This document shows, in pieces, positions 1 through 64,000 of a stretch of DNA of 64,000 nt (its first letter is position 1; every line of letters starts with the position of its first letter). Made by a program: the position numbers and the translations under genes. The stretch is from NCBI GenBank assembly GCA_024695865.1, contig JAILHI010000035.1:1-64000 (forward strand), in the 5' to 3' direction. The DNA is from Candidatus Gastranaerophilales bacterium. Lineage in GTDB: Bacteria; Cyanobacteriota; Vampirovibrionia; Gastranaerophilales; Gastranaerophilaceae. The notes under the pieces were generated by a model, which saw nothing but the letters and a program-made list of their open reading frames with translations, was not told where the DNA came from and did not search any database.

Positions 1-2
1 CA

Positions 3-347
3 GACAATATAATAAAAATTATCGACATCAAATATAAAATAATATCAAACCACAAAGATATTTCTTATCATGACTTATATCAGTGTGTCACTTATGCAAA
101 AAAACTAAATTGCAATGATATTACTTTAGTTTATCCAAAAGTTGAAATTGATTTTCTTGATGCAATAAAAATTGATGAAATAAATATCAACTTTGCTTTT
201 GTGGATAGTTTTGATACAAAAGAAGGCATTTTGGAACACCTTCCGAACATAATAACAAAACCTGCAAATAATAAGACCGAAGAAACAACAGGTTCTTGGA
301 ATACTTTGTATGCGGAATTATTATCCTTCATCTCTTTTTATTGTTAA
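3..347 (+). CDS. mcrC: McrC-like restriction subunit, C-terminal part (5' partial)
   Basis: An open frame enters from the left edge and stops at TAA 345-347, giving 114 residues with no start inside the window. The translation opens with IIDIKYK, followed by YHDLYQCVTYAKKL and then ITLVYPK. This D-x-K-Y-K / D-x-Y-Q / YA / L-x-YP series is the PD-(D/E)XK-type C-terminal pattern of McrC-family subunits of McrBC modified-cytosine restriction. By family knowledge the catalytic partner is McrB, a GTPase; it should lie just outside the window if the system is intact. The gene sits inside the integrated element that ends near 3.9 kb. The family call rests only on the C-terminal third of the protein. 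Confidence 0.6.
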   Translation, partial: DNIIKIIDIKYKIISNHKDISYHDLYQCVTYAKKLNCNDITLVYPKVEIDFLDAIKIDEININFAFVDSFDTKEGILEHLPNIITKPANNKTEETTGSWNTLYAELLSFISFYC

Positions 348-371
348 AAAATACTATAATTATCCAAAATA

Positions 372-995
372 TTACGAAGTCATAAATTTATTTTCATTAC
401 AAATATATGCAGTAAGAGGTGCATCAGCTCTTATGCCGCAACCGGTGTTTATTCCGATTTTATCATCTTCAATATATGGTGCTTTGAACGGAGTATGTCC
501 GAAAATTACTTTTTGTTTCAGATTATGTTTACGGTCAACAAAATCACCTCTGATAAGCAACAAATCCAAATTTTCCTGTTCTTCAAGAGTTTTGTCAGGT
601 CTTATACCTGCATGAACAAAAAGAAAATTTTCAGTTAAATAATAGTATTTCAAATTTTTATAAAAATCACCGTGAATTTTAAGAATATTATCAAGTCCGC
701 CATAGTTTTTTATTGTTTCTTTTCCGCCGTCATTATAAAAATATGTTTTTGCCCAATCTACACCCTCAAAAGTCATAAGCATAGAATATTCGTGATTTCC
801 CATTAAAAACTGACATTTACAAAGTTTTGACAATTCAATTAACCTGTCTACAACTTGTTTACTGTGTTTTCCTCTGTCAATATAATCTCCAAGAAAAACA
901 AGTACATCATCTGGTTTTATCTCAAGTTTTCTCATAAGCGAATTTAATTTGTTTACTTCGCCGTGGATATCACCGATTGCTATTAAGCGTGCCAT
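372..995 (-). CDS. Metallophosphoesterase (PP2A/lambda-type phosphatase)
   Basis: A 207-residue single-domain phosphoesterase. Metal-binding blocks are visible in order: GDIHG (8-12), GDYIDRG (36-42), GNHE (66-69) and a late FGHTPF near 165, the set typical of bacterial PPP-family serine/threonine or dinucleotide phosphatases. Length is normal for lambda-PP/PrpE-like enzymes. The ATG is preceded by AGAGG at good distance. It is convergent with the mcrC-like gene (24 bp between stops) and lies inside the integrated element, so a role in the element's defence or regulation is possible but unproven. The substrate cannot be predicted from sequence. Confidence 0.85.
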   Translation of the reverse strand: MARLIAIGDIHGEVNKLNSLMRKLEIKPDDVLVFLGDYIDRGKHSKQVVDRLIELSKLCKCQFLMGNHEYSMLMTFEGVDWAKTYFYNDGGKETIKNYGGLDNILKIHGDFYKNLKYYYLTENFLFVHAGIRPDKTLEEQENLDLLLIRGDFVDRKHNLKQKVIFGHTPFKAPYIEDDKIGINTGCGIRADAPLTAYICNENKFMTS

Positions 996-1083
996 ACTTT
1001 ACCTCTTTTTTAATAATATCATAAATGAAGTAAGCAAATCAGACTTTGTCTAATCAACAATCAAATTGACAATAATATACTTT

Positions 1084-1110
1084 AGGTCAAATTAGGTCAA
1101 ATTGGGTGTA
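1084..1110. repeat. Short iterons AGGTCAAATT
   Basis: AGGTCAAATT occurs twice head to tail (1084-1093, 1094-1103), followed by a degenerate third copy. It lies between the divergent phosphatase and ATPase genes, about 40 bp above the -35 of the ATPase promoter, so an operator is a reasonable guess. Confidence 0.45.
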
Positions 1111-1147
1111 AATACATTAGAAAATATCGAAATAAAAATAATTCTAC

Positions 1148-1176
1148 TTGCATTTTTGCGGATATTGTATTACAAT
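1148..1176 (+). promoter_or_regulatory. Sigma-70-type promoter of AAA/DUF4143 gene
   Basis: TTGCAT at 1148-1153, 17-bp spacer, TACAAT at 1171-1176. Transcription would start near 1183, giving a leader of about 30 nt to the ATG at 1214. Confidence 0.5.
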
Positions 1177-1213
1177 AATTGCGGTATGTTAATTTTAATT
1201 TTTGCGGAGCATT

Positions 1214-2434
1214 ATGTATAAAAGGTGGCAGGAAAAGAATATAAAATCAGCATTAAAAACAAGAAGAGTTGTTATTCTCTCCGGCTCAAGACAATGCGGT
1301 AAAACAACCACTTCAAAAGCTTTAACGAACAAAGAATCTTTATACAGAACACTTGATGATATAACATTGTTACAGGCTGCAAAAAATGACCCTCAAGGTT
1401 TTATTAAATTAAACAAAGGAACTATGATTATTGATGAAGTCCAAAGAGTTCCGGAACTTATCACTGCAATAAAAAAGACTGTTGATGAAAACACAAGATA
1501 CGGACAATATCTGATAACAGGTTCTGTTAATATTCAAACTTTGCCGACTGTCAGAGAATCTCTTGCGGGCAGGGTAAAAAAAATAAGACTAAGACCTTTG
1601 GCACAAGGTGAAATCTTGAGAAAAGAACCAGCCTTTTTATCTCGTATTACAAAAAAAGAATTTATCAATAATAACGGATATGATAAAGAAAAAATTTCCG
1701 AAATAATATTTAAAGGCGGTTATCCTGAAGCATTAGGATTTAAAAATCAGTCTGACCGAACATCATGGTATAGAGATTATATAGATACAATAATAGAATT
1801 TGACCTGCACAATATAGCAAATATTAAAAGACAAGATAGTCTTAAAGAACTTGCGGCAATCATTGCCTCGTATTCTTCTAAATTTATAGATAAATCCAAA
1901 ATAACATCATCATTAATGATTGCAAACCAAACGTTAGACAGTTATTTGGGGATATTAGAAAACACATATATAACTGATAAATTATCTCCGTGGTTAAAAT
2001 CAGATTATGAAAGAGTTAACAAACAAAGTAAATATTACATAACTGATACAGGATTAATGGCAGCTCTGCTAAATTGGAAAGCTGAAGATTTGCTTTTGGA
2101 TGCAGACAAATCCGGAAAAATTTTTGAAACCTTTGTATATAATCAGTTGATTGCACAAGTTGAGTGTAATAGTTCTGACTGGCAGTTATATCACTATCGG
2201 GACAGAGAAAAAAGGGAAATTGATTTTATTCTGCAAAACAATGATGATATTGTGGCAATAGAAGTCAAAGCAGGCTCTAATATCAATAAAGATCAATTTA
2301 AACACATAAAATGGTTTAAAGAAAATCTTGCCAGGGATAAAAAATTTATAGGCATTGTTTTGTACACAGGAGAGCATATTGTTTCTTTTGGTGAAAATTT
2401 ATATGCTGTTCCTATGAACAACCTTTGGGAATGA
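1214..2434 (+). CDS. AAA_14/DUF4143 family ATPase
   Basis: About 406 residues. I start at ATG 1214 because GCGGAG precedes it; the upstream in-frame TTG at 1202 has no such site. The N-terminal P-loop ATPase shows Walker A GSRQCGKT (about 24-31) and Walker B MIIDEV followed by QR (about 71-78). The C-terminal DUF4143 part carries a nuclease-like EIDF...AIEVK signature. Family members are abundant in gut genomes, are often mobile or associated with toxin-like loci, and have no firmly assigned function. It is convergent with the integrase and probably cargo of the integrated element. A broken relative of the same superfamily lies at 59.6-59.9 kb. Confidence 0.85.
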   Translation: MYKRWQEKNIKSALKTRRVVILSGSRQCGKTTTSKALTNKESLYRTLDDITLLQAAKNDPQGFIKLNKGTMIIDEVQRVPELITAIKKTVDENTRYGQYLITGSVNIQTLPTVRESLAGRVKKIRLRPLAQGEILRKEPAFLSRITKKEFINNNGYDKEKISEIIFKGGYPEALGFKNQSDRTSWYRDYIDTIIEFDLHNIANIKRQDSLKELAAIIASYSSKFIDKSKITSSLMIANQTLDSYLGILENTYITDKLSPWLKSDYERVNKQSKYYITDTGLMAALLNWKAEDLLLDADKSGKIFETFVYNQLIAQVECNSSDWQLYHYRDREKREIDFILQNNDDIVAIEVKAGSNINKDQFKHIKWFKENLARDKKFIGIVLYTGEHIVSFGENLYAVPMNNLWE

Positions 2435-2484
2435 TTAATTTTAACCCAAGAAAAATTTTATCCGAGAAAAGACGCTATTAATTT

Positions 2485-3666
2485 CTATATTGCTTGATTA
2501 TCATCTTCTTTTTGTTTTACTTTTCCGTACAACATATAATTAGCAACTATGTTCATCGGTTTTCGTAAACTTTCACAGTCTGCATGCGTATATCCGCCTG
2601 TTACACTGTCAAATTTATGACCTACGATTTTCTTAATGATAGTCGTATTTATACCTAACAAAGAGGCAATACTTATATAAGTATGTCTTAAACCGTGATA
2701 GGTAATTTTTTCATATTTCCACTTGCTGATGACATTCGGATATACATTTTCAATCAGATTTGCATTAGGCTTTCCTTCGGAGGTTATAAACAAGTAGTTG
2801 TTTTTAATCTTTTTTATTTTCTTTTCCATATATTGTTCTTTAAAGGCTTTTAATTCGGGATACAAAACATCAGGTATCGGAACTGTTCTGTCGTCACCGT
2901 TTTTGGTGTTCAAAAGGTATATAGCCTTGTTTTCAAGGTCTGTGTTTTTCCAAGTAAGATCTAATACTTCGCCCTTTCTTGCGCCTGTTGTCAGGGCAAG
3001 TAAAGCGCAGAGATACAATTCATAATTTTTTGCCTTACAGATTTCTAACAATGACTGTCTCTCGTCTAATTTCTTTAACCATCTTTTGCGGGGGTCGTTT
3101 TCTTTTAATTTAAGTTTAGCCCCTATCATCGGGTTAGATTTGATAATTTCATATTCATTAACACAGTATGACAAAAAGGTGCTGAAATAAGCAAGGTATC
3201 GGTTTACACAAGAATTTGAGATATATTCATCAGTAATTTTTCCGTTGCCTGCTTTACCTTTTATCGGCACTTCTTTATGCTTTTTCTGTAACTTATTTCT
3301 GCACATTTTTAAATCTGATCTTTCGAGAGTTTTTATAGGCAGGCTTCCTATTTCTTTCTTGAACCATTCTAAAGCAGCAATGTATTTTCTTCGGGTTGAT
3401 TCGTCTTTTTTAGGGTTTCCGTCACTGATATACTTTTCAATGGCTTTTGCAACAGTATAGTTCTGACGTTTTTCTTCTTTCCTGTAAACGCCGTTATCTA
3501 TCTGGATTTCAATATTTCTTGCCCAGTCCTCAACTTCATTTCTGACGGTCTTTTTCCTGTTTGCCTTTACGGAAAATGTTTTTGTGACAAAGACACCTTT
3601 ATATCTCACAATTGCCTTAAAACTTATTGTTCCGTTTTTGTTAATTTTTTCTGTTATTGTTGCCAT
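2485..3666 (-). CDS. int: Tyrosine recombinase (phage-type integrase)
   Basis: A 393-residue integrase. The N-terminal arm-binding region (about 1-65) is followed by a SAM-like core-binding domain (about 70-175) and the catalytic domain. Catalytic residues are visible: R230 (TTGARKGE), H324 and R327 (HGLRH), H350 (VGHK) and nucleophile Y359 (GGYTH). This full set suggests an active enzyme. The start is 186 bp from the displaced tRNA-Lys 3' fragment at 3853-3896, the usual position of an integrase beside its attachment site. It would drive integration and excision of the element that extends to the left beyond the window. Confidence 0.95.
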   Translation of the reverse strand: MATITEKINKNGTISFKAIVRYKGVFVTKTFSVKANRKKTVRNEVEDWARNIEIQIDNGVYRKEEKRQNYTVAKAIEKYISDGNPKKDESTRRKYIAALEWFKKEIGSLPIKTLERSDLKMCRNKLQKKHKEVPIKGKAGNGKITDEYISNSCVNRYLAYFSTFLSYCVNEYEIIKSNPMIGAKLKLKENDPRKRWLKKLDERQSLLEICKAKNYELYLCALLALTTGARKGEVLDLTWKNTDLENKAIYLLNTKNGDDRTVPIPDVLYPELKAFKEQYMEKKIKKIKNNYLFITSEGKPNANLIENVYPNVISKWKYEKITYHGLRHTYISIASLLGINTTIIKKIVGHKFDSVTGGYTHADCESLRKPMNIVANYMLYGKVKQKEDDNQAI

Positions 3667-3852
3667 AAAAATCCCTTCATTCCTTGCTTGTAACTTTTTG
3701 CCCGAAGGTACAAAAAAAGGTACAAATTGCTTAAAAAAGTACTAAAAATTACAAAATCATTATAAAACATAAATTTGGCTAAAAGTCAATAGATATACCG
3801 TTTTTCTATTAGCACCTGTTAGTAAATTTTAGCAGATTTTAGCCAGCCCAGA

Positions 3853-3896
3853 GACTCTTAATCAATTGGTCGAGAGTTCGAGTCTCTCCAAGCCCA
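3853..3896 (+). other. attR: displaced 3' end of tRNA-Lys(CTT)
   Basis: The sequence reads as a tRNA 3' half: anticodon loop ctCTTaa, variable region, T arm GAGAG-ttcgagt-CTCTC, acceptor strand caagccc and discriminator A, with no encoded CCA. The 5' acceptor strand and D arm are absent, and only the innermost two anticodon-stem pairs can form with the sequence to the left. This is what an element leaves behind after integrating into a tRNA 3' end. The intact tRNA-Lys should lie at the other, left end of the element. Confidence 0.75.
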
Positions 3897-3910
3897 TTTT
3901 TAAAAACAAT

Positions 3911-3946
3911 AACGGCAATGCTTTTAAGGGTATTGCCGTTGTTTTA
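3911..3946 (+). terminator. Rho-independent terminator behind the tRNA-Lys remnant
   Basis: A 9-bp stem AACGGCAAT/ATTGCCGTT with a 12-nt loop, followed by GTTTT. It is probably the original host terminator of tRNA-Lys. From here to 4191 I see no gene; 4037-4065 holds a copy of the 'gtagggtgcaaa' dispersed repeat. Confidence 0.7.
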
Positions 3947-4191
3947 TGTCTGAATTTTTGACGGGAATTTCGCAAACTTCCCCACTATTTCCCCATCATT
4001 CCGAATAAGATTAAGTTAGTGCGTTTAATATTCATAAAGTTTTGTAGGGTGCAAAAAGGAACGTTTGCACCAAATTAAGCAGCTTGAAATGTTTGTAAAA
4101 ACGAATCTTCATCTTGGACAGATTCAAACAAAAAAGTTCTGACTTTGTCTGTTTGCCCCCAAAATAATAAACAAGAGGTTTTAGCCCTTTT

Positions 4192-5553
4192 TTATTTTGC
4201 GGAAACGGACACTTTTGCGGGAAGTTTTTTTATTTTTGCAAGACAAACCGCTTCCGTGGATAATTCCTCAAACGCAATGGTTTTGTAAGTTTCAAAACAG
4301 GAAGATAAAAGCGTTGCAATCCCGCCTTCAATTTCAAAATAAACGGACTTGTTCTCTTTTATAATTTCTTTTGCCTTGTCAGAGCGTTCACCTTTGCCTA
4401 ATGTGGCGGCAATTTCGGGAAATTCCGCCAGAAATTTATCCATTCTGTGTGATGTCGTCGGGCCGATAGGGCCTACGATTTCATCGGGTTTGGCGGAGCA
4501 CGGTGCGGCATAAAATATAACGGCATCTTTTGTTTCAAAAGGAAGCGGTTTTCCCGCTCTTTTAAATTCAAGCATTTTTTTATGCGCCGCATCTCTTGCG
4601 ATTAAAATGTTTCCCGATAACAAAACTTCTTCGCCGTCCGCAAGTTCGGTCAGGGTTTTTCTGTCGTTTACATTAATTTCTTTTGCCTTTGATTTTTCTG
4701 TTTCGATATGTTCAAAAGCAGAAACTTTTTCTGAATATGTTACAAAATCGTTTTCTATTACGGCCTGTGCAATTCGCAAAGAATGACAGTTAAAGGCAAT
4801 AGCGGCGGGCAAACTTGCCATGTGGTGAGGCAATGCCGTAAGTTTAAGGTCTGCAAGATAAAAGTTTTCATATTTTTTATCGGCTTTTTCTTTTATTTTT
4901 GCAATAATTTTTTCTCTTAATTCGGGCAAATCGTTTTCTTTTGTAAAATATGCTTTTTCCGCTTCTGCCATAACATTTTCGGCACTGCCTCCGAGGGCAA
5001 CGGATACAAACAACGGCGGGCAGGCATTTTTGCCTTTTTCTAAAATCGTTTCCGCCGCAAAATCGGCAAATTCTTCTTCTTTTATTGTGGGTAAAAGCAT
5101 TTTAACTTCCGAAACATTGTCGCAGCCTGCGCCTTTTAAAAGAACTCTTACTGTTAACTTGTTTCCGCTGACATAGTCGGTGTGTATAATTGCGGGGGTG
5201 TTTGTTTCACGGTTTTTGCCCGAAAGAAATTCATTTTCGACAATGGATTTTCTGAAATATTCGCCGACATAACACTTTTTGACGCCGTTGTTAATTGCAT
5301 CTGCGGGGTTTTTGTCAAAAGAAACTTCGTTTCCGACTTCAAGAAAAACGTGTACCGTTCCCGTATCCTGACAGAGCGGTCTTTGTGTTTTGTGAGCATT
5401 TTCCGCATTTTGCAAAATGTGTGCAAGCCGCTGTGATTTTGTTTCTTTATATCCGTTTAAAACCGTCTGATAAGGATAGGGCGAATATTCCTGTCCCGCC
5501 GCAAGACAAAGGTTGTATATCGTTTCTTCAAGTAAATCACATTTTACGAGCAT
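4192..5553 (-). CDS. Fumarate hydratase class I (fused alpha/beta)
   Basis: A 453-residue Fe-S fumarase that interconverts fumarate and malate. The N-terminal alpha part has CQDTG (C61), GAGCDN (C144) and NACPP (C178), candidate 4Fe-4S ligands. The C-terminal beta part has GNILIARDAAHKKM and a GPTTSHRMD block. Single-chain length matches the short fused class, not the 540-residue E. coli FumA type. It stands alone, with the chromate transporter pair upstream on the same strand across a repeat-filled gap. The oxygen-sensitive class fits an anaerobe. Confidence 0.9.
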   Translation of the reverse strand: MLVKCDLLEETIYNLCLAAGQEYSPYPYQTVLNGYKETKSQRLAHILQNAENAHKTQRPLCQDTGTVHVFLEVGNEVSFDKNPADAINNGVKKCYVGEYFRKSIVENEFLSGKNRETNTPAIIHTDYVSGNKLTVRVLLKGAGCDNVSEVKMLLPTIKEEEFADFAAETILEKGKNACPPLFVSVALGGSAENVMAEAEKAYFTKENDLPELREKIIAKIKEKADKKYENFYLADLKLTALPHHMASLPAAIAFNCHSLRIAQAVIENDFVTYSEKVSAFEHIETEKSKAKEINVNDRKTLTELADGEEVLLSGNILIARDAAHKKMLEFKRAGKPLPFETKDAVIFYAAPCSAKPDEIVGPIGPTTSHRMDKFLAEFPEIAATLGKGERSDKAKEIIKENKSVYFEIEGGIATLLSSCFETYKTIAFEELSTEAVCLAKIKKLPAKVSVSAK

Positions 5554-5634
5554 TTGATATTTCCGTTTTGTATATGTATTTTAGGTGATTATCTGTCTGT
5601 TATCGCAAAAATAGTTGTATATCTTTATGCTTAT

Positions 5635-5750
5635 CGTCATTGCGAGCGAACAAAGTGAGCGTGGCAATCCTAAACGGACTTTTCGAGGGACTGCCACGGG
5701 CAAAGCCCTCGCAGTGACGTATCAGGTTGATTATTGTGATAACTTACGGA
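5635..5750. repeat. Dispersed palindromic repeat
   Basis: Two facing copies of 'cattgcgag...ggcaatcc' form a large imperfect palindrome. The right flank is the reverse complement of the 'atccgtaagtta...aatcaacctgatg' edge seen at 33.6 and 46.6 kb, so the repeat unit is larger than the hairpin. Confidence 0.8.
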
Positions 5751-5804
5751 TAAATTTCTTATTTTATTATTACATAATTTTATAAATAATACACAACAAG
5801 TTTT

Positions 5805-6347
5805 TTAAAATCTGAAACTCGGAAAACAAAAGTGGAGCAAAAGCCCCGCAAATGCCGCAATTACAAAGTAATATAAGGGGTTTTTGTGAAATTTGAAACT
5901 TAAAACAAATAAAAACAGCAGCAGGATAAAACTGTAAATATCCGTTATTTTGTCTTTAAAAAAGTTTATTCCGACAACGGTCAAAAGCCCGCACCCCGCA
6001 GGTTTTAAAGCGGCAAGAACGGCTTTGACGTAAAAATTGTCGTGAAATTCTTTAAGAAGTTTTGAAACAAAAAGAACAATCAGGTAAGACGGCACAACCA
6101 GAGCAATCGAGGCAATAACGGCGCCCGTTATCCCTGTTGTCTGAAAGCCCGCAAAGGTTGCCATGTTTATACCGACAGGCCCCGGGGTAATGATGGAAAC
6201 GGCAATCATATCCGTTAACTGCTGTGAGGTGTACCAGCCGTAATCGCTGACCATATTATACAAAAACGGGATTGTTGCATATCCGCCGCCCACGGAAAAA
6301 AGCCCTGTTTTGAAAAATTCAAGAAAAAGAATCAAAAAGGTTTTCAT
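5805..6347 (-). CDS. Chromate transporter CHR domain protein (second half-size subunit)
   Basis: A 180-residue membrane protein. I start at ATG 6347, which overlaps the stop of the upstream partner (ATGA type), because the longer frame begins in unrelated sequence. It carries the CHR signature FSVGGGYATIPF near the N-terminus and a GPVGINMATFAG block, then several hydrophobic segments. Half-size CHR proteins work as pairs of opposite topology, and the partner is adjacent. Family members export chromate, but in gut anaerobes the physiological anion is uncertain. Confidence 0.88.
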   Translation of the reverse strand: MKTFLILFLEFFKTGLFSVGGGYATIPFLYNMVSDYGWYTSQQLTDMIAVSIITPGPVGINMATFAGFQTTGITGAVIASIALVVPSYLIVLFVSKLLKEFHDNFYVKAVLAALKPAGCGLLTVVGINFFKDKITDIYSFILLLFLFVLSFKFHKNPLYYFVIAAFAGLLLHFCFPSFRF

Positions 6348-6895
6348 TCTTTTTTCCTCTTTTCCGCCGCTATCTGCCAGACAAGTCCGAAGATTACCGC
6401 AATTACGATAACGGTTGCGGGAGAAATTTTTAAAAACAACGATAAAAATATTGTTCCCGCAAAAATGACCCACGACATTTTGTCCGTCATAGAGGTAGTC
6501 CACATTTCTTTAACAGAAAGATAAACAAGGATAATGACGGCAATGCCGACACCCCAGAAAATACTCTGTATAAAAGAAATCTTTAACAATTTATCCAAAA
6601 TCGTTGCGATTAAAATTATAGAGATAACGGGAGTCGAAATAATTCCCAAAAGTGCGGCGGCTGCGCCGATTTTTCCCCGAAGTTTATAGCCCGTAAAGGT
6701 TGAAATGTTTGCCGCAATAATACCTGGGATACTTTGGCTTAAAGCATAAAATTCCGTCAAATCTTCTTCCGTAATCCATTTTTTTTCGTCAATGATATAT
6801 TTTTTCATTAACGGTATAATTACATATCCCCCGCCTAAAAGTTGAAGTCCGAGAAGAAAAAACTGAATATAGATGTCTTTTATGGAAATCTTCAT
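6344..6895 (-). CDS. Chromate transporter CHR domain protein (first half-size subunit)
   Basis: A 183-residue integral membrane protein with the CHR motifs LLGGGYVIIPL (about 19-29) and SIPGIIAANISTFTGY. It overlaps the next CHR gene by 4 bp, so the two are translationally coupled and probably form a heterodimeric short-chain CHR transporter. Confidence 0.88.
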   Translation of the reverse strand: MKISIKDIYIQFFLLGLQLLGGGYVIIPLMKKYIIDEKKWITEEDLTEFYALSQSIPGIIAANISTFTGYKLRGKIGAAAALLGIISTPVISIILIATILDKLLKISFIQSIFWGVGIAVIILVYLSVKEMWTTSMTDKMSWVIFAGTIFLSLFLKISPATVIVIAVIFGLVWQIAAEKRKKE

Positions 6896-7031
6896 AAAAT
6901 CATTATATCATAAGGGTTTTGAAATATTGTTATAATTCTTTAACATGTGTTTACGTAATTTTAAAAAAAAGGCAATTTTTTGAAATCAAAATACTTTATA
7001 GAAACATAGAGAAAGATTTTGGAGAACAAGC

Positions 7032-7382
7032 ATGGGCTTAAATAAAATTGAGTCGTCGCAAATAGGCAATTTTGGTAAACTGACGGCATCAGGACATTCA
7101 AAAACAGGTAATTCTATTTTTGGAGATAACGCATGTCACCGTGTTTGTTCGTATGAAGATTCTTTCAACGGCATCTCTTACAAAGATGACGGCACTTATG
7201 ATTTCTTTAGCAAAAAAGGCAAAGAAAACATAGAAAATGAAATAAAAATTATGAAAAATGAGGATAAACCGAAAGCACCTCCGAAGAATTTTGCGATGAA
7301 TGCAAAATCTCTGATGATTTTGAAACAGGAACTCGGATATGAAGGACCTGAAAGAACTTCAACGTTGAGTTCGTTCGGTTAA
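7032..7382 (+). CDS. Hypothetical protein, 116 aa
   Basis: A small soluble protein with a GGAGAA site upstream of ATG 7032 and its own terminator behind it, so it is probably real and monocistronic. It is rich in Lys, Ser and Asn and shows two cysteines near residues 36-40 (CHRVC) but no recognisable domain, signal peptide or membrane segment. I do not recognise it. Confidence 0.6.
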   Translation: MGLNKIESSQIGNFGKLTASGHSKTGNSIFGDNACHRVCSYEDSFNGISYKDDGTYDFFSKKGKENIENEIKIMKNEDKPKAPPKNFAMNAKSLMILKQELGYEGPERTSTLSSFG

Positions 7383-7400
7383 AATAAAGATATAACTTGA

Positions 7401-7428
7401 AAACGGGATTGAAATATCCCGTTTTTTT
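7401..7428 (+). terminator. Rho-independent terminator
   Basis: A 9-bp stem AAACGGGAT/ATCCCGTTT, 6-nt loop, then a T-run, 18 bp after the hypothetical gene stop. Confidence 0.8.
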
Positions 7429-7491
7429 ATGCTTTCTTGAAAAATAACTTTTTTTTATTTATAATTTGGCATGACAAAGAAAGGAAATATT

Positions 7492-8148
7492 ATGTCTGTA
7501 AATCAATTGCCCGAAAATATGGGCAAAAAAATAGTTGAAGCATTGAAAAAACAAGCCATGCTTGACGAACAGAATAATGCCGCTCAAATGAGTGTAAATG
7601 AAAATGTTAATTTACAGGAAAATACGGTTTCCGATAATCAATATATTAAGGAACAGCCCTATATTAATGAAAATATAGCGGAAGAAACGGTTTACGGCAA
7701 TCAGAACAATGCGTTTGCAAATCAAAACTATGCTCAAAGTTATAACCAGCCCGTAAAAGAAAATCCGATGCAGTTTTCGCTTCCCAATTCGGCTAATCAG
7801 CCTCAAAATACGGCTATGTTTAATGCCTATTCTCCCGAATTGCCGACAAATGTTGCAGTTTTGAAGAATTTGATTTTTCATTTGCCTTCGGGTGTTTCAA
7901 AACAGGTTGGTGCACAGATTATAAGACAAACCATTGAAGCCCTCGGAATTTCGATGAACAGTGTTTTGCAGGAAGCGCAGCAGGTTCAGGAAACTCTGAA
8001 TAACAGCGTTACGGATTGCACAATCAAAATTCAGGAATACAAAAATCAGATTATGCAACTGGAAGCAAATACAAGAGATTATCAAAGACAAATGGGACAA
8101 ATTAACGATTTAATCAGTTTGTTCATTTTGACGGATAACAAAAAATAG
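7492..8148 (+). CDS. Hypothetical Asn/Gln-rich protein with C-terminal coiled coil
   Basis: 218 residues from ATG 7492, chosen because AAAGGAAAT lies just upstream; an in-frame ATG 21 bp earlier lacks a site. The first 115 residues are low complexity (Asn, Gln, Tyr). The last 100 are helical with heptad-like spacing (LQEAQQVQETLNNSV and on), suggesting oligomerisation. There are no catalytic motifs. I do not recognise it. Confidence 0.65.
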   Translation: MSVNQLPENMGKKIVEALKKQAMLDEQNNAAQMSVNENVNLQENTVSDNQYIKEQPYINENIAEETVYGNQNNAFANQNYAQSYNQPVKENPMQFSLPNSANQPQNTAMFNAYSPELPTNVAVLKNLIFHLPSGVSKQVGAQIIRQTIEALGISMNSVLQEAQQVQETLNNSVTDCTIKIQEYKNQIMQLEANTRDYQRQMGQINDLISLFILTDNKK

Positions 8149-8168
8149 AAACAAAAACCAAATTTTGA

Positions 8169-8199
8169 AAAAAGAGTTTTTTATAAACTCTTTTTTTTT
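8169..8199 (+). terminator. Rho-independent terminator
   Basis: AAAGAGTTT/AAACTCTTT hairpin and T9 tail, 20 bp after the preceding stop. Confidence 0.85.
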
Positions 8200-8223
8200 G
8201 TGTTTTTAATTAAGGGATTGCTT

Positions 8224-8326
8224 CGTCGGGTAAATTAATTTCACTTCGCTCGCAATAAACGGCATTACGGGCAAGGCTCATCGCCTTGATCCTTCAGCCT
8301 CTGCTTGCTCGTTCCTCGCAAAGACG
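8224..8326. repeat. Direct repeat copy 1 (103 bp)
   Basis: Nearly identical to 8402-8504 in the same orientation. Both copies run from 'cgtcgggtaaatt' through 'gcaataaacggcattacggg' to a final 'gacg'. They are part of the dispersed palindromic family that fills 8205-8700. Confidence 0.85.
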
Positions 8327-8401
8327 ACTTGCATTTTCGGAAAAATATCTGCATTTGCGAGGCTTGTCCGAAGCAATCCCTGAAACCGAAAAAGATTGCC
8401 A

Positions 8402-8504
8402 CGTCGGGTAAATTAATTTCACTTCGCTCGCAATAAACGGCATTACGGGCAAGGCTCATCGCCTTGACCCTTCAGCCTCTGCTCGCTCATTCCTCGCAAT
8501 GACG
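8402..8504. repeat. Direct repeat copy 2 (103 bp)
   Basis: Second copy, 178 bp downstream of the first and differing at only a few positions. The rest of 8505-8700 contains the 'cattctgagg...gaagaatcc' variant and a 'tgtagggtgtcaaa' copy. I see no gene between 8200 and 8712. Confidence 0.85.
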
Positions 8505-8712
8505 GCATACAAAATGCATGTTGGGTGAAAACCAACGAAAAAAGCCGTCAACACCTGTCATTCTGAGGCTATGCCGAAGAATCCAGCCGAAAAAATATTA
8601 TCACATTCGTTTTGTTCGTTCGTGAAGTCTGTAGTCTGTAGGGTGTCAAAAAGCGTAGCGTTTGCACCGAAAAGATAAATATAAACTCGTTCCCCGCAAG
8701 GACGGATAAATT

Positions 8713-9717
8713 TTATATCAGATATACCTGCGGAACCATATCGGAATCGAGAACAATTTTTCTGCAAAATTCTTCTCCGGGTGAAAATCTTTTTTCGGAA
8801 TAAATGGAATAATTTTCTTCGAGTTCCTTCGGTGTTCCGTCGTGAATGGTTACCGTATTACAGCCCGCTTCAAGTCCTCGTTTTTGACCGTCCGTGTGTC
8901 CCGTTGACAAAGATGTTGTCGAGGGTATCAGACAATCGGGTTTTAAAATCCTTAAAATTGCAAGAAAATTAAGCGTGATATCGATATCTCCCGCAGGAAA
9001 ATCTTTAAACTCGGAAAATTCGTTCGGGATAAATTTTGTCGCACTGACCATTGCCAAATTCAGTTTATCAATCAAAACCAAATCGTCAACGAGGTTATCA
9101 AGGGTCTGATAAGGCAGACCGACAATGTTTCCGCTTCCCGTCTGAAAACCCAAATCAATAAGGCTTTGAATACAGGAAAGTCTGTGTTCTATGGAATCTG
9201 ACGGTCTTACTCTTTTGTGATGCTCGGCGTTTGATGTTTCAAATTTAAGAATATATCTTGTAGCGCCCGAGTCTTTAAGCAGTTTGTACTGCTCCTTTTC
9301 AAGATTACCCATACAAAGAATAATTTTTATATCGGGAAATTTTTTAATTGCTTCACGGCAGCAATAAGCAATATCCTCAACAAATTTTTGATTTTGATTT
9401 TCGCCCGATTGAAGCAAAAAGGTTCGTCTGCCCATTTTTGCGAGATTTGTTATTCTGTCGATAATAACTTCGTTTGAAAGGGTATAAATTTCTTTTCCGT
9501 TTCTGCCCATTCCGCAATAACGGCATTTTTGAGTGCAGAGATTGGATATCTCGATTACACTGCGAAGTTCGGCATTATTACCGAATTTTCCGTTTTGGCG
9601 TATTTCTCTCGCAACGGAAAAAAGTTCCTCCTGCTGCTGATTTTTGTACAACAGAATTTCTTTTATTTTTTCCTTGTTTAAGGTTCTGATATTTTCTGTT
9701 AATTCTTGTCCGTTCAT
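8713..9717 (-). CDS. HydE/PylB-type radical SAM protein
   Basis: 334 residues from ATG 9717; the upstream in-frame ATG at 9741 would overlap the -10 box. The radical SAM cluster motif C-x3-C-x2-C reads CTQKCRYCG. Other blocks match the HydE branch: TFLLQSGE, YILKFETSN, GSGNIVGLPYQT, IPSTTSLST and a closing VTIHDGTP. Biotin synthase has a different CxxxCxxC context (YCPQ), so I prefer HydE-like over BioB. HydE matures [FeFe] hydrogenase and PylB makes methylornithine; neither partner pathway is visible here, so the product is open. Confidence 0.8.
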   Translation of the reverse strand: MNGQELTENIRTLNKEKIKEILLYKNQQQEELFSVAREIRQNGKFGNNAELRSVIEISNLCTQKCRYCGMGRNGKEIYTLSNEVIIDRITNLAKMGRRTFLLQSGENQNQKFVEDIAYCCREAIKKFPDIKIILCMGNLEKEQYKLLKDSGATRYILKFETSNAEHHKRVRPSDSIEHRLSCIQSLIDLGFQTGSGNIVGLPYQTLDNLVDDLVLIDKLNLAMVSATKFIPNEFSEFKDFPAGDIDITLNFLAILRILKPDCLIPSTTSLSTGHTDGQKRGLEAGCNTVTIHDGTPKELEENYSIYSEKRFSPGEEFCRKIVLDSDMVPQVYLI

Positions 9718-9732
9718 GATTTTCACAGATAA

Positions 9733-9761
9733 ATTATACAATAACAGTACAGATTTGACAA
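9733..9761 (-). promoter_or_regulatory. Promoter of the HydE-like gene
   Basis: On the minus strand TTGTCA (9756-9761), 17 bp, TATAAT (9733-9738). The -10 ends 15 bp before ATG 9717, so the leader is under about 10 nt. Confidence 0.7.
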
Positions 9762-9783
9762 AAAAATAAATCTTAAATACAAT
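9755..9783 (+). promoter_or_regulatory. Promoter of the FkbM-like gene, overlapping the divergent one
   Basis: TTGACA (9755-9760), 17 bp, TACAAT (9778-9783). ATG 9790 falls at the expected start point, so the mRNA should be leaderless. Its -35 shares bases with the -35 of the minus-strand promoter. Confidence 0.65.
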
Positions 9784-9789
9784 GACGAT

Positions 9790-10839
9790 ATGTTAGGCAA
9801 AATATTTAAAATTTCAGTTGCTTTTTTAGTTTTTGTTCTGTTTTTTTTAATTTTAAAACTGCTTTTATATTGGTACAATCAGCATGAAAATCAAATGGCT
9901 GTTGATATGTGCAAAAATAATACAATAGCAATTTCAGACAATATTGCGCCGAAAGATGAAAAATTTTTATATAAAAAATCGGAAAGTGCTTCTTATAATC
10001 CCGACAGTTGTTTTTGCAGAATGTATAATCTTTTGCTGCCCGAATTACTTGTCTATAAAGTAAAGGCAGATAATAAAGATTTGGAATTTACAAGATTTTC
10101 ATGGGATTCTTACATTATACCGACAATAGCAATGGAAAAGGCTGACTTTTTTATCTCTTACGGTACGGCTTATAACGTTCTTTTTGAGGATAATTTATCC
10201 GCCTTTTACAAGAAAAAATTGTTTGCCTACGACTGCGGGGTTGATTCTATCGAGGATTTAATTCAAAACAACCCTTATATCACTTTCGGAAGCGAATGTA
10301 TCGGAACGGATAAATTTATTCTGACTAATCTCGGTCAGGTTTCTTCGCAGAAAATTCATTCCTTGGGTCAAAAAATTAAAGAATTAAAAGCCGAAAATAA
10401 AAAAATATTTATAAAAATGGATATAGCGGGTGCGGAAATTGAAGTAATCCCCGACATAGTCAGATATGCCGATAATCTTACGGGAATATCAATTGTTATA
10501 CGATTGGACAGCACAGACAGAATTGTGCAGTTTAAAGATTTAATTAAATCCTTTGACAAAGATTTTGTTCTGGTTGCAAGAAACGGCATCAGAGGTGAAA
10601 GTTATCAGGGCTGCAAATGCAAATACGTAAAGGGTGAAATATCTAATTCTATTGCGCTTTCGTACATTAATAAAAATCTTATCGATAAAAAATATCTGCC
10701 CATAAGACAGGATTATCATGAAAACGGCAATTTCAAAACGTTTTGCGGTGTTTTTCCGTCTTTACCGCCCTATAATATAGATTGGGAAGTTGTAACGACG
10801 GAAAAATTAAAAAATCTTGCGGGGTTGAAGAATGACTAA
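9790..10839 (+). CDS. Membrane-anchored FkbM-like methyltransferase-fold protein
   Basis: 349 residues. One strong N-terminal hydrophobic segment (about 7-28) looks like a signal anchor, placing the rest outside the cytoplasm. The segment IFIKMDIAGAEIEVI followed by a hydrophobic strand matches the late motif of FkbM-type methyltransferases (K-x-D-x-E-GaE), and FISYGTAYNVLFED may be the nucleotide-binding strand. The first acidic residue of the usual DIEGAE block is replaced (DIAGAE). It overlaps the next gene by 8 bp. Family assignment is tentative, and the role may not be methylation. Confidence 0.5.
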   Translation: MLGKIFKISVAFLVFVLFFLILKLLLYWYNQHENQMAVDMCKNNTIAISDNIAPKDEKFLYKKSESASYNPDSCFCRMYNLLLPELLVYKVKADNKDLEFTRFSWDSYIIPTIAMEKADFFISYGTAYNVLFEDNLSAFYKKKLFAYDCGVDSIEDLIQNNPYITFGSECIGTDKFILTNLGQVSSQKIHSLGQKIKELKAENKKIFIKMDIAGAEIEVIPDIVRYADNLTGISIVIRLDSTDRIVQFKDLIKSFDKDFVLVARNGIRGESYQGCKCKYVKGEISNSIALSYINKNLIDKKYLPIRQDYHENGNFKTFCGVFPSLPPYNIDWEVVTTEKLKNLAGLKND

Positions 10840-11719
10840 TTCCTATTTGGGTATAATTTTTGCATTACTTTCAACTGCAAGTTGGGCAGCCTGCACAATG
10901 CTTTTTAAGAAACTCGGAGAAAGACTCGACCCTGTCGGAATGACTACCGTAAAGGCGGTTTTATCCGCAATTTTTCTGCTTATAATTGTTCTTTTGAGCG
11001 GTCATCCGCTTCTGATAGAAACAAAATATATTTATCCGATAGCGGTCAGCGGTATCTTGGGAATTTCAATAGGGGACAGCCTGTTTTTTGCTTCGCTCGG
11101 CAGATTATCGCCGTTAGCCCTGTCTTTGATTATGTTTGTTTTTCCCGATTTTTTTTCGGGGCTTTTCGGACTTATTTTCCTTAAAGAAATGCCGTCTTTA
11201 CTCTCTTGGGTAGGTATTTTCGCTATCTTGGGCGGTCTTGCTTTCTTTATTTTTCCGATTGAAAAAAATTCCGATGAAACAAAAACTAAACTTTTTGGTG
11301 TGATTCTGGCTTTATTGTCGCTGATTTGTACTTCTTATTCAATGGTGCTCATAAAGCCGATACTCAGTGTTGTTCCTGCGGTCACCGTAACAATGTACAG
11401 AATGTTCTTCAGTGCGGTTGTTCTTGCCCTGTTTGCTTTGTTTTCGGGTAAATTTTCAGTATGGAAGAATTTGCTTAAAGAAAAAGATTATAATTTAAAA
11501 CTGTCAGGAACGATTTTGCTCGCAACGGTAGGCGGTTTCTGGCTTTCTCTGCTTGCGATAAAGTATTGTCAGTTGATTATTGCAAGTTCTCTGATGTCGC
11601 TTGAACCTTTATTTATTTTATTATTTATGATAATATTTTGTAGGTATGTACCTAAAAAGAAAGAATATTTCGGAATATTTTTTATAATTTTAGGCATAAT
11701 CTTTATAGTGTTGGGTTAA
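10832..11719 (+). CDS. EamA/DMT superfamily transporter
   Basis: 295 residues with about ten hydrophobic segments in two tandem EamA halves, the second beginning near residue 150 (GVILALLSLICTSYSMV). Typical DMT features include an early SWAACTMLFKK and a GISIGDSLFFASL segment ending the first half. It is translationally coupled to the FkbM-like gene upstream (8-bp overlap) and followed 1 bp later by the radical SAM gene. The substrate is unknown. Confidence 0.88.
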   Translation: MTNSYLGIIFALLSTASWAACTMLFKKLGERLDPVGMTTVKAVLSAIFLLIIVLLSGHPLLIETKYIYPIAVSGILGISIGDSLFFASLGRLSPLALSLIMFVFPDFFSGLFGLIFLKEMPSLLSWVGIFAILGGLAFFIFPIEKNSDETKTKLFGVILALLSLICTSYSMVLIKPILSVVPAVTVTMYRMFFSAVVLALFALFSGKFSVWKNLLKEKDYNLKLSGTILLATVGGFWLSLLAIKYCQLIIASSLMSLEPLFILLFMIIFCRYVPKKKEYFGIFFIILGIIFIVLG

Positions 11720-11720
11720 A

Positions 11721-13145
11721 ATGGACTTAAAAGAATTATTAATATCGGCTGATAACAGAGTTAAAGACTTTCATGAAATGCAGGAATTGGGTATTCACTG
11801 CAACACGGGTGAATTTATCCCCGCAGGTGTGCATTATCCGCCGATTACAAGATATCCCGATATCGAGTATGATGAAATGTTTAAAGGCTATACAATGCCT
11901 TCCGACGAGTATCTCGATGTATATGTTCATTTTCCTTTCTGCTCAAAACAGTGTATTTTCTGTCATTATCCCTCAATGTATAAAAATGATGATGCGGAAA
12001 AAGACAGATACATTGATGCTTTGGAAAAAAACTTTGACATTTATATGCGCAAACTCGGAATTGATAAAATCAAACTGAGAGTCGCTCTGATAGGTGGCGG
12101 AACACCGACCGATTTAACAACAAAACAACTTGAAAGATTTCTGAAAATCTTTACCGACAGATGTGATATGTCAAAGGTAAGACAGTTTAACTACGACGTT
12201 TCACCGCACACTTTAATCGGCGATATCGGTCATGAAAGGCTGAAAATTATGAGGGATTACGGCGTTGACCGTCTGACCATCGGTATTCAGTCTATGGACG
12301 ATAAAGTTTTGAAAATCATGAATCGTCCTCATAACGTTAAGGAAGCATTAGAGTCTGTCAAAAACACTATGGATATGGGCTTCCAGACCAATATTGAGTT
12401 TATCTACGGACACCCCGGACAAACCGTTGAAAGTTGGTATGAAGAATTAAAACAGGTAGTTAAAATTGATGTTCACGAATATCAGTTTTACAGATTAAAA
12501 GTTGAAGCCTACGGCGACCAGCAGGGCATAATTAAAAAATGGGAAGAAATGCACCCTGACGGATATCCGACACCCGATGATACTATCAGAATGAAACAAA
12601 TGGTGTTTGATTATCTGAAAGAATTTGGAATAGAAGAAAATTTAAGACGTGTGTTTACAAGAAAAAAATCTTATATTTCTTTATATGCGTTTAACCAGTG
12701 CTGTCAGCAGTTAGACCAGATAGGAATAGGTTTGACGGCATTTTCTTCGCTGCGTGACAGATTTGTCCTGAACATGCAGTCCTTTGACGATTATTATGCA
12801 AGGATTGAAAAAGGCATGCTGCCGTTCAACAGAGGTTATGTGAGAAATTCTGATGCACAGCAGAGATGGGCAATTATTCTGCCGCTCAAAAATTATTTTA
12901 TCAGAAAAAACCGCTATAAGCAGGTTGCGGGTATAGATATCGAACAGACAAAATTCTACCCGTTAATTCAGCAGTTGAAAAATTATGACCTTTTGACAGA
13001 GGACGATAAGATTATCAGACTTACGGACAAAGGAATTATTTTCTCCGATGAAATCGTCGGACTTTTCTACGATACGAAATTTATTCCGAAGGAAAGAAAA
13101 TATTTTAACGAGGGTATTTTCAACCCGTATAAATTAAACGGTTAA
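11721..13145 (+). CDS. HemN/HemW-like radical SAM protein
   Basis: 474 residues. The motif YVHFPFCSKQCIFCHYPS contains the C-x3-C-x2-C cluster of the HemN family, followed by GGGTPTDL, a VDRLTIGIQSMDD block and TNIEFIYGHPGQT, all typical of coproporphyrinogen dehydrogenase/HemW-like enzymes. The C-terminus is a winged-helix-like HemN_C region. It is the third gene of a tightly packed operon (9790, 10832, 11721). The N-terminal 60 residues differ from HemW, so another radical reaction is possible. Confidence 0.8.
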   Translation: MDLKELLISADNRVKDFHEMQELGIHCNTGEFIPAGVHYPPITRYPDIEYDEMFKGYTMPSDEYLDVYVHFPFCSKQCIFCHYPSMYKNDDAEKDRYIDALEKNFDIYMRKLGIDKIKLRVALIGGGTPTDLTTKQLERFLKIFTDRCDMSKVRQFNYDVSPHTLIGDIGHERLKIMRDYGVDRLTIGIQSMDDKVLKIMNRPHNVKEALESVKNTMDMGFQTNIEFIYGHPGQTVESWYEELKQVVKIDVHEYQFYRLKVEAYGDQQGIIKKWEEMHPDGYPTPDDTIRMKQMVFDYLKEFGIEENLRRVFTRKKSYISLYAFNQCCQQLDQIGIGLTAFSSLRDRFVLNMQSFDDYYARIEKGMLPFNRGYVRNSDAQQRWAIILPLKNYFIRKNRYKQVAGIDIEQTKFYPLIQQLKNYDLLTEDDKIIRLTDKGIIFSDEIVGLFYDTKFIPKERKYFNEGIFNPYKLNG

Positions 13146-13299
13146 TATATCTGCGGTTTTATTTAAAAAACAATTTTCAATCGGCAAATTTTTTCCTTGT
13201 AAACAATTGTTAAGATTTTGTCAAAACATGTATAAATAGTAGCAAATTTACGTTTTACTGGTATTTATACAGTTGTGTAGTGTTATAGGTGTGATATCT

Positions 13300-14538
13300 A
13301 TGTTCGTAAATTCAAACTCGACATCAGGTGTAAATAATCTGACCAACAAGTTGCAATTTGCTTCAAATCCCGCTAAAAAGGAAGAAAACACAGATAAGCA
13401 GGCAGGATATGCACCTGTCACGGCAAGTTTGTGGGGCGCAGGCGGCGGAGCATTTGCTGCTTCTTTTCTCGCTGCTTCAAATCAGGATAAAATGTCCGTT
13501 GATTTTGGTGCCGCAAGACCTACCAATAACCCCAAAGACTTTCCCGCTATTGAAGCGGATACACAAAGCGGTTTTAAATTAAGTTCTTTAGACATGCCCA
13601 TGATTTGCCCCGATTGCGGCAAACCGATTATGACAAAGCCGATTTTTGCGGGTATTAAGGCTGAATTAGATGCCGCTGATGAAAAAACTTATCTGGATGT
13701 TGTTGAAAAGCATGGTGAATTTTTGCTTCCTCAGGAACAAAAAATTATCGGACGTATCAGAGAACTTCAGACGGAACACCCTGAAATGACAATCAGAGAA
13801 GTTGTTGAAAAAGAACGTAACAACAGATTAGATAACTTAGAAACTGCTCAGTACAAGGTTTTGGATAAAATTGAAGAAGTCGGTGAAGTTCTTCAATATG
13901 AAGACCGTTCAAAGGTTCATGGTCTTGCGTTTCTTTCTTCAAACATCATTTTTGAAAGACAAAATACTTACGCATTCCAGCGTTCAAAGTTTATTGAACT
14001 TGTTGAAAAGTTAAATCTTAAAGATGCGAAAGCCAAAGAACAAATCAGAGAATTAGCCGAACAGTTGCCGAGCGCAATGGAAAACGAAGACGCTTGGTAT
14101 GTTAAATACGGCGGACTTGATAAGAAAAAACAGCCCTACTCGTCAAGAGATATTGCGGAAAAACTTCTTGCTCCCGCCTACACAAATACCGACCACGTTC
14201 ACCCGTGGAACAGAGGCGGTTATGATGCCGTCAGCAATTTCTGGCTTATGCACGCAAGATGTAATATCATTAAAACCGATAAACCGTTTACGGAATGGCT
14301 AAATGAAGACCGTGACAACAGGGTTGAATACATCGGTCAGTATTTAAGAGATTCTCAAAAGGCTATTGATGAATCCGACGACCCAAAGATGCACCCGAAA
14401 TACGATTTATATGCCGCAAAAATGGCTAAAACGATTTATTATGAAACAAACGGCGAAGTAGATTTTACAAAAGAATTTCCGCTTCCTGACGGTTATGATG
14501 TTCCCAGACCCGAACATAATAACAAAAAAAGTGCGTAG
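13300..14538 (+). CDS. HNH endonuclease-domain protein with low-complexity N-terminus
   Basis: 412 residues from ATG 13300; an upstream in-frame TTG has no better site. The N-terminal 80 residues are Ser/Asn/Ala-rich with no signal peptide. A zinc-knuckle-like CPDCGKPI lies near 100. The C-terminal part has an HNH core: TDHVHPWNRGGYDAVSNF and then ARCNIIKTDK. A helical stretch lies between. It is not in a clear defence context, so it may be a secreted or housekeeping nuclease. The BioG-like gene follows 9 bp later. Confidence 0.75.
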   Translation: MFVNSNSTSGVNNLTNKLQFASNPAKKEENTDKQAGYAPVTASLWGAGGGAFAASFLAASNQDKMSVDFGAARPTNNPKDFPAIEADTQSGFKLSSLDMPMICPDCGKPIMTKPIFAGIKAELDAADEKTYLDVVEKHGEFLLPQEQKIIGRIRELQTEHPEMTIREVVEKERNNRLDNLETAQYKVLDKIEEVGEVLQYEDRSKVHGLAFLSSNIIFERQNTYAFQRSKFIELVEKLNLKDAKAKEQIRELAEQLPSAMENEDAWYVKYGGLDKKKQPYSSRDIAEKLLAPAYTNTDHVHPWNRGGYDAVSNFWLMHARCNIIKTDKPFTEWLNEDRDNRVEYIGQYLRDSQKAIDESDDPKMHPKYDLYAAKMAKTIYYETNGEVDFTKEFPLPDGYDVPRPEHNNKKSA

Positions 14539-14547
14539 GAACTGATT

Positions 14548-15189
14548 ATGAAATGTTTTTATAAAAACAACAAGGAAACAGACATTTGTCTGTTTTTTTG
14601 CGGTTGGGGAACCGATGAAACACCCTATATGCCCGTGTTAAAGGATATGGATTATCTGATTTATTACGATTATGACAAAGAATTATCCTTTGAAATACCT
14701 GTTGATTTGGCAAAATATAATAAAATATATTTATTGAGTTTTTCGGCGGGCGGGATTATGCCTGCACTGCTTAAAGACAAACTTCCAAAGTTTGACCTGT
14801 CGGTTGCGGTAAACGCTTCTCTCAGGGTTGACGACAAATTTGGCCCGAGTGCCGAGTCGAGAAAGGCAATGAGAGGGCTTAACAAATATAACTATCTTGA
14901 ATTCAGAAAAGAATATTTAACAAGTGATGAAGAGGAATTAAAATTATTTAATGCAAACCCTCCGAGGCGTTCTTTTGAAAGTTGTTTCAAAGAACTTGAC
15001 ACGCTTGATTATTATGCGGAAAAATATCCCGATTGCACCTTTGATTATGACAGGGTTTATGTTGCCGAAAACGACAGAATATTGCCGTATTCCGTTCAGA
15101 AAGAATTTTGGGGCGATAAAATTATAAAAATAAAAGGTCAACATTTCCCCTTTTATAAGTATGTTTCTTTGAAAGAATTTTTTGTATAA
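14548..15189 (+). CDS. bioG: BioG-like (DUF452) pimeloyl-ACP methyl ester esterase
   Basis: 213 residues of a small alpha/beta hydrolase. It has the DUF452/BioG hallmarks: FFCGWGTDE near 16-24, a YDYD turn, nucleophile elbow LSFSAGG (Ser about 69), an acid in AENDRILP and the final His in GQHFPF. By family knowledge BioG removes the methyl ester from pimeloyl-ACP to finish the biotin side chain. No other recognisable bio gene is in the window, so the role is inferred from sequence alone. Confidence 0.7.
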   Translation: MKCFYKNNKETDICLFFCGWGTDETPYMPVLKDMDYLIYYDYDKELSFEIPVDLAKYNKIYLLSFSAGGIMPALLKDKLPKFDLSVAVNASLRVDDKFGPSAESRKAMRGLNKYNYLEFRKEYLTSDEEELKLFNANPPRRSFESCFKELDTLDYYAEKYPDCTFDYDRVYVAENDRILPYSVQKEFWGDKIIKIKGQHFPFYKYVSLKEFFV

Positions 15190-15196
15190 TGTTTTT

Positions 15197-16393
15197 ATGA
15201 AGGATTCAATCGAAGAAATAAAAACTTTAATGTCGGAATCGGATTACGAAACAGTAATCAGCAGGCTTTTGCCCGTAGTTCAGTCGTCTGATGCCGATTT
15301 TGACGATTATTTTTATTTTGTGGACGCTGTTTCATCTTTTTGTGACAGGCAGAATTATCCTTTGGCTTATCAGTGTTTTGTGCTTGCAAACATGACCACG
15401 ACAAAAGAGGACAGACGGTTAGCGGCCTTATATGAAAAAACCGTACCGATTATACAGTCTTTGGGCTTAAAATTCTTCAACGATAATAATACTCACAAAA
15501 TCAGCAGAGAATATTATTTGCAGGCGAGATTTCTTCTTTTTGTAAATGCCACAAAATATACAGATGCGGTTTTAACCGTTACAAAACTGATTGATGAATT
15601 TCCGTCACCCGCAAATTATGCGCAGAGATGTAAAATAAACACTTTACAGAAGAAGTATAAGGCGGCGCTTTCGGATATAGACAACGCAATTAAATTGATG
15701 CCGAATAACGCTGATTACTATTATAACCGTGCTTTGCTCAAACAAAAAATGAACAATTTGCAGGGAGCGCTTGAAGATTTTGATACCGCTATCAATCTGA
15801 AACCCGACAAGATTGATTATTATTTTTCAAGAGGACTGCTTGAACAAAATGCCGAAAGGTATAAAAACGCACTTGACGACTTTAAAAAAGTTTTGCAGTT
15901 AGATCCTCAAAATACAAGAGCCTTTACCGAAATATCGTGGTGCTGTTTTAAGCAGAACAGATTTAAAGAGGCGTTTGCGTTTTCAAACATGGCAATTCAT
16001 TCAGACCCGAACAATGCAGGCTGTTACTACGTTCGGGGAACAATTCTCAACCACGTGAGAATGTATGAGGAAGCCAGAAACGATTTGGAAAAAGCGGTAA
16101 ATCTCGATAATTGCTCGGATAAATTGTGGACTTCAAAAATCAAATACAGAAAAGCATGGGCGGAATTTAATCTGAAAAATTATTTACAGGCGGAAAAAGA
16201 CATTATTGATGCGATAAAATACTATTCAAGATGTGTAACTTATTACCTTCTTGCAATGGATATAGAGTTCTTCGGCTTAAAAAATTATCTGACAGCAAAA
16301 GAATACTGTCAGGAAATATTAAAACTCGATTCTGAAAACAAGCGTGCTTTAATTGCACAAAAAAGCATTGCCGAAAAAATTTCGGATTTGTAA
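15197..16393 (+). CDS. Tetratricopeptide repeat protein
   Basis: 398 residues. At least five TPRs are readable between about 135 and 310, for example ADYYYNRALLKQKMNNLQGALEDFDTAI (split here: ADYYYNRALL then GALEDFDTAI) and similar units at 34-residue spacing. No catalytic domain or signal peptide is seen, so a cytoplasmic scaffold is likely. I choose ATG 15197: TATAAT at 15185-15190 sits 6 bp upstream, suggesting a nearly leaderless mRNA. It overlaps no other gene; glmU follows 87 bp later. Confidence 0.8.
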   Translation: MKDSIEEIKTLMSESDYETVISRLLPVVQSSDADFDDYFYFVDAVSSFCDRQNYPLAYQCFVLANMTTTKEDRRLAALYEKTVPIIQSLGLKFFNDNNTHKISREYYLQARFLLFVNATKYTDAVLTVTKLIDEFPSPANYAQRCKINTLQKKYKAALSDIDNAIKLMPNNADYYYNRALLKQKMNNLQGALEDFDTAINLKPDKIDYYFSRGLLEQNAERYKNALDDFKKVLQLDPQNTRAFTEISWCCFKQNRFKEAFAFSNMAIHSDPNNAGCYYVRGTILNHVRMYEEARNDLEKAVNLDNCSDKLWTSKIKYRKAWAEFNLKNYLQAEKDIIDAIKYYSRCVTYYLLAMDIEFFGLKNYLTAKEYCQEILKLDSENKRALIAQKSIAEKISDL

Positions 16394-16480
16394 TTTTATT
16401 GTTAAAATTTTTCAAACAGTCAAAAAAACATGTGTTTTTTTTATCATCTTTTTGTATAATCATGGTGAGGAATGAAGATT

Positions 16481-17794
16481 ATGAAAAAAGATAAAGTTAA
16501 AGCGGTAATTCTTGCGGCAGGTAAAGGAACAAGAATGAAGTCCGATTTGCCGAAGGTGCTGCACCCTATTTATTCAAAGCCCCTTTTGGGCTATGTTTTG
16601 GACGCCGTAAGTTCAACGGGTTTGATTGATGAAAGCGTTGTTGTCGTCGGGCATGGTGCGGAAGAAGTTGAAAAATTTGTTACGGAATATACTGACGATG
16701 CAAAATGCGTTTTGCAGTCTCCTCAAAGGGGAACGGGTGATGCCGTTGCAAAGGCAAAGGATATTTTAGCCGATTTTAAAGGCACGGTTTTGGTTATCTG
16801 CGGTGATACTCCGTTGATTGAGGCTGAAACTTTAATTGACTTTATTACAACCCATAAAAATAACGGTTCTGCTTTAACGGTTATGTCTGCTATTTTTGAT
16901 AATCCGACAAATTACGGCAGAATAGTCAGAAACCCCGATAACTCTTTAAAATGTATTACAGAAGAAAAAGATGCAAGCCCTCAGGTTAAACAGATAAAGG
17001 AAATCAATGCGGGTATTTATTGTCTTGAAAAAGAACTGATTTTTCCGTTGTTTAACGAATTGAAGTGCAATAATGCACAGGGTGAATACTATCTGACCGA
17101 TATTATTGCGGCTTCCATTGAAAAAGGTTTAAAGGCTGATGCTTATATTTTGAAGAATAACGAAGAAATCTTCGGTATCAATTCAAAAATTAATCTTGCA
17201 GAAGCAACTAAAATTCTGAACAAGAGAACAAATTTAAAATTAATGACAGAGGGCGTTACGATTGTTGACCCCGAAACATCATATATTTCACCCGAAACAA
17301 CAATCGGAAAAGATACGACAATTTTTCCGAATGTGTATATTTCGGGCAAGAACACTATCGGCTCTCACTGCAAAATCGGGCCGTTTGCTCATATAAGAGA
17401 CGGTGCGCAAATCGGTGATAACGTTCGTATCGGTAATTTTGTGGAAGTTAAAAAATCTGTTATTAAAAGTAACACAAATGTTTCGCATTTAAGTTATATC
17501 GGCGACAGCGAACTAGGAGAACACGTTAACATAGGTGCGGGCACAATTACCGCTAACTATGACCCAGTTCTCAAAACAAAGACAAAAACAATAATAAAAG
17601 ACGGTGCAAATACGGGCTCAAATTCGGTACTTGTTGCTCCCGTTACCATGCACGAAAATTCAATGTGTGCTGCAGGTTCCGTCATTACCAAGGACGTAGA
17701 AGCAAACGCTCTTGCTTTAACCCGTTCGCCTTTAAGAGTTTTTCAGGATTGGGTTACGGCAAGGCTGAACAGAGGCAAATCCGGAGAAAAATAA
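16481..17794 (+). CDS. glmU: Bifunctional GlmU (uridyl/acetyltransferase)
   Basis: About 437 residues. The N-terminal uridyltransferase starts VILAAGKGTRMKSDLPKVLHP and contains the QRGTGDAV and GDTPL blocks; the C-terminal half is a left-handed beta-helix of hexapeptide repeats with GAGTITANYDP and GSNSVLVAPV. It makes UDP-N-acetylglucosamine for peptidoglycan and lipopolysaccharide. Length is slightly shorter than the 456 of E. coli. Two in-frame ATGs (16472, 16481) compete; GAGG at 16467-16470 spaces better to the second. The stop overlaps the prs start (taATG). Confidence 0.95.
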   Translation: MKKDKVKAVILAAGKGTRMKSDLPKVLHPIYSKPLLGYVLDAVSSTGLIDESVVVVGHGAEEVEKFVTEYTDDAKCVLQSPQRGTGDAVAKAKDILADFKGTVLVICGDTPLIEAETLIDFITTHKNNGSALTVMSAIFDNPTNYGRIVRNPDNSLKCITEEKDASPQVKQIKEINAGIYCLEKELIFPLFNELKCNNAQGEYYLTDIIAASIEKGLKADAYILKNNEEIFGINSKINLAEATKILNKRTNLKLMTEGVTIVDPETSYISPETTIGKDTTIFPNVYISGKNTIGSHCKIGPFAHIRDGAQIGDNVRIGNFVEVKKSVIKSNTNVSHLSYIGDSELGEHVNIGAGTITANYDPVLKTKTKTIIKDGANTGSNSVLVAPVTMHENSMCAAGSVITKDVEANALALTRSPLRVFQDWVTARLNRGKSGEK

Positions 17795-18801
17795 TGGAAC
17801 TTAAATCAGTATTTCCGCAGGGAAATGAATCAATTAACCCCACACATGACATAAAACTTTTTGCAGGCAGGGCTAACCCCAAACTTGCGGAAGAAATAGC
17901 AGAATATTTGGGCACCACAATCGGCCCTATGGTTATTAAGAACTTTGCAGACGGAGAAACATACGTTCAGGTTCAGGAAAGTATAAGAGGCGATGATGTT
18001 TTCATCATTCAGCCTGTTTGTACACCTGTTAATCAAAATGCAATGGAACTTTTGATTATGATAGACGCTTTCAAGCGTGCGAGCGCAAAGACGATTACGG
18101 CAGTAATTCCCTATTTTGGCTATGCCCGTCAGGACAGAAAGACAACGGGACGTGAAGCCATTACCGCAAAACTTATGGCAGACCTTTTGACAACGGCAGG
18201 TGCAAACAGAGTCGTTGCAATGGATTTACACTCGGGACAAATTCAGGGCTTCTTTAATATTCTTGTTGATAACATTTTTGCGACAAAAGTGCTTGTTGAA
18301 TATATGAGAAAGAAGAACTTTAATCCCGATGAACTTTGCGCAGTCAGCCCCGATGCAGGCGGCGTAAGACGTGTAAGATATTTTGCAAAGGAAATGCACA
18401 CTCCGATTGCAATTATCGATAAACGCAGAGATAAACATAATGAAGCAATTGCGGAATATGTTATTGGTGATGTTAAAGACAAAACCTGTATTTTGTTTGA
18501 CGATATGATTGATACGGCAGGAACAATCTGCGAGGCTTCAAAATTGCTTAAAAGGGCAGGCGCAAGAGAAATTTACGTTTGTGCCGTTCACCCAGTATTT
18601 TCGGGTCCCGCACTTCAAAGACTCGAAGAAGCGCCGATTGAAGAAGTTGTTGTAACAAATTCTATTCCTTTGAAAGAGGGCGCTCCTGCAAAGATAACAC
18701 AGTTAAGTGTTGCGCAGATTTTGGGCGAAGCAATTTCAAGAATACACGACGATGAGTCCATCAGTTCATTGTTCGGTTTTGAAAAAGAATACAAAGAATA
18801 A
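17794..18801 (+). CDS. prs: Ribose-phosphate pyrophosphokinase
   Basis: 335 residues, making PRPP from ribose 5-phosphate and ATP. Landmarks are KLFAGRANPKLAEEIA, the FADGETYVQ segment, YFGYARQDRK, DLHSGQIQGFF and the PRPP loop FDDMIDTAGT. I start at ATG 17794, which overlaps the glmU stop by 1 bp, since the longer frame begins inside glmU. The glmU-prs pairing is common in bacteria and couples nucleotide and cell-wall precursor supply. Confidence 0.96.
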   Translation: MELKSVFPQGNESINPTHDIKLFAGRANPKLAEEIAEYLGTTIGPMVIKNFADGETYVQVQESIRGDDVFIIQPVCTPVNQNAMELLIMIDAFKRASAKTITAVIPYFGYARQDRKTTGREAITAKLMADLLTTAGANRVVAMDLHSGQIQGFFNILVDNIFATKVLVEYMRKKNFNPDELCAVSPDAGGVRRVRYFAKEMHTPIAIIDKRRDKHNEAIAEYVIGDVKDKTCILFDDMIDTAGTICEASKLLKRAGAREIYVCAVHPVFSGPALQRLEEAPIEEVVVTNSIPLKEGAPAKITQLSVAQILGEAISRIHDDESISSLFGFEKEYKE

Positions 18802-18816
18802 CAGTTATTTTTGAGA

Positions 18817-18850
18817 AAAAGAGCGGTGTTCGTAAGGATACCGCTCTTTT
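18817..18850 (+). terminator. Terminator of glmU-prs
   Basis: AAAAGAGCGGT/ACCGCTCTTTT hairpin with a 12-nt loop. A degenerate 'cattgcaagc' repeat follows at 18858-18893. Confidence 0.85.
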
Positions 18851-18983
18851 GGTATACCGTCATTGCAAGCCGACTTAACGGCGTGTCAATCCCGAGAAAT
18901 ATAGCCGACTTTTTCTTTTTATATCTGATATCTTTTTGTATTTTTTTTCACAACATGCTAAAATAAGGAAAAAGGAAGCGGTT

Positions 18984-21248
18984 ATGAAAAAATTATCTTT
19001 AGCATTTGTCTGGCATTTTCACCAGCCCGACTACCATTTAATTGACGACAACGTAATGTTAATGCCTTGGACGAGGCTTAATGCGGTGCAGACTTATGCG
19101 GGTATGCTGGATTATTTTGAACAGTTCCCCGAATTAAAACTCAATTTTGACATGTCTCCCGTTCTGACGGATAGTCTTTTGGGCTATGCCGAAGGAACAC
19201 TGACAGATATTTATTCAAATCTGACTATGACTCAGGTTGAAAATTTGTCGCAGGACGATATGGAATTTATTTTAAATTACTTCTTTTCTTTGGATTACAA
19301 CAAATTTATTTCCAAATATCCGAGATATGTTGATTTGTATAAAAGAAGATTTGCAAAAGAAGAGATTGATACCGATGAATTTTCGATGTCGGGTTATTCG
19401 GATATTATGACTTTGTTTAACCTTGTCTGGTTTACGGCAAAACAGGTTCAAAACATTCCCGAAGTTAAGGAAGTTGCCGAAAAGGGCAAACACTATACAA
19501 GCAGGCACAGAGAGATTCTGCTTGAAAAACAGAATGAAATTATCAAAAAAATAATACCGACTTTCAGAAAATATGCCCAAGAGGGTAAAATCGAACTTTT
19601 GACCTGTCCGTATTATCACCCGATATTACCGCTTTTGGCAGATATGGATTCCGCAAAAGAGTTTTCATTAAGAAATCCGCTGCCGGGAAGCGATATCAAG
19701 ATGCCCGAATGTACGAGGGCTCAGATTGAAAACGGTTTAAGAAGAACGGAAGAAGTTTTCGGCGTAAGACCCAAAGGTATTTGGGCGCCCGAACAGTGTA
19801 TCAGTAGTCAGGTTATGCAGATGATGTCAGAAGCAGGACTTGAATGGACAATTTCCGATGAAACAGTTTTGACGGATACCCTGAACAAAGAATTTGTAAG
19901 AGATTTCAACGGTTTTCATCAAGACCCTTATGATTTGTGCAACACGTATTCTGTCAGATACGGCGAAAAAGATTTCAAAATCATTTTCAGAGATTCCGTC
20001 TTGCCTAATCTGATTTCCTTTGAATACGCAAATTATGATGCAAAAACGGCGGCAAGAGATTTGTATGACAGAATAAAAGTCGTTTATAACAAATTGCAGA
20101 ACGCTCCTTATGAAAGCCATTTGCTGACGATTGCAATGGACGGCGAAAACGCATGGCACAATTACAGGGACGGCGGCTCCGAATTTTTGACCGAATTGTA
20201 CGGCTTGATTTGTGCGGATAAAACTCTTGAAACGGTTAAAATAAGTGATTATTTTGAAAACCTCGACCATGTCTGCAAACTTGAACACATAAAAACAGGC
20301 TCGGGTATTAAAAAAGATTTCAGATTTTGGACGGCAGAACCCGTAAAAAATATGGCTTGGCGGTATTTGTTCAATGTTTATGAGGATTTAAAGAACTTTG
20401 AACAGGACGAAAGTACTCCGAGAGAGCAAATAGCAGAGTCCTACAAACATTTATACACCGCACAGGGCAGTGATTGGTTCTGGTGGTACGGTGAACCGAA
20501 TGATTCGGGACAAGACCATCTGTTTGACTATTTGTTCAGAGAACATTTGAAACATATTTACGTTGTTTGCGGAAAGCCCGTTCCCGAACATCTTGAAGAA
20601 CCTTTAGCGACCTTTACGGGCAAGCCTTCAAGAATACCAAAGGGCTTAATCTCGCCGAATCTGACAGGAAACGGTGATTATGAAAACGAGTGGCAGAATG
20701 CGGGCTGTATTGATGTTCCCGCTTCTCCGTTAATTCAGGAAAACAAACTCTTTAACAAAATCTGTTTCGGCTCCGATTTTGACAATCTGTACTTTCTTTT
20801 CGATGTGAATAAGTATATTTACAGCCTGAAAAATTCAAACGAGCAGATTTATCAGGTTTATATTTATATAAAAACCAATAAAGATGAGTTTCAGGAAACG
20901 GCGCCCGTAAGACCGCTTAACAAAACCGAAAACATCTGCAATTTGTTAAAAAGCGGTTATACCCACGAAATCAAACTGACCTTTATGAAAGACAAAAATT
21001 TCCCGCTGTTTTTCTCAAAGGCTATTAAGAACAATCTTTGGGTTATGAATAAAAACCATTCCGTAGAAAGTGTTTACGGTGATGTTATTGAAATGAAAAT
21101 ACCTTTTGACGATTTAGAGGTCAAAGCGGGTGAAAAAATTGACTTCTTTATCATAAACGGTACTTTTGGCAGGGTTGAAGACATCTATCCGCAGGATTTG
21201 TGGCTGACTATCAAACGCCCTGAAAGAATTAATTATGAGGAAATGTAA
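18984..21248 (+). CDS. Glycoside hydrolase family 57 protein
   Basis: 754 residues from ATG 18984 (AAGGAAGCGG upstream). The GH57 signatures are present: WHFHQPDYH at the N-terminus, GIWAPEQC (candidate nucleophile region), and MDGENAWHNY with the candidate acid Asp. After the catalytic and helical parts, a C-terminal beta domain (about 560-750) resembles the glucodextranase-type domain found behind some GH57 enzymes. It is probably a cytoplasmic alpha-glucan (glycogen) hydrolase or transferase, since no signal peptide is seen. The zinc-finger gene follows after 2 bp. Confidence 0.9.
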   Translation: MKKLSLAFVWHFHQPDYHLIDDNVMLMPWTRLNAVQTYAGMLDYFEQFPELKLNFDMSPVLTDSLLGYAEGTLTDIYSNLTMTQVENLSQDDMEFILNYFFSLDYNKFISKYPRYVDLYKRRFAKEEIDTDEFSMSGYSDIMTLFNLVWFTAKQVQNIPEVKEVAEKGKHYTSRHREILLEKQNEIIKKIIPTFRKYAQEGKIELLTCPYYHPILPLLADMDSAKEFSLRNPLPGSDIKMPECTRAQIENGLRRTEEVFGVRPKGIWAPEQCISSQVMQMMSEAGLEWTISDETVLTDTLNKEFVRDFNGFHQDPYDLCNTYSVRYGEKDFKIIFRDSVLPNLISFEYANYDAKTAARDLYDRIKVVYNKLQNAPYESHLLTIAMDGENAWHNYRDGGSEFLTELYGLICADKTLETVKISDYFENLDHVCKLEHIKTGSGIKKDFRFWTAEPVKNMAWRYLFNVYEDLKNFEQDESTPREQIAESYKHLYTAQGSDWFWWYGEPNDSGQDHLFDYLFREHLKHIYVVCGKPVPEHLEEPLATFTGKPSRIPKGLISPNLTGNGDYENEWQNAGCIDVPASPLIQENKLFNKICFGSDFDNLYFLFDVNKYIYSLKNSNEQIYQVYIYIKTNKDEFQETAPVRPLNKTENICNLLKSGYTHEIKLTFMKDKNFPLFFSKAIKNNLWVMNKNHSVESVYGDVIEMKIPFDDLEVKAGEKIDFFIINGTFGRVEDIYPQDLWLTIKRPERINYEEM

Positions 21249-21250
21249 AA

Positions 21251-21736
21251 ATGGCTGATTCAAAAGAGGAATTGATTTGTCCCGCCTGCAAGGGAAAAAT
21301 GGTGAAGATTTATACAAAAGCAGGAATGAATGTTGATATTTGTCTTAACGGCTGCGGCGGCATCTGGTTCGATAACAGGGAAATTGATACCTTTTCAAAA
21401 GACGAAGTTAATTATGAAGAATTACATAAACTTTATTCTGATAAAGAGTTTAACGAAGTAACAATCGAAAAAGACAGAGTCTGCCCCGTTTGCAGCAGAA
21501 AAATGGTGCAGCATAAGGTATCCGAAAAATCAGATGTTGTTATTGATGAATGTTATACCTGCGGCGGAAAGTTTCTGGATTACGGCGAAATGGAAAGTGT
21601 TAAAGCCGCAATGTCCGATGATGAAAAACTCAAAGAGATTGTCAATGCGATAAAACCGCTGAATACAAGCAAACATGTGGATACAAACCTTGTGAGAAAG
21701 TTTCTCGGCTCACTTTATCAAAATCATATAAAGTAA
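21251..21736 (+). CDS. Double zf-TFIIB domain protein
   Basis: 161 residues with two zinc ribbons: CPACKGKM...CLNGCGGIWFD near 11-45 and CPVCSRKM...CYTCGGKFLDYGEME near 79-115. Both match the bacterial zf-TFIIB family, whose function is unknown. It begins 2 bp after the GH57 gene, so it is co-transcribed with it. Confidence 0.85.
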   Translation: MADSKEELICPACKGKMVKIYTKAGMNVDICLNGCGGIWFDNREIDTFSKDEVNYEELHKLYSDKEFNEVTIEKDRVCPVCSRKMVQHKVSEKSDVVIDECYTCGGKFLDYGEMESVKAAMSDDEKLKEIVNAIKPLNTSKHVDTNLVRKFLGSLYQNHIK

Positions 21737-21832
21737 TTTGTTAACTTTCTTTACAAAATTGATTAAATTTCTAAAGTTTTTTGAAAAAAAACCGATTACA
21801 AATATGTAAGCAGATTGGTGAAAGGTTTAATA

Positions 21833-21937
21833 ATGACAATGAATGAATTAGCAAACGAAGTAATTTTGAATTTAGAACTTTTTGAAATGTTTGATAAATT
21901 TGAAAACGAAGTTGTTAATTCGTTAATGAGTCTTTAA
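21833..21937 (+). CDS. Small acidic ORF, 34 aa
   Basis: Starts MTMNELANEVILNLELFEMF and ends in SLMSL. GTGAAAGG lies 8-13 bp upstream, and a terminator follows 15 bp after the stop. It is an amphipathic helical peptide with no relatives that I recognise. The isolated promoter-site-terminator layout suggests a real small gene, but translation is unproven. Confidence 0.5.
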   Translation: MTMNELANEVILNLELFEMFDKFENEVVNSLMSL

Positions 21938-21952
21938 TATAAAACATTTGAT

Positions 21953-21984
21953 AAAAAAGGAACCTGCAAAGGTTCTTTTTTTTT
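21953..21984 (+). terminator. Rho-independent terminator
   Basis: AAGGAACC-tgcaaa-GGTTCTTT hairpin with T9 tail. Confidence 0.8.
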
Positions 21985-22011
21985 GCTTTTTTTTGTACTA
22001 TAAATGAGTTT

Positions 22012-23607
22012 ATGAAAAATTTTTCAAAAATATTTTTTTATATAATTTTATTTTTATTTATTCTTGCGGTATCTTTTGCATATCCTGCGGTTGATACGGA
22101 TTTTTGGGCGAGATTATTGCAGGGATATTCCGTTCTTGAAACGGGAAGTGTAATGTATTTAGACCCGTTTTCTTATATTCCGACACATGCGTGGATTGAT
22201 CACGAATGGGGCTCGGGTGTAATTTTTGCGCTTGTGCAAAACTGTTTCGGGTACACGGGACAAATTGTTTTAAAAGCCCTTTTGATGTTCTTTACAATGT
22301 TTTTTGTTCTTCAGACGATTAAATTAAGAGGAATTAAGAACACTAAATTACATAATTTTTTGTTTTTTCTTTTTGTTATTTATTCGCTTGAAAACAGTAT
22401 CTTTTCGGGCATAAGGTGCCAGAATTTTACGTTTTTGTTCTTTGCGGTTTTTCTGTATCTGCTGGAATTAGTCAGAATTAAGCAAAATTATAAGATTTTG
22501 ATAGCATTTCCTTTTATGATGCTGTTTTGGGGCAACGTTCACGGCGGGTGCGTTTCGGGGCTGGGGCTGATTTTGCTCTATGCAATAGGCGAATTTTTAA
22601 ACAAAAAACCTTTTAAATATTATCTGTACACTTTTGCCGCATCAACGGCGGTGCTTGTTGTTAATCCTTACGGACTTGATTACCTTAATTTTCTTTTGTC
22701 TGCAACGACTATGAGCAGAACGTATATTGTCGAATGGAGAAGTATTTTTGATAATGACTTTTTAATTCTTTTGAAATCCAAAATCTTTGCGGCTGTGTTT
22801 TTGGCTGTTGCGGCAGGAAGTCTTGTCGGAACTGTCAGACGTAAAGAAAAAATTGATTACACAAAGTATATTGTTTTATTTATGATGTTTTCTCTGGCTT
22901 TTGCCCATATCAAGCATTTTCCGCTTTTGATATTTGCTTCGACGGCTTTGTTGTACGATGACTTTTTCTTTTTCTTTAACGGAATGATGAAAAAAATCAG
23001 AAGTTTGTTAAAAATAACCTCCGAAACCTTTATCAGAAATTTTGTAACGGTAAAAGAGTGCATAGTGTATGTTTTGGTGATTTTGGAAATCATCTTTTTG
23101 TTTAACGTTTACAAAAAGACGGCGGATATACATTTGTTCAGAAAATATCCCGTTAAGATGGTTGAATTTATTAAGGAAAACGATTTAAAAGGCAACCTTC
23201 TGAACCATTTTGATATCGGAAGTTTCTTGTCTTATAAACTTTTCCCCGTTGACCGTATTTATATGGACGGAAGATACGAGGAGGTTTATTACGATAAAGC
23301 GGTTATTTATAACTGGTCTTTTTACAACGACAGCGATAGTCTTGACGGCAAAGAAAAATGGAACACCCTTTTTGAAGTGTACGGTTTGCCCGATTATATC
23401 ATCGTCGGGGAAGATTCTCTGGTTTATGCGAAAATGAAAAGCATTTTGAATTATCAGGAAATTTTCAAAGATAATAAATATCATTTGTATGTCAGAAAAG
23501 ATTTACAAAAGTTACAATATGTAACACCCGAAAAGGACGATAAATACTACAAAGAAACGTATTTTGACAGAAGTTTTAAATTCTCAAAGCCGAAAAACGA
23601 AAAATAA
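22012..23607 (+). CDS. Polytopic membrane protein, GT-C-like
   Basis: 531 residues. About ten hydrophobic segments fill the first 390, followed by a soluble C-terminal domain of about 140. An early periplasmic loop has VDTDFWARLLQG and later IDHEWGSG, acidic motifs like those of GT-C sugar transferases using lipid-linked donors. I cannot name a subfamily. It stands alone between two regulatory gaps. Confidence 0.65.
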   Translation: MKNFSKIFFYIILFLFILAVSFAYPAVDTDFWARLLQGYSVLETGSVMYLDPFSYIPTHAWIDHEWGSGVIFALVQNCFGYTGQIVLKALLMFFTMFFVLQTIKLRGIKNTKLHNFLFFLFVIYSLENSIFSGIRCQNFTFLFFAVFLYLLELVRIKQNYKILIAFPFMMLFWGNVHGGCVSGLGLILLYAIGEFLNKKPFKYYLYTFAASTAVLVVNPYGLDYLNFLLSATTMSRTYIVEWRSIFDNDFLILLKSKIFAAVFLAVAAGSLVGTVRRKEKIDYTKYIVLFMMFSLAFAHIKHFPLLIFASTALLYDDFFFFFNGMMKKIRSLLKITSETFIRNFVTVKECIVYVLVILEIIFLFNVYKKTADIHLFRKYPVKMVEFIKENDLKGNLLNHFDIGSFLSYKLFPVDRIYMDGRYEEVYYDKAVIYNWSFYNDSDSLDGKEKWNTLFEVYGLPDYIIVGEDSLVYAKMKSILNYQEIFKDNKYHLYVRKDLQKLQYVTPEKDDKYYKETYFDRSFKFSKPKNEK

Positions 23608-23677
23608 TTAAAGTTTTTTGTTTTCGTGCCGATAACAAGCATGTATAGTCATGTACACGTATATTTGGTAAGTGAAA

Positions 23678-25291
23678 ATGGACGGAATAAGAAAATACTC
23701 AAAAGAATGGTTCGCATTACAGGGCGGCAAGGAACAGGCAAATCTTGCAGGTCTTAAAAAAGGTGTTGAAAGCAGAGCGCTCCAACAGTCAAAGACCCTG
23801 AATGCAAGCATGTTTGTCGGAACAAAAGAAGAAATTCAGGAAAAATATAATAAACTTGTTGAGGCAGACAGAGGAAGAAGACCTTCTGACGTTCAGACAA
23901 ATATACAAAAATTCGGCTTGGAAAATATTATTGAGGCATTAGATGCTAACGGTGACGGAGAAGTTACTCAGGAAGAAGTTAATGAAGTTGCCGCATTAGA
24001 TACGGGCGAACTTGCATCTAAAGATGATGTCAATTTATCGACCGATGATTTAAAATTGTTATATAACAATGCTTTAGATGCCGTAAATTCTTCTTTTGAG
24101 GATAACGGACTTCATAAAGAATTTCACTTTGAAAACGGTGATGTAACAAAACTTGATTTGGATAACAGAGGACAACTTTCTACCAAAACAAAAATTACTC
24201 ACGATTCAAACGGAAATGAAATGTCAACCACTTACGGCTATAAGAGCAAATCCGTAACAGAGGTTAAATATGACTCTGATGGCAGAGAAGTAAATTATAA
24301 ATACGACGACCCCGACAATAAAAAAGATTACACAAGAGAAACAACTTATGCTGATGACGGTTCAAAGACCGTTACCAAAAAAGAATATATCGCAACAACC
24401 ACGAGCGAATATGCGGCAGACGGCAATTTGAAGTCAGAAGACATTAAGTATAATTACAATTCAGACGGAAAAATTGATGCCACAAGACAACAATCAATAG
24501 GCGATTGCTGGGTGCTTTCAGCAGTAAATGCTCTGAATGAATCCGAAGACGGCAAAAAAATTCTCAGCGACTCTATTCAGCATAACGATGACGGCAGTGT
24601 TACCGTAAAATTAAAAGGTTTGAACAAAGAATATACTTATTCTGCAGAAGAAATTATCGACAATAAGTATCAGTCACCCAATAAACATTACGCAACGGGC
24701 GACACCGATATGAATCTGTTTGAAAAAGCAATAGGTGATTACAGACAGGAACTTATTGCATCAGGTGATTATAAACCGAATGGCAGAGATTTATCCCGCA
24801 CGGCAGGTGATGAAGCAACTGTTGATGACCCGTTAAAAGGCGGTCAGATTGATGAAGCAATTTATTACATAACAGGTCTGACACCTGAATATGTCGGTGA
24901 AGCAAACGGAAAACCCGATAAGGTTGAGAAAATGCTTAACACCTATAATAAAGACCATGATAAATACGTCATGACGGTTTCTTTCCAGGAGGATGACCCT
25001 AATATAACGGGCATTATAGACCACCATGCATATAACATATCTAATGTCGATGATGAAAATGTATATATAGTAAATCCGCACGATTCGAGCAAGGTAATTG
25101 CATATCCGAAAGCAGACTTTTTGTCAAATGCTAAGGGTGTTGCATTGACAGACCTGACATCGCTGCAGGAAAAAGAACAGCCTATATCGCAGCACACTAT
25201 TTCCGCTCCCAAAGAGGGCGATATCTATACTGAACCGAAAGAAAGTCTCTTTAATAAAATATCGAAGTTTTTCCAAAATCTTTTCAGATAG
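23678..25291 (+). CDS. Calpain-like cysteine protease with EF-hand
   Basis: 537 residues. An EF-hand loop DANGDGEVTQEE starts at residue 89. Residues 175-268 carry YD-like repeats (Y-x-SDG). The protease part follows: QQSIGDCWVLSAVNAL with catalytic C277, then DHHAYNI (H450) and IVNPHD (N466), the Cys-His-Asn triad order of the calpain C2 family. There is no signal peptide, though such gut proteins may leave by other routes. I start at ATG 23678 and not at the GTG two codons earlier. It is convergent with dmeF (1 bp between stops). The Ca2+ binding and protease activity are inferred. Confidence 0.8.
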   Translation: MDGIRKYSKEWFALQGGKEQANLAGLKKGVESRALQQSKTLNASMFVGTKEEIQEKYNKLVEADRGRRPSDVQTNIQKFGLENIIEALDANGDGEVTQEEVNEVAALDTGELASKDDVNLSTDDLKLLYNNALDAVNSSFEDNGLHKEFHFENGDVTKLDLDNRGQLSTKTKITHDSNGNEMSTTYGYKSKSVTEVKYDSDGREVNYKYDDPDNKKDYTRETTYADDGSKTVTKKEYIATTTSEYAADGNLKSEDIKYNYNSDGKIDATRQQSIGDCWVLSAVNALNESEDGKKILSDSIQHNDDGSVTVKLKGLNKEYTYSAEEIIDNKYQSPNKHYATGDTDMNLFEKAIGDYRQELIASGDYKPNGRDLSRTAGDEATVDDPLKGGQIDEAIYYITGLTPEYVGEANGKPDKVEKMLNTYNKDHDKYVMTVSFQEDDPNITGIIDHHAYNISNVDDENVYIVNPHDSSKVIAYPKADFLSNAKGVALTDLTSLQEKEQPISQHTISAPKEGDIYTEPKESLFNKISKFFQNLFR

Positions 25292-25292
25292 A

Positions 25293-25964
25293 TTAGTCGC
25301 AGATTTCGTTTTTCATATCCAAAAGAACGGCAGATGTGTCTTTGATAAGTCCTTTTGACCATTTGAGGATTAAAAGTCCGCCGACTATGCCCATAATTGC
25401 ATCGAGGAAGACAAGTCCGAAGAATTTGCCTGCCAAAAGTGCGATTATTGCAAATACGGAGGTCATTGCATCTGCTAAAATATGGAGATAAGCGGCCTTG
25501 TAATTGTAATCTTTGCCGCTGTCTTTGGTGTGCATAACAATAAGGCAAATGCCGTTTACGACAAGCCCGAGCACCGCAACAATTATTGCGCTGTTAAAAG
25601 ATATTTGCAGAGGGTTAAAAAATCTTTGTACGGATTCTGCAATAACCAGTATGCCCGTTAATCCCAAAAACAGAGAACTTGTATATCCTGCAAGAACGGG
25701 GATTTTATCTGTACCGTGAGGGAATTTTTCCGAATGACAGAAGGCCTGACTCAAAACGTATGCAATGTAGGTTAACAACAGGGCAAGAGCATGTGTTCCC
25801 ATGTGCCAGCCGTCAGATAACAATGCCATCGAATTTGTGAAAAACCCGTAGAGAATTTCGACAACCATTGTTATCAGCGTTATACAAATTACCACAAGAG
25901 TCTTTTTTGCGTTTTCTTTGTTGACGGATTTGTGTGTATGGCAATGCGGGTGATTATGCTCCAT
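25293..25964 (-). CDS. dmeF: DmeF-like cation diffusion facilitator
   Basis: 223 residues with six predicted membrane segments and a His-rich start (HNHPHCHTH). The metal site in TM2 reads SDGWHMGTH, the form seen in the DmeF Co/Ni branch of the CDF family; TM5 has HILADAMTS. The cytoplasmic C-terminal domain of many CDF proteins is short or absent. It would export divalent metal in exchange for protons. Confidence 0.85.
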   Translation of the reverse strand: MEHNHPHCHTHKSVNKENAKKTLVVICITLITMVVEILYGFFTNSMALLSDGWHMGTHALALLLTYIAYVLSQAFCHSEKFPHGTDKIPVLAGYTSSLFLGLTGILVIAESVQRFFNPLQISFNSAIIVAVLGLVVNGICLIVMHTKDSGKDYNYKAAYLHILADAMTSVFAIIALLAGKFFGLVFLDAIMGIVGGLLILKWSKGLIKDTSAVLLDMKNEICD

Positions 25965-26114
25965 TTTTCCTCTTGTCGTTTGGTTAACTACAGGTAAAAA
26001 AATTTTAACATAATCGTTTTAAAAAGCAATTTTTCCGAAGAAAAATTTTTATATAAGGTGTATAACTATAAACTCACTCACACAATTTAACAGAAAAATT
26101 TAACAGGAGGCACA

Positions 26115-26651
26115 ATGGGGCTTAACGTTGGTATGAATCCTATGGATATGCTGCGTAAGTACAAGGTACCTAACATGGACGAAGCCATGTCGGGCATTAA
26201 CGGGCAGATGAATCCGCAGGCAATGCAGCTGCAATCCAATTCTATATTTAATATGGCGGGAAATCAGCAAAATCTGATGACCGACCCGATGTCGATGACA
26301 AAGGGGAATATGCCTGTACCTCCGATGCCTCAGCAGGATAATCAGGGCGGCTTTATGCAGAATATAATGAATTTCTTTAAAGGCGCTCCGAATGAAGAAG
26401 ATACGGCAAAAATGCCGTCGCCGCTTTTGGTAAACGGTGTTGATCCGACAAAAGAGGATATGATTAAACCCGATGAAAAGGGTGCGGAAAAAGCCGATGC
26501 GGCTCAGATGAAAGGCGGACAGGCTCCGAAAGATGCGGGCATGATGGATCCCGAAACTTATGCGGAAAAATATGCGCAGGCGCAGGGTATATCCGTTGAT
26601 GAAGCCAGAGCCCAACTGAAAGCAAAATTCGGAGACCCGAAAAAACAATAA
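26115..26651 (+). CDS. Hypothetical Met/Gln/Pro-rich protein
   Basis: 178 residues with a consensus AGGAGG 5 bp before the ATG. The first 110 residues are rich in Met, Asn, Gln and Pro; the last 60 look helical (AEKYAQAQGISVDEARAQL). There is no signal peptide, membrane segment or known domain. A strong site and strong terminator suggest high expression. Confidence 0.65.
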   Translation: MGLNVGMNPMDMLRKYKVPNMDEAMSGINGQMNPQAMQLQSNSIFNMAGNQQNLMTDPMSMTKGNMPVPPMPQQDNQGGFMQNIMNFFKGAPNEEDTAKMPSPLLVNGVDPTKEDMIKPDEKGAEKADAAQMKGGQAPKDAGMMDPETYAEKYAQAQGISVDEARAQLKAKFGDPKKQ

Positions 26652-26661
26652 AAAGTTTTGC

Positions 26662-26693
26662 AAAAAGAGATATCGAAAGATATCTCTTTTTTT
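26662..26693 (+). terminator. Rho-independent terminator
   Basis: A 13-bp stem with the palindromic half AGAGATATC, GAAA tetraloop, T tail. Confidence 0.9.
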
Positions 26694-26708
26694 GTTGAGA
26701 ATATCTCT

Positions 26709-26736
26709 TTGACAATTTTTTTGTTTGTTTTATGAT
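26709..26736 (+). promoter_or_regulatory. Promoter of rpmG-trnW-secE-nusG cluster
   Basis: TTGACA (26709-26714), 16 bp, TATGAT (26731-26736), 84 bp before the rpmG start. Confidence 0.6.
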
Positions 26737-26819
26737 TAAAGAAAACAAATCTTTTTAAGTAGAATAGCAATATTCTATAAGTTTTGTCATGTTTAAAACG
26801 AAACATAGAAGGTGAAAAA

Positions 26820-26987
26820 ATGGGTATCAAAGGAAAAGTAGACAGAATGGTTGTAATGGCTTGTGAAGAATGTAAAGAAAGAAATTACACCACTACTAAA
26901 AACAAAAAGAATATTAAAGAAAGACTTGAATTGAACAAGTATTGTCCAAAGTGCAAAAAACACACTGCACATAAGGAAACAAAATAA
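26820..26987 (+). CDS. rpmG: Ribosomal protein L33
   Basis: 55 residues with two CxxC pairs (CEECKERNY and YCPKCKKHT) of the zinc-binding L33 form. I start at ATG 26820 behind AAGGTGAAAA. It is followed by tRNA-Trp and secE, a common arrangement. Confidence 0.95.
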
Positions 26988-27001
26988 CAGGAAGTAAACG
27001 G

Positions 27002-27074
27002 GCGTCCTTAGTTCAGTTGGTAGAACGTCGGTCTCCAAAACCGGATGTCGAGGGTTCGAGTCCTTCAGGGCGCG
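27002..27074 (+). tRNA. trnW: tRNA-Trp(CCA)
   Basis: A 73-nt cloverleaf: acceptor GCGTCCT/AGGGCGC, D arm gttcagttggtagaac, anticodon loop ctCCAaa, T arm gaggg-ttcgagt-ccttc, discriminator G. CCA is not encoded. It lies between rpmG and secE. Confidence 0.95.
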
Positions 27075-27095
27075 ATTTACGGAAACAGAGGAAAA

Positions 27096-27314
27096 ATGGC
27101 AGAATCAGCAGATAATAAATCTAATTTTAAGGAAGATTTAAAGGTTTACCTCAAAGGCGTAAAATCCGAATGGGGCAAGATAACCTGGCCGTCAAAACAG
27201 CAGGTTGTAACAGAAACAATTTATGTAATTATCGTTACGACGGTTTTCACGGTGATGATTTTGGCAATGGATTTATTGTTCCAGTGGATTTTGAGTTTTC
27301 TTCCGAAAATGTAA
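27096..27314 (+). CDS. secE: Preprotein translocase subunit SecE
   Basis: 72 residues with the KGVKSEWGKITWPSK amphipathic motif and a single C-terminal membrane segment, the short SecE form. I start at ATG 27096 behind an AGAGG site; the longer frame would begin inside tRNA-Trp. It completes SecYEG at the inner membrane. Confidence 0.95.
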   Translation: MAESADNKSNFKEDLKVYLKGVKSEWGKITWPSKQQVVTETIYVIIVTTVFTVMILAMDLLFQWILSFLPKM

Positions 27315-27337
27315 AAACAAAACAGACAGGATGAAAA

Positions 27338-27931
27338 ATGGCTGAAAATAACGAATTATCTAACGAACCGTTAGCAGAAAATACCGCACAGAAAAAAGAT
27401 ATCCCTCAAAAAAGATGGTATGTTGTTCATACTTATTCAGGATATGAAAACAAGGTAAAAACAAACCTTGAAAAGCGTATTGAATACATGAACATGGGTG
27501 AAAAAATCTTCCGTGTTGAAGTTCCCCAAAAACCTGTTACCAAAATTAAAGACGGTAAAAAGACGGAACGTGAAGAAAAAATTTATCCCGGATACGTTCT
27601 TGTGGAAATGATAATGGACGAAGACAGCTGGTATGTTGTAAGACATACGGCAGGTGTTACGAAGTTTGTCGGCTCCGCTAAGAAACCTATTCCCGCAAAA
27701 GACAGTGAAATTAAGAAAATTTTATACAAAACTCAACAAAATACAGTTGCAAAAGTTGAACTTGATGTTAAAGTCGGCGACAAGGTCAGAATTGTTTCAG
27801 GCCCGTTCTCAGACTTCGACGGAATTATTACGGAAGTATATCCCGACAAGGCAAAACTCAGAGCAACAGTTTCAATCTTCGGCAGAGAAACCCCTGTTGA
27901 ACTTGAATACAGACAAATTCAAAAAGTATAG
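27338..27931 (+). CDS. nusG: Transcription antitermination factor NusG
   Basis: 197 residues. The NGN domain begins RWYVVHTYSGYENKV (about 27-41) after a disordered extension of 25 residues; the KOW domain has VGDKVRIVSGPFSDFDG and ends at the C-terminus. It couples RNA polymerase to ribosomes or Rho. A small AGCC-GTAA-GGCT hairpin overlaps the stop region. Confidence 0.97.
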   Translation: MAENNELSNEPLAENTAQKKDIPQKRWYVVHTYSGYENKVKTNLEKRIEYMNMGEKIFRVEVPQKPVTKIKDGKKTEREEKIYPGYVLVEMIMDEDSWYVVRHTAGVTKFVGSAKKPIPAKDSEIKKILYKTQQNTVAKVELDVKVGDKVRIVSGPFSDFDGIITEVYPDKAKLRATVSIFGRETPVELEYRQIQKV

Positions 27932-27950
27932 CCGTAAGGCTGGATAAAAT

Positions 27951-27990
27951 AAGCGGAAGGGGTAACTCCCGTTTGTACCGCGAAAGGAGA
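27951..27990 (+). promoter_or_regulatory. 40-nt structured leader, copy 1 (before rplK)
   Basis: It differs from 28423-28462 at one position only. It can fold with GCGG/CCGC enclosing an inner GGGG-TAA-CTCCC hairpin and ends with the GAAAGGAGA ribosome site, 5 nt before the ATG. Confidence 0.7.
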
Positions 27991-27994
27991 AAAA

Positions 27995-28420
27995 ATGGCA
28001 AAAAAAGTAGTAGGAAAAATCAAACTGCAAATTCAGGCCGGAAAAGCAAATCCGTCACCGCCGGTAGGCCCGGCTCTCGGTCAGCACGGTGTAAACATTA
28101 TGGAATTTTGTAAGCAGTTCAATGCTAAAACAGAATCTCAGGCAGGTTACATCATTCCGGTTGTAATTGATGTTTACGAAGACAGATCGTTTTCATTCGT
28201 TACAAAATCACCACCGGCAGCAGTTCTTATTAAGAAAGCAATCAACATTCAAAGCGGTTCTGCAACACCTAACAAAACAAAGGTAGGTCAGATTACAAGA
28301 GCACAACTCGAAGACATTGCAAAAATCAAGATGGACGACTTAAATGCAACAACTCTTGATGCGGCAGTAGAAATGATTAAAGGCTCTTGCAGAGCAATGG
28401 GTGTAACCGTAGTTGATTAA
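27995..28420 (+). CDS. rplK: Ribosomal protein L11
   Basis: 141 residues, the standard length. It has the [22 protein letters not shown] loop in pieces ([10 protein letters not shown] then IMEFCKQFN) and a C-terminal rRNA-binding helix ending GSCRAMGV. It lies downstream of nusG and upstream of rplA, with near-identical 40-nt leaders before both L11 and L1 genes. Confidence 0.97.
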
Positions 28421-28422
28421 TT

Positions 28423-28462
28423 AAGCGGAAGGGGTGACTCCCGTTTGTACCGCGAAAGGAGA
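28423..28462 (+). promoter_or_regulatory. 40-nt structured leader, copy 2 (before rplA)
   Basis: 39 of 40 positions identical to the rplK leader, ending 5 nt before ATG 28468. Translational control by L1 is the obvious hypothesis. Confidence 0.7.
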
Positions 28463-28467
28463 TAAAA

Positions 28468-29193
28468 ATGTCAAAATTAACAAAAAAACAACAAAAAATA
28501 CAGGAGTTGATGAAGGACTTTGAACAACCGTCATCAGCACTTGAAGCAATAAAAATGCTTCAAAAAGTATCAAAAGAAGTATCAAAATTCAACGAAACGG
28601 TTGAATGTCACATGCGTTTAGGTATCGATGTAAAACACGCAGACCAGCAAATCAGAAGCACGGTAGTTCTTCCCGCAGGTTTGGGTAAAACCGTTCGTGT
28701 ATGTGTAATTGCTAAAGGTGCTAAGGCAACCGAAGCAAAAGAAGCAGGAGCAGATGCAGCAGGCGCTGAAGATATTATCGAAAAGATTTCAGGCGGCTGG
28801 TTTGAATTTGATACTTTGATTGCAACACCCGACTGTATGCCTATGTTAGGTAAATTAGGTCGTGTTTTGGGCCCTAAAGGCTTAATGCCTAACCCGAAAA
28901 CAGGTACCGTTACAATGGACGTTGCAAAGGCTGTTAAAGATGCCAAAGCAGGTAAAGTTGAATTCAGAGCAGACAAACAGGGTATGATTCACTGCCCCGT
29001 AGGTAAGGCTCAGTTCACAACCGAAGATTTGATGAAGAACTTTGTAACTTTTGCGGAAGCCATTCTCAAGGCTAAACCGTCAGCAGCAAAGGGTACTTAT
29101 CTTAAATCGGTATATTTAACAACAACAATGGGGCCCGGTATCAAATTAGATGCCAAGAACCTTGCAAATGAAATCAAAGCATATAATGCTTAA
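28468..29193 (+). CDS. rplA: Ribosomal protein L1
   Basis: 241 residues. It carries the L1 signature around [21 protein letters not shown] and the C-terminal [10 protein letters not shown]. Besides forming the L1 stalk, L1 is the classic autoregulator of the L11 operon. A strong terminator follows at once, so rplJL is not co-transcribed here. Confidence 0.97.
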
Positions 29194-29206
29194 TTATTAA
29201 ATTTTT

Positions 29207-29238
29207 GGCGGCGAGGGAGCGCTCTCGCCGCCTTTTTT
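29207..29238 (+). terminator. Strong terminator after rplA
   Basis: A 9-bp GC stem GGCGGCGAG/CTCGCCGCC with an 8-nt loop and T6. Confidence 0.92.
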
Positions 29239-29257
29239 AGTTTTAAAGAGGTGTAAA

Positions 29258-29980
29258 ATGGCGGTAAAAGAAACACGCAGAGTGTCTGAAAATATTAAGG
29301 TTAAAATTGCGGGCTTTTTCGGACAGATATTGTTCTATCTTAATTCAAAAATTATGACGTTCAAAAATGTCAATCACCCCGATGCGTTTAATCATAACTA
29401 TGTTTTTGCCGTTTTACATTCACAGCAGTGCGGCTTGTATTCGATTTTAAACAGGGAAAATCTGTATTCAATGATTAGCCGTTCGACAGACGGAGATTTG
29501 ATAGCGGCATCAGGTGGCAGAGTAGGAATGAATTGTGTCAGAGGCTCATCAAAACGAGGCGGAGCAACGGCGGCTCTGGAATTGATTGAAAAGGTAAAAT
29601 CGGGCTGCTCGGCGGCTTTTGCGGCAGACGGGCCGAGAGGGCCTGTGGGCGTAATTAAAATGGGCTGTGTTCAGGTTGCCAAAAGCGGCGGTGCGCCGAT
29701 AGTTCCTATGGCCTGGCAGACAAAGTCCAAATGTATTTTAAAACTACCGACATGGGATAAACTTTTAATTCCTTTGCTTTTTGTAAAAGCGGTTGCTTTG
29801 TACGGCGAGCCGATTGATGTTCCCGCAGATGCGACTGACGAGCAAATGGAAGAAATAAGATTAAAGGTTGAAAACGAGATTAAAAAGCTGAATGAAGATT
29901 TGGCGGCTAATTATGATGAATATTTCAAAAAGGGAATAAGAAATACTCACCATTCAAAATCTGTCGTTTCGTGGTTTTAA
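29258..29980 (+). CDS. DUF374-family lysophospholipid acyltransferase-like protein
   Basis: 240 residues. The LPLAT fold is seen in AVLHSQQCGL (a degenerate HX4D-like motif), the conserved VRGSSKRGGATAAL segment and AADGPRGPVGVIKMG, all typical of DUF374. In related bacteria such proteins sit with lipid A or Kdo genes. Here an AMP-forming acyl ligase lies 0.8 kb downstream, so lipid metabolism is likely. Confidence 0.85.
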   Translation: MAVKETRRVSENIKVKIAGFFGQILFYLNSKIMTFKNVNHPDAFNHNYVFAVLHSQQCGLYSILNRENLYSMISRSTDGDLIAASGGRVGMNCVRGSSKRGGATAALELIEKVKSGCSAAFAADGPRGPVGVIKMGCVQVAKSGGAPIVPMAWQTKSKCILKLPTWDKLLIPLLFVKAVALYGEPIDVPADATDEQMEEIRLKVENEIKKLNEDLAANYDEYFKKGIRNTHHSKSVVSWF

Positions 29981-29995
29981 TAATTAAAGGATATA

Positions 29996-30391
29996 ATGAT
30001 GAAAAAGAAAATATTTGTTTTAGTTGTATTATGTTCGGTTGTATTGCCTGTCTTTGCGGCAAATTGGAAACAAATCGGAGAAAAAGAGTATATAGACGCT
30101 TCAAGTATTAAACCATACAATGACAGGAATAAAAAAGAATTTTGGGTAAAATCATTATACGACGGTTCTTTAAAGGATATTGAAATAAAATATAATATAA
30201 AAATAGCGTATTTTATTAATAATTATATAATTGATTGTAATAATAAGACAATTTCTCTTAAATCATGGGCGATGTATGATACCAATAATGATTGGCAGCT
30301 TGGTGAAAATATACCCGATAAAAAGATGCAAAAAGGAAAAATTGTTCCTGAAACAAAGTCTGAACTTTATTATAAATATGTTTGTAAATAA
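29996..30391 (+). CDS. Secreted protein, surface-adhesin-E-like domain
   Basis: 131 residues with a cleavable signal peptide (MMKKKIF to FAA, about 1-22). The mature part has the pattern W-x2-IG...YIDASS...K-x-FWVKS and IDCNNKTISL...YD, resembling the small beta proteins of the surface-adhesin E type. Two Cys (about 87 and 130) could pair. Either of two adjacent ATGs may be used. The function is unknown. Confidence 0.6.
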   Translation: MMKKKIFVLVVLCSVVLPVFAANWKQIGEKEYIDASSIKPYNDRNKKEFWVKSLYDGSLKDIEIKYNIKIAYFINNYIIDCNNKTISLKSWAMYDTNNDWQLGENIPDKKMQKGKIVPETKSELYYKYVCK

Positions 30392-30396
30392 GCAGT

Positions 30397-30600
30397 TTAC
30401 TTCGTATTTTGTTTTTCTTCTTTTGTTGTTAAGTGGAAATAGCCGCAAATATTACAAAAATACACTCTGTTTTTTACCCCGTATTTTTCATCATACTTTT
30501 TTGCATATTGAACGGCGGATTCAAAACTTCTGTATTTCCTTTTTCTCATACAGGATTTGGACATGAATTTAATTCTTTTATACAACTTCAAATCAACCAT
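30397..30600 (-). CDS. Small zinc-ribbon-like protein, 67 aa
   Basis: I start at the ATG at 30600, because GGAGG lies 6 bp upstream; the frame extends further but without a site. The basic N-terminal half is followed by FCNICGYFHLT, a CxxC-x4-H half site for zinc. It is convergent with the adhesin-E-like gene. It resembles small proteins of unknown function common on mobile DNA. Confidence 0.6.
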   Translation of the reverse strand: MVDLKLYKRIKFMSKSCMRKRKYRSFESAVQYAKKYDEKYGVKNRVYFCNICGYFHLTTKEEKQNTK

Positions 30601-30814
30601 AGTTTCCTCCATTCTTGCTTCCATTTATATGTTAGCAGACAGGTATGTCAAAACAGGATACAGTTTTCTTTGAAGATTTTATTTTGGAAACTTTTTGGTT
30701 AAATTTTTATTGAAAAAATTATTATTTTAACAAATTTGCCTTTATTTATAATAGATTGTAAAATAAAATTTATAGATAAATGTGTGCATACAAGACCAAT
30801 TGGGGATTACGGAT

Positions 30815-32518
30815 ATGGTTGAAAAAGAATTAAGAAACAGCAGAATTTTGTCTTATATTGAGAATAAGACTCTGGATTATGAAAACAGAACGGCGCTTGG
30901 CGTAAAGGATAAAAAAGGCTGGCGTCAGTTAACCTACGGGGAACTTGGTTTACTTTCGAGAAAAGTCGGCAGATATCTGATTGAAGATTTTGGCATTAAA
31001 AAAGGCGAAGTTATAGCCATTCTTTCGGAATCCTTGCCTGAATACGGGGCTTGTCTTTTTGCTTCGGTTATGAGCGGCGGTACAACCGTTCCTTTGGATA
31101 TTAAGTTATCGTCTTACGAATTAAACAATATTCTTACAGACTGTATGCCGTCAGTAATGATGGTTTCAAAACAGTTTTTGGAAACGGCGTTTGAACTTCA
31201 AAAACAAATTCCGTCAATAAGACAAATTTTGTTAATTGATGCCGACGAGGGAGAAAATCTTCATCAGGAAGACGGTGTTATAACTTTTGCTTCGCTGCCT
31301 AAACTTTATGAGGCAAAATGGAGACAAAGAACTTCAAAATCAACGGCACTTATAATTTATACTTCGGGTACAACGGGTGCGCCGAAAGGTGTTGAGGTTT
31401 CTTTCAGAAACATAAATGCTCAACTTGAAGATTTGACGGTTGCAATTAGCCAGATTCTTCCCCATAATGAGCCTACCATAATGCTTTCAATTTTGCCGAT
31501 GAACCACTTGTTTGAAATGACGGTCGGTTTTTGTACGTTTTTGAGTTTCGGACATACGGTTTATTATACAAAGAGCCTTAAACCTGCGGATATTTCGAGC
31601 ATAATGCGTGATAAACACATTCAGTTTATGCTTGTTGTTCCTGCATTTTTGAAACTTTTAAAGGCAGGTATCGAAAAAGAAATTAAAAACAAACCGCAAT
31701 CACAGCAAAGATTGTTCAATTTTATGTATAAACTTGCAAAATTCATTCCGTCTTATGCTTTAAAGAGAAAATTATTTGCAAAAATTCATCAAAATTTCGG
31801 CGGATGTCTTTGGGGCTGTATTTCAGGCGGCGCACCGCTGGATTTGGACGTTGCGGAATTTTTTGAAAGAATCGGTATAAAGGTATATCAGGGTTACGGA
31901 CTTTCGGAATGTTGTCCTGTTGTTTCGGTTAATATTGACAAAAGAAACGAAATGGCATCGGTCGGACGTCCGCTCAATCATTTTGAAGCAAAAACCCTGC
32001 CCGATACGGGAGAACTTCTTTTGAGAGGCCCGTCCGTTATGAAGGGATATCACAACCAGCCCGAAATGACAGACGAAATCATTGATGAAGATGGCTGGCT
32101 GCATACGGGTGATATCGCAAAAATTGATAAAGACGGTCATATCTTTATTACGGGTCGTATTAAGAACATGATTGTTCTTAACGGCGGTAAAAAAGTCTTC
32201 CCCGAGGAAGTCGAAGCGGTTCTTGAAAAAAGCCAAAATATCGCAGAGGTTTGTGTTCTCGGAACATCAAGAACGGGCGGTGCAAAAGACGGAACGGAAG
32301 AAGTTACGGCTGTAATTGTTCCGAAAGCGGATTTGTATAACCAATATTCCGAGGAAGATATCGACAAAATGATTAAAGCCGATGTAAAAGAACTTGTAAA
32401 CAATCTCGCTCATTACAAACGTCCTACAAATGTCATCATCAGAAAAGAAGAATTGCCCAAAACAACTACAAGAAAAGTTAAGAGAAAAATTGTTAAAGAA
32501 TTTGTAATGCAGCAATAA
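30815..32518 (+). CDS. AMP-forming acyl-CoA/acyl-ACP synthetase
   Basis: 567 residues from ATG 30815; an upstream GTG exists but the GGGGATTACGG region favours this start. The adenylation P-loop reads IIYTSGTTGAPKG, followed by YQGYGLSECCPV, DGWLHTGDIAKID and the C-terminal KNMIVLNGGKKVFPEE; the catalytic Lys lies in TTRKVKRK near the end. It is a long-chain fatty acid ligase by family and plausibly works with the acyltransferase upstream. Confidence 0.92.
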   Translation: MVEKELRNSRILSYIENKTLDYENRTALGVKDKKGWRQLTYGELGLLSRKVGRYLIEDFGIKKGEVIAILSESLPEYGACLFASVMSGGTTVPLDIKLSSYELNNILTDCMPSVMMVSKQFLETAFELQKQIPSIRQILLIDADEGENLHQEDGVITFASLPKLYEAKWRQRTSKSTALIIYTSGTTGAPKGVEVSFRNINAQLEDLTVAISQILPHNEPTIMLSILPMNHLFEMTVGFCTFLSFGHTVYYTKSLKPADISSIMRDKHIQFMLVVPAFLKLLKAGIEKEIKNKPQSQQRLFNFMYKLAKFIPSYALKRKLFAKIHQNFGGCLWGCISGGAPLDLDVAEFFERIGIKVYQGYGLSECCPVVSVNIDKRNEMASVGRPLNHFEAKTLPDTGELLLRGPSVMKGYHNQPEMTDEIIDEDGWLHTGDIAKIDKDGHIFITGRIKNMIVLNGGKKVFPEEVEAVLEKSQNIAEVCVLGTSRTGGAKDGTEEVTAVIVPKADLYNQYSEEDIDKMIKADVKELVNNLAHYKRPTNVIIRKEELPKTTTRKVKRKIVKEFVMQQ

Positions 32519-32657
32519 TTTATGACAAAGAAATTAAAGAAGCCGAAGGTTAGGGTTTTTTGTTCGGATTGCTGATGAACGGTAATGTGCAGGGACAAAA
32601 TATACAATTTTAATAATGTTGACAATCTTTTATAAACTTAATATTATTAGGTTAATT

Positions 32658-33584
32658 ATGAAAAAAGAAATTCTTATAAAATCTTTAATTGTTGCAGTTA
32701 TACTTGTCATTATTTTTATTTTGACAAACCTTGTAATTTGTATATATATATCCGCCAAATATCAACGTTCGATTGCGGAAAACATAGGAAACGTCTTTAA
32801 AAGAGAGCCTTGTTCTATTGAAAAATACATAAATTTAAAGGACGAAGAGATATTAAGCGGCAAAAATTATAAGAAACCGGGTGTATTATTGTTCGGTTGC
32901 GGTTTTGCCAAAGGGTTGAATTTGGAACCCGAGCAAAAATTTTCTTTCAAATTGTCAAAATTGACACAAAGACCCGTTTATAATTACGGAATAGGCGGAG
33001 CCTACATACAGCACGCAATTAAACTGGTTCAAAGCGGTCTTATTGATAACGAAATTAAGAAGTGTGATTATGCAATATATATGATATCCGCCATAAAGGG
33101 AGATGCTCCGAGACTTGAAGTTTATCCGGGGGAATATTCGGATATTAATTTCTTGCTTAATCCCCAGATGTATCCTGTTTTAAAGGTTTCAAAAGATAAT
33201 ATACTTGAAGAACCCGAGTTTAAAAATCATATAATAACAGATTCTTATGTTGCAAGGTTATTCAATAAATTTTATGTTGAAAACCTAAAAAAAGATATAA
33301 AAAATCCAGAAAAGACTTATCTTCACGTGTTAAAACTTCAGGAGGAATTAAAGAAAAAGAATCCGAAGATTAAATTGATGCTGTTTCTTTATTGGAGTGA
33401 AGAGGGCGAATTTGAAAAATATGCCAAATTGTTAAAGAAGAATGATATCAGTGTTTTTTCATTGCCTAAGGCTACGGATAAAGATATAAAAGAAGACAAG
33501 TACAAAGAGCCAAAATATTCACATCCGTCAGAAGAAGCGTGGAACGAGTTTACACCGTTATTTGTCAAAGAGATGAAATTATAA
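32658..33584 (+). CDS. Membrane-anchored SGNH-fold-like protein lacking the Ser
   Basis: 308 residues from ATG 32658. One N-terminal membrane segment (about 8-32) places the rest outside. The block LLFGCGFAKGLNL aligns with block I of SGNH hydrolases (G-x-SF-x2-G), but the nucleophile position is Gly. The NYGIGG segment and late SHPSEEAWNEF (Asp/His block, His kept) support the fold. It could be a non-catalytic carbohydrate binder or an acetyltransferase relative. It stands alone. Confidence 0.6.
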   Translation: MKKEILIKSLIVAVILVIIFILTNLVICIYISAKYQRSIAENIGNVFKREPCSIEKYINLKDEEILSGKNYKKPGVLLFGCGFAKGLNLEPEQKFSFKLSKLTQRPVYNYGIGGAYIQHAIKLVQSGLIDNEIKKCDYAIYMISAIKGDAPRLEVYPGEYSDINFLLNPQMYPVLKVSKDNILEEPEFKNHIITDSYVARLFNKFYVENLKKDIKNPEKTYLHVLKLQEELKKKNPKIKLMLFLYWSEEGEFEKYAKLLKKNDISVFSLPKATDKDIKEDKYKEPKYSHPSEEAWNEFTPLFVKEMKL

Positions 33585-33595
33585 TTATTGGGGAT

Positions 33596-33903
33596 TATCC
33601 GTAAGTTACCACAAAAATCAACCACATGCGTCATTACGAGGCTTGTCCGAAGTAATATCTGAAAAAGATTGCCACGCTGGGCAAAAAACATTGTCTTGGT
33701 TTTTGTTTCACGGCTTCAAGTCGCTCTCTTTGTTTTGCTGTTCGCAAAACTGCCGTTCGCTATTTCGCCGCTATTTCGGACTGGATTCGCTTTCGCTCAC
33801 ACGGCGTCCTACACAAAAACCGCTTCGCTCGCAATAAACGGCGTTTCAGTCGGGTCTCATCGCCCCGACTTTCAGCCTCTGCTCGCTTGTTCCTCGCAAT
33901 GAC
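33596..33903. repeat. Dispersed palindromic repeat cluster
   Basis: It begins with the 'atccgtaagttaccacaaaaatc' type edge (written here as 'atccgtaagttacc'), then 'cattacgagg', then a diverged copy of the 103-bp unit seen near 8.2-8.5 kb, ending 'cctcgcaatgac'. No coding sense is seen. Confidence 0.75.
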
Positions 33904-33956
33904 AACATGTTTATATAAGACAGTATTTGTCGGATTTCAAAAGTTTTTAAAAGAGT

Positions 33957-33962
33957 TATAAT
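33957..33962 (+). promoter_or_regulatory. -10 box of ncRNA candidate
   Basis: TATAAT. A weak TTTCAA-like -35 lies 16 bp upstream. The expected start is near 33970. Confidence 0.5.
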
Positions 33963-33969
33963 ATAAATA

Positions 33970-34227
33970 AAGGGGCAATGTCCAAAAGTTGCAACCTTTT
34001 GAGCATTGACTTCAAACCTTAAATGAGATACGAAATTAAATTAAGTAACAGTCTTATCACCCAACCGGACAGGGTTAATAATCGGACATTTGCTTTTTAG
34101 TAAATGGGGTGTCTCCAACATTGTAAAATCAGCAGAGCGGCTAAAGGATTGCTGATTTCCATAAGAGGTTGATTTTGAATAACGTGAAAACAGGATTACC
34201 GAAAGGTAATCCTGTTTTGATTTTTTG
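33970..34227 (+). ncRNA. Free-standing structured RNA candidate, about 250 nt
   Basis: Bounded by TATAAT and a 14-bp terminator. The 5' segment CAATGTCC has three mutually exclusive partners: a local CATTG (hairpin 33977-34008), GGACATTTG (34084-34092) and AACATTG (34117-34123). Another hairpin AATCAGCA/TGCTGATT lies at 34128-34157. A 25-codon ORF (34023-34100) has no ribosome site. It matches none of the tmRNA, RNase P, SRP or common riboswitch cores I know. 6S RNA or a lineage-specific regulator remains possible. Confidence 0.5.
34187..34227 (+). terminator. Terminator of the ncRNA candidate
   Basis: Perfect 14-bp stem AAAACAGGATTACC with GAAA loop, then GATTTTTT. Confidence 0.92.
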
Positions 34228-34262
34228 TCATTGCGGGAGGCTTTAGCCTCGTGGCAATCCGA
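34228..34262. repeat. Dispersed palindromic repeat, short copy
   Basis: 'cattgcgggaggctttagcctcgtggcaatcc' type hairpin (32 nt; halves 'cattgcggga' and 'gtggcaatcc'). Confidence 0.75.
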
Positions 34263-34292
34263 CCGATTTTATTCTTGTCAGCACTTTCTTTA

Positions 34293-34532
34293 TTAGAAAC
34301 CTGAACCATAAATCGGTTTTAATACGAAAGATGATGAATTTTTGTCATAAACAATATGCTGCATTTTGCCTGTCTTAGAATCAAGTATAAAACTGTCTGA
34401 ACGGAGGTTGCTGTCGCCTCTAATCATGTTCTGGGATACCATTTGATATCTGCCGACGCTTTTATTTGCTGTATAAAGACAAACAAAACATACTGCGATT
34501 AATACATAAGCTAAGATTACAAAGTATTTCAT
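34293..34532 (-). CDS. Small membrane-anchored hypothetical, 79 aa
   Basis: An N-terminal hydrophobic segment (MKYFVILAYVLIAVCFVCLY) precedes a soluble tail that ends in YGSGF. AGGAGT lies just upstream of the ATG. No known domain. Either a signal anchor or a signal peptide is possible. Confidence 0.6.
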   Translation of the reverse strand: MKYFVILAYVLIAVCFVCLYTANKSVGRYQMVSQNMIRGDSNLRSDSFILDSKTGKMQHIVYDKNSSSFVLKPIYGSGF

Positions 34533-34599
34533 TCTAACTCCTAAGTATATTTTAATAAACCAAAATTATAATATCTTATTAAGTTGTAAAAGTCAAGAA

Positions 34600-34790
34600 A
34601 ATGAAAAATTGTTGCCGTTTTGAAACAATTTGAAAAAATAAAAACCGACAGCCACAATCTAAACGTTCGAAACGGGGCGGAACACTCACCGCCCGATTGA
34701 TGTCTGCCGGTTTGCAAGCCTCCTTTGGCTAACGTCCGAAACGCTCCGCAGACCGAATCTGCGTGCCCGATGCCGACTTGCTTTTGTTTT
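34600..34790. other. GC-rich non-coding stretch with hairpins
   Basis: Clearly more GC-rich than its surroundings, with a GGGCGG/CCGCCC hairpin near 34675-34694. A TTG-start frame crosses it on the minus strand but has no domain or site. It may be a repeat copy or structured RNA at the 3' side of the RlaP gene. Confidence 0.4.
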
Positions 34791-34791
34791 G

Positions 34792-35586
34792 TCAAAGTGC
34801 TTTGTTATTAAGAACCATCTGTTTTAAAAAGTCGTTAAAAACTTTAATATCGGGCGAGCGGGTGTTAAAGTTTTTATACTCTTTTTTCAGTTCCTTATCG
34901 AAGAACTCATCAAATTCAGATATCCGCAAAATTGTATCACGTTCTAATCCCTGTGATTTTATTTCAATAATTTCCTGACTTTTTTCGTAAACCGCATCAG
35001 AAACAAACATTTTGATTTCTTCTAGCGTTTGTTTTAAATTAAGCGGCGGGATTTTGTCATACTCATATACGTATTTTGCGTTCAAAAGTCCTCTCATTGA
35101 ATAGAGATATTTTTTATAGGTTATCGCCTTTCCGAGCAGAATAAATTCGTGATAATTATGCCGAAAGAGAGAAAAATAGTGTCTGAATAACCGTTCCTGA
35201 TTAAAATTGTTTTTCATATAATCTCTCATAGGCAAATTGTTGCTGCCGTAATAAATTATCGGTGAATTAAGCCACTCGATTGTGGTAGGATTGGACGAAA
35301 AAAGAAGTTTTAAATATTTGAAAATATCAAACCCGCTCATATCGACAAGAGAACCATGAACATCGCAGGGGTTTAAATTTTTGTCGAAAGCCGCATTTAT
35401 GACTTTTTTGTCGGGGCTTAAAGAAATATATTTGTCAATATTTCGGCAAAACACGAAACGAACATCATAATCGCTGTCTTTGCTTGCCATTCCCCAAGAG
35501 CGGCTGCCGTTTTCTATTGCAAAAATGATTTTGATTTCATTTTCCGTTTCAATTTGTTCTAAAACCTTTTTGATTTTATTTTTCAT
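34792..35586 (-). CDS. rlaP: RlaP-type nucleotidyltransferase (PF10127)
   Basis: 264 residues of the polymerase-beta superfamily. The signature GSRSWGMASKDSDYDVRF (27-44) holds the GS motif and metal-binding D39 and D41. The later SNPTTIEWLNSPIIY and helical FRHYFSLFRH regions match the RlaP family, named from its association with RNA ligase/RNA repair loci. It would add nucleotides to RNA ends; the substrate is not known. Its ATG overlaps the stop of a truncated upstream frame (35583-35663). It shares strand and neighbourhood with two tRNA-like genes and the DUF2828 gene. Confidence 0.8.
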   Translation of the reverse strand: MKNKIKKVLEQIETENEIKIIFAIENGSRSWGMASKDSDYDVRFVFCRNIDKYISLSPDKKVINAAFDKNLNPCDVHGSLVDMSGFDIFKYLKLLFSSNPTTIEWLNSPIIYYGSNNLPMRDYMKNNFNQERLFRHYFSLFRHNYHEFILLGKAITYKKYLYSMRGLLNAKYVYEYDKIPPLNLKQTLEEIKMFVSDAVYEKSQEIIEIKSQGLERDTILRISEFDEFFDKELKKEYKNFNTRSPDIKVFNDFLKQMVLNNKAL

Positions 35587-35663
35587 CTTTTTTTATACCC
35601 TTCAAAATATTCGCCTGCTTTTTGATAAAATTCTTCGGGCGATGCCTTTGGAATAACAGATAT
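35583..35663 (-). pseudogene. 3' remnant of a gene once coupled to RlaP
   Basis: An in-frame stretch reads VIPKASPEEFYQKAGEYFEG and ends YKKR-stop, with the TGA overlapping the RlaP ATG (ATGA). Coding-like composition stops exactly where the dispersed repeat begins (35667), and no start codon remains. It is the C-terminal tail of an operon partner removed by the repeat. Confidence 0.55.
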
Positions 35664-35666
35664 TTA

Positions 35667-35744
35667 CGTCATTGCGAGGGCGCAAGCCCGTGGCAATCCT
35701 TTTCGGTATTTCTGACAGATTCCGAAACAAGTTCGGAATGACAG
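35667..35744. repeat. Dispersed palindromic repeat (both types)
   Basis: 'cattgcgagggcgcaagcccgtggcaatcc'-like hairpin (halves 'cattgcgagg' and 'gtggcaatcc') directly followed by a 'gattccgaaacaagttcgga' hairpin. It cuts the frame upstream of RlaP. Confidence 0.85.
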
Positions 35745-35809
35745 TTATTTGGTTTTGTTATGATAATCCCGTTTTGAAAATATTTTCTTTCATTATAAAC
35801 CGAAAGGGT

Positions 35810-43447: not shown

Positions 43448-44952
43448 TGAAATTCTGCGTTGAGAGCAGTCTGTTTGTAAACGAGTTGATGGAAGATGTC
43501 GCCTCTCTGTTCGCAAATCTCTGCCATTACGTTAAAGACGGAAGCGTTATTTTTGATGTTCATTGTGTATTGTCTGTAATAATAAAAGGCTTTTAACGGC
43601 TCTTTCTTCAGAAAATAATAGGTATCGCCTTTAATTCTGTCAAATTCAAAGCATTGAGGGTATAAAGCATATAAAATCGTACAAAATTTAAGCACTTCAT
43701 CGGCAAGCCCTTTGCTGTACATGCTGTTTACAAAATCCAGCATAGAATCAAGCATCTTCTGTGTGTAGGGTAAATCTTCCGCAGGTTCAAAGTATTTATA
43801 ATAATCGTTAAGGAAGTTTATTTCTTCTTTCAGACCTTTTTTGTCCAAAAAATCATCAATAAGGTCTTGTGTTAATTTTGACGCTGCTTTTATATTGCTT
43901 GCGGCAAGCCTTACGTCGCAGATTTCCCGATAATCTTCTTTTGCTTCTTTTACTCTTTTTTTAATCTCTTTTATTGCCTGATTGACGCCATGAAATTCGG
44001 GAGTTTTTTGTAAATTTTTTATTTTTTCGTAGTGTTTGTTTATTTTGATTAATTCTTTTACATAGTTTTTTATGTCGGGGTCGGCAGAATTTTGCAGTTT
44101 CATTTTGTCGGCGAGTGCTGCCGCCTGACCGACGAGTTTTTCTTTTTGCTCCGTTTCCTGAAAGGCATCTGTAAAGGCGTTTACAAAAAGTCTTTCCGTG
44201 AGCGTTTTGTTTTCCGAAAGAATATTATGATTTTTGCAGTAATCATAAACATTTTCTATCATATAAACTCTGTCGGCTTCTTTATCTTTTTTTGTATTAA
44301 TAACTTCGCCTCTTAAAGAGGATAATCTCATATTGTAGTAATGGAGCATTTCGGGAATGAAGTATGCCTTGCCGCACCACATTGTGTATTTCCACCAGAA
44401 AGCGTTGTCTTCGTACAATCTTCCTGCGGGGAAGTCGATTTGTTTTTCTTCTATTATTGATTTTCTGTATAATTTGTTCCATGGTACAACGGAAATTCTG
44501 AATTTTTTATCCAGAGTCAAATCCTGCAACTCTTTGTATTCGGCGTTAAAATAATCCTGAAACCAGTTAATGTAACTCAGTTTATCATCAGAAACTACTT
44601 TTACGCCCCAAATTACGAGGTTGACGTCGTCCGTCATGTGTTTGATTGCTTTTTCGTAGGTATCGGGTTCTATAAAGTCGTCAGAGTCAACAAAGCCGAT
44701 AAATTCGCCTTTTGCAAGTTTCAGAGCGTTGTTTCTTGCAACCGAGGGCCCTGCGTTTTCCTGTGTAAAAACAACTATACGGTTGTCTCTTTCCGCAAAT
44801 CTGTTACAGATTTCAAGACTTGAATCTGTTGAACCGTCGTTTGCAAGAATGATTTCAATATCATTATAGGTTTGTCCGGTAAGACTGTTTAAACACTTTT
44901 CAAGATATTTTTCCGCATTATAAACAGGAACAATGATGGAAATTTTAGGCAT
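43444..44952 (-). CDS. Family 2 glycosyltransferase with long C-terminal domain
   Basis: 502 residues. The N-terminal GT-A domain (about 1-230) has ISIIVPVYNAEKYL, EIILANDGSTDSS and FVDSDDFIEPD. The C-terminal 270 residues are helical, with a TPR-like end, and may bind the acceptor. It may work with the other two glycosyltransferases here on a surface glycan or the autotransporter. Confidence 0.88.
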   Translation of the reverse strand: MPKISIIVPVYNAEKYLEKCLNSLTGQTYNDIEIILANDGSTDSSLEICNRFAERDNRIVVFTQENAGPSVARNNALKLAKGEFIGFVDSDDFIEPDTYEKAIKHMTDDVNLVIWGVKVVSDDKLSYINWFQDYFNAEYKELQDLTLDKKFRISVVPWNKLYRKSIIEEKQIDFPAGRLYEDNAFWWKYTMWCGKAYFIPEMLHYYNMRLSSLRGEVINTKKDKEADRVYMIENVYDYCKNHNILSENKTLTERLFVNAFTDAFQETEQKEKLVGQAAALADKMKLQNSADPDIKNYVKELIKINKHYEKIKNLQKTPEFHGVNQAIKEIKKRVKEAKEDYREICDVRLAASNIKAASKLTQDLIDDFLDKKGLKEEINFLNDYYKYFEPAEDLPYTQKMLDSMLDFVNSMYSKGLADEVLKFCTILYALYPQCFEFDRIKGDTYYFLKKEPLKAFYYYRQYTMNIKNNASVFNVMAEICEQRGDIFHQLVYKQTALNAEFH

Positions 44953-45046
44953 TTTTTCTCCCGCTGCTATGGTATATTTTATTCTTCATTTTTCTTTTTG
45001 TCAAAATTCTTTAATTCTGTGATAAAATAGCCGTAAAGGATTTGAT

Positions 45047-46657
45047 ATGTCGTTTGATACTGCCTACAATTATCTTCTGGAAAATGATTTTGAAAACTTT
45101 GAAAAAAGTATAGCGGAATACATTGCTCTGGAGCCGACTTTAAGCGAAGAAGATATAAACAGAAATTATAATAAAATCAAAGAATGTCTGTTAAATAAAA
45201 CGGAAGAACATTTTGATAATAAGGATGGTTATATTACTATTTTCCGTTATATTTATCGGTATTTGGAAGAAAAGGATTACGACAGTTTGAATTTTTGGTT
45301 AAAGGCGGCGACAAATTTTCAGAAATTTGAACTTGATGACCTTGCGCTTGATTGTTATTTGACCTGTTTGAAGTTTAAAAATAACAGTGTTGAACTTTTT
45401 CGAGTTATCGGAGAATTGTTTTTTAAGAAAAAAAATTACGTTAAGGCGGTAAAATTTCTTGAAAAATATGTTGAGAAAGTAAAGACGAATGCTTATATTT
45501 ACAATCTTTTGGGGCACATGTATGAAACTCTTTACAAATCCGAAGACGTTGATAAGCAGATTTTATGTTTTGAAACGGCGTATAAACTTGAGCCATACAA
45601 TAAGGCTTTCATAAAAAATGCTGCGCTTGTTGCGGGGAAGAATAAAAATCTTGCCAAATTTATCAAGTATTCCAAGATGATTTTGGATAAAAACCCCACG
45701 AATGACGAACTTTTTGATTATGCCTGCTGGAGTTTTTACAATAAAATTTTTAAAAACACTCACAAATATTATCACAGCAGGTTTTTCAAGGAAAACGGGG
45801 CTACGCCGTATCCTGATGTTAATAATAAATTATGGAACGGGGAGCCTATTTCTGCCGATAAAAAACTGTTAATCAGATACGAGCAGGGTTTTGGCGATTC
45901 TGTTATGTTTGTGCGGTTTTTACCCGAATTTAAAAAACTTGTTCCGAATTTCACTTTTAAGGTTCAGCAGGCGCTTTGTTCTCTTTTTAGGTATAGTTTT
46001 CCCGAATTGGAGATTATACCAGATACGGAAGAATTTGAGAATTTTGAATATGATTATCAGATGCCGCTTATGGATTTGATGTCGGTGATGAAGATTACGG
46101 ATAAGACCATACCTTTAAAATCGGGCTATATTGATGTTTCCGAGGAAAAGAGAGAGGCTTTTAAGCGGGAACATTTGAACACCGAAAAATTCAAAATCGG
46201 AATAGCGTTCAGGGGAAATGCTGATTTTACGGGTGATAACAGGGATATTCCCGTTGGTGTTCTGGCAAAAATAGCGGAACTTGATGAGGTTCAGGTATAT
46301 TCTTTGCAGGTTGAAAATAAGCAGGATTTGTTTGACTTGCCGCAGAGTCAAAAGATTACGGATTTAAGTCCGTTTTTAAGTGATTTTGAGCAGACGGCGG
46401 CGGCGATGAAGAATATGGATTTGATTATAAGTACGGATAACGTTCTTTTAAATCTTGCGGGTGCAATGGGGCTCAAAACCTTTGGTCTTTTTAATTTTTA
46501 TACGGATTACAGATGGTTTACGCTCAAGGGTAACAATACGGGCTGGTATAATTCTGTAACGGCTTATAAAGCGAAGCGGTTTGACGATTGGGAAGAACTT
46601 TTTGACAGAGTTCTTGACGATGTCCGTAAAATATCCGTAAGTTACCGCAAAAATTAA
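45047..46657 (+). CDS. TPR protein with GT9/GT41-like glycosyltransferase domain
   Basis: 536 residues. TPR-like helices occupy about 80-250. The second half has LIRYEQGFGDSVMFVRFLPEF, FKIGIAFRGNADFTGDNRDIP and IISTDNVLLNLAGAMGLKTFGL, the layout of heptosyltransferase-like GT-B proteins fused to TPRs that can glycosylate proteins. The last residues (ISVSYRKN) and the stop are encoded by the edge of a dispersed repeat, so the original C-terminus was altered. Confidence 0.78.
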   Translation: MSFDTAYNYLLENDFENFEKSIAEYIALEPTLSEEDINRNYNKIKECLLNKTEEHFDNKDGYITIFRYIYRYLEEKDYDSLNFWLKAATNFQKFELDDLALDCYLTCLKFKNNSVELFRVIGELFFKKKNYVKAVKFLEKYVEKVKTNAYIYNLLGHMYETLYKSEDVDKQILCFETAYKLEPYNKAFIKNAALVAGKNKNLAKFIKYSKMILDKNPTNDELFDYACWSFYNKIFKNTHKYYHSRFFKENGATPYPDVNNKLWNGEPISADKKLLIRYEQGFGDSVMFVRFLPEFKKLVPNFTFKVQQALCSLFRYSFPELEIIPDTEEFENFEYDYQMPLMDLMSVMKITDKTIPLKSGYIDVSEEKREAFKREHLNTEKFKIGIAFRGNADFTGDNRDIPVGVLAKIAELDEVQVYSLQVENKQDLFDLPQSQKITDLSPFLSDFEQTAAAMKNMDLIISTDNVLLNLAGAMGLKTFGLFNFYTDYRWFTLKGNNTGWYNSVTAYKAKRFDDWEELFDRVLDDVRKISVSYRKN

Positions 46658-46800
46658 CCTGATGCGTCATTGCGAGCGAAGCGTGGCAATCCTTTTAACT
46701 GTCATACTGAGCGTTAGCGAAGTATCTTTTTGATAAGATTCTTCGGGCGAAGCCCTCAGAATGACGTTTCTTTTTCGTCACCCTGAACTCGTTTCAGGGT
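46633..46800. repeat. Dispersed repeats of both types
   Basis: The 'atccgtaagttaccgcaaaaatt' type edge (starts 'atccgtaagttacc') begins inside the preceding gene. 'cattgcgagcgaagcgtggcaatcc'-like and 'catactgagcg...ctcagaatgacg' units follow. No gene between 46658 and 47024. Confidence 0.8.
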
Positions 46801-46856
46801 CTGTGTTAGTTATTGTGAGCGAAATGAATTTGATTTAGGCGGCAAACCTTTCGCAT

Positions 46857-46889
46857 AAAAAAAGAGCCGCAATCGGTAACTTGCGGCTC
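46857..46889 (-). terminator. Terminator of the autotransporter gene
   Basis: GAGCCGCAA/TTGCGGCTC stem followed on the minus strand by T7, about 135 bp after the stop. Confidence 0.88.
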
Positions 46890-47024
46890 CGAATCTGTCG
46901 AGATTTTTGACAGAAGTGATAAAAATTTTATTATTGTCTGTGTTTCGTTTTAGCCTCGTGGCAATCCCAGAAAGGTATGCCCCCAACAAAACCCCCTCAC
47001 AAGAGGGGATTTTGTGAAGATAAC

Positions 47025-50000
47025 CTATTTTGCCTTTTTGGCATTGTCGCCGCCCAAAGCCCAACGGAAGCCAAAGGTGAAAGCGACACCGTTTCTTCCG
47101 CCGCCTCTGAACATAGCCTGTCCGAAGCCTGTAAATCTTTCACCGACGGTTTTCTGTAAACCTAAACCGTATTCGATGTAAGGTTTCATACTTGTTTCGG
47201 GAAGACCTATGTAGTTAGCGCTGACTTTTGTGTTACCCAAAAGGTTCCATTTCATGTTAACACCCAAGTAGGGCTGCCAGCCTTTAGGTAAGTTGCCGAT
47301 AACCTTTAATCCGGGTGATAACTGAATTGTGTGAGTTGATTCGGTATCAATTTTAACACCGTTGTTCAATGTGTAATCACCAAACGAATTTACGAAGGTA
47401 TAAGACATTGTCCAACTCGGCTGCAAGATTAATTTACCCTTGAACAATTCCCAGTTGTAGCCCGTTTTTGAAGCGATACCTGATGCAAGCATTGTCATAT
47501 CTGCTCTGCCGTAGAGAGTGCTGATATTTGCAACGTGAGCGCCGACGTTACCCGTTAAAGCGGTAAAGAAGTTGCCTTTGTACAATGCACCTGTTACACC
47601 TGCGACGCCGCCGTTCTGGTAGATACCGTTTCCGTCAAAGGTCTGGTGAGAACCGTTGTAACCTGCATAAACGGAAACCTGTGATTCCCAGCCGCTGTCA
47701 CCGAGTTCCATAACATCGGTGTCGCCGCCTACCAACATACCGTAAGAGATGTTGTTTACATCAGGGCCGTTTTCTAACTGAACAGTTTCAAATGAAGTAT
47801 AGGGTCTGAACCAGATACCTCTTGTCTCGTTTTGAGTCATCAACGGTGAGTAAACCGTCGGTGTTTTTTCGTCAGCCGCAGCATAAGAGTTTTGCTGTCT
47901 TAATGCTTTTCTTTGTTCCTGTGTCATCAACATTGTTTGGTCAAGGTTGCCGAAAGCGGTTTCATAGTTGTTTAACTGTGCGATTAAAGCACCCTGAGCC
48001 GCAACGCTTGAAGTGAATACTGAAGCATCATAGGAAACATAAGGATTTGAACCCTGATTTACGTTGTAAGTGAAGTAACCTTTTGTTCCGTCATCAACAT
48101 AGTTAACCAAATATTTGTAGATACCTGTATTTACCGTGCTGACAGTGGAAGTAACGTGACCGATTAAGGCTGCGTTGCCGAGGGCTGCGCTTACAAAGTC
48201 GGTTGTAAAGGTATTAGCGGTCGGTGTTCCGAAGATGTTCATACCTGCAACGTTTAAGTTTGCCACAGCAGTGATAGCGGGAGCGGTCAGAGTATCCATT
48301 GTCTGATTAGCCGCATCAACATCGACAAAGATGTTTGAATTTCCGTTAACGTTCAAGGCTGACAGGTTGATATTTGTAGCGGCGCCGTTCATCAAATCGA
48401 GAGAACCGCCGTTGAAGTCAACCGCATTGAGTTTTGCGGGGTTGTTTAAGTAGTTATCGTTGAGATATTTCAAAGTTCCGCCGAATAACTGCCATGAGAT
48501 TAACTCATCAACACCGCCTCTTATAACGTAAGCGCCTGTGTTTACTGCAATTAACGGGTCTAAAACACCGTTTAACTGAATTGTACCGTTATTGAAGATT
48601 AACTGGTTGTTTGCGTTATTTGAACGGATATCGTCGTTGATTGTCAAAGTATGACCGTTTGAAGTGTCTAATGTAACGGTTGATGCCGTACCGCCTGCGT
48701 TATCGTAGAAGATTGCGTTGGTGTTTGCACCGTTTGTGCCTGAAATTACGACGTCGTGGTTTTCAGCCTGAATTGTCAGATTGCTGTTTTCGTTGACCGT
48801 AATTGCACCCGTATTTCCTGCCATTGTGGTTACGTTGGAAACGCTTGTATCTTTAAGAGTAAGATTACCGTCTTTTGTTCCGCTTCCGACCGTCAGACCC
48901 GAATTAACGATTGCGTTTCCGTTACCCGAAATCGTTATGTTACCTACGATATCGGTTGCAGGGTTGCCTGCTTCGTTTGAGTCCATAGCATAGTTGTAAT
49001 ATGCGTTTTCATCTCCTGCCGTTTCGCTTGATGTCAGAACGTTTGTAAGGGTTGTTCTTACACCCGTAATCTGACCTGTTGCGGCATTGTAGGAAACAGA
49101 GTTTGCATCGCCTTTTGATGTAATCAGTTCGATATCCTGAATTGCGGCTTTTGATTTTGCAGAACCGTTGATAACCGAAATAGAAGCACCGTCTTCAACA
49201 CCTGTCATATCAAGTTTTGTGATTAAGATGTCACCGTTAACGAAAGTATCATCTGCCGTTAAGGAGTCATTCCAGTCTATTTCAAGATTTAAGGTTGAAT
49301 CGCCCGATACATCAAGTTTGTTTCCGTAATTGAGGGTATCTGACGAGCCGTCTAACATTTTGATTGTAGCGGTATTGCCGTTTTTTACACCGATTTTGCT
49401 TGCGCTGTCCTGAAAAGCATCACCTGCGCCTTTTGTAAGGGTTGCACCGCTTGTCAGGTAAACACGGCCGGTATAGTCTATTGTTGCATCAGATACGATA
49501 TTGCCGCTGAGATTTAAGTCTGCACTTCCCGAGCCCTGAATTTTACTCTTGTTGTCCTCGTTGAAGGTTATGTTTTCGTCAAGCAGAGTAAGTTCGCTTC
49601 CGAAGCCGCCCAGTGTAATCGTACCTGTTACATCGTTTAATTTAGTGAACATTTCGCCCTGGTTAGTTACATCACCGTCGATAGTACCCATGTTTGTAAC
49701 AGTATCGTGGTTTTCGACATTACCTGTGATTGTACCGAGGTTGGAAACGGTGCCCATGTTGCTGATATCACCTTCGACAGTTGCCTGGGCATTGTTTGTA
49801 AAGCCGCCGAAAACTTTGTTGTCAACGTTACCGAGAATTGTTCCGTTATTGACAACCTCTGCGGAAGTGTTTTGAATATCGCTTGAAACAGTACCGTTGT
49901 TTACAAATACGCCGTCAGCCTGATTTTTTATATCGCCATAGATAACGCCGTCATTAGCCATTTCTCCTGCGGTATTTGTTACATCACCCGTTATAATACC

Positions 50001-53000
50001 TGCGTTGTAGGCTGTTCCCGAGTTGGAGAAATCACTTATCAGCATTGCTTCGGGAATGGTTTCTTCCGTATTTCTCGGATTAACACCGTGCATAAAGGTT
50101 CCTGCGTTGGTTACCTTTGTTGCATTAATGTCGCCGCCGTTTATAAAGGTTGCGCCTGCATTGTTTGTAATTGTTGTGGTTTCAGCGCCTGTTGTGTCGA
50201 TTGTAGCGCCGACCGTATTTGCAAAACTGCCGTCATTTGTAATGTAGTTAAAGATTTTGTTGTTATTTACGACTACACCCTCTGCGGCATTTACAATGTT
50301 TGCTTCAACCGTTGCATCATTGATGAAAATGCCTGCGTTGTTCAAAGTACCTGACAACAATCCTGCATTGTGCATATTAGCGTTGTTTGTAATATCAGCC
50401 GTTACATGTGCTTCGGGAACAATTTCTTCGGGATTTTCGGGATTTGAGCCGTTGTAGAATTCGCCGTCGTTTGTGATTGTTCCGGTAGCAACAGTGCCTA
50501 CGTTTACAAATACCGCTTTTTCGTTGTTTGTAACGGATTTTGCGTATTGTGCACCTGTCAAATCAATTGTGCCTGCGTTGTAAATTTTACCGCTGTTTTC
50601 AATTTCACGGTTGTATTTGTTGTCGATGTTGATTGTACCAGATTTAATATATACGGCACCGTTTTCGCCGACCAATAAGCCGCCTCTTGCAGTTATGTTG
50701 TCAGCATTTTCGATAATGACAGTACCTGAATTTACATCAATGAGTGACTGAACAATTTTTGTATCAGCGCCGATAGTCATTGTTGTATTTGTTGCTTCGG
50801 GGTCCTCGTTGCCGAATTCGTCAAGTCCGAGATTGAAGTGTGTATAACCTAAACCTTCAATACCGCCGTCGAGAGTGGAGGCATTACCGTAGAAGTACAA
50901 ACCTCCGGATGATGATGCATTGTTTGTTATATCGTTTTTGACATAATCAACAATAGGTGTTTCTCCGTCGTAGGTGATTTTTCTTGCGTAGTTATTTGAG
51001 AACGTTACACCGTCTAACATAAGTTTTGCGCCGTTGCCGTTGTAGATAGCGCCGCCCATCATATCTTCATTCCATTTCGGGTTTTCAAGGTCAAGCAGGT
51101 AATGATTTGAGTAGTTACCTTTGAACGTTGAATCTTTAATGCTGAGATATGAGCCTTTGTTGTAGATAGCACCGCCGTTACCCGAAGTGTTTGATAAGAA
51201 ATCGGAATTTGTGATGTGAACTAATATTTTATCAAAAGAATTTGCAGCGGGCATTAATGCGATAGCACCACCCATTGAGTTTGTCTGACTGATATTGTCA
51301 GATGTTAGAGTTGCCGAGTCAACCGCTTTTGTTTCGTTCATTACAAAGGTTGTGTTATTGATGTTTATACCGTATGGAGCATTTGACAGCATATAATCAT
51401 AATATAATGCACCACCCTGTGCTGTACCTTTTACGGTTGTGTATTCATTTTCTAATTGGGCTGCCTGTGCAATGTTGCCGATAAATGATGAATCCGAAAT
51501 GTTCATATCAACTCTTGATGCCAATAAAGCACCACCAAAGGCAGAAGTGTTATAAAGAGCATCACCATCTTCTTCGACAGTACCTGCGATGTTGTTCATA
51601 AACATTGTGTTTGTAATATTTACATCTCTGTTTATTGCTCCTTCGTTTGAATTATGCGTAACATATAAAGCACCTGCTTCAGCCGTTCCTTCGGGTATTG
51701 CGCTGATTGCAGCGTTATCTGTAAATAACGAATCGCTGATATCGAGGTCGCCTTTTGCAAAAACCGCACCGCCGCCGTCAACTATGCCGGGAAATCCGCC
51801 GTTTGCACCTTTTGTGGAAATTGCTTTGTTGTTCATAAAGACTGAATCGGTAATTACGGATTTGAAGTGGTCACCCTGAATGTAATGACCTGTTTCGGGG
51901 TCAATTACTCTTTCATAACCGTCTTTTGTGATGAGGTAAACAGCACCGCCCATACCGAAGGTATGATTATCAACAGCCGTTCCCGCACCTTTTGCATAGT
52001 TGTCGGAGAACGTTACGTTATGGAGTTCCAAAACGGAATCTTCAACGTCTAAAGCACCGCCTGTACCGAAACTTTCCAAATTGGAGGCTTTTTTTGTAAA
52101 GCCCTGAAACAGTTCCAAATCGTTGATGATAAGGTGAGGAGTCAGGAAATCTTCTTCGGGCGGATATAACTGAGTGGGAATACGGATACCCGAATATTCA
52201 TTGCCGTCTGTAATAAGAATACCGTGGTTGCCGTTGATGGTGAGTGTTCTTTCAACAAAATAACCTTCATCATCGTAGTGGTACATATATCCGAGGTCTG
52301 AGTCCGCAACTGTAACATCAGGCATATCGTATTCAGATACCGTAATGTCTTTTAATGCTTCCTGCAAAGTCATTGAACGGTCTTTTGTGGTTGTATAGTA
52401 AAACACGCCCTTATCAGCAGGACTTTGTGTAAATGTATATTTCAAACCGCCATACTGTGTTGTGGAATCTGCAAAGGTTGCACTTCCATCAGTAAACAGC
52501 CTGAATGCACCGCTTGTTTTAGTTGTATCTGCACCGATAATATTTACTGCGAGTTTAGCCGTTCCTCCGCTTACAATAATAAAAGGGTCAACAGAAGAAT
52601 CGTTGCCTGTAAGATTTGCATCAACCATAAATTTGTTGTTTGAATCATCAAGACGTATCCAACCGATGCCCAAATTATCATCAATGTAGCCGTTTACGGT
52701 GTTGATAATTGAATCTCTGTACAAAAACATTTCCATGATATTGGTTTCTGTTCTTGCATTAGATGCAACTTTTTCGGTTGAGAATGAAGCACCGTTATCA
52801 AGGCTCATACAGCCTATATCTATATAACCTGCAGCGGTATCTTTGTTACTGCTTATAATTTGAATATCAGATGAGCCCTCTGCTCTGATATCACCGATAG
52901 TAATACCTGAAGGACCTGTCGGATTGGGACTTGACGGGTCGAGAGCAGAACTGTCCGCATAAAGTCTTAACTTGCCTCTTACATCATTATTATTTCTTAC

Positions 53001-53648
53001 GGTATAAAGATAAATGTCGTTATTTACTACACTGCCGTTTATATAAGCCAAGTTATCAACAATATCAACATCAGAACCCGGAAGTGATATAATTTTGTTT
53101 ATACCGTAATCAAGATACAAGCCGCCGCCCTTATCACCTGATGTATTATTTTTAATATTTGTATTTGCTAAATATACACCGCCGCCCCAGTTGATGTCGG
53201 AATATATTGCTCCGCCTTTTCCTGATGCATAGTTATCTGTGATAGTGGTCATCAAAGGCTCTTTGCCAGCATTAAACAATGATGATAAAGCAACAAGACT
53301 TGCATCATTGGTCAAATTGAAAGCACCGCCGTTGCCTGTTGTATGAAATCCTGTTATGCCTTTTAAATGATTTACGGTATAACCGACACCGTCACCTTTA
53401 AAGCCCGAATGACCGTTGCCTATTATTTTGAAATAATGTGCAGTTGTTATATCTTGAAGATTATTTATTTCAAAATATCTTGTTGTGTTTAGCGGCAAAT
53501 CTGCACTGATTGACTGGTCTGACGGCATAATAAATTTTGATACGCTCGTATCATTCAATGCCTGCTCCAATGCCGACGGCTCGGCATACGCCTGAGTCCC
53601 CGCCACCGCTGCGGAAAGCATTAACGCCGTTAATAGTTTCTTTTTCAT
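47025..53648 (-). CDS. Giant autotransporter with POMP-type repeats
   Basis: 2207 residues. A signal peptide (MKKKLLTALM to AYA, about 22) leads. The passenger to about 900 carries many GGA(I/L/V) and FxxN motifs (GSGGAIYNK, FSDNYAKG, FMNNIAG), like chlamydial polymorphic outer membrane proteins. From about 1000 to 1300, NNGT-I-x-G-V-x-N repeats suggest a regular beta-helix. The last 270 residues (from RGIWFRPYTSFE to FGFRWALGG) form a type V beta-barrel. It implies an outer membrane and a surface adhesin role. The three glycosyltransferases upstream could modify it. Confidence 0.92.
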   Translation of the reverse strand: MKKKLLTALMLSAAVAGTQAYAEPSALEQALNDTSVSKFIMPSDQSISADLPLNTTRYFEINNLQDITTAHYFKIIGNGHSGFKGDGVGYTVNHLKGITGFHTTGNGGAFNLTNDASLVALSSLFNAGKEPLMTTITDNYASGKGGAIYSDINWGGGVYLANTNIKNNTSGDKGGGLYLDYGINKIISLPGSDVDIVDNLAYINGSVVNNDIYLYTVRNNNDVRGKLRLYADSSALDPSSPNPTGPSGITIGDIRAEGSSDIQIISSNKDTAAGYIDIGCMSLDNGASFSTEKVASNARTETNIMEMFLYRDSIINTVNGYIDDNLGIGWIRLDDSNNKFMVDANLTGNDSSVDPFIIVSGGTAKLAVNIIGADTTKTSGAFRLFTDGSATFADSTTQYGGLKYTFTQSPADKGVFYYTTTKDRSMTLQEALKDITVSEYDMPDVTVADSDLGYMYHYDDEGYFVERTLTINGNHGILITDGNEYSGIRIPTQLYPPEEDFLTPHLIINDLELFQGFTKKASNLESFGTGGALDVEDSVLELHNVTFSDNYAKGAGTAVDNHTFGMGGAVYLITKDGYERVIDPETGHYIQGDHFKSVITDSVFMNNKAISTKGANGGFPGIVDGGGAVFAKGDLDISDSLFTDNAAISAIPEGTAEAGALYVTHNSNEGAINRDVNITNTMFMNNIAGTVEEDGDALYNTSAFGGALLASRVDMNISDSSFIGNIAQAAQLENEYTTVKGTAQGGALYYDYMLSNAPYGININNTTFVMNETKAVDSATLTSDNISQTNSMGGAIALMPAANSFDKILVHITNSDFLSNTSGNGGAIYNKGSYLSIKDSTFKGNYSNHYLLDLENPKWNEDMMGGAIYNGNGAKLMLDGVTFSNNYARKITYDGETPIVDYVKNDITNNASSSGGLYFYGNASTLDGGIEGLGYTHFNLGLDEFGNEDPEATNTTMTIGADTKIVQSLIDVNSGTVIIENADNITARGGLLVGENGAVYIKSGTINIDNKYNREIENSGKIYNAGTIDLTGAQYAKSVTNNEKAVFVNVGTVATGTITNDGEFYNGSNPENPEEIVPEAHVTADITNNANMHNAGLLSGTLNNAGIFINDATVEANIVNAAEGVVVNNNKIFNYITNDGSFANTVGATIDTTGAETTTITNNAGATFINGGDINATKVTNAGTFMHGVNPRNTEETIPEAMLISDFSNSGTAYNAGIITGDVTNTAGEMANDGVIYGDIKNQADGVFVNNGTVSSDIQNTSAEVVNNGTILGNVDNKVFGGFTNNAQATVEGDISNMGTVSNLGTITGNVENHDTVTNMGTIDGDVTNQGEMFTKLNDVTGTITLGGFGSELTLLDENITFNEDNKSKIQGSGSADLNLSGNIVSDATIDYTGRVYLTSGATLTKGAGDAFQDSASKIGVKNGNTATIKMLDGSSDTLNYGNKLDVSGDSTLNLEIDWNDSLTADDTFVNGDILITKLDMTGVEDGASISVINGSAKSKAAIQDIELITSKGDANSVSYNAATGQITGVRTTLTNVLTSSETAGDENAYYNYAMDSNEAGNPATDIVGNITISGNGNAIVNSGLTVGSGTKDGNLTLKDTSVSNVTTMAGNTGAITVNENSNLTIQAENHDVVISGTNGANTNAIFYDNAGGTASTVTLDTSNGHTLTINDDIRSNNANNQLIFNNGTIQLNGVLDPLIAVNTGAYVIRGGVDELISWQLFGGTLKYLNDNYLNNPAKLNAVDFNGGSLDLMNGAATNINLSALNVNGNSNIFVDVDAANQTMDTLTAPAITAVANLNVAGMNIFGTPTANTFTTDFVSAALGNAALIGHVTSTVSTVNTGIYKYLVNYVDDGTKGYFTYNVNQGSNPYVSYDASVFTSSVAAQGALIAQLNNYETAFGNLDQTMLMTQEQRKALRQQNSYAAADEKTPTVYSPLMTQNETRGIWFRPYTSFETVQLENGPDVNNISYGMLVGGDTDVMELGDSGWESQVSVYAGYNGSHQTFDGNGIYQNGGVAGVTGALYKGNFFTALTGNVGAHVANISTLYGRADMTMLASGIASKTGYNWELFKGKLILQPSWTMSYTFVNSFGDYTLNNGVKIDTESTHTIQLSPGLKVIGNLPKGWQPYLGVNMKWNLLGNTKVSANYIGLPETSMKPYIEYGLGLQKTVGERFTGFGQAMFRGGGRNGVAFTFGFRWALGGDNAKKAK

Positions 53649-53696
53649 TTACTTTTTCTCCATTTTTTATTCTTAATTATTGATTATTCTTGTTTC

Positions 53697-53927
53697 GTCA
53701 TTGCGAGCCGACTTGTCGGCATTGCAATCCTTTTTGTTTTTTTGTTGTCATACTGAGCGTAAGCGAAGTATCCGGCTGATTTTATTCAATTGTTTTGTTT
53801 TCGTCATGCTGAATTTATTTCAGCATCTGTCCTTTTCGGCTGGATTCTTCACCCTTTCGGGTTCAGAATGACATTTTTTTAGTTTTTCCGCCAGATTCCG
53901 AAACATGTTCGGAATGACGGTTTTTTG
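53697..53927. repeat. Repeat block; includes long direct repeat copy 1 (53747-53927)
   Basis: A 'cattgcgagccgacttgtcg' hairpin, then a 181-bp segment from 'gtcatactgagcg' to 'gacggttttttg' that recurs at 54999-55178. Together the two copies flank the degenerate protease gene. Confidence 0.85.
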
Positions 53928-53978
53928 CAAAAAACACCTAAAAATATTTTTTGCCTTAATTATTAAGTTTTGTATATT

Positions 53979-54782
53979 CTATTTGTGCAAAAGCAGTGTC
54001 GTATAAGACGAATTCCACGGGTTAAACGTCTTAAACGTACTGTTTGCCTGTTTTAGTTTCTTCTCCTTTATCTTTGCCTGCTCCTGCAAAACTTTTTGAT
54101 TATCGATTTGCGTTCTTGAAGCAAGTTTCGTATTTACCGTTTTTAAAGCCTTTTCATAAGTTGCTGTCGGATAACCGAACTTCAACTTGTCGGGGAAATT
54201 ATAATTTATATAATCATATATATTCATAATATGTTCCGTTGCGGCATCTTCGTCATAATCAAGATATCTTCCGTAAACTGACATCAGGGCAAGCGGGTTG
54301 TAGCCGCTCTGTATCATAAAATCCACCGCCGTTCTGTCTGCCGCAAGGTCAACCTTGTCTTTGTTCAGTTTTTCATAAGAATAAATGTGTTTTCTCTCAA
54401 AACTTGCTATCTCTTTGCCTTTTCTGTCCGTGAATTTTATACTGTTTGTCTTTGCCTGTGAACGTGCCACCGTCGGCATGTTGTTTGAAATTTTGCCGAT
54501 TTGGTGCGCTATCACCGCCGCAAGTTCGCCCTCGTCGTTTGCAAACGAAAGTTCCCATGTGAACATCTCAACGGTCTTGTAAACGTTCGCCTTGATAAAA
54601 TAATCGTCAAACGTGTCGGGAATTTTTGTGATTATAAAATCGGCACTCGGCAAATGGTTTGCCGCAAGTATGCTTTTGCCCGTCTGATTGATTAAATATA
54701 AATCTTCGTTTACGGGAACGGCAAAGACATTTTGTCCCGCTAATATAATTAATATTAATGTTGTTAAAATAAGTTTTTTCAT
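53979..54782 (-). CDS. Secreted M48-like protein with degenerate zinc motif
   Basis: 267 residues with a signal peptide (about 1-21). The region GELAAVIAHQIGKI aligns with the HExxH site of M48 metalloproteases (normally HEIGH), but Glu is Gln and the second His is Lys. The downstream LAADRTAVDFMIQSGYNPLAL block is kept in fold, but the zinc-ligand Glu position is altered. It is therefore probably a non-catalytic family member. Direct repeats of 180 bp flank it. Confidence 0.72.
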   Translation of the reverse strand: MKKLILTTLILIILAGQNVFAVPVNEDLYLINQTGKSILAANHLPSADFIITKIPDTFDDYFIKANVYKTVEMFTWELSFANDEGELAAVIAHQIGKISNNMPTVARSQAKTNSIKFTDRKGKEIASFERKHIYSYEKLNKDKVDLAADRTAVDFMIQSGYNPLALMSVYGRYLDYDEDAATEHIMNIYDYINYNFPDKLKFGYPTATYEKALKTVNTKLASRTQIDNQKVLQEQAKIKEKKLKQANSTFKTFNPWNSSYTTLLLHK

Positions 54783-54795
54783 TTGCCCTCTTTGT

Positions 54796-55215
54796 TCGTC
54801 ATTGTGACTCTCTTGGTTTCAGAGATTGCTTCGGACAAGCCTCGCAAAGACGGTGTCTTTGTCTTTATCGTCATTGCGAGCCGACTTGTCGGCGTGGCAA
54901 TCCTTTTCGGTTTTGGTAGACTAAAGTCTACCCTACATTTTTGTTTTATCGTCATTGCGAGGGCGTAAGCCCGTGGCAATCTCTTTTGTTTTTTTTCTGT
55001 CATACTGAGCGATAGCGAAGTATCCGGCTGATTTTATTCAATTGTTTTGATTTTGTCATGCTGAATTCATTTCAGCATCTGTCCTTTTCGGCTGGATTCT
55101 TCACCCTTTCGGGTTCAGAATGACATTTTCTGTTTTTTTCGCCGGATTCCGAAACAAGTTCGGAATGACGGTTTTTTGTTCTTTTGTCATTGCGAGGGCG
55201 TAAGCCCATGGCAAT
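54796..55215. repeat. Repeat block; includes long direct repeat copy 2 (54999-55178)
   Basis: At least three 'cattgcgag...ggcaatc' hairpins and the second copy of the 180-bp direct repeat. No gene in this gap. Confidence 0.85.
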
Positions 55216-55602
55216 CTACCGTCTTTTTATCGTTTCTATAATTCTGTTTATGTTATAGAACTGCATTCTTTCCATTTCATATTCTCTGTTAAATTCCTCT
55301 GTTCTGTATTTTTCAGCCTGTCTTACAGCCCAGACCTGATTTTTTCTGCCCTCTGCCGCACGCATTTCGTCATAACACGCATCCTGCTCGGCACCCGTCA
55401 TGGAATTGCATTTTGCCAAAGAATTGTAAAACTGCAATCTTCTCTTGTACCAGTATGTTGCGTCTTTGCTGAATACGCTTTCGTTAGAGTCGCAATAATG
55501 AGGCGGACAAAATTCCGTCCATTCGGGCGCAAAAACCGAAGCCCTGACTGCAAGCCCGAACGCTCCGAATAATACCAAACCTGTAATTAATAATTTTTTC
55601 AT
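55216..55602 (-). CDS. Secreted Cys-containing hypothetical protein
   Basis: 128 residues from ATG 55602, since the longer frame has no signal peptide in register. It has a signal peptide (MKKLLITGLVLFG to about 20). The mature part holds FCPPHYCDS and later KCNSM...DACYDEM, so two disulfides are plausible, followed by a charged helix. Unknown family. A hairpin terminator and a 27-codon ORF lie just upstream. Confidence 0.62.
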   Translation of the reverse strand: MKKLLITGLVLFGAFGLAVRASVFAPEWTEFCPPHYCDSNESVFSKDATYWYKRRLQFYNSLAKCNSMTGAEQDACYDEMRAAEGRKNQVWAVRQAEKYRTEEFNREYEMERMQFYNINRIIETIKRR

Positions 55603-55623
55603 CTGTTTTGCCTTTTTTTGTTC

Positions 55624-55656
55624 AAAAACTCCCCTCAATACTGATGACGGGAGTTT
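55624..55656 (-). terminator. Terminator or attenuator between small ORF and Cys protein gene
   Basis: AAACTCCC/GGGAGTTT stem, with T5 on the minus strand, between the 27-codon ORF and the Cys protein gene start. Confidence 0.6.
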
Positions 55657-55664
55657 AATGGTTT

Positions 55665-55748
55665 TTATTTTTCAGAAATAATTTTGCGCAGAACAACAAA
55701 GCACTCAGCCCCGAGTGTCTGATTTTTCAATCTCTCGACATACTCCAT
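55665..55748 (-). CDS. Small ORF, 27 aa, possible leader
   Basis: MEYVERLKNQTLGAECFVVL then RKIISEK. GCGGAG lies 8 bp upstream of the ATG. An intrinsic terminator follows, then the Cys protein gene. It could be a leader peptide or a stand-alone microprotein. Translation is unproven. Confidence 0.5.
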   Translation of the reverse strand: MEYVERLKNQTLGAECFVVLRKIISEK

Positions 55749-55762
55749 TTGCTATTCTCCGC

Positions 55763-55792
55763 TTGTTAACAAAATTACCGTTTTGTCAACAA
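55763..55792. promoter_or_regulatory. 30-bp inverted repeat (operator-like)
   Basis: Arms TTGTT-n-ACAAAA and TTTTGT-n-AACAA surround a 6-bp centre, overlapping a minus-strand TTGACA. A perfect 12-bp palindrome CGCAAATTTGCG lies further up at 55839-55850. Together they look like regulation of the small ORF transcript. Confidence 0.5.
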
Positions 55793-55882
55793 TTATTATT
55801 TTTTGTTTTAAATTTTAACATACAAGCAAAAATTTGTACGCAAATTTGCGGTTTTGTTACCAAATTGTAATTATTTTTGGAA

Positions 55883-56806
55883 TTAATCAAACAGTTTCAG
55901 TTGTTTATCTTCAATCTTTAAAAGTTTTTTGAGTTTGATAATCTCGTCAGAGTAGTCAAGACACAAATAGTGTGATTTGTTTGCGATATAACTTTTCATT
56001 TTCTCGTAATACTTCGGGTCGGTATCTTTCAGGTAGGACATATAGCCCGTAATCACGTTAAAGCCTGTTTTTTTGACAAACAAAACGTTTACGCCGAGCC
56101 GTTCTTCGATATACAGCGATTTAAGATATCTGAAAATTACCGCACGTATTTTGTGTTTGTTTAATTTTGAAATCGCCGTATTTTTGTTGTTTACCAAAAC
56201 GCCGAGGACTTCCTGTCTTTTGTTGCCGCTGATGTATTTTGTTTTTTCGTCGTTCAGGGAAAAATTGTTGTGCGCCAAAAGGTTTCGGACAAATTCTTCC
56301 GTTTCTTGCAGTAGTGATTTGTTGTCGGCGGAAAAGGTCATATCGTCCATATATCTTGAATAATTGACTTTGTTTTGTCTGCAAAATTCGCAGATAACTT
56401 CATCAATTTTGGTAATCTTAAAGGCAAGGTTGGCTAGATGTGCCGAAGTCAGTGCTCCCGTGGGCAGTTTTCCGTTAAGCGTGCAAAGTTCATAAACGTT
56501 TTCTTCATCAAGTTCGGTTTTGTATTCCGTTCGCAAATTTTCGCATAACTCTTTGATTCCCCTGATGATTTGCTCTTTTGAAAACGAGTCGTAAAAACTT
56601 TTTATATCTGTTTTTAAAAGCCATTTTCTTCCGCAATGCACTCGTGCCGCATTTTTTGTATTAAGGCTGAGGTTATAGACCATTTTTATACAGGATAAGA
56701 TATGTTTTTGCTGCTGTCTTAAAATATCGCAGGGAGCGTAAATCGTTCTGTCTTTTGTTTCATAGACCTCATAAAACATTTGGGAATTTACAAAAACTTT
56801 TTTCAT
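55883..56806 (-). CDS. Retron-like reverse transcriptase
   Basis: 307 residues. The RT core is seen in KTDIKSFYDSFS (D67), LPTGALTSAHLANL, and the catalytic YMDD (152-155) in SRYMDDMTFS. NAARVH (52-57) fits the NAxxH motif of retron RTs; QEVLGVLVNNK occupies the place of the retron VTG motif with Thr changed to Leu. Length fits retron RTs (about 300). No X/maturase or endonuclease domain, so it is not a group II intron. Its start overlaps the DnaB-like gene stop by 4 bp, so they form one unit. No msr-msd was recognised. Confidence 0.8.
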   Translation of the reverse strand: MKKVFVNSQMFYEVYETKDRTIYAPCDILRQQQKHILSCIKMVYNLSLNTKNAARVHCGRKWLLKTDIKSFYDSFSKEQIIRGIKELCENLRTEYKTELDEENVYELCTLNGKLPTGALTSAHLANLAFKITKIDEVICEFCRQNKVNYSRYMDDMTFSADNKSLLQETEEFVRNLLAHNNFSLNDEKTKYISGNKRQEVLGVLVNNKNTAISKLNKHKIRAVIFRYLKSLYIEERLGVNVLFVKKTGFNVITGYMSYLKDTDPKYYEKMKSYIANKSHYLCLDYSDEIIKLKKLLKIEDKQLKLFD

Positions 56807-57627
56807 GAAAATACCGTCCTTATGTAGTCTTCGGTTGAAAAGTCTGCAAAAATACCTTTTTCGGTTTTAAGACATACTGTGAAAAGGTCGCCGAATTTGT
56901 TTTTACGCAGAAGAATTTCCGCCTGATTTTTGGTATCCTTGTCGTCATCGTTGTAATATTTTGACCTGTAAATCATCATAATGACGTCGGATAAGTCTTC
57001 CAAAAGGCTGCCGTTGCGCAGGTCTGAGAGTATCGGTCTTTTGTCGCAGCGGGCTTCGGGCGCTCTTGAAAGTTGCGAAGTCAAAACCACGATGGTATTG
57101 TATTCGATTGCAATTCTTTTGATTTCTTTTATTGCAAGATTTATTGCCTCGGTTAAATTGGGCGCTTTCGGCATTTGTAGGCATTGAATACTGTCAATAA
57201 ATACAACATCAGGCTTTTCCGCTCTGATTTTTTCTTCAAGTTCATCAACGGTCAGATTCATTTTGCAAAAAACTTCAAAATTTTTGTCATTGTAAAACTG
57301 AATTGCGTTTGTTATTTTTTCCCATTCCTCTGTTTTGCTTTTAACCGCTTCTAACGGCTGGGGAATTTTGGTTTTTGCCGATATAAATCGTCTTTCGATA
57401 ATAAGTTTTGATGTACCAAGTTCGCAGAATAAGACCTTTTTGCCCGTTTCCAAAAGGTGATTGCAGATTGAAATTGCAAACGAACTTTTGCCCATAGCGG
57501 GTCTTGCGCCTATTGTAATAACACTTCCTTTTGTTACGCCTGTCAAAAAAGCGTCAAGGTCTTTAAACCCTGTTTCAAAATATTTTTTATCTTCTTCGTA
57601 AAACTGTATAAATGCTTCACCAAACAT
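56803..57627 (-). CDS. DnaB-type RecA-fold helicase domain protein (short)
   Basis: 274 residues. Walker A GARPAMGKSS (40-49), Walker B VVFIDSIQ, and the SQLSRAPEARCDKRPILSDLRNG then LEDLSDVIMMIYR block are those of the DnaB C-terminal domain. The DnaB N-terminal (primase-interaction) domain is missing, so it is not the replicative helicase. AGGAGG precedes the ATG. It is coupled by a 4-bp overlap to the reverse transcriptase and divergent from a WYL regulator. Confidence 0.85.
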   Translation of the reverse strand: MFGEAFIQFYEEDKKYFETGFKDLDAFLTGVTKGSVITIGARPAMGKSSFAISICNHLLETGKKVLFCELGTSKLIIERRFISAKTKIPQPLEAVKSKTEEWEKITNAIQFYNDKNFEVFCKMNLTVDELEEKIRAEKPDVVFIDSIQCLQMPKAPNLTEAINLAIKEIKRIAIEYNTIVVLTSQLSRAPEARCDKRPILSDLRNGSLLEDLSDVIMMIYRSKYYNDDDKDTKNQAEILLRKNKFGDLFTVCLKTEKGIFADFSTEDYIRTVFS

Positions 57628-57866
57628 GTTTTTTACCTCCTTATATTAGGATTATAAAATTTATGTGCGTCAAAACAGGACATAGAAAACGAAGTTTTTT
57701 CATCATTTCAATTATTTGGAACGAAAAATTATACTGCCTTACTGCGACAAAAGATGTCTTGTATAATTTTTGTAAAAATTTTTTTGCAAAAAATCGGCAT
57801 TTTTACAAAATAAGATAAAATAAGTATATCCTTAAATGATATATAAACTTGAAATTATTTTAAAAA
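57628..57866. other. Divergent intergenic region of the RT-DnaB and WYL genes
   Basis: Over 230 bp, very AT-rich. On the minus strand TTGCAA-17-TTATAC and a TATAAT (near 57728-57733) could serve as promoters. I looked for paired inverted repeats typical of retron msr-msd and saw none convincing; a diverged one cannot be excluded. Confidence 0.4.
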
Positions 57867-57900
57867 GATTGCCACGAGGCAAAAGCCTCTCGCAATGACG
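57867..57900. repeat. Short dispersed palindromic repeat
   Basis: 'gattgccacgaggc-aaaa-gcctctcgcaatgac', 34 bp before the WYL gene. Confidence 0.85.
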
Positions 57901-57933
57901 ACACAAAGAGAAAAACAACAAACGGAGAGTAAT

Positions 57934-58920
57934 ATGGCGGAACAAACTATCAGAAATTCAAGAGAATCAAATATCATCGAAATTTTAATAAATATGCAGA
58001 AAAGACCCAGTGGTGTCTGTATTAACGACATTATGGAAGAATATGATGTCAAAAGAAGTACGGCTGAAAGATGGCTTAATGCCATAAAAAACGTTGTTCC
58101 TGCCGTTGATGAAATCGAAAACCTTTCTACAAAAAGAAAATACTGGGGTTTCGTAGATTTTTCAATGCCCTCTCTTATCAATTTTTCTGCCGAGGAAATC
58201 GCAAATCTTGAACGGCTTAAAGCCGAGTTTGCAAAAAACGGGTTCAAGGATAAGGAAAAACTAACCGACTCAACCTTGCAAAACATCAAACTGCTTAATA
58301 AAAGCAGAAAACTGAAAGTGGACAACAATCTTGAAATACTTATGCGGACAGAAGGTTTTGCCGTAAAGCAGGCGCCTAAATTTAACATCGATTTGAGAGT
58401 TCTTGATACTATCCGTGAGGCAATGAAAACAAACAAAAAAATCAGTGCGGTTTATCACGACAAACCCCGTTCCCTCTGTCCTTTGGGACTTGTTTACGGG
58501 GAAAAAATATATCTTATCGCAAAAGAAAAATCAAAAGGCGATATTCCGTGTTATTACATTCTGCATAAAATGTCCGAGGTTAAGGTTACGCACGAAAGTT
58601 TTGACAGAGGCGATTTTGACCTTGAAGAATTTTCCCAAAAGTCTTTTGGCATCTATCAGGGCGAAATGTATGACGTAAAACTTTTGTTCTCGAAGAATGT
58701 TGCGGAAGATGTTTTAAATTATCAGTTCCACTCAACGCAAAAGATTAAACAAAACGAGGACGGAACGGTTACGGTAAAATTCAAGGCATCGGGCGAATAT
58801 GAGATGATGTGGCACCTGTTTAAATGGGGTACTGATGTTAAAATTCTCGCCCCCGCAAACCTCAGAAAACAGTATATAGATATGCTTCAGAACGTAACGG
58901 AACACCAAAAGGAAAAATAA
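57934..58920 (+). CDS. HTH-WYL transcriptional regulator
   Basis: 328 residues from ATG 57934 (GGAGAG upstream). The N-terminal winged helix (about 10-60; VCINDIMEEYDVKRSTAERWL) is DeoR-like, followed by a WYL domain near 175-235 (KISAVYHDKPRSLCPLGLVY) and a C-terminal WCX region. It is divergent from the RT-DnaB operon, a common position for WYL regulators of defence loci, and coupled to the His-rich gene. Confidence 0.9.
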   Translation: MAEQTIRNSRESNIIEILINMQKRPSGVCINDIMEEYDVKRSTAERWLNAIKNVVPAVDEIENLSTKRKYWGFVDFSMPSLINFSAEEIANLERLKAEFAKNGFKDKEKLTDSTLQNIKLLNKSRKLKVDNNLEILMRTEGFAVKQAPKFNIDLRVLDTIREAMKTNKKISAVYHDKPRSLCPLGLVYGEKIYLIAKEKSKGDIPCYYILHKMSEVKVTHESFDRGDFDLEEFSQKSFGIYQGEMYDVKLLFSKNVAEDVLNYQFHSTQKIKQNEDGTVTVKFKASGEYEMMWHLFKWGTDVKILAPANLRKQYIDMLQNVTEHQKEK

Positions 58921-59460
58921 ATGAACGAAGAAATCAGAAATATTTTAAACGGTGTCAGAGACGGAGAAAAGATTATTGCTTATATAGAAGCACTTGAAGA
59001 GCATTTGCATCACCATCATCACGATGACAACTGCGACTGCGGCTGCCACGATGAAGATGATGAGGAGGAATGGAAAGAGGTAAAAACTCCTTACAAAAAT
59101 CATCTGAGTGTTAAAGATTGGGAAAAACTCCTGAAAGACAAAACTCTTTTCACAAGAGATGCTCTCATTGTTTTAAAGAGAATGCGTCATGTTGCGGCGC
59201 CGACAGACTCAATGGAATTGGCTGATACATTTGGCTTAGGCGCATTGTATTATGCTTATGAAATGCAAAATCTTGCAGAAAGACTTGTTCCTTACGTTAA
59301 GGCTGAAAATCTTAAACAGACGGAGCAATGGTCAATATTGTTTAAGTGTTGGGAACTTCAATATTCATATGCAAGAATTTTCGGCTTAATACCCGAATTG
59401 TACGAGGCACTCGGCAATGTCGATTTGTCGGATATTCCGCTCAGAGAAAACGAGGTGTAA
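58921..59460 (+). CDS. His/Cys/acid-rich hypothetical protein coupled to WYL gene
   Basis: 179 residues, starting immediately after the WYL stop. Residues 28-52 form a potential metal site: HLHHHHHDD, then CDCGCHDEDDEEE. The remaining 120 residues are helical and hydrophobic-faced. No known domain. Metal storage or metal-dependent signalling to the WYL regulator is possible. Confidence 0.6.
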   Translation: MNEEIRNILNGVRDGEKIIAYIEALEEHLHHHHHDDNCDCGCHDEDDEEEWKEVKTPYKNHLSVKDWEKLLKDKTLFTRDALIVLKRMRHVAAPTDSMELADTFGLGALYYAYEMQNLAERLVPYVKAENLKQTEQWSILFKCWELQYSYARIFGLIPELYEALGNVDLSDIPLRENEV

Positions 59461-59498
59461 AATGGATTGTTTTTCGCAAAAATGGTATCTTTTGTTTT

Positions 59499-59645
59499 AT
59501 CGTCATTGCGGAACGAGCGAGCAGAGGCTGAAGGGCTTGCGAAGAGCAAGACCGTAACGCCGTTTATTGCGAGCGAAGTGAATTTGATTTCGACGTGGCA
59601 ATCCTTTTCGTTGTTTGGTGCAAACGTTCCTTTTTGCACCCTACA
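59499..59645. repeat. Dispersed repeat block that cuts the AAA gene
   Basis: An inverted copy of the 103-bp type unit, then 'ggtgcaaacgttcctttttg' and 'caccctac', a mirror of the copy at 4037-4065. The coding match to the AAA ATPase ends where the repeat begins. Confidence 0.8.
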
Positions 59646-59867
59646 ATATTCATAAAGTTTTTTATAATCCGTTAATTCTTCATTATCCGGATCTTCAAAG
59701 TTAAGTGATATTATTTGAGATTTTTTAACTCCGTTTTTCAGCAAACAATCTTTAAAAAGTTCTAATAGTGTTGATTTACCGCATCTTCTTATACCGGATA
59801 TAACTTTAATCAGGTTTTTATCCTTAAAACTTATTAGTTTTTTCAAATATTCGCTACGTTCGATCAT
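59640..59867 (-). pseudogene. Truncated AAA_14-type ATPase
   Basis: Starts MIERSEYLKKLISFKDK; Walker A SGIRRCGKST is intact, then ISLNFEDPDNEELTDYKKLYEY. After that the frame runs into the dispersed repeat and loses sense. About 76 of the expected 400 residues remain. Confidence 0.75.
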
Positions 59868-60062
59868 ACAAACATTATAAATTATTTTACCAAAAGTCAA
59901 GTTTTGGAAGTATATTTCTAAAAAAGATATAAAATTTTATTTTGTGGAATTTTGCATTATAAAGAATGTTTACTATTTATGCCTAAAATTTTTATGTCAT
60001 TTCTTCAAAAGTTTTCCACATTTATCATAATGTTTTTGTTTAAAACAGATTAAAATCTAAGC

Positions 60063-63000
60063 CTAAACCCTAGAAAATTTAATATTAGGCAATATAATAG
60101 CATATTCTTGCTCTTGTTCATCATCTTGTTTTTTCCAATATACTATAAATCTGATATTTGCATCTGTAATTTTATATCCTTGTTTTAACAATGATTCAAT
60201 TTTATTCCTACATGAAGCAGAATATTTTAATGCTTTTGTTTCCTGACCATTAAATTTAACCAATAAGCTATCATTTGAGGGGATTAATTGTTTCCCACTT
60301 CTCAATTTTGGAATAATATTTTGCTTATATTTGAAATAATCCAATACAACATCCTTATGTGTTAGTTGTAAAATTATGTCATCCGAACTGTTATATTCAT
60401 TATTATTGAATTCATTATCGATGAATTCTAATTGATTAAATTGTTCAAAAATACTATCATTATAGTGTATTAAAAGATTGTTCTTTGCACGGGTTATTCC
60501 TACATATAATTTTCTTTTATTTTCGTCATTAGGTACAGAATCTGTACTCATAAGCATATATACATTATCATATTCATGACCTTTTGCCTTATGTATAGTT
60601 GATATTGTTATCATTCCACTTTCATTATCATAAAAATCTTCAAATTTTGCCTCTGTAAAAAAGGTTTCTAAATCACTATAATATTTTGTTGGATTTGTCT
60701 TTTCAAAATCGTCCATCATTCTTAGAATAATAGGCAGTATGTTACTACTTTTAAAGAAATTCTGCAATTGAACCTTTATATTATTCCATAAATTTTCATT
60801 TATTTGAACCGGATTATTCTTCTTAGCCAACAACCACATTATAAAGCGAATTTCCTGCAAGCATGAAAGGTTAAAGCCATCTAATGATTGAATTAATCTT
60901 GCCGGAATATTTTTTTTATTAAGTATTCCCAAAATTTTTAATGCTTCATCATTTGTTTTTGTTAATATACAGGTTGAACCGGGTAGTCTGTCTTTAATAA
61001 GATTTTCAACTAATGGTTCTTCAAAATTTTTAGATGTATATTTTACAAATTTTACTTGCCCTCCTTCTTTATCTGTTACACAATTTAATTCTTTCATTCT
61101 TTTTCGTATAGTATTTGCAAATGCATTTGCAAAAAGTACTATATTTTGGCAGCTTCTGTAATTTCTTACCATTTCATATTTTATAGCACCATATTTTGTT
61201 ATAAATTCTTGTAAGTATTTTGAATCCGAGCCTCTAAACTCATAAATATTTTGATCATCATCACCAACTGCAATTAAACGCATCTCGTCATTATAATTTA
61301 TCAAAGCTTCTACTAATGCAAACTCATCTTCTGACATATCTTGAGCTTCATCAATAACAAGAACTGCTTTTGCAATTCTTGCAGGTTCAACACTTCCAAG
61401 ATTAATCAAATTTACAGCATCTTTAACGATAGTATCAGAATTTTCTAATGAACCGGGTCTACCAAGAATATCAAAACAGAAAGAGTGGAATGTTTTAATT
61501 TCTACATACGAAGCGCTAGAGCCTATTAACCCCTGTAATCTTTTTTTAAACTCAATTGCTGCTGCTCGTGAAAATGTTAACATTAGCAATTGTTCTGATT
61601 TAATATCTTCAAGGGTTAATAATGAAGCTAACTTATGAACTAAAACTTTTGTTTTTCCGCTACCTGGACCTGCCGCTACGACTATGTATTTAGATTTATC
61701 ATCTTTTATTATTTCCTGTTGTTTCTCAGACAATTCTCCAAACAGCTTTCTATATCGTCCCGGAGTCATATTTATTTGAATTTCTTTATCTCTACCTTTA
61801 AAATACTTTCCTATGAACTCTTTATAATCAAGTCGAAAATAATCTTTTATAAATTCAATAGCTTTTTGGTAATTTTTAACCAAAATATTTAACAATTCAC
61901 CAATTATGTGAATTTGTTGAATTTTCTGCTTGTAATAACTATCCAAAAATTTATAATCATCTTTCTTATATTTAATCTTATTATCTTTAACTAAACGAAT
62001 AATTTCAAAACTATTATACAGAACCAGGAAACCACCTTCTAATGCCAAAACATGTGTACGATGAAGCCATAATAAAGCATTTTCTATGTCTTTTAAATCT
62101 ATTTCAAACAAATGTAATAAACTGTTTTTATAAGCATTTAATAATTCTACGGTTGAAAATGAAACGTAAGAACATTGATTCTCTTGTACTGTTTTCCTTC
62201 GAAGATATTCAACAATAAAAGAACATAAACTTATACGTTTATTGAATGCATTTTTAATTTCTTCAATATCTTTTAATAATACAATTTCTGTTTTTTCATC
62301 AAGATTACTTTTACCCTTTTCTGCAAAAGAACATATTTTCCAGTAATTAAAGATAGTACGTAAATATTTTATTTCACATCCTATCCCTTGATTTTGTATT
62401 GTTTCATTTAATAATTTTAATGAAAAAATGTTTTTAGAACTCGTAATTGAATCAATTAACCAACCTTCAATTTTTGTATATTTATCAAGTAATTTTTCAG
62501 GAGAATCATTTATTACAGCACTCATATCATTGTCATCAGCAAGAAGATTGATTTGTTTCATTAAACTTATAACCTCAAGAACCCTTTGTTTCTCAACACC
62601 AAGAACATCCGCAAGCCAATCAACTCTTGATTCGGCATCAGCATTCCCGGCTTTTGCTCTGCTGCGACTTGAAATTAGGTTCTTAATTATCCTCTTTGCC
62701 AACACTTTTTGATCTTCATCAAATAATTTTGCATTTTCAATTATCTCACCTGCACTAATAAAATTTTCTGCATTTATACTTGTAGCATACACTCGTGGCA
62801 TATTTTGTCCGCGTTTAATATATCCGGCTTTCTCTAAAGCCAGAAGTGCAGTTTTAACTTTAATCTCTACATCTTGATTGCTTATTTCTTCACTGGTCCA
62901 GCCTGCCTTTCTTGCAATCTCAATAGCTGATCGACACATGGTATTTCTTTTTTGCGTGAATTTTTTTATTGCAGACCATACTTGTTGAATCTCATTTAAT

Positions 63001-64000: not shown

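Follow-up and report, generated by a model that had tools for sequence, protein, structure and literature searches.

The stretch of DNA analysed here, referred to as the window, comprises 64,000 nucleotides (positions 1-64,000 of contig JAILHI010000035.1, assembly GCA_024695865.1) of a Candidatus Gastranaerophilales bacterium. At positions 55883-57627 its minus strand carries a gene for a short DnaB-type ATPase (DnaB_C) followed by one for a reverse transcriptase (RT). The ORF coordinates bear out what an earlier note on this DNA had stated: the two genes overlap by 4 bp (ATGA), and the gene of a WYL regulator is divergent. One relative, L030, keeps the small protein encoded next to the regulator (55% identity) together with WYL.

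Table 1. Features of the dnaB-RT locus, numbered along the window.
Feature	Position	Strand	Description
RT ORF	55883-56806	-	307 aa; retron-clade reverse transcriptase; YMDD, motif X AARVH, motif Y VLG
DnaB_C ORF	56803-57627	-	274 aa; ATPase without N-terminal domain
-10 box TATAAT	57651-57656	-	9 bp downstream of operator; assigned from sequence
Palindromic operator TATGTC-CTGTTTT-GACGCA	57666-57684	-	before dnaB-RT; spacer 7 bp
WYL/WCX regulator ORF	57895-58920	+	divergent; Pfam WYL+WCX; presumed operator binder
ORF of unknown function	58921-59460	+	179-aa protein; starts directly after WYL stop

Elsewhere in the window lie a fused RecQ-UvrD helicase ORF of 1272 aa (60063-63881, minus strand) with DpdF- and GajB-like profile matches, whose N-terminus is seemingly cut, ~0.5 kb before the contig end; a secreted, repeat-rich, autotransporter-like protein of 2207 aa (47025-53648, minus strand); and several CATTGCGAGggcgtaagcccGTGGCAATC-type intergenic repeats around small genes (54840-55210).

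The RT, the only one encoded in the window genome, matched Pfam RVT_1 at 5.8e-17. Its best profiles were those of retrons (PADLOC II-A 2e-45, St85 family 7.8e-44, III-A 8e-43), with a score that stays under the curated NCBIfam cut-off. Profile comparison gave 8e-39 for retron Ec86 versus 3e-15 for a group II maturase, and none of the Drt2/3/4/5 or DRT models was matched above its cut-off (Drt3a 52 bits, cut-off 200; Drt2 40 bits, cut-off 390). YMDD and the replacement of VTG by VLG are present as described earlier. The NAxxH motif, on the other hand, had been read one residue off: when N-A-A-R-V-H of the window is aligned to NATPH of Ec86 it becomes xAxxH, with Ala at the Asn position. Throughout the DnaB-linked clade motif X reads [TACS]AxxH, the Asn being replaced in every case; this residue is also missing in the known retrons Ec48 and Mx65 (PMC6868368). 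Motif Y is [VIL]LG in all readable clade members versus [VI]TG in the other readable genome-contig retron RTs. Region Y steers retron RTs to their own msr (PMC6868368), so that an altered motif together with an altered RNA is coherent.

We placed the RT in a maximum-likelihood tree of 98 RTs, 35 of them DnaB-linked. The latter form a single clade (support 100/99) inside a part of the tree (96/99) that also holds Ec78, Ec86, the retron XII/TIR retron RT and VTG retron RTs; because some reference branches are long, the exact sister of the clade is unsure. Tree position and profile ranking thus both uphold the retron-like nature claimed for the RT. A grouping with group II introns, which the earlier note had set against its own reading, did not occur: the clade lies away from LtrA, and tree and profiles exclude a group II origin. 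A DGR reading was set aside on profile evidence only.

Scans of viral and genome contigs returned nothing with a single RT query and found relatives with an alignment query. A class-wide scan detected the RT in 23 of 382 genomes, with 26 copies in total, the window copy among them. Through named contigs of identical sequence these copies are assigned to Candidatus Gastranaerophilales (Melainabacteria, Cyanobacteriota), here bacteria of gut and rumen; a few of the contigs concerned bear the label Bacteroidales or Christensenella, possibly through mis-binning. A DnaB_C gene immediately precedes the RT gene in each of the 25 relatives examined at the outset and again at 37/37 Gastranaerophilales loci from genome contigs, the window copy being one more; many genomes are common to both sets. 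Among 43 other retron RTs (Bacilli, Clostridia and others; ≤35% identity), DnaB is adjacent in none. The pair is therefore conserved far beyond chance, since every one of the 37 relatives keeps both genes, and the separation of the pair in other genomes that had been envisaged as a counter-argument was not encountered. DnaB_C thereby takes the place of the effector or accessory gene of a retron, as a putative effector.

Proteins encoded around the module loci include PDDEXK_4, AbiEii and integrase proteins. At L049 (G303) an FtsZ-like GTPase (310 aa) and a 677-aa AAA-like protein are encoded before dnaB-RT, ~0.9-3.9 kb upstream of the RT, and at L052 a related 660-aa protein precedes dnaB-RT, with the operator ahead of it. 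A replication or mobility module, that is, an integrated element or phage satellite copying itself with the RT and the short DnaB, would account for the DnaB-type helicase domain and for the tyrosine recombinase found directly upstream of dnaB in L037, L038 and L106. However, none of 80 RT relatives on viral contigs, all ≤34% identical, has DnaB adjacent, neither shared element boundaries nor a replication origin were seen, and the neighbours are variable with defence-type genes among them, which makes such an element highly improbable.

The partner protein matched the Pfam DnaB_C profile at 6.3e-51 (profile positions 3-248), lacks the N-terminal domain, as had been claimed, and is strongly similar also to solved DnaB structures. 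In one alignment of the DnaB_C partners the Walker A Lys and the Walker B Asp never vary and the H3 Gln hardly does; 13/26 retain the catalytic Glu and only 2-3/26 an Arg as arginine finger. The window protein retains Walker A, Walker B and the H3 Gln and has Gly at the catalytic Glu position and Lys as arginine finger. The roles assigned to these residues are those generally known for DnaB. A replicative DnaB would be expected to have an N-terminal domain, the catalytic Glu and an arginine finger, all of which the window protein lacks; a separate full-length DnaB of this genome is encoded on contig C97. Because the catalytic Glu is often and the arginine finger mostly lost, a processive ring helicase appears unlikely, and an ATP-binding DnaB mimic, favouring an effector or decoy role, is the more likely reading of these residues. 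Alignment-free AlphaFold prediction of DnaB_C gave a poor model (pLDDT 42), which was left unused.

Loss of these residues in many partners could also mean that the locus is a decayed remnant in which DnaB_C drifts as a pseudoenzyme without function. Two loci fit such decay: in L106 (G184; 6588-7639) the RT has been deleted naturally, leaving dnaB_C and the small RNA described below side by side with a tyrosine recombinase upstream, and in L035 the RT is interrupted by a stop. Against this, the two Walker residues are invariant, and open frames, YxDD and adjacency are retained down to ~34% RT identity; of all explanations weighed here we consider decay the least probable, and extremely so.

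Directly behind the RT gene, encoded on the other strand and convergent with it, we found a conserved element with a predicted RNA of ~120 nt. It consists, in order, of a 19-bp palindrome, TATAAT, a bulged hairpin, a linker, a variable hairpin and a terminator-like hairpin. Hairpin 1 (GGYRAGYG-NNN-CGCY-NNN-RCC) is nearly fixed in structure, the linker that follows is single-stranded and CACGAATAA-type, the sequence of the second hairpin varies freely, and the 3' hairpin abuts or overlaps the RT stop. In 22 training sequences 93.5% of the cells were paired and both sides had changed in 12/20 pairs. The 41 double-changed cells were matched by 0/500 shuffles, controls that leave shared ancestry in, and shifted partners abolished the signal; on 37 distinct sequences the count rose to 89. 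The mean fold z was -5.5. G.U outnumbered A.C 35 to 7, which favours an RNA strand opposite the RT and led us to reject the RT-strand reading of the element; by folding energy alone the two strands could not be told apart (the RNA strand had the lower value in 19/36). Rfam holds no family for the small RNA and gave no match in the window region either. Weak R1 matches in G048, G100:C6, G120:C1:95881 and G243:C10 were discarded as gene ends with terminators.

A conserved non-coding RNA in the 300 bp upstream, where the earlier note had proposed to look, was not found; that space accommodates no more than the operator with its -10 box and a short leader. A canonical upstream msr-msd was accordingly rejected, there being no room (38 bp from operator to dnaB ATG in the window) and no conserved structure. 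Inverted repeats of the a1/a2 kind were likewise not detected, the duplex of the predicted 5' and 3' RNA ends scoring -6.9 versus -7.2 kcal/mol for shuffled sequences.

The small RNA lies in cis at 33/37 loci, always convergent, and is absent from all 43 distant retron RT loci. Among the exceptions, two loci are cut off by the end of their contig, one of them being G324/L105, whose continuation on a different contig carries the RNA beside the RT C-terminus; in G375 (L131) the RNA is on a separate contig; and in G205 (L116) RT and dnaB are present and the RNA was not found in the genome. The separate copy in G375 (L104, 5970-6991) adjoins a WYL fragment and a recombinase-like ORF, a tyrosine recombinase by inspection. 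The window has no copy 3' of its RT. A candidate trans copy in the same genome lies on contig C97 (53284-53427, minus strand), between genes read from sequence as leuB and a TPR gene. It is the only match at E≤1 of a promoterless model (32.5 bits, E 0.0018) and the best match (E 4.8e-6) of a promoter model from whose training it was withheld, a score to which the operator contributes; it has a near-perfect long second hairpin and a terminator (fold z -7.2). The window genome's RNA is thus probably supplied in trans from C97. The four other genomes of the window's genus have neither the RNA nor a close RT. Over the class, the RNA was found in 22/23 RT-positive versus 1/359 RT-negative genomes (Fisher p ~2e-33, uncorrected for kinship), the sole RT-negative carrier being G184, which keeps dnaB and RNA. 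In G243 a second copy lies 12 kb away, behind a WYL gene.

The convergent position, where the 3' hairpin reaches up to or into the RT stop, and the RNA's own promoter and operator would also suit a regulatory sRNA or an antisense tail of the RT message that tunes the RT, in which case RT-DnaB would use another, unseen RNA. Copies on other contigs (window genome, G375) or 0.5-0.9 kb from the RT (L123, L128, L129) mean that antisense pairing cannot be general. Together with the nearly fixed structure of hairpin 1 and the lack of any other conserved RNA upstream, they render this explanation decidedly unlikely.

Operon and RNA share a promoter architecture. The operator consensus, TAYGWC-N7-GWCRTA, stands 9 bp ahead of the -10 box. 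It precedes dnaB in at least 19/26 loci, lying before the upstream gene of the same operon in L032 and L052, and is found before 20/22 RNAs and many WYL genes; it is weak or absent at the dnaB loci L036, L039 and L041 and missing at the L035 and L037 RNAs. An attC/integron reading of the repeated motif was dropped in favour of a promoter/operator, which fits better as a -10 box follows and then a start codon or the RNA. The 7-bp spacer tends to be common to the operators of one genome, and the window operator has the same spacer as other operators of its genome, that of the trans RNA included. With ≤3 mismatches, TAYGTC-CTGTTTT-GACGTA occurs at 15 sites in the window genome versus 1 for the reversed control. 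These sites precede dnaB-RT, the trans RNA and genes read from sequence, without profiles, as AAA, HNH-like, UvrD-like and dnaE; the last (G000:C39:33176-33194, L284) is an operator-like site with 3 mismatches, from which a WYL regulon may include DNA-damage genes. Within the window an operator with the CTGTTTT spacer and 3 mismatches (30644-30662, minus strand) stands ahead of a 75-aa ORF, possibly of the same regulon, and a weaker match to the promoter model (23 bits) lies at 38152-38235 on the plus strand.

The occurrence of the operator before the dnaB-RT operon, the RNA and the WYL genes suggests one WYL regulon covering all three. WYL kin were encoded inside the fetched flank at 25/37 relatives versus 0/43 other retron loci, and we infer that the neighbouring WYL protein binds the putative operator. 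BrxR, a WYL regulator of defence islands, binds to inverted repeats (PMC9122601), and in PafBC ssDNA binds the WYL domain and promoters carry a -26 motif (PMC11804915). No -35 box at normal spacing was found at the operator promoters, the inner half-site occupying -27 to -22. This placement resembles the PafBC -26 motif, and activation by ssDNA (PafBC, DriD) is therefore as likely as BrxR-type repression.

Judged by sequence, these parts make up a Gastranaerophilales three-part module of a retron-like RT, a DnaB-type ATPase reduced to its C-terminal domain and a small structured RNA. Comparison shows that RT and DnaB_C share one operon; that the ~120-nt RNA has a separate gene which goes with the RT, either convergent with it on its 3' side or at another genomic location; and that operon, RNA gene and island WYL genes have the same putative palindromic operator, set a constant 9 bp ahead of the -10 box. 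G184 (dnaB and RNA without RT) and G205 (RT and dnaB without a detected RNA) run counter to a tripartite reading. The module looks like a jointly regulated variant of the bacterial anti-phage retrons, probably with an anti-phage role.

In the mechanism that we propose, the WYL protein would control all three promoters. The RT would bind the RNA via hairpin 1 and copy part of the linker or of hairpin 2 into DNA, and the resulting RT-RNA(-DNA) complex would keep DnaB_C in check. Phage interference with the complex would release DnaB_C, a presumed ATP-binding DnaB mimic that has no primase-binding domain and in most cases no arginine finger, and the protein might then poison or block replication forks, so that the infected cell or the phage ceases replication. 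That the module is a lineage-specific, retron-like tripartite defence of Candidatus Gastranaerophilales working in this manner is the reading we prefer, though to us an evenly balanced proposition. VTG and the Asn of NAxxH are lost throughout the clade and a1/a2-like pairing was not found, which calls classical 2'-5' primed msDNA into question.

The same losses could indicate a DRT-like system, in which the RNA templates untypical DNA (for example repetitive or protein-primed) upon infection and DnaB_C aids synthesis or strand displacement, with no caged toxin. The RNA, with its own promoter, a stable stem-loop followed by a conserved single-stranded linker and a size like that of the 137-nt DRT10 RNA (PMC12632851), would agree with this. 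The RT, however, falls among the retrons in the tree and scores far lower with the Drt2, Drt3a and group II models, and loss of the arginine finger in most DnaB_C makes a working helicase unlikely; we judge a DRT-like system unlikely as a whole. Returning to the retron-like module, a bolder version would make it a distinct class of RT immunity, with an own-promoter RNA placed even at another locus, recognition and priming unlike msr-msd, an ssDNA-sensing WYL activator in a feedback loop with the RT's DNA product, and a replication-jamming DnaB mimic as effector. We advance it tentatively, as possible but doubtful.

The module breaks the retron search rule of a structured RNA upstream of the RT, and searches anchored there therefore miss such systems. 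An entire clade that lost VTG and the Asn of NAxxH while gaining a new RNA is a natural test of retron RT-RNA recognition. The module further adds a replication-protein mimic as candidate effector and, for an order of uncultured bacteria from gut and rumen, connects a WYL operator with an RT module; covariance model and operator pattern can be used by others to find more.

Retrons consist of RT, ncRNA and effector (PMC12548924), and reviews count 13-16 types (PMC12548924, PMC13405049). By its clade and set of parts the module appears as a retron variant outside every listed type. We call it a variant and not a member of a listed type because it departs from retrons in four of the features tested: where the RNA lies, the pairing of its ends, the VTG motif and the Asn of NAxxH. 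The suspicion that the module is distinct held up: a DnaB partner is absent from PADLOC and from every listed retron type found, and the literature searched yielded no description of a DnaB-linked retron or of a trans-encoded retron RNA, a novelty that rests partly on PADLOC, NCBIfam and statements in reviews.

With retrons (II-A, III-A and X by RT profile; Ec86/Eco1 as closest solved RT by profile) the module has in common the RT clade and the layout of RT, partner gene and structured ncRNA with a variable long hairpin. It differs in its DnaB_C partner, in VTG changed to [VIL]LG, in the replaced Asn of NAxxH, in lacking a1/a2 pairing, and in an ncRNA with its own promoter, convergent behind the RT or in trans; the standard cassette has msr-msd upstream of the RT (PMC6868368), and an msr-msd in cis, upstream and on the same strand was not found in the module. 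DRT2, DRT9 and DRT10 likewise combine an RT with an ncRNA without the classical msr-msd layout, but their RT phylogeny differs and their partner is not DnaB-like; the DRT10 ncRNA is encoded upstream of its partner gene (PMC12632851). Bacterial and phage DnaB helicases have the same RecA-fold DnaB_C domain and Walker A/B motifs, whereas the module protein is without the N-terminal domain and has largely parted with the catalytic Glu (13/26 kept) and the arginine finger (2-3/26). Finally, the WYL regulator and inverted-repeat operator in islands with defence-type genes recall BrxR/CapW, and the half-site at about -26 recalls the promoters of PafBC/DriD; compared with both, the operator sequence, predicted to be bound by the WYL protein, is new, and its target is an RT-DnaB-ncRNA module.
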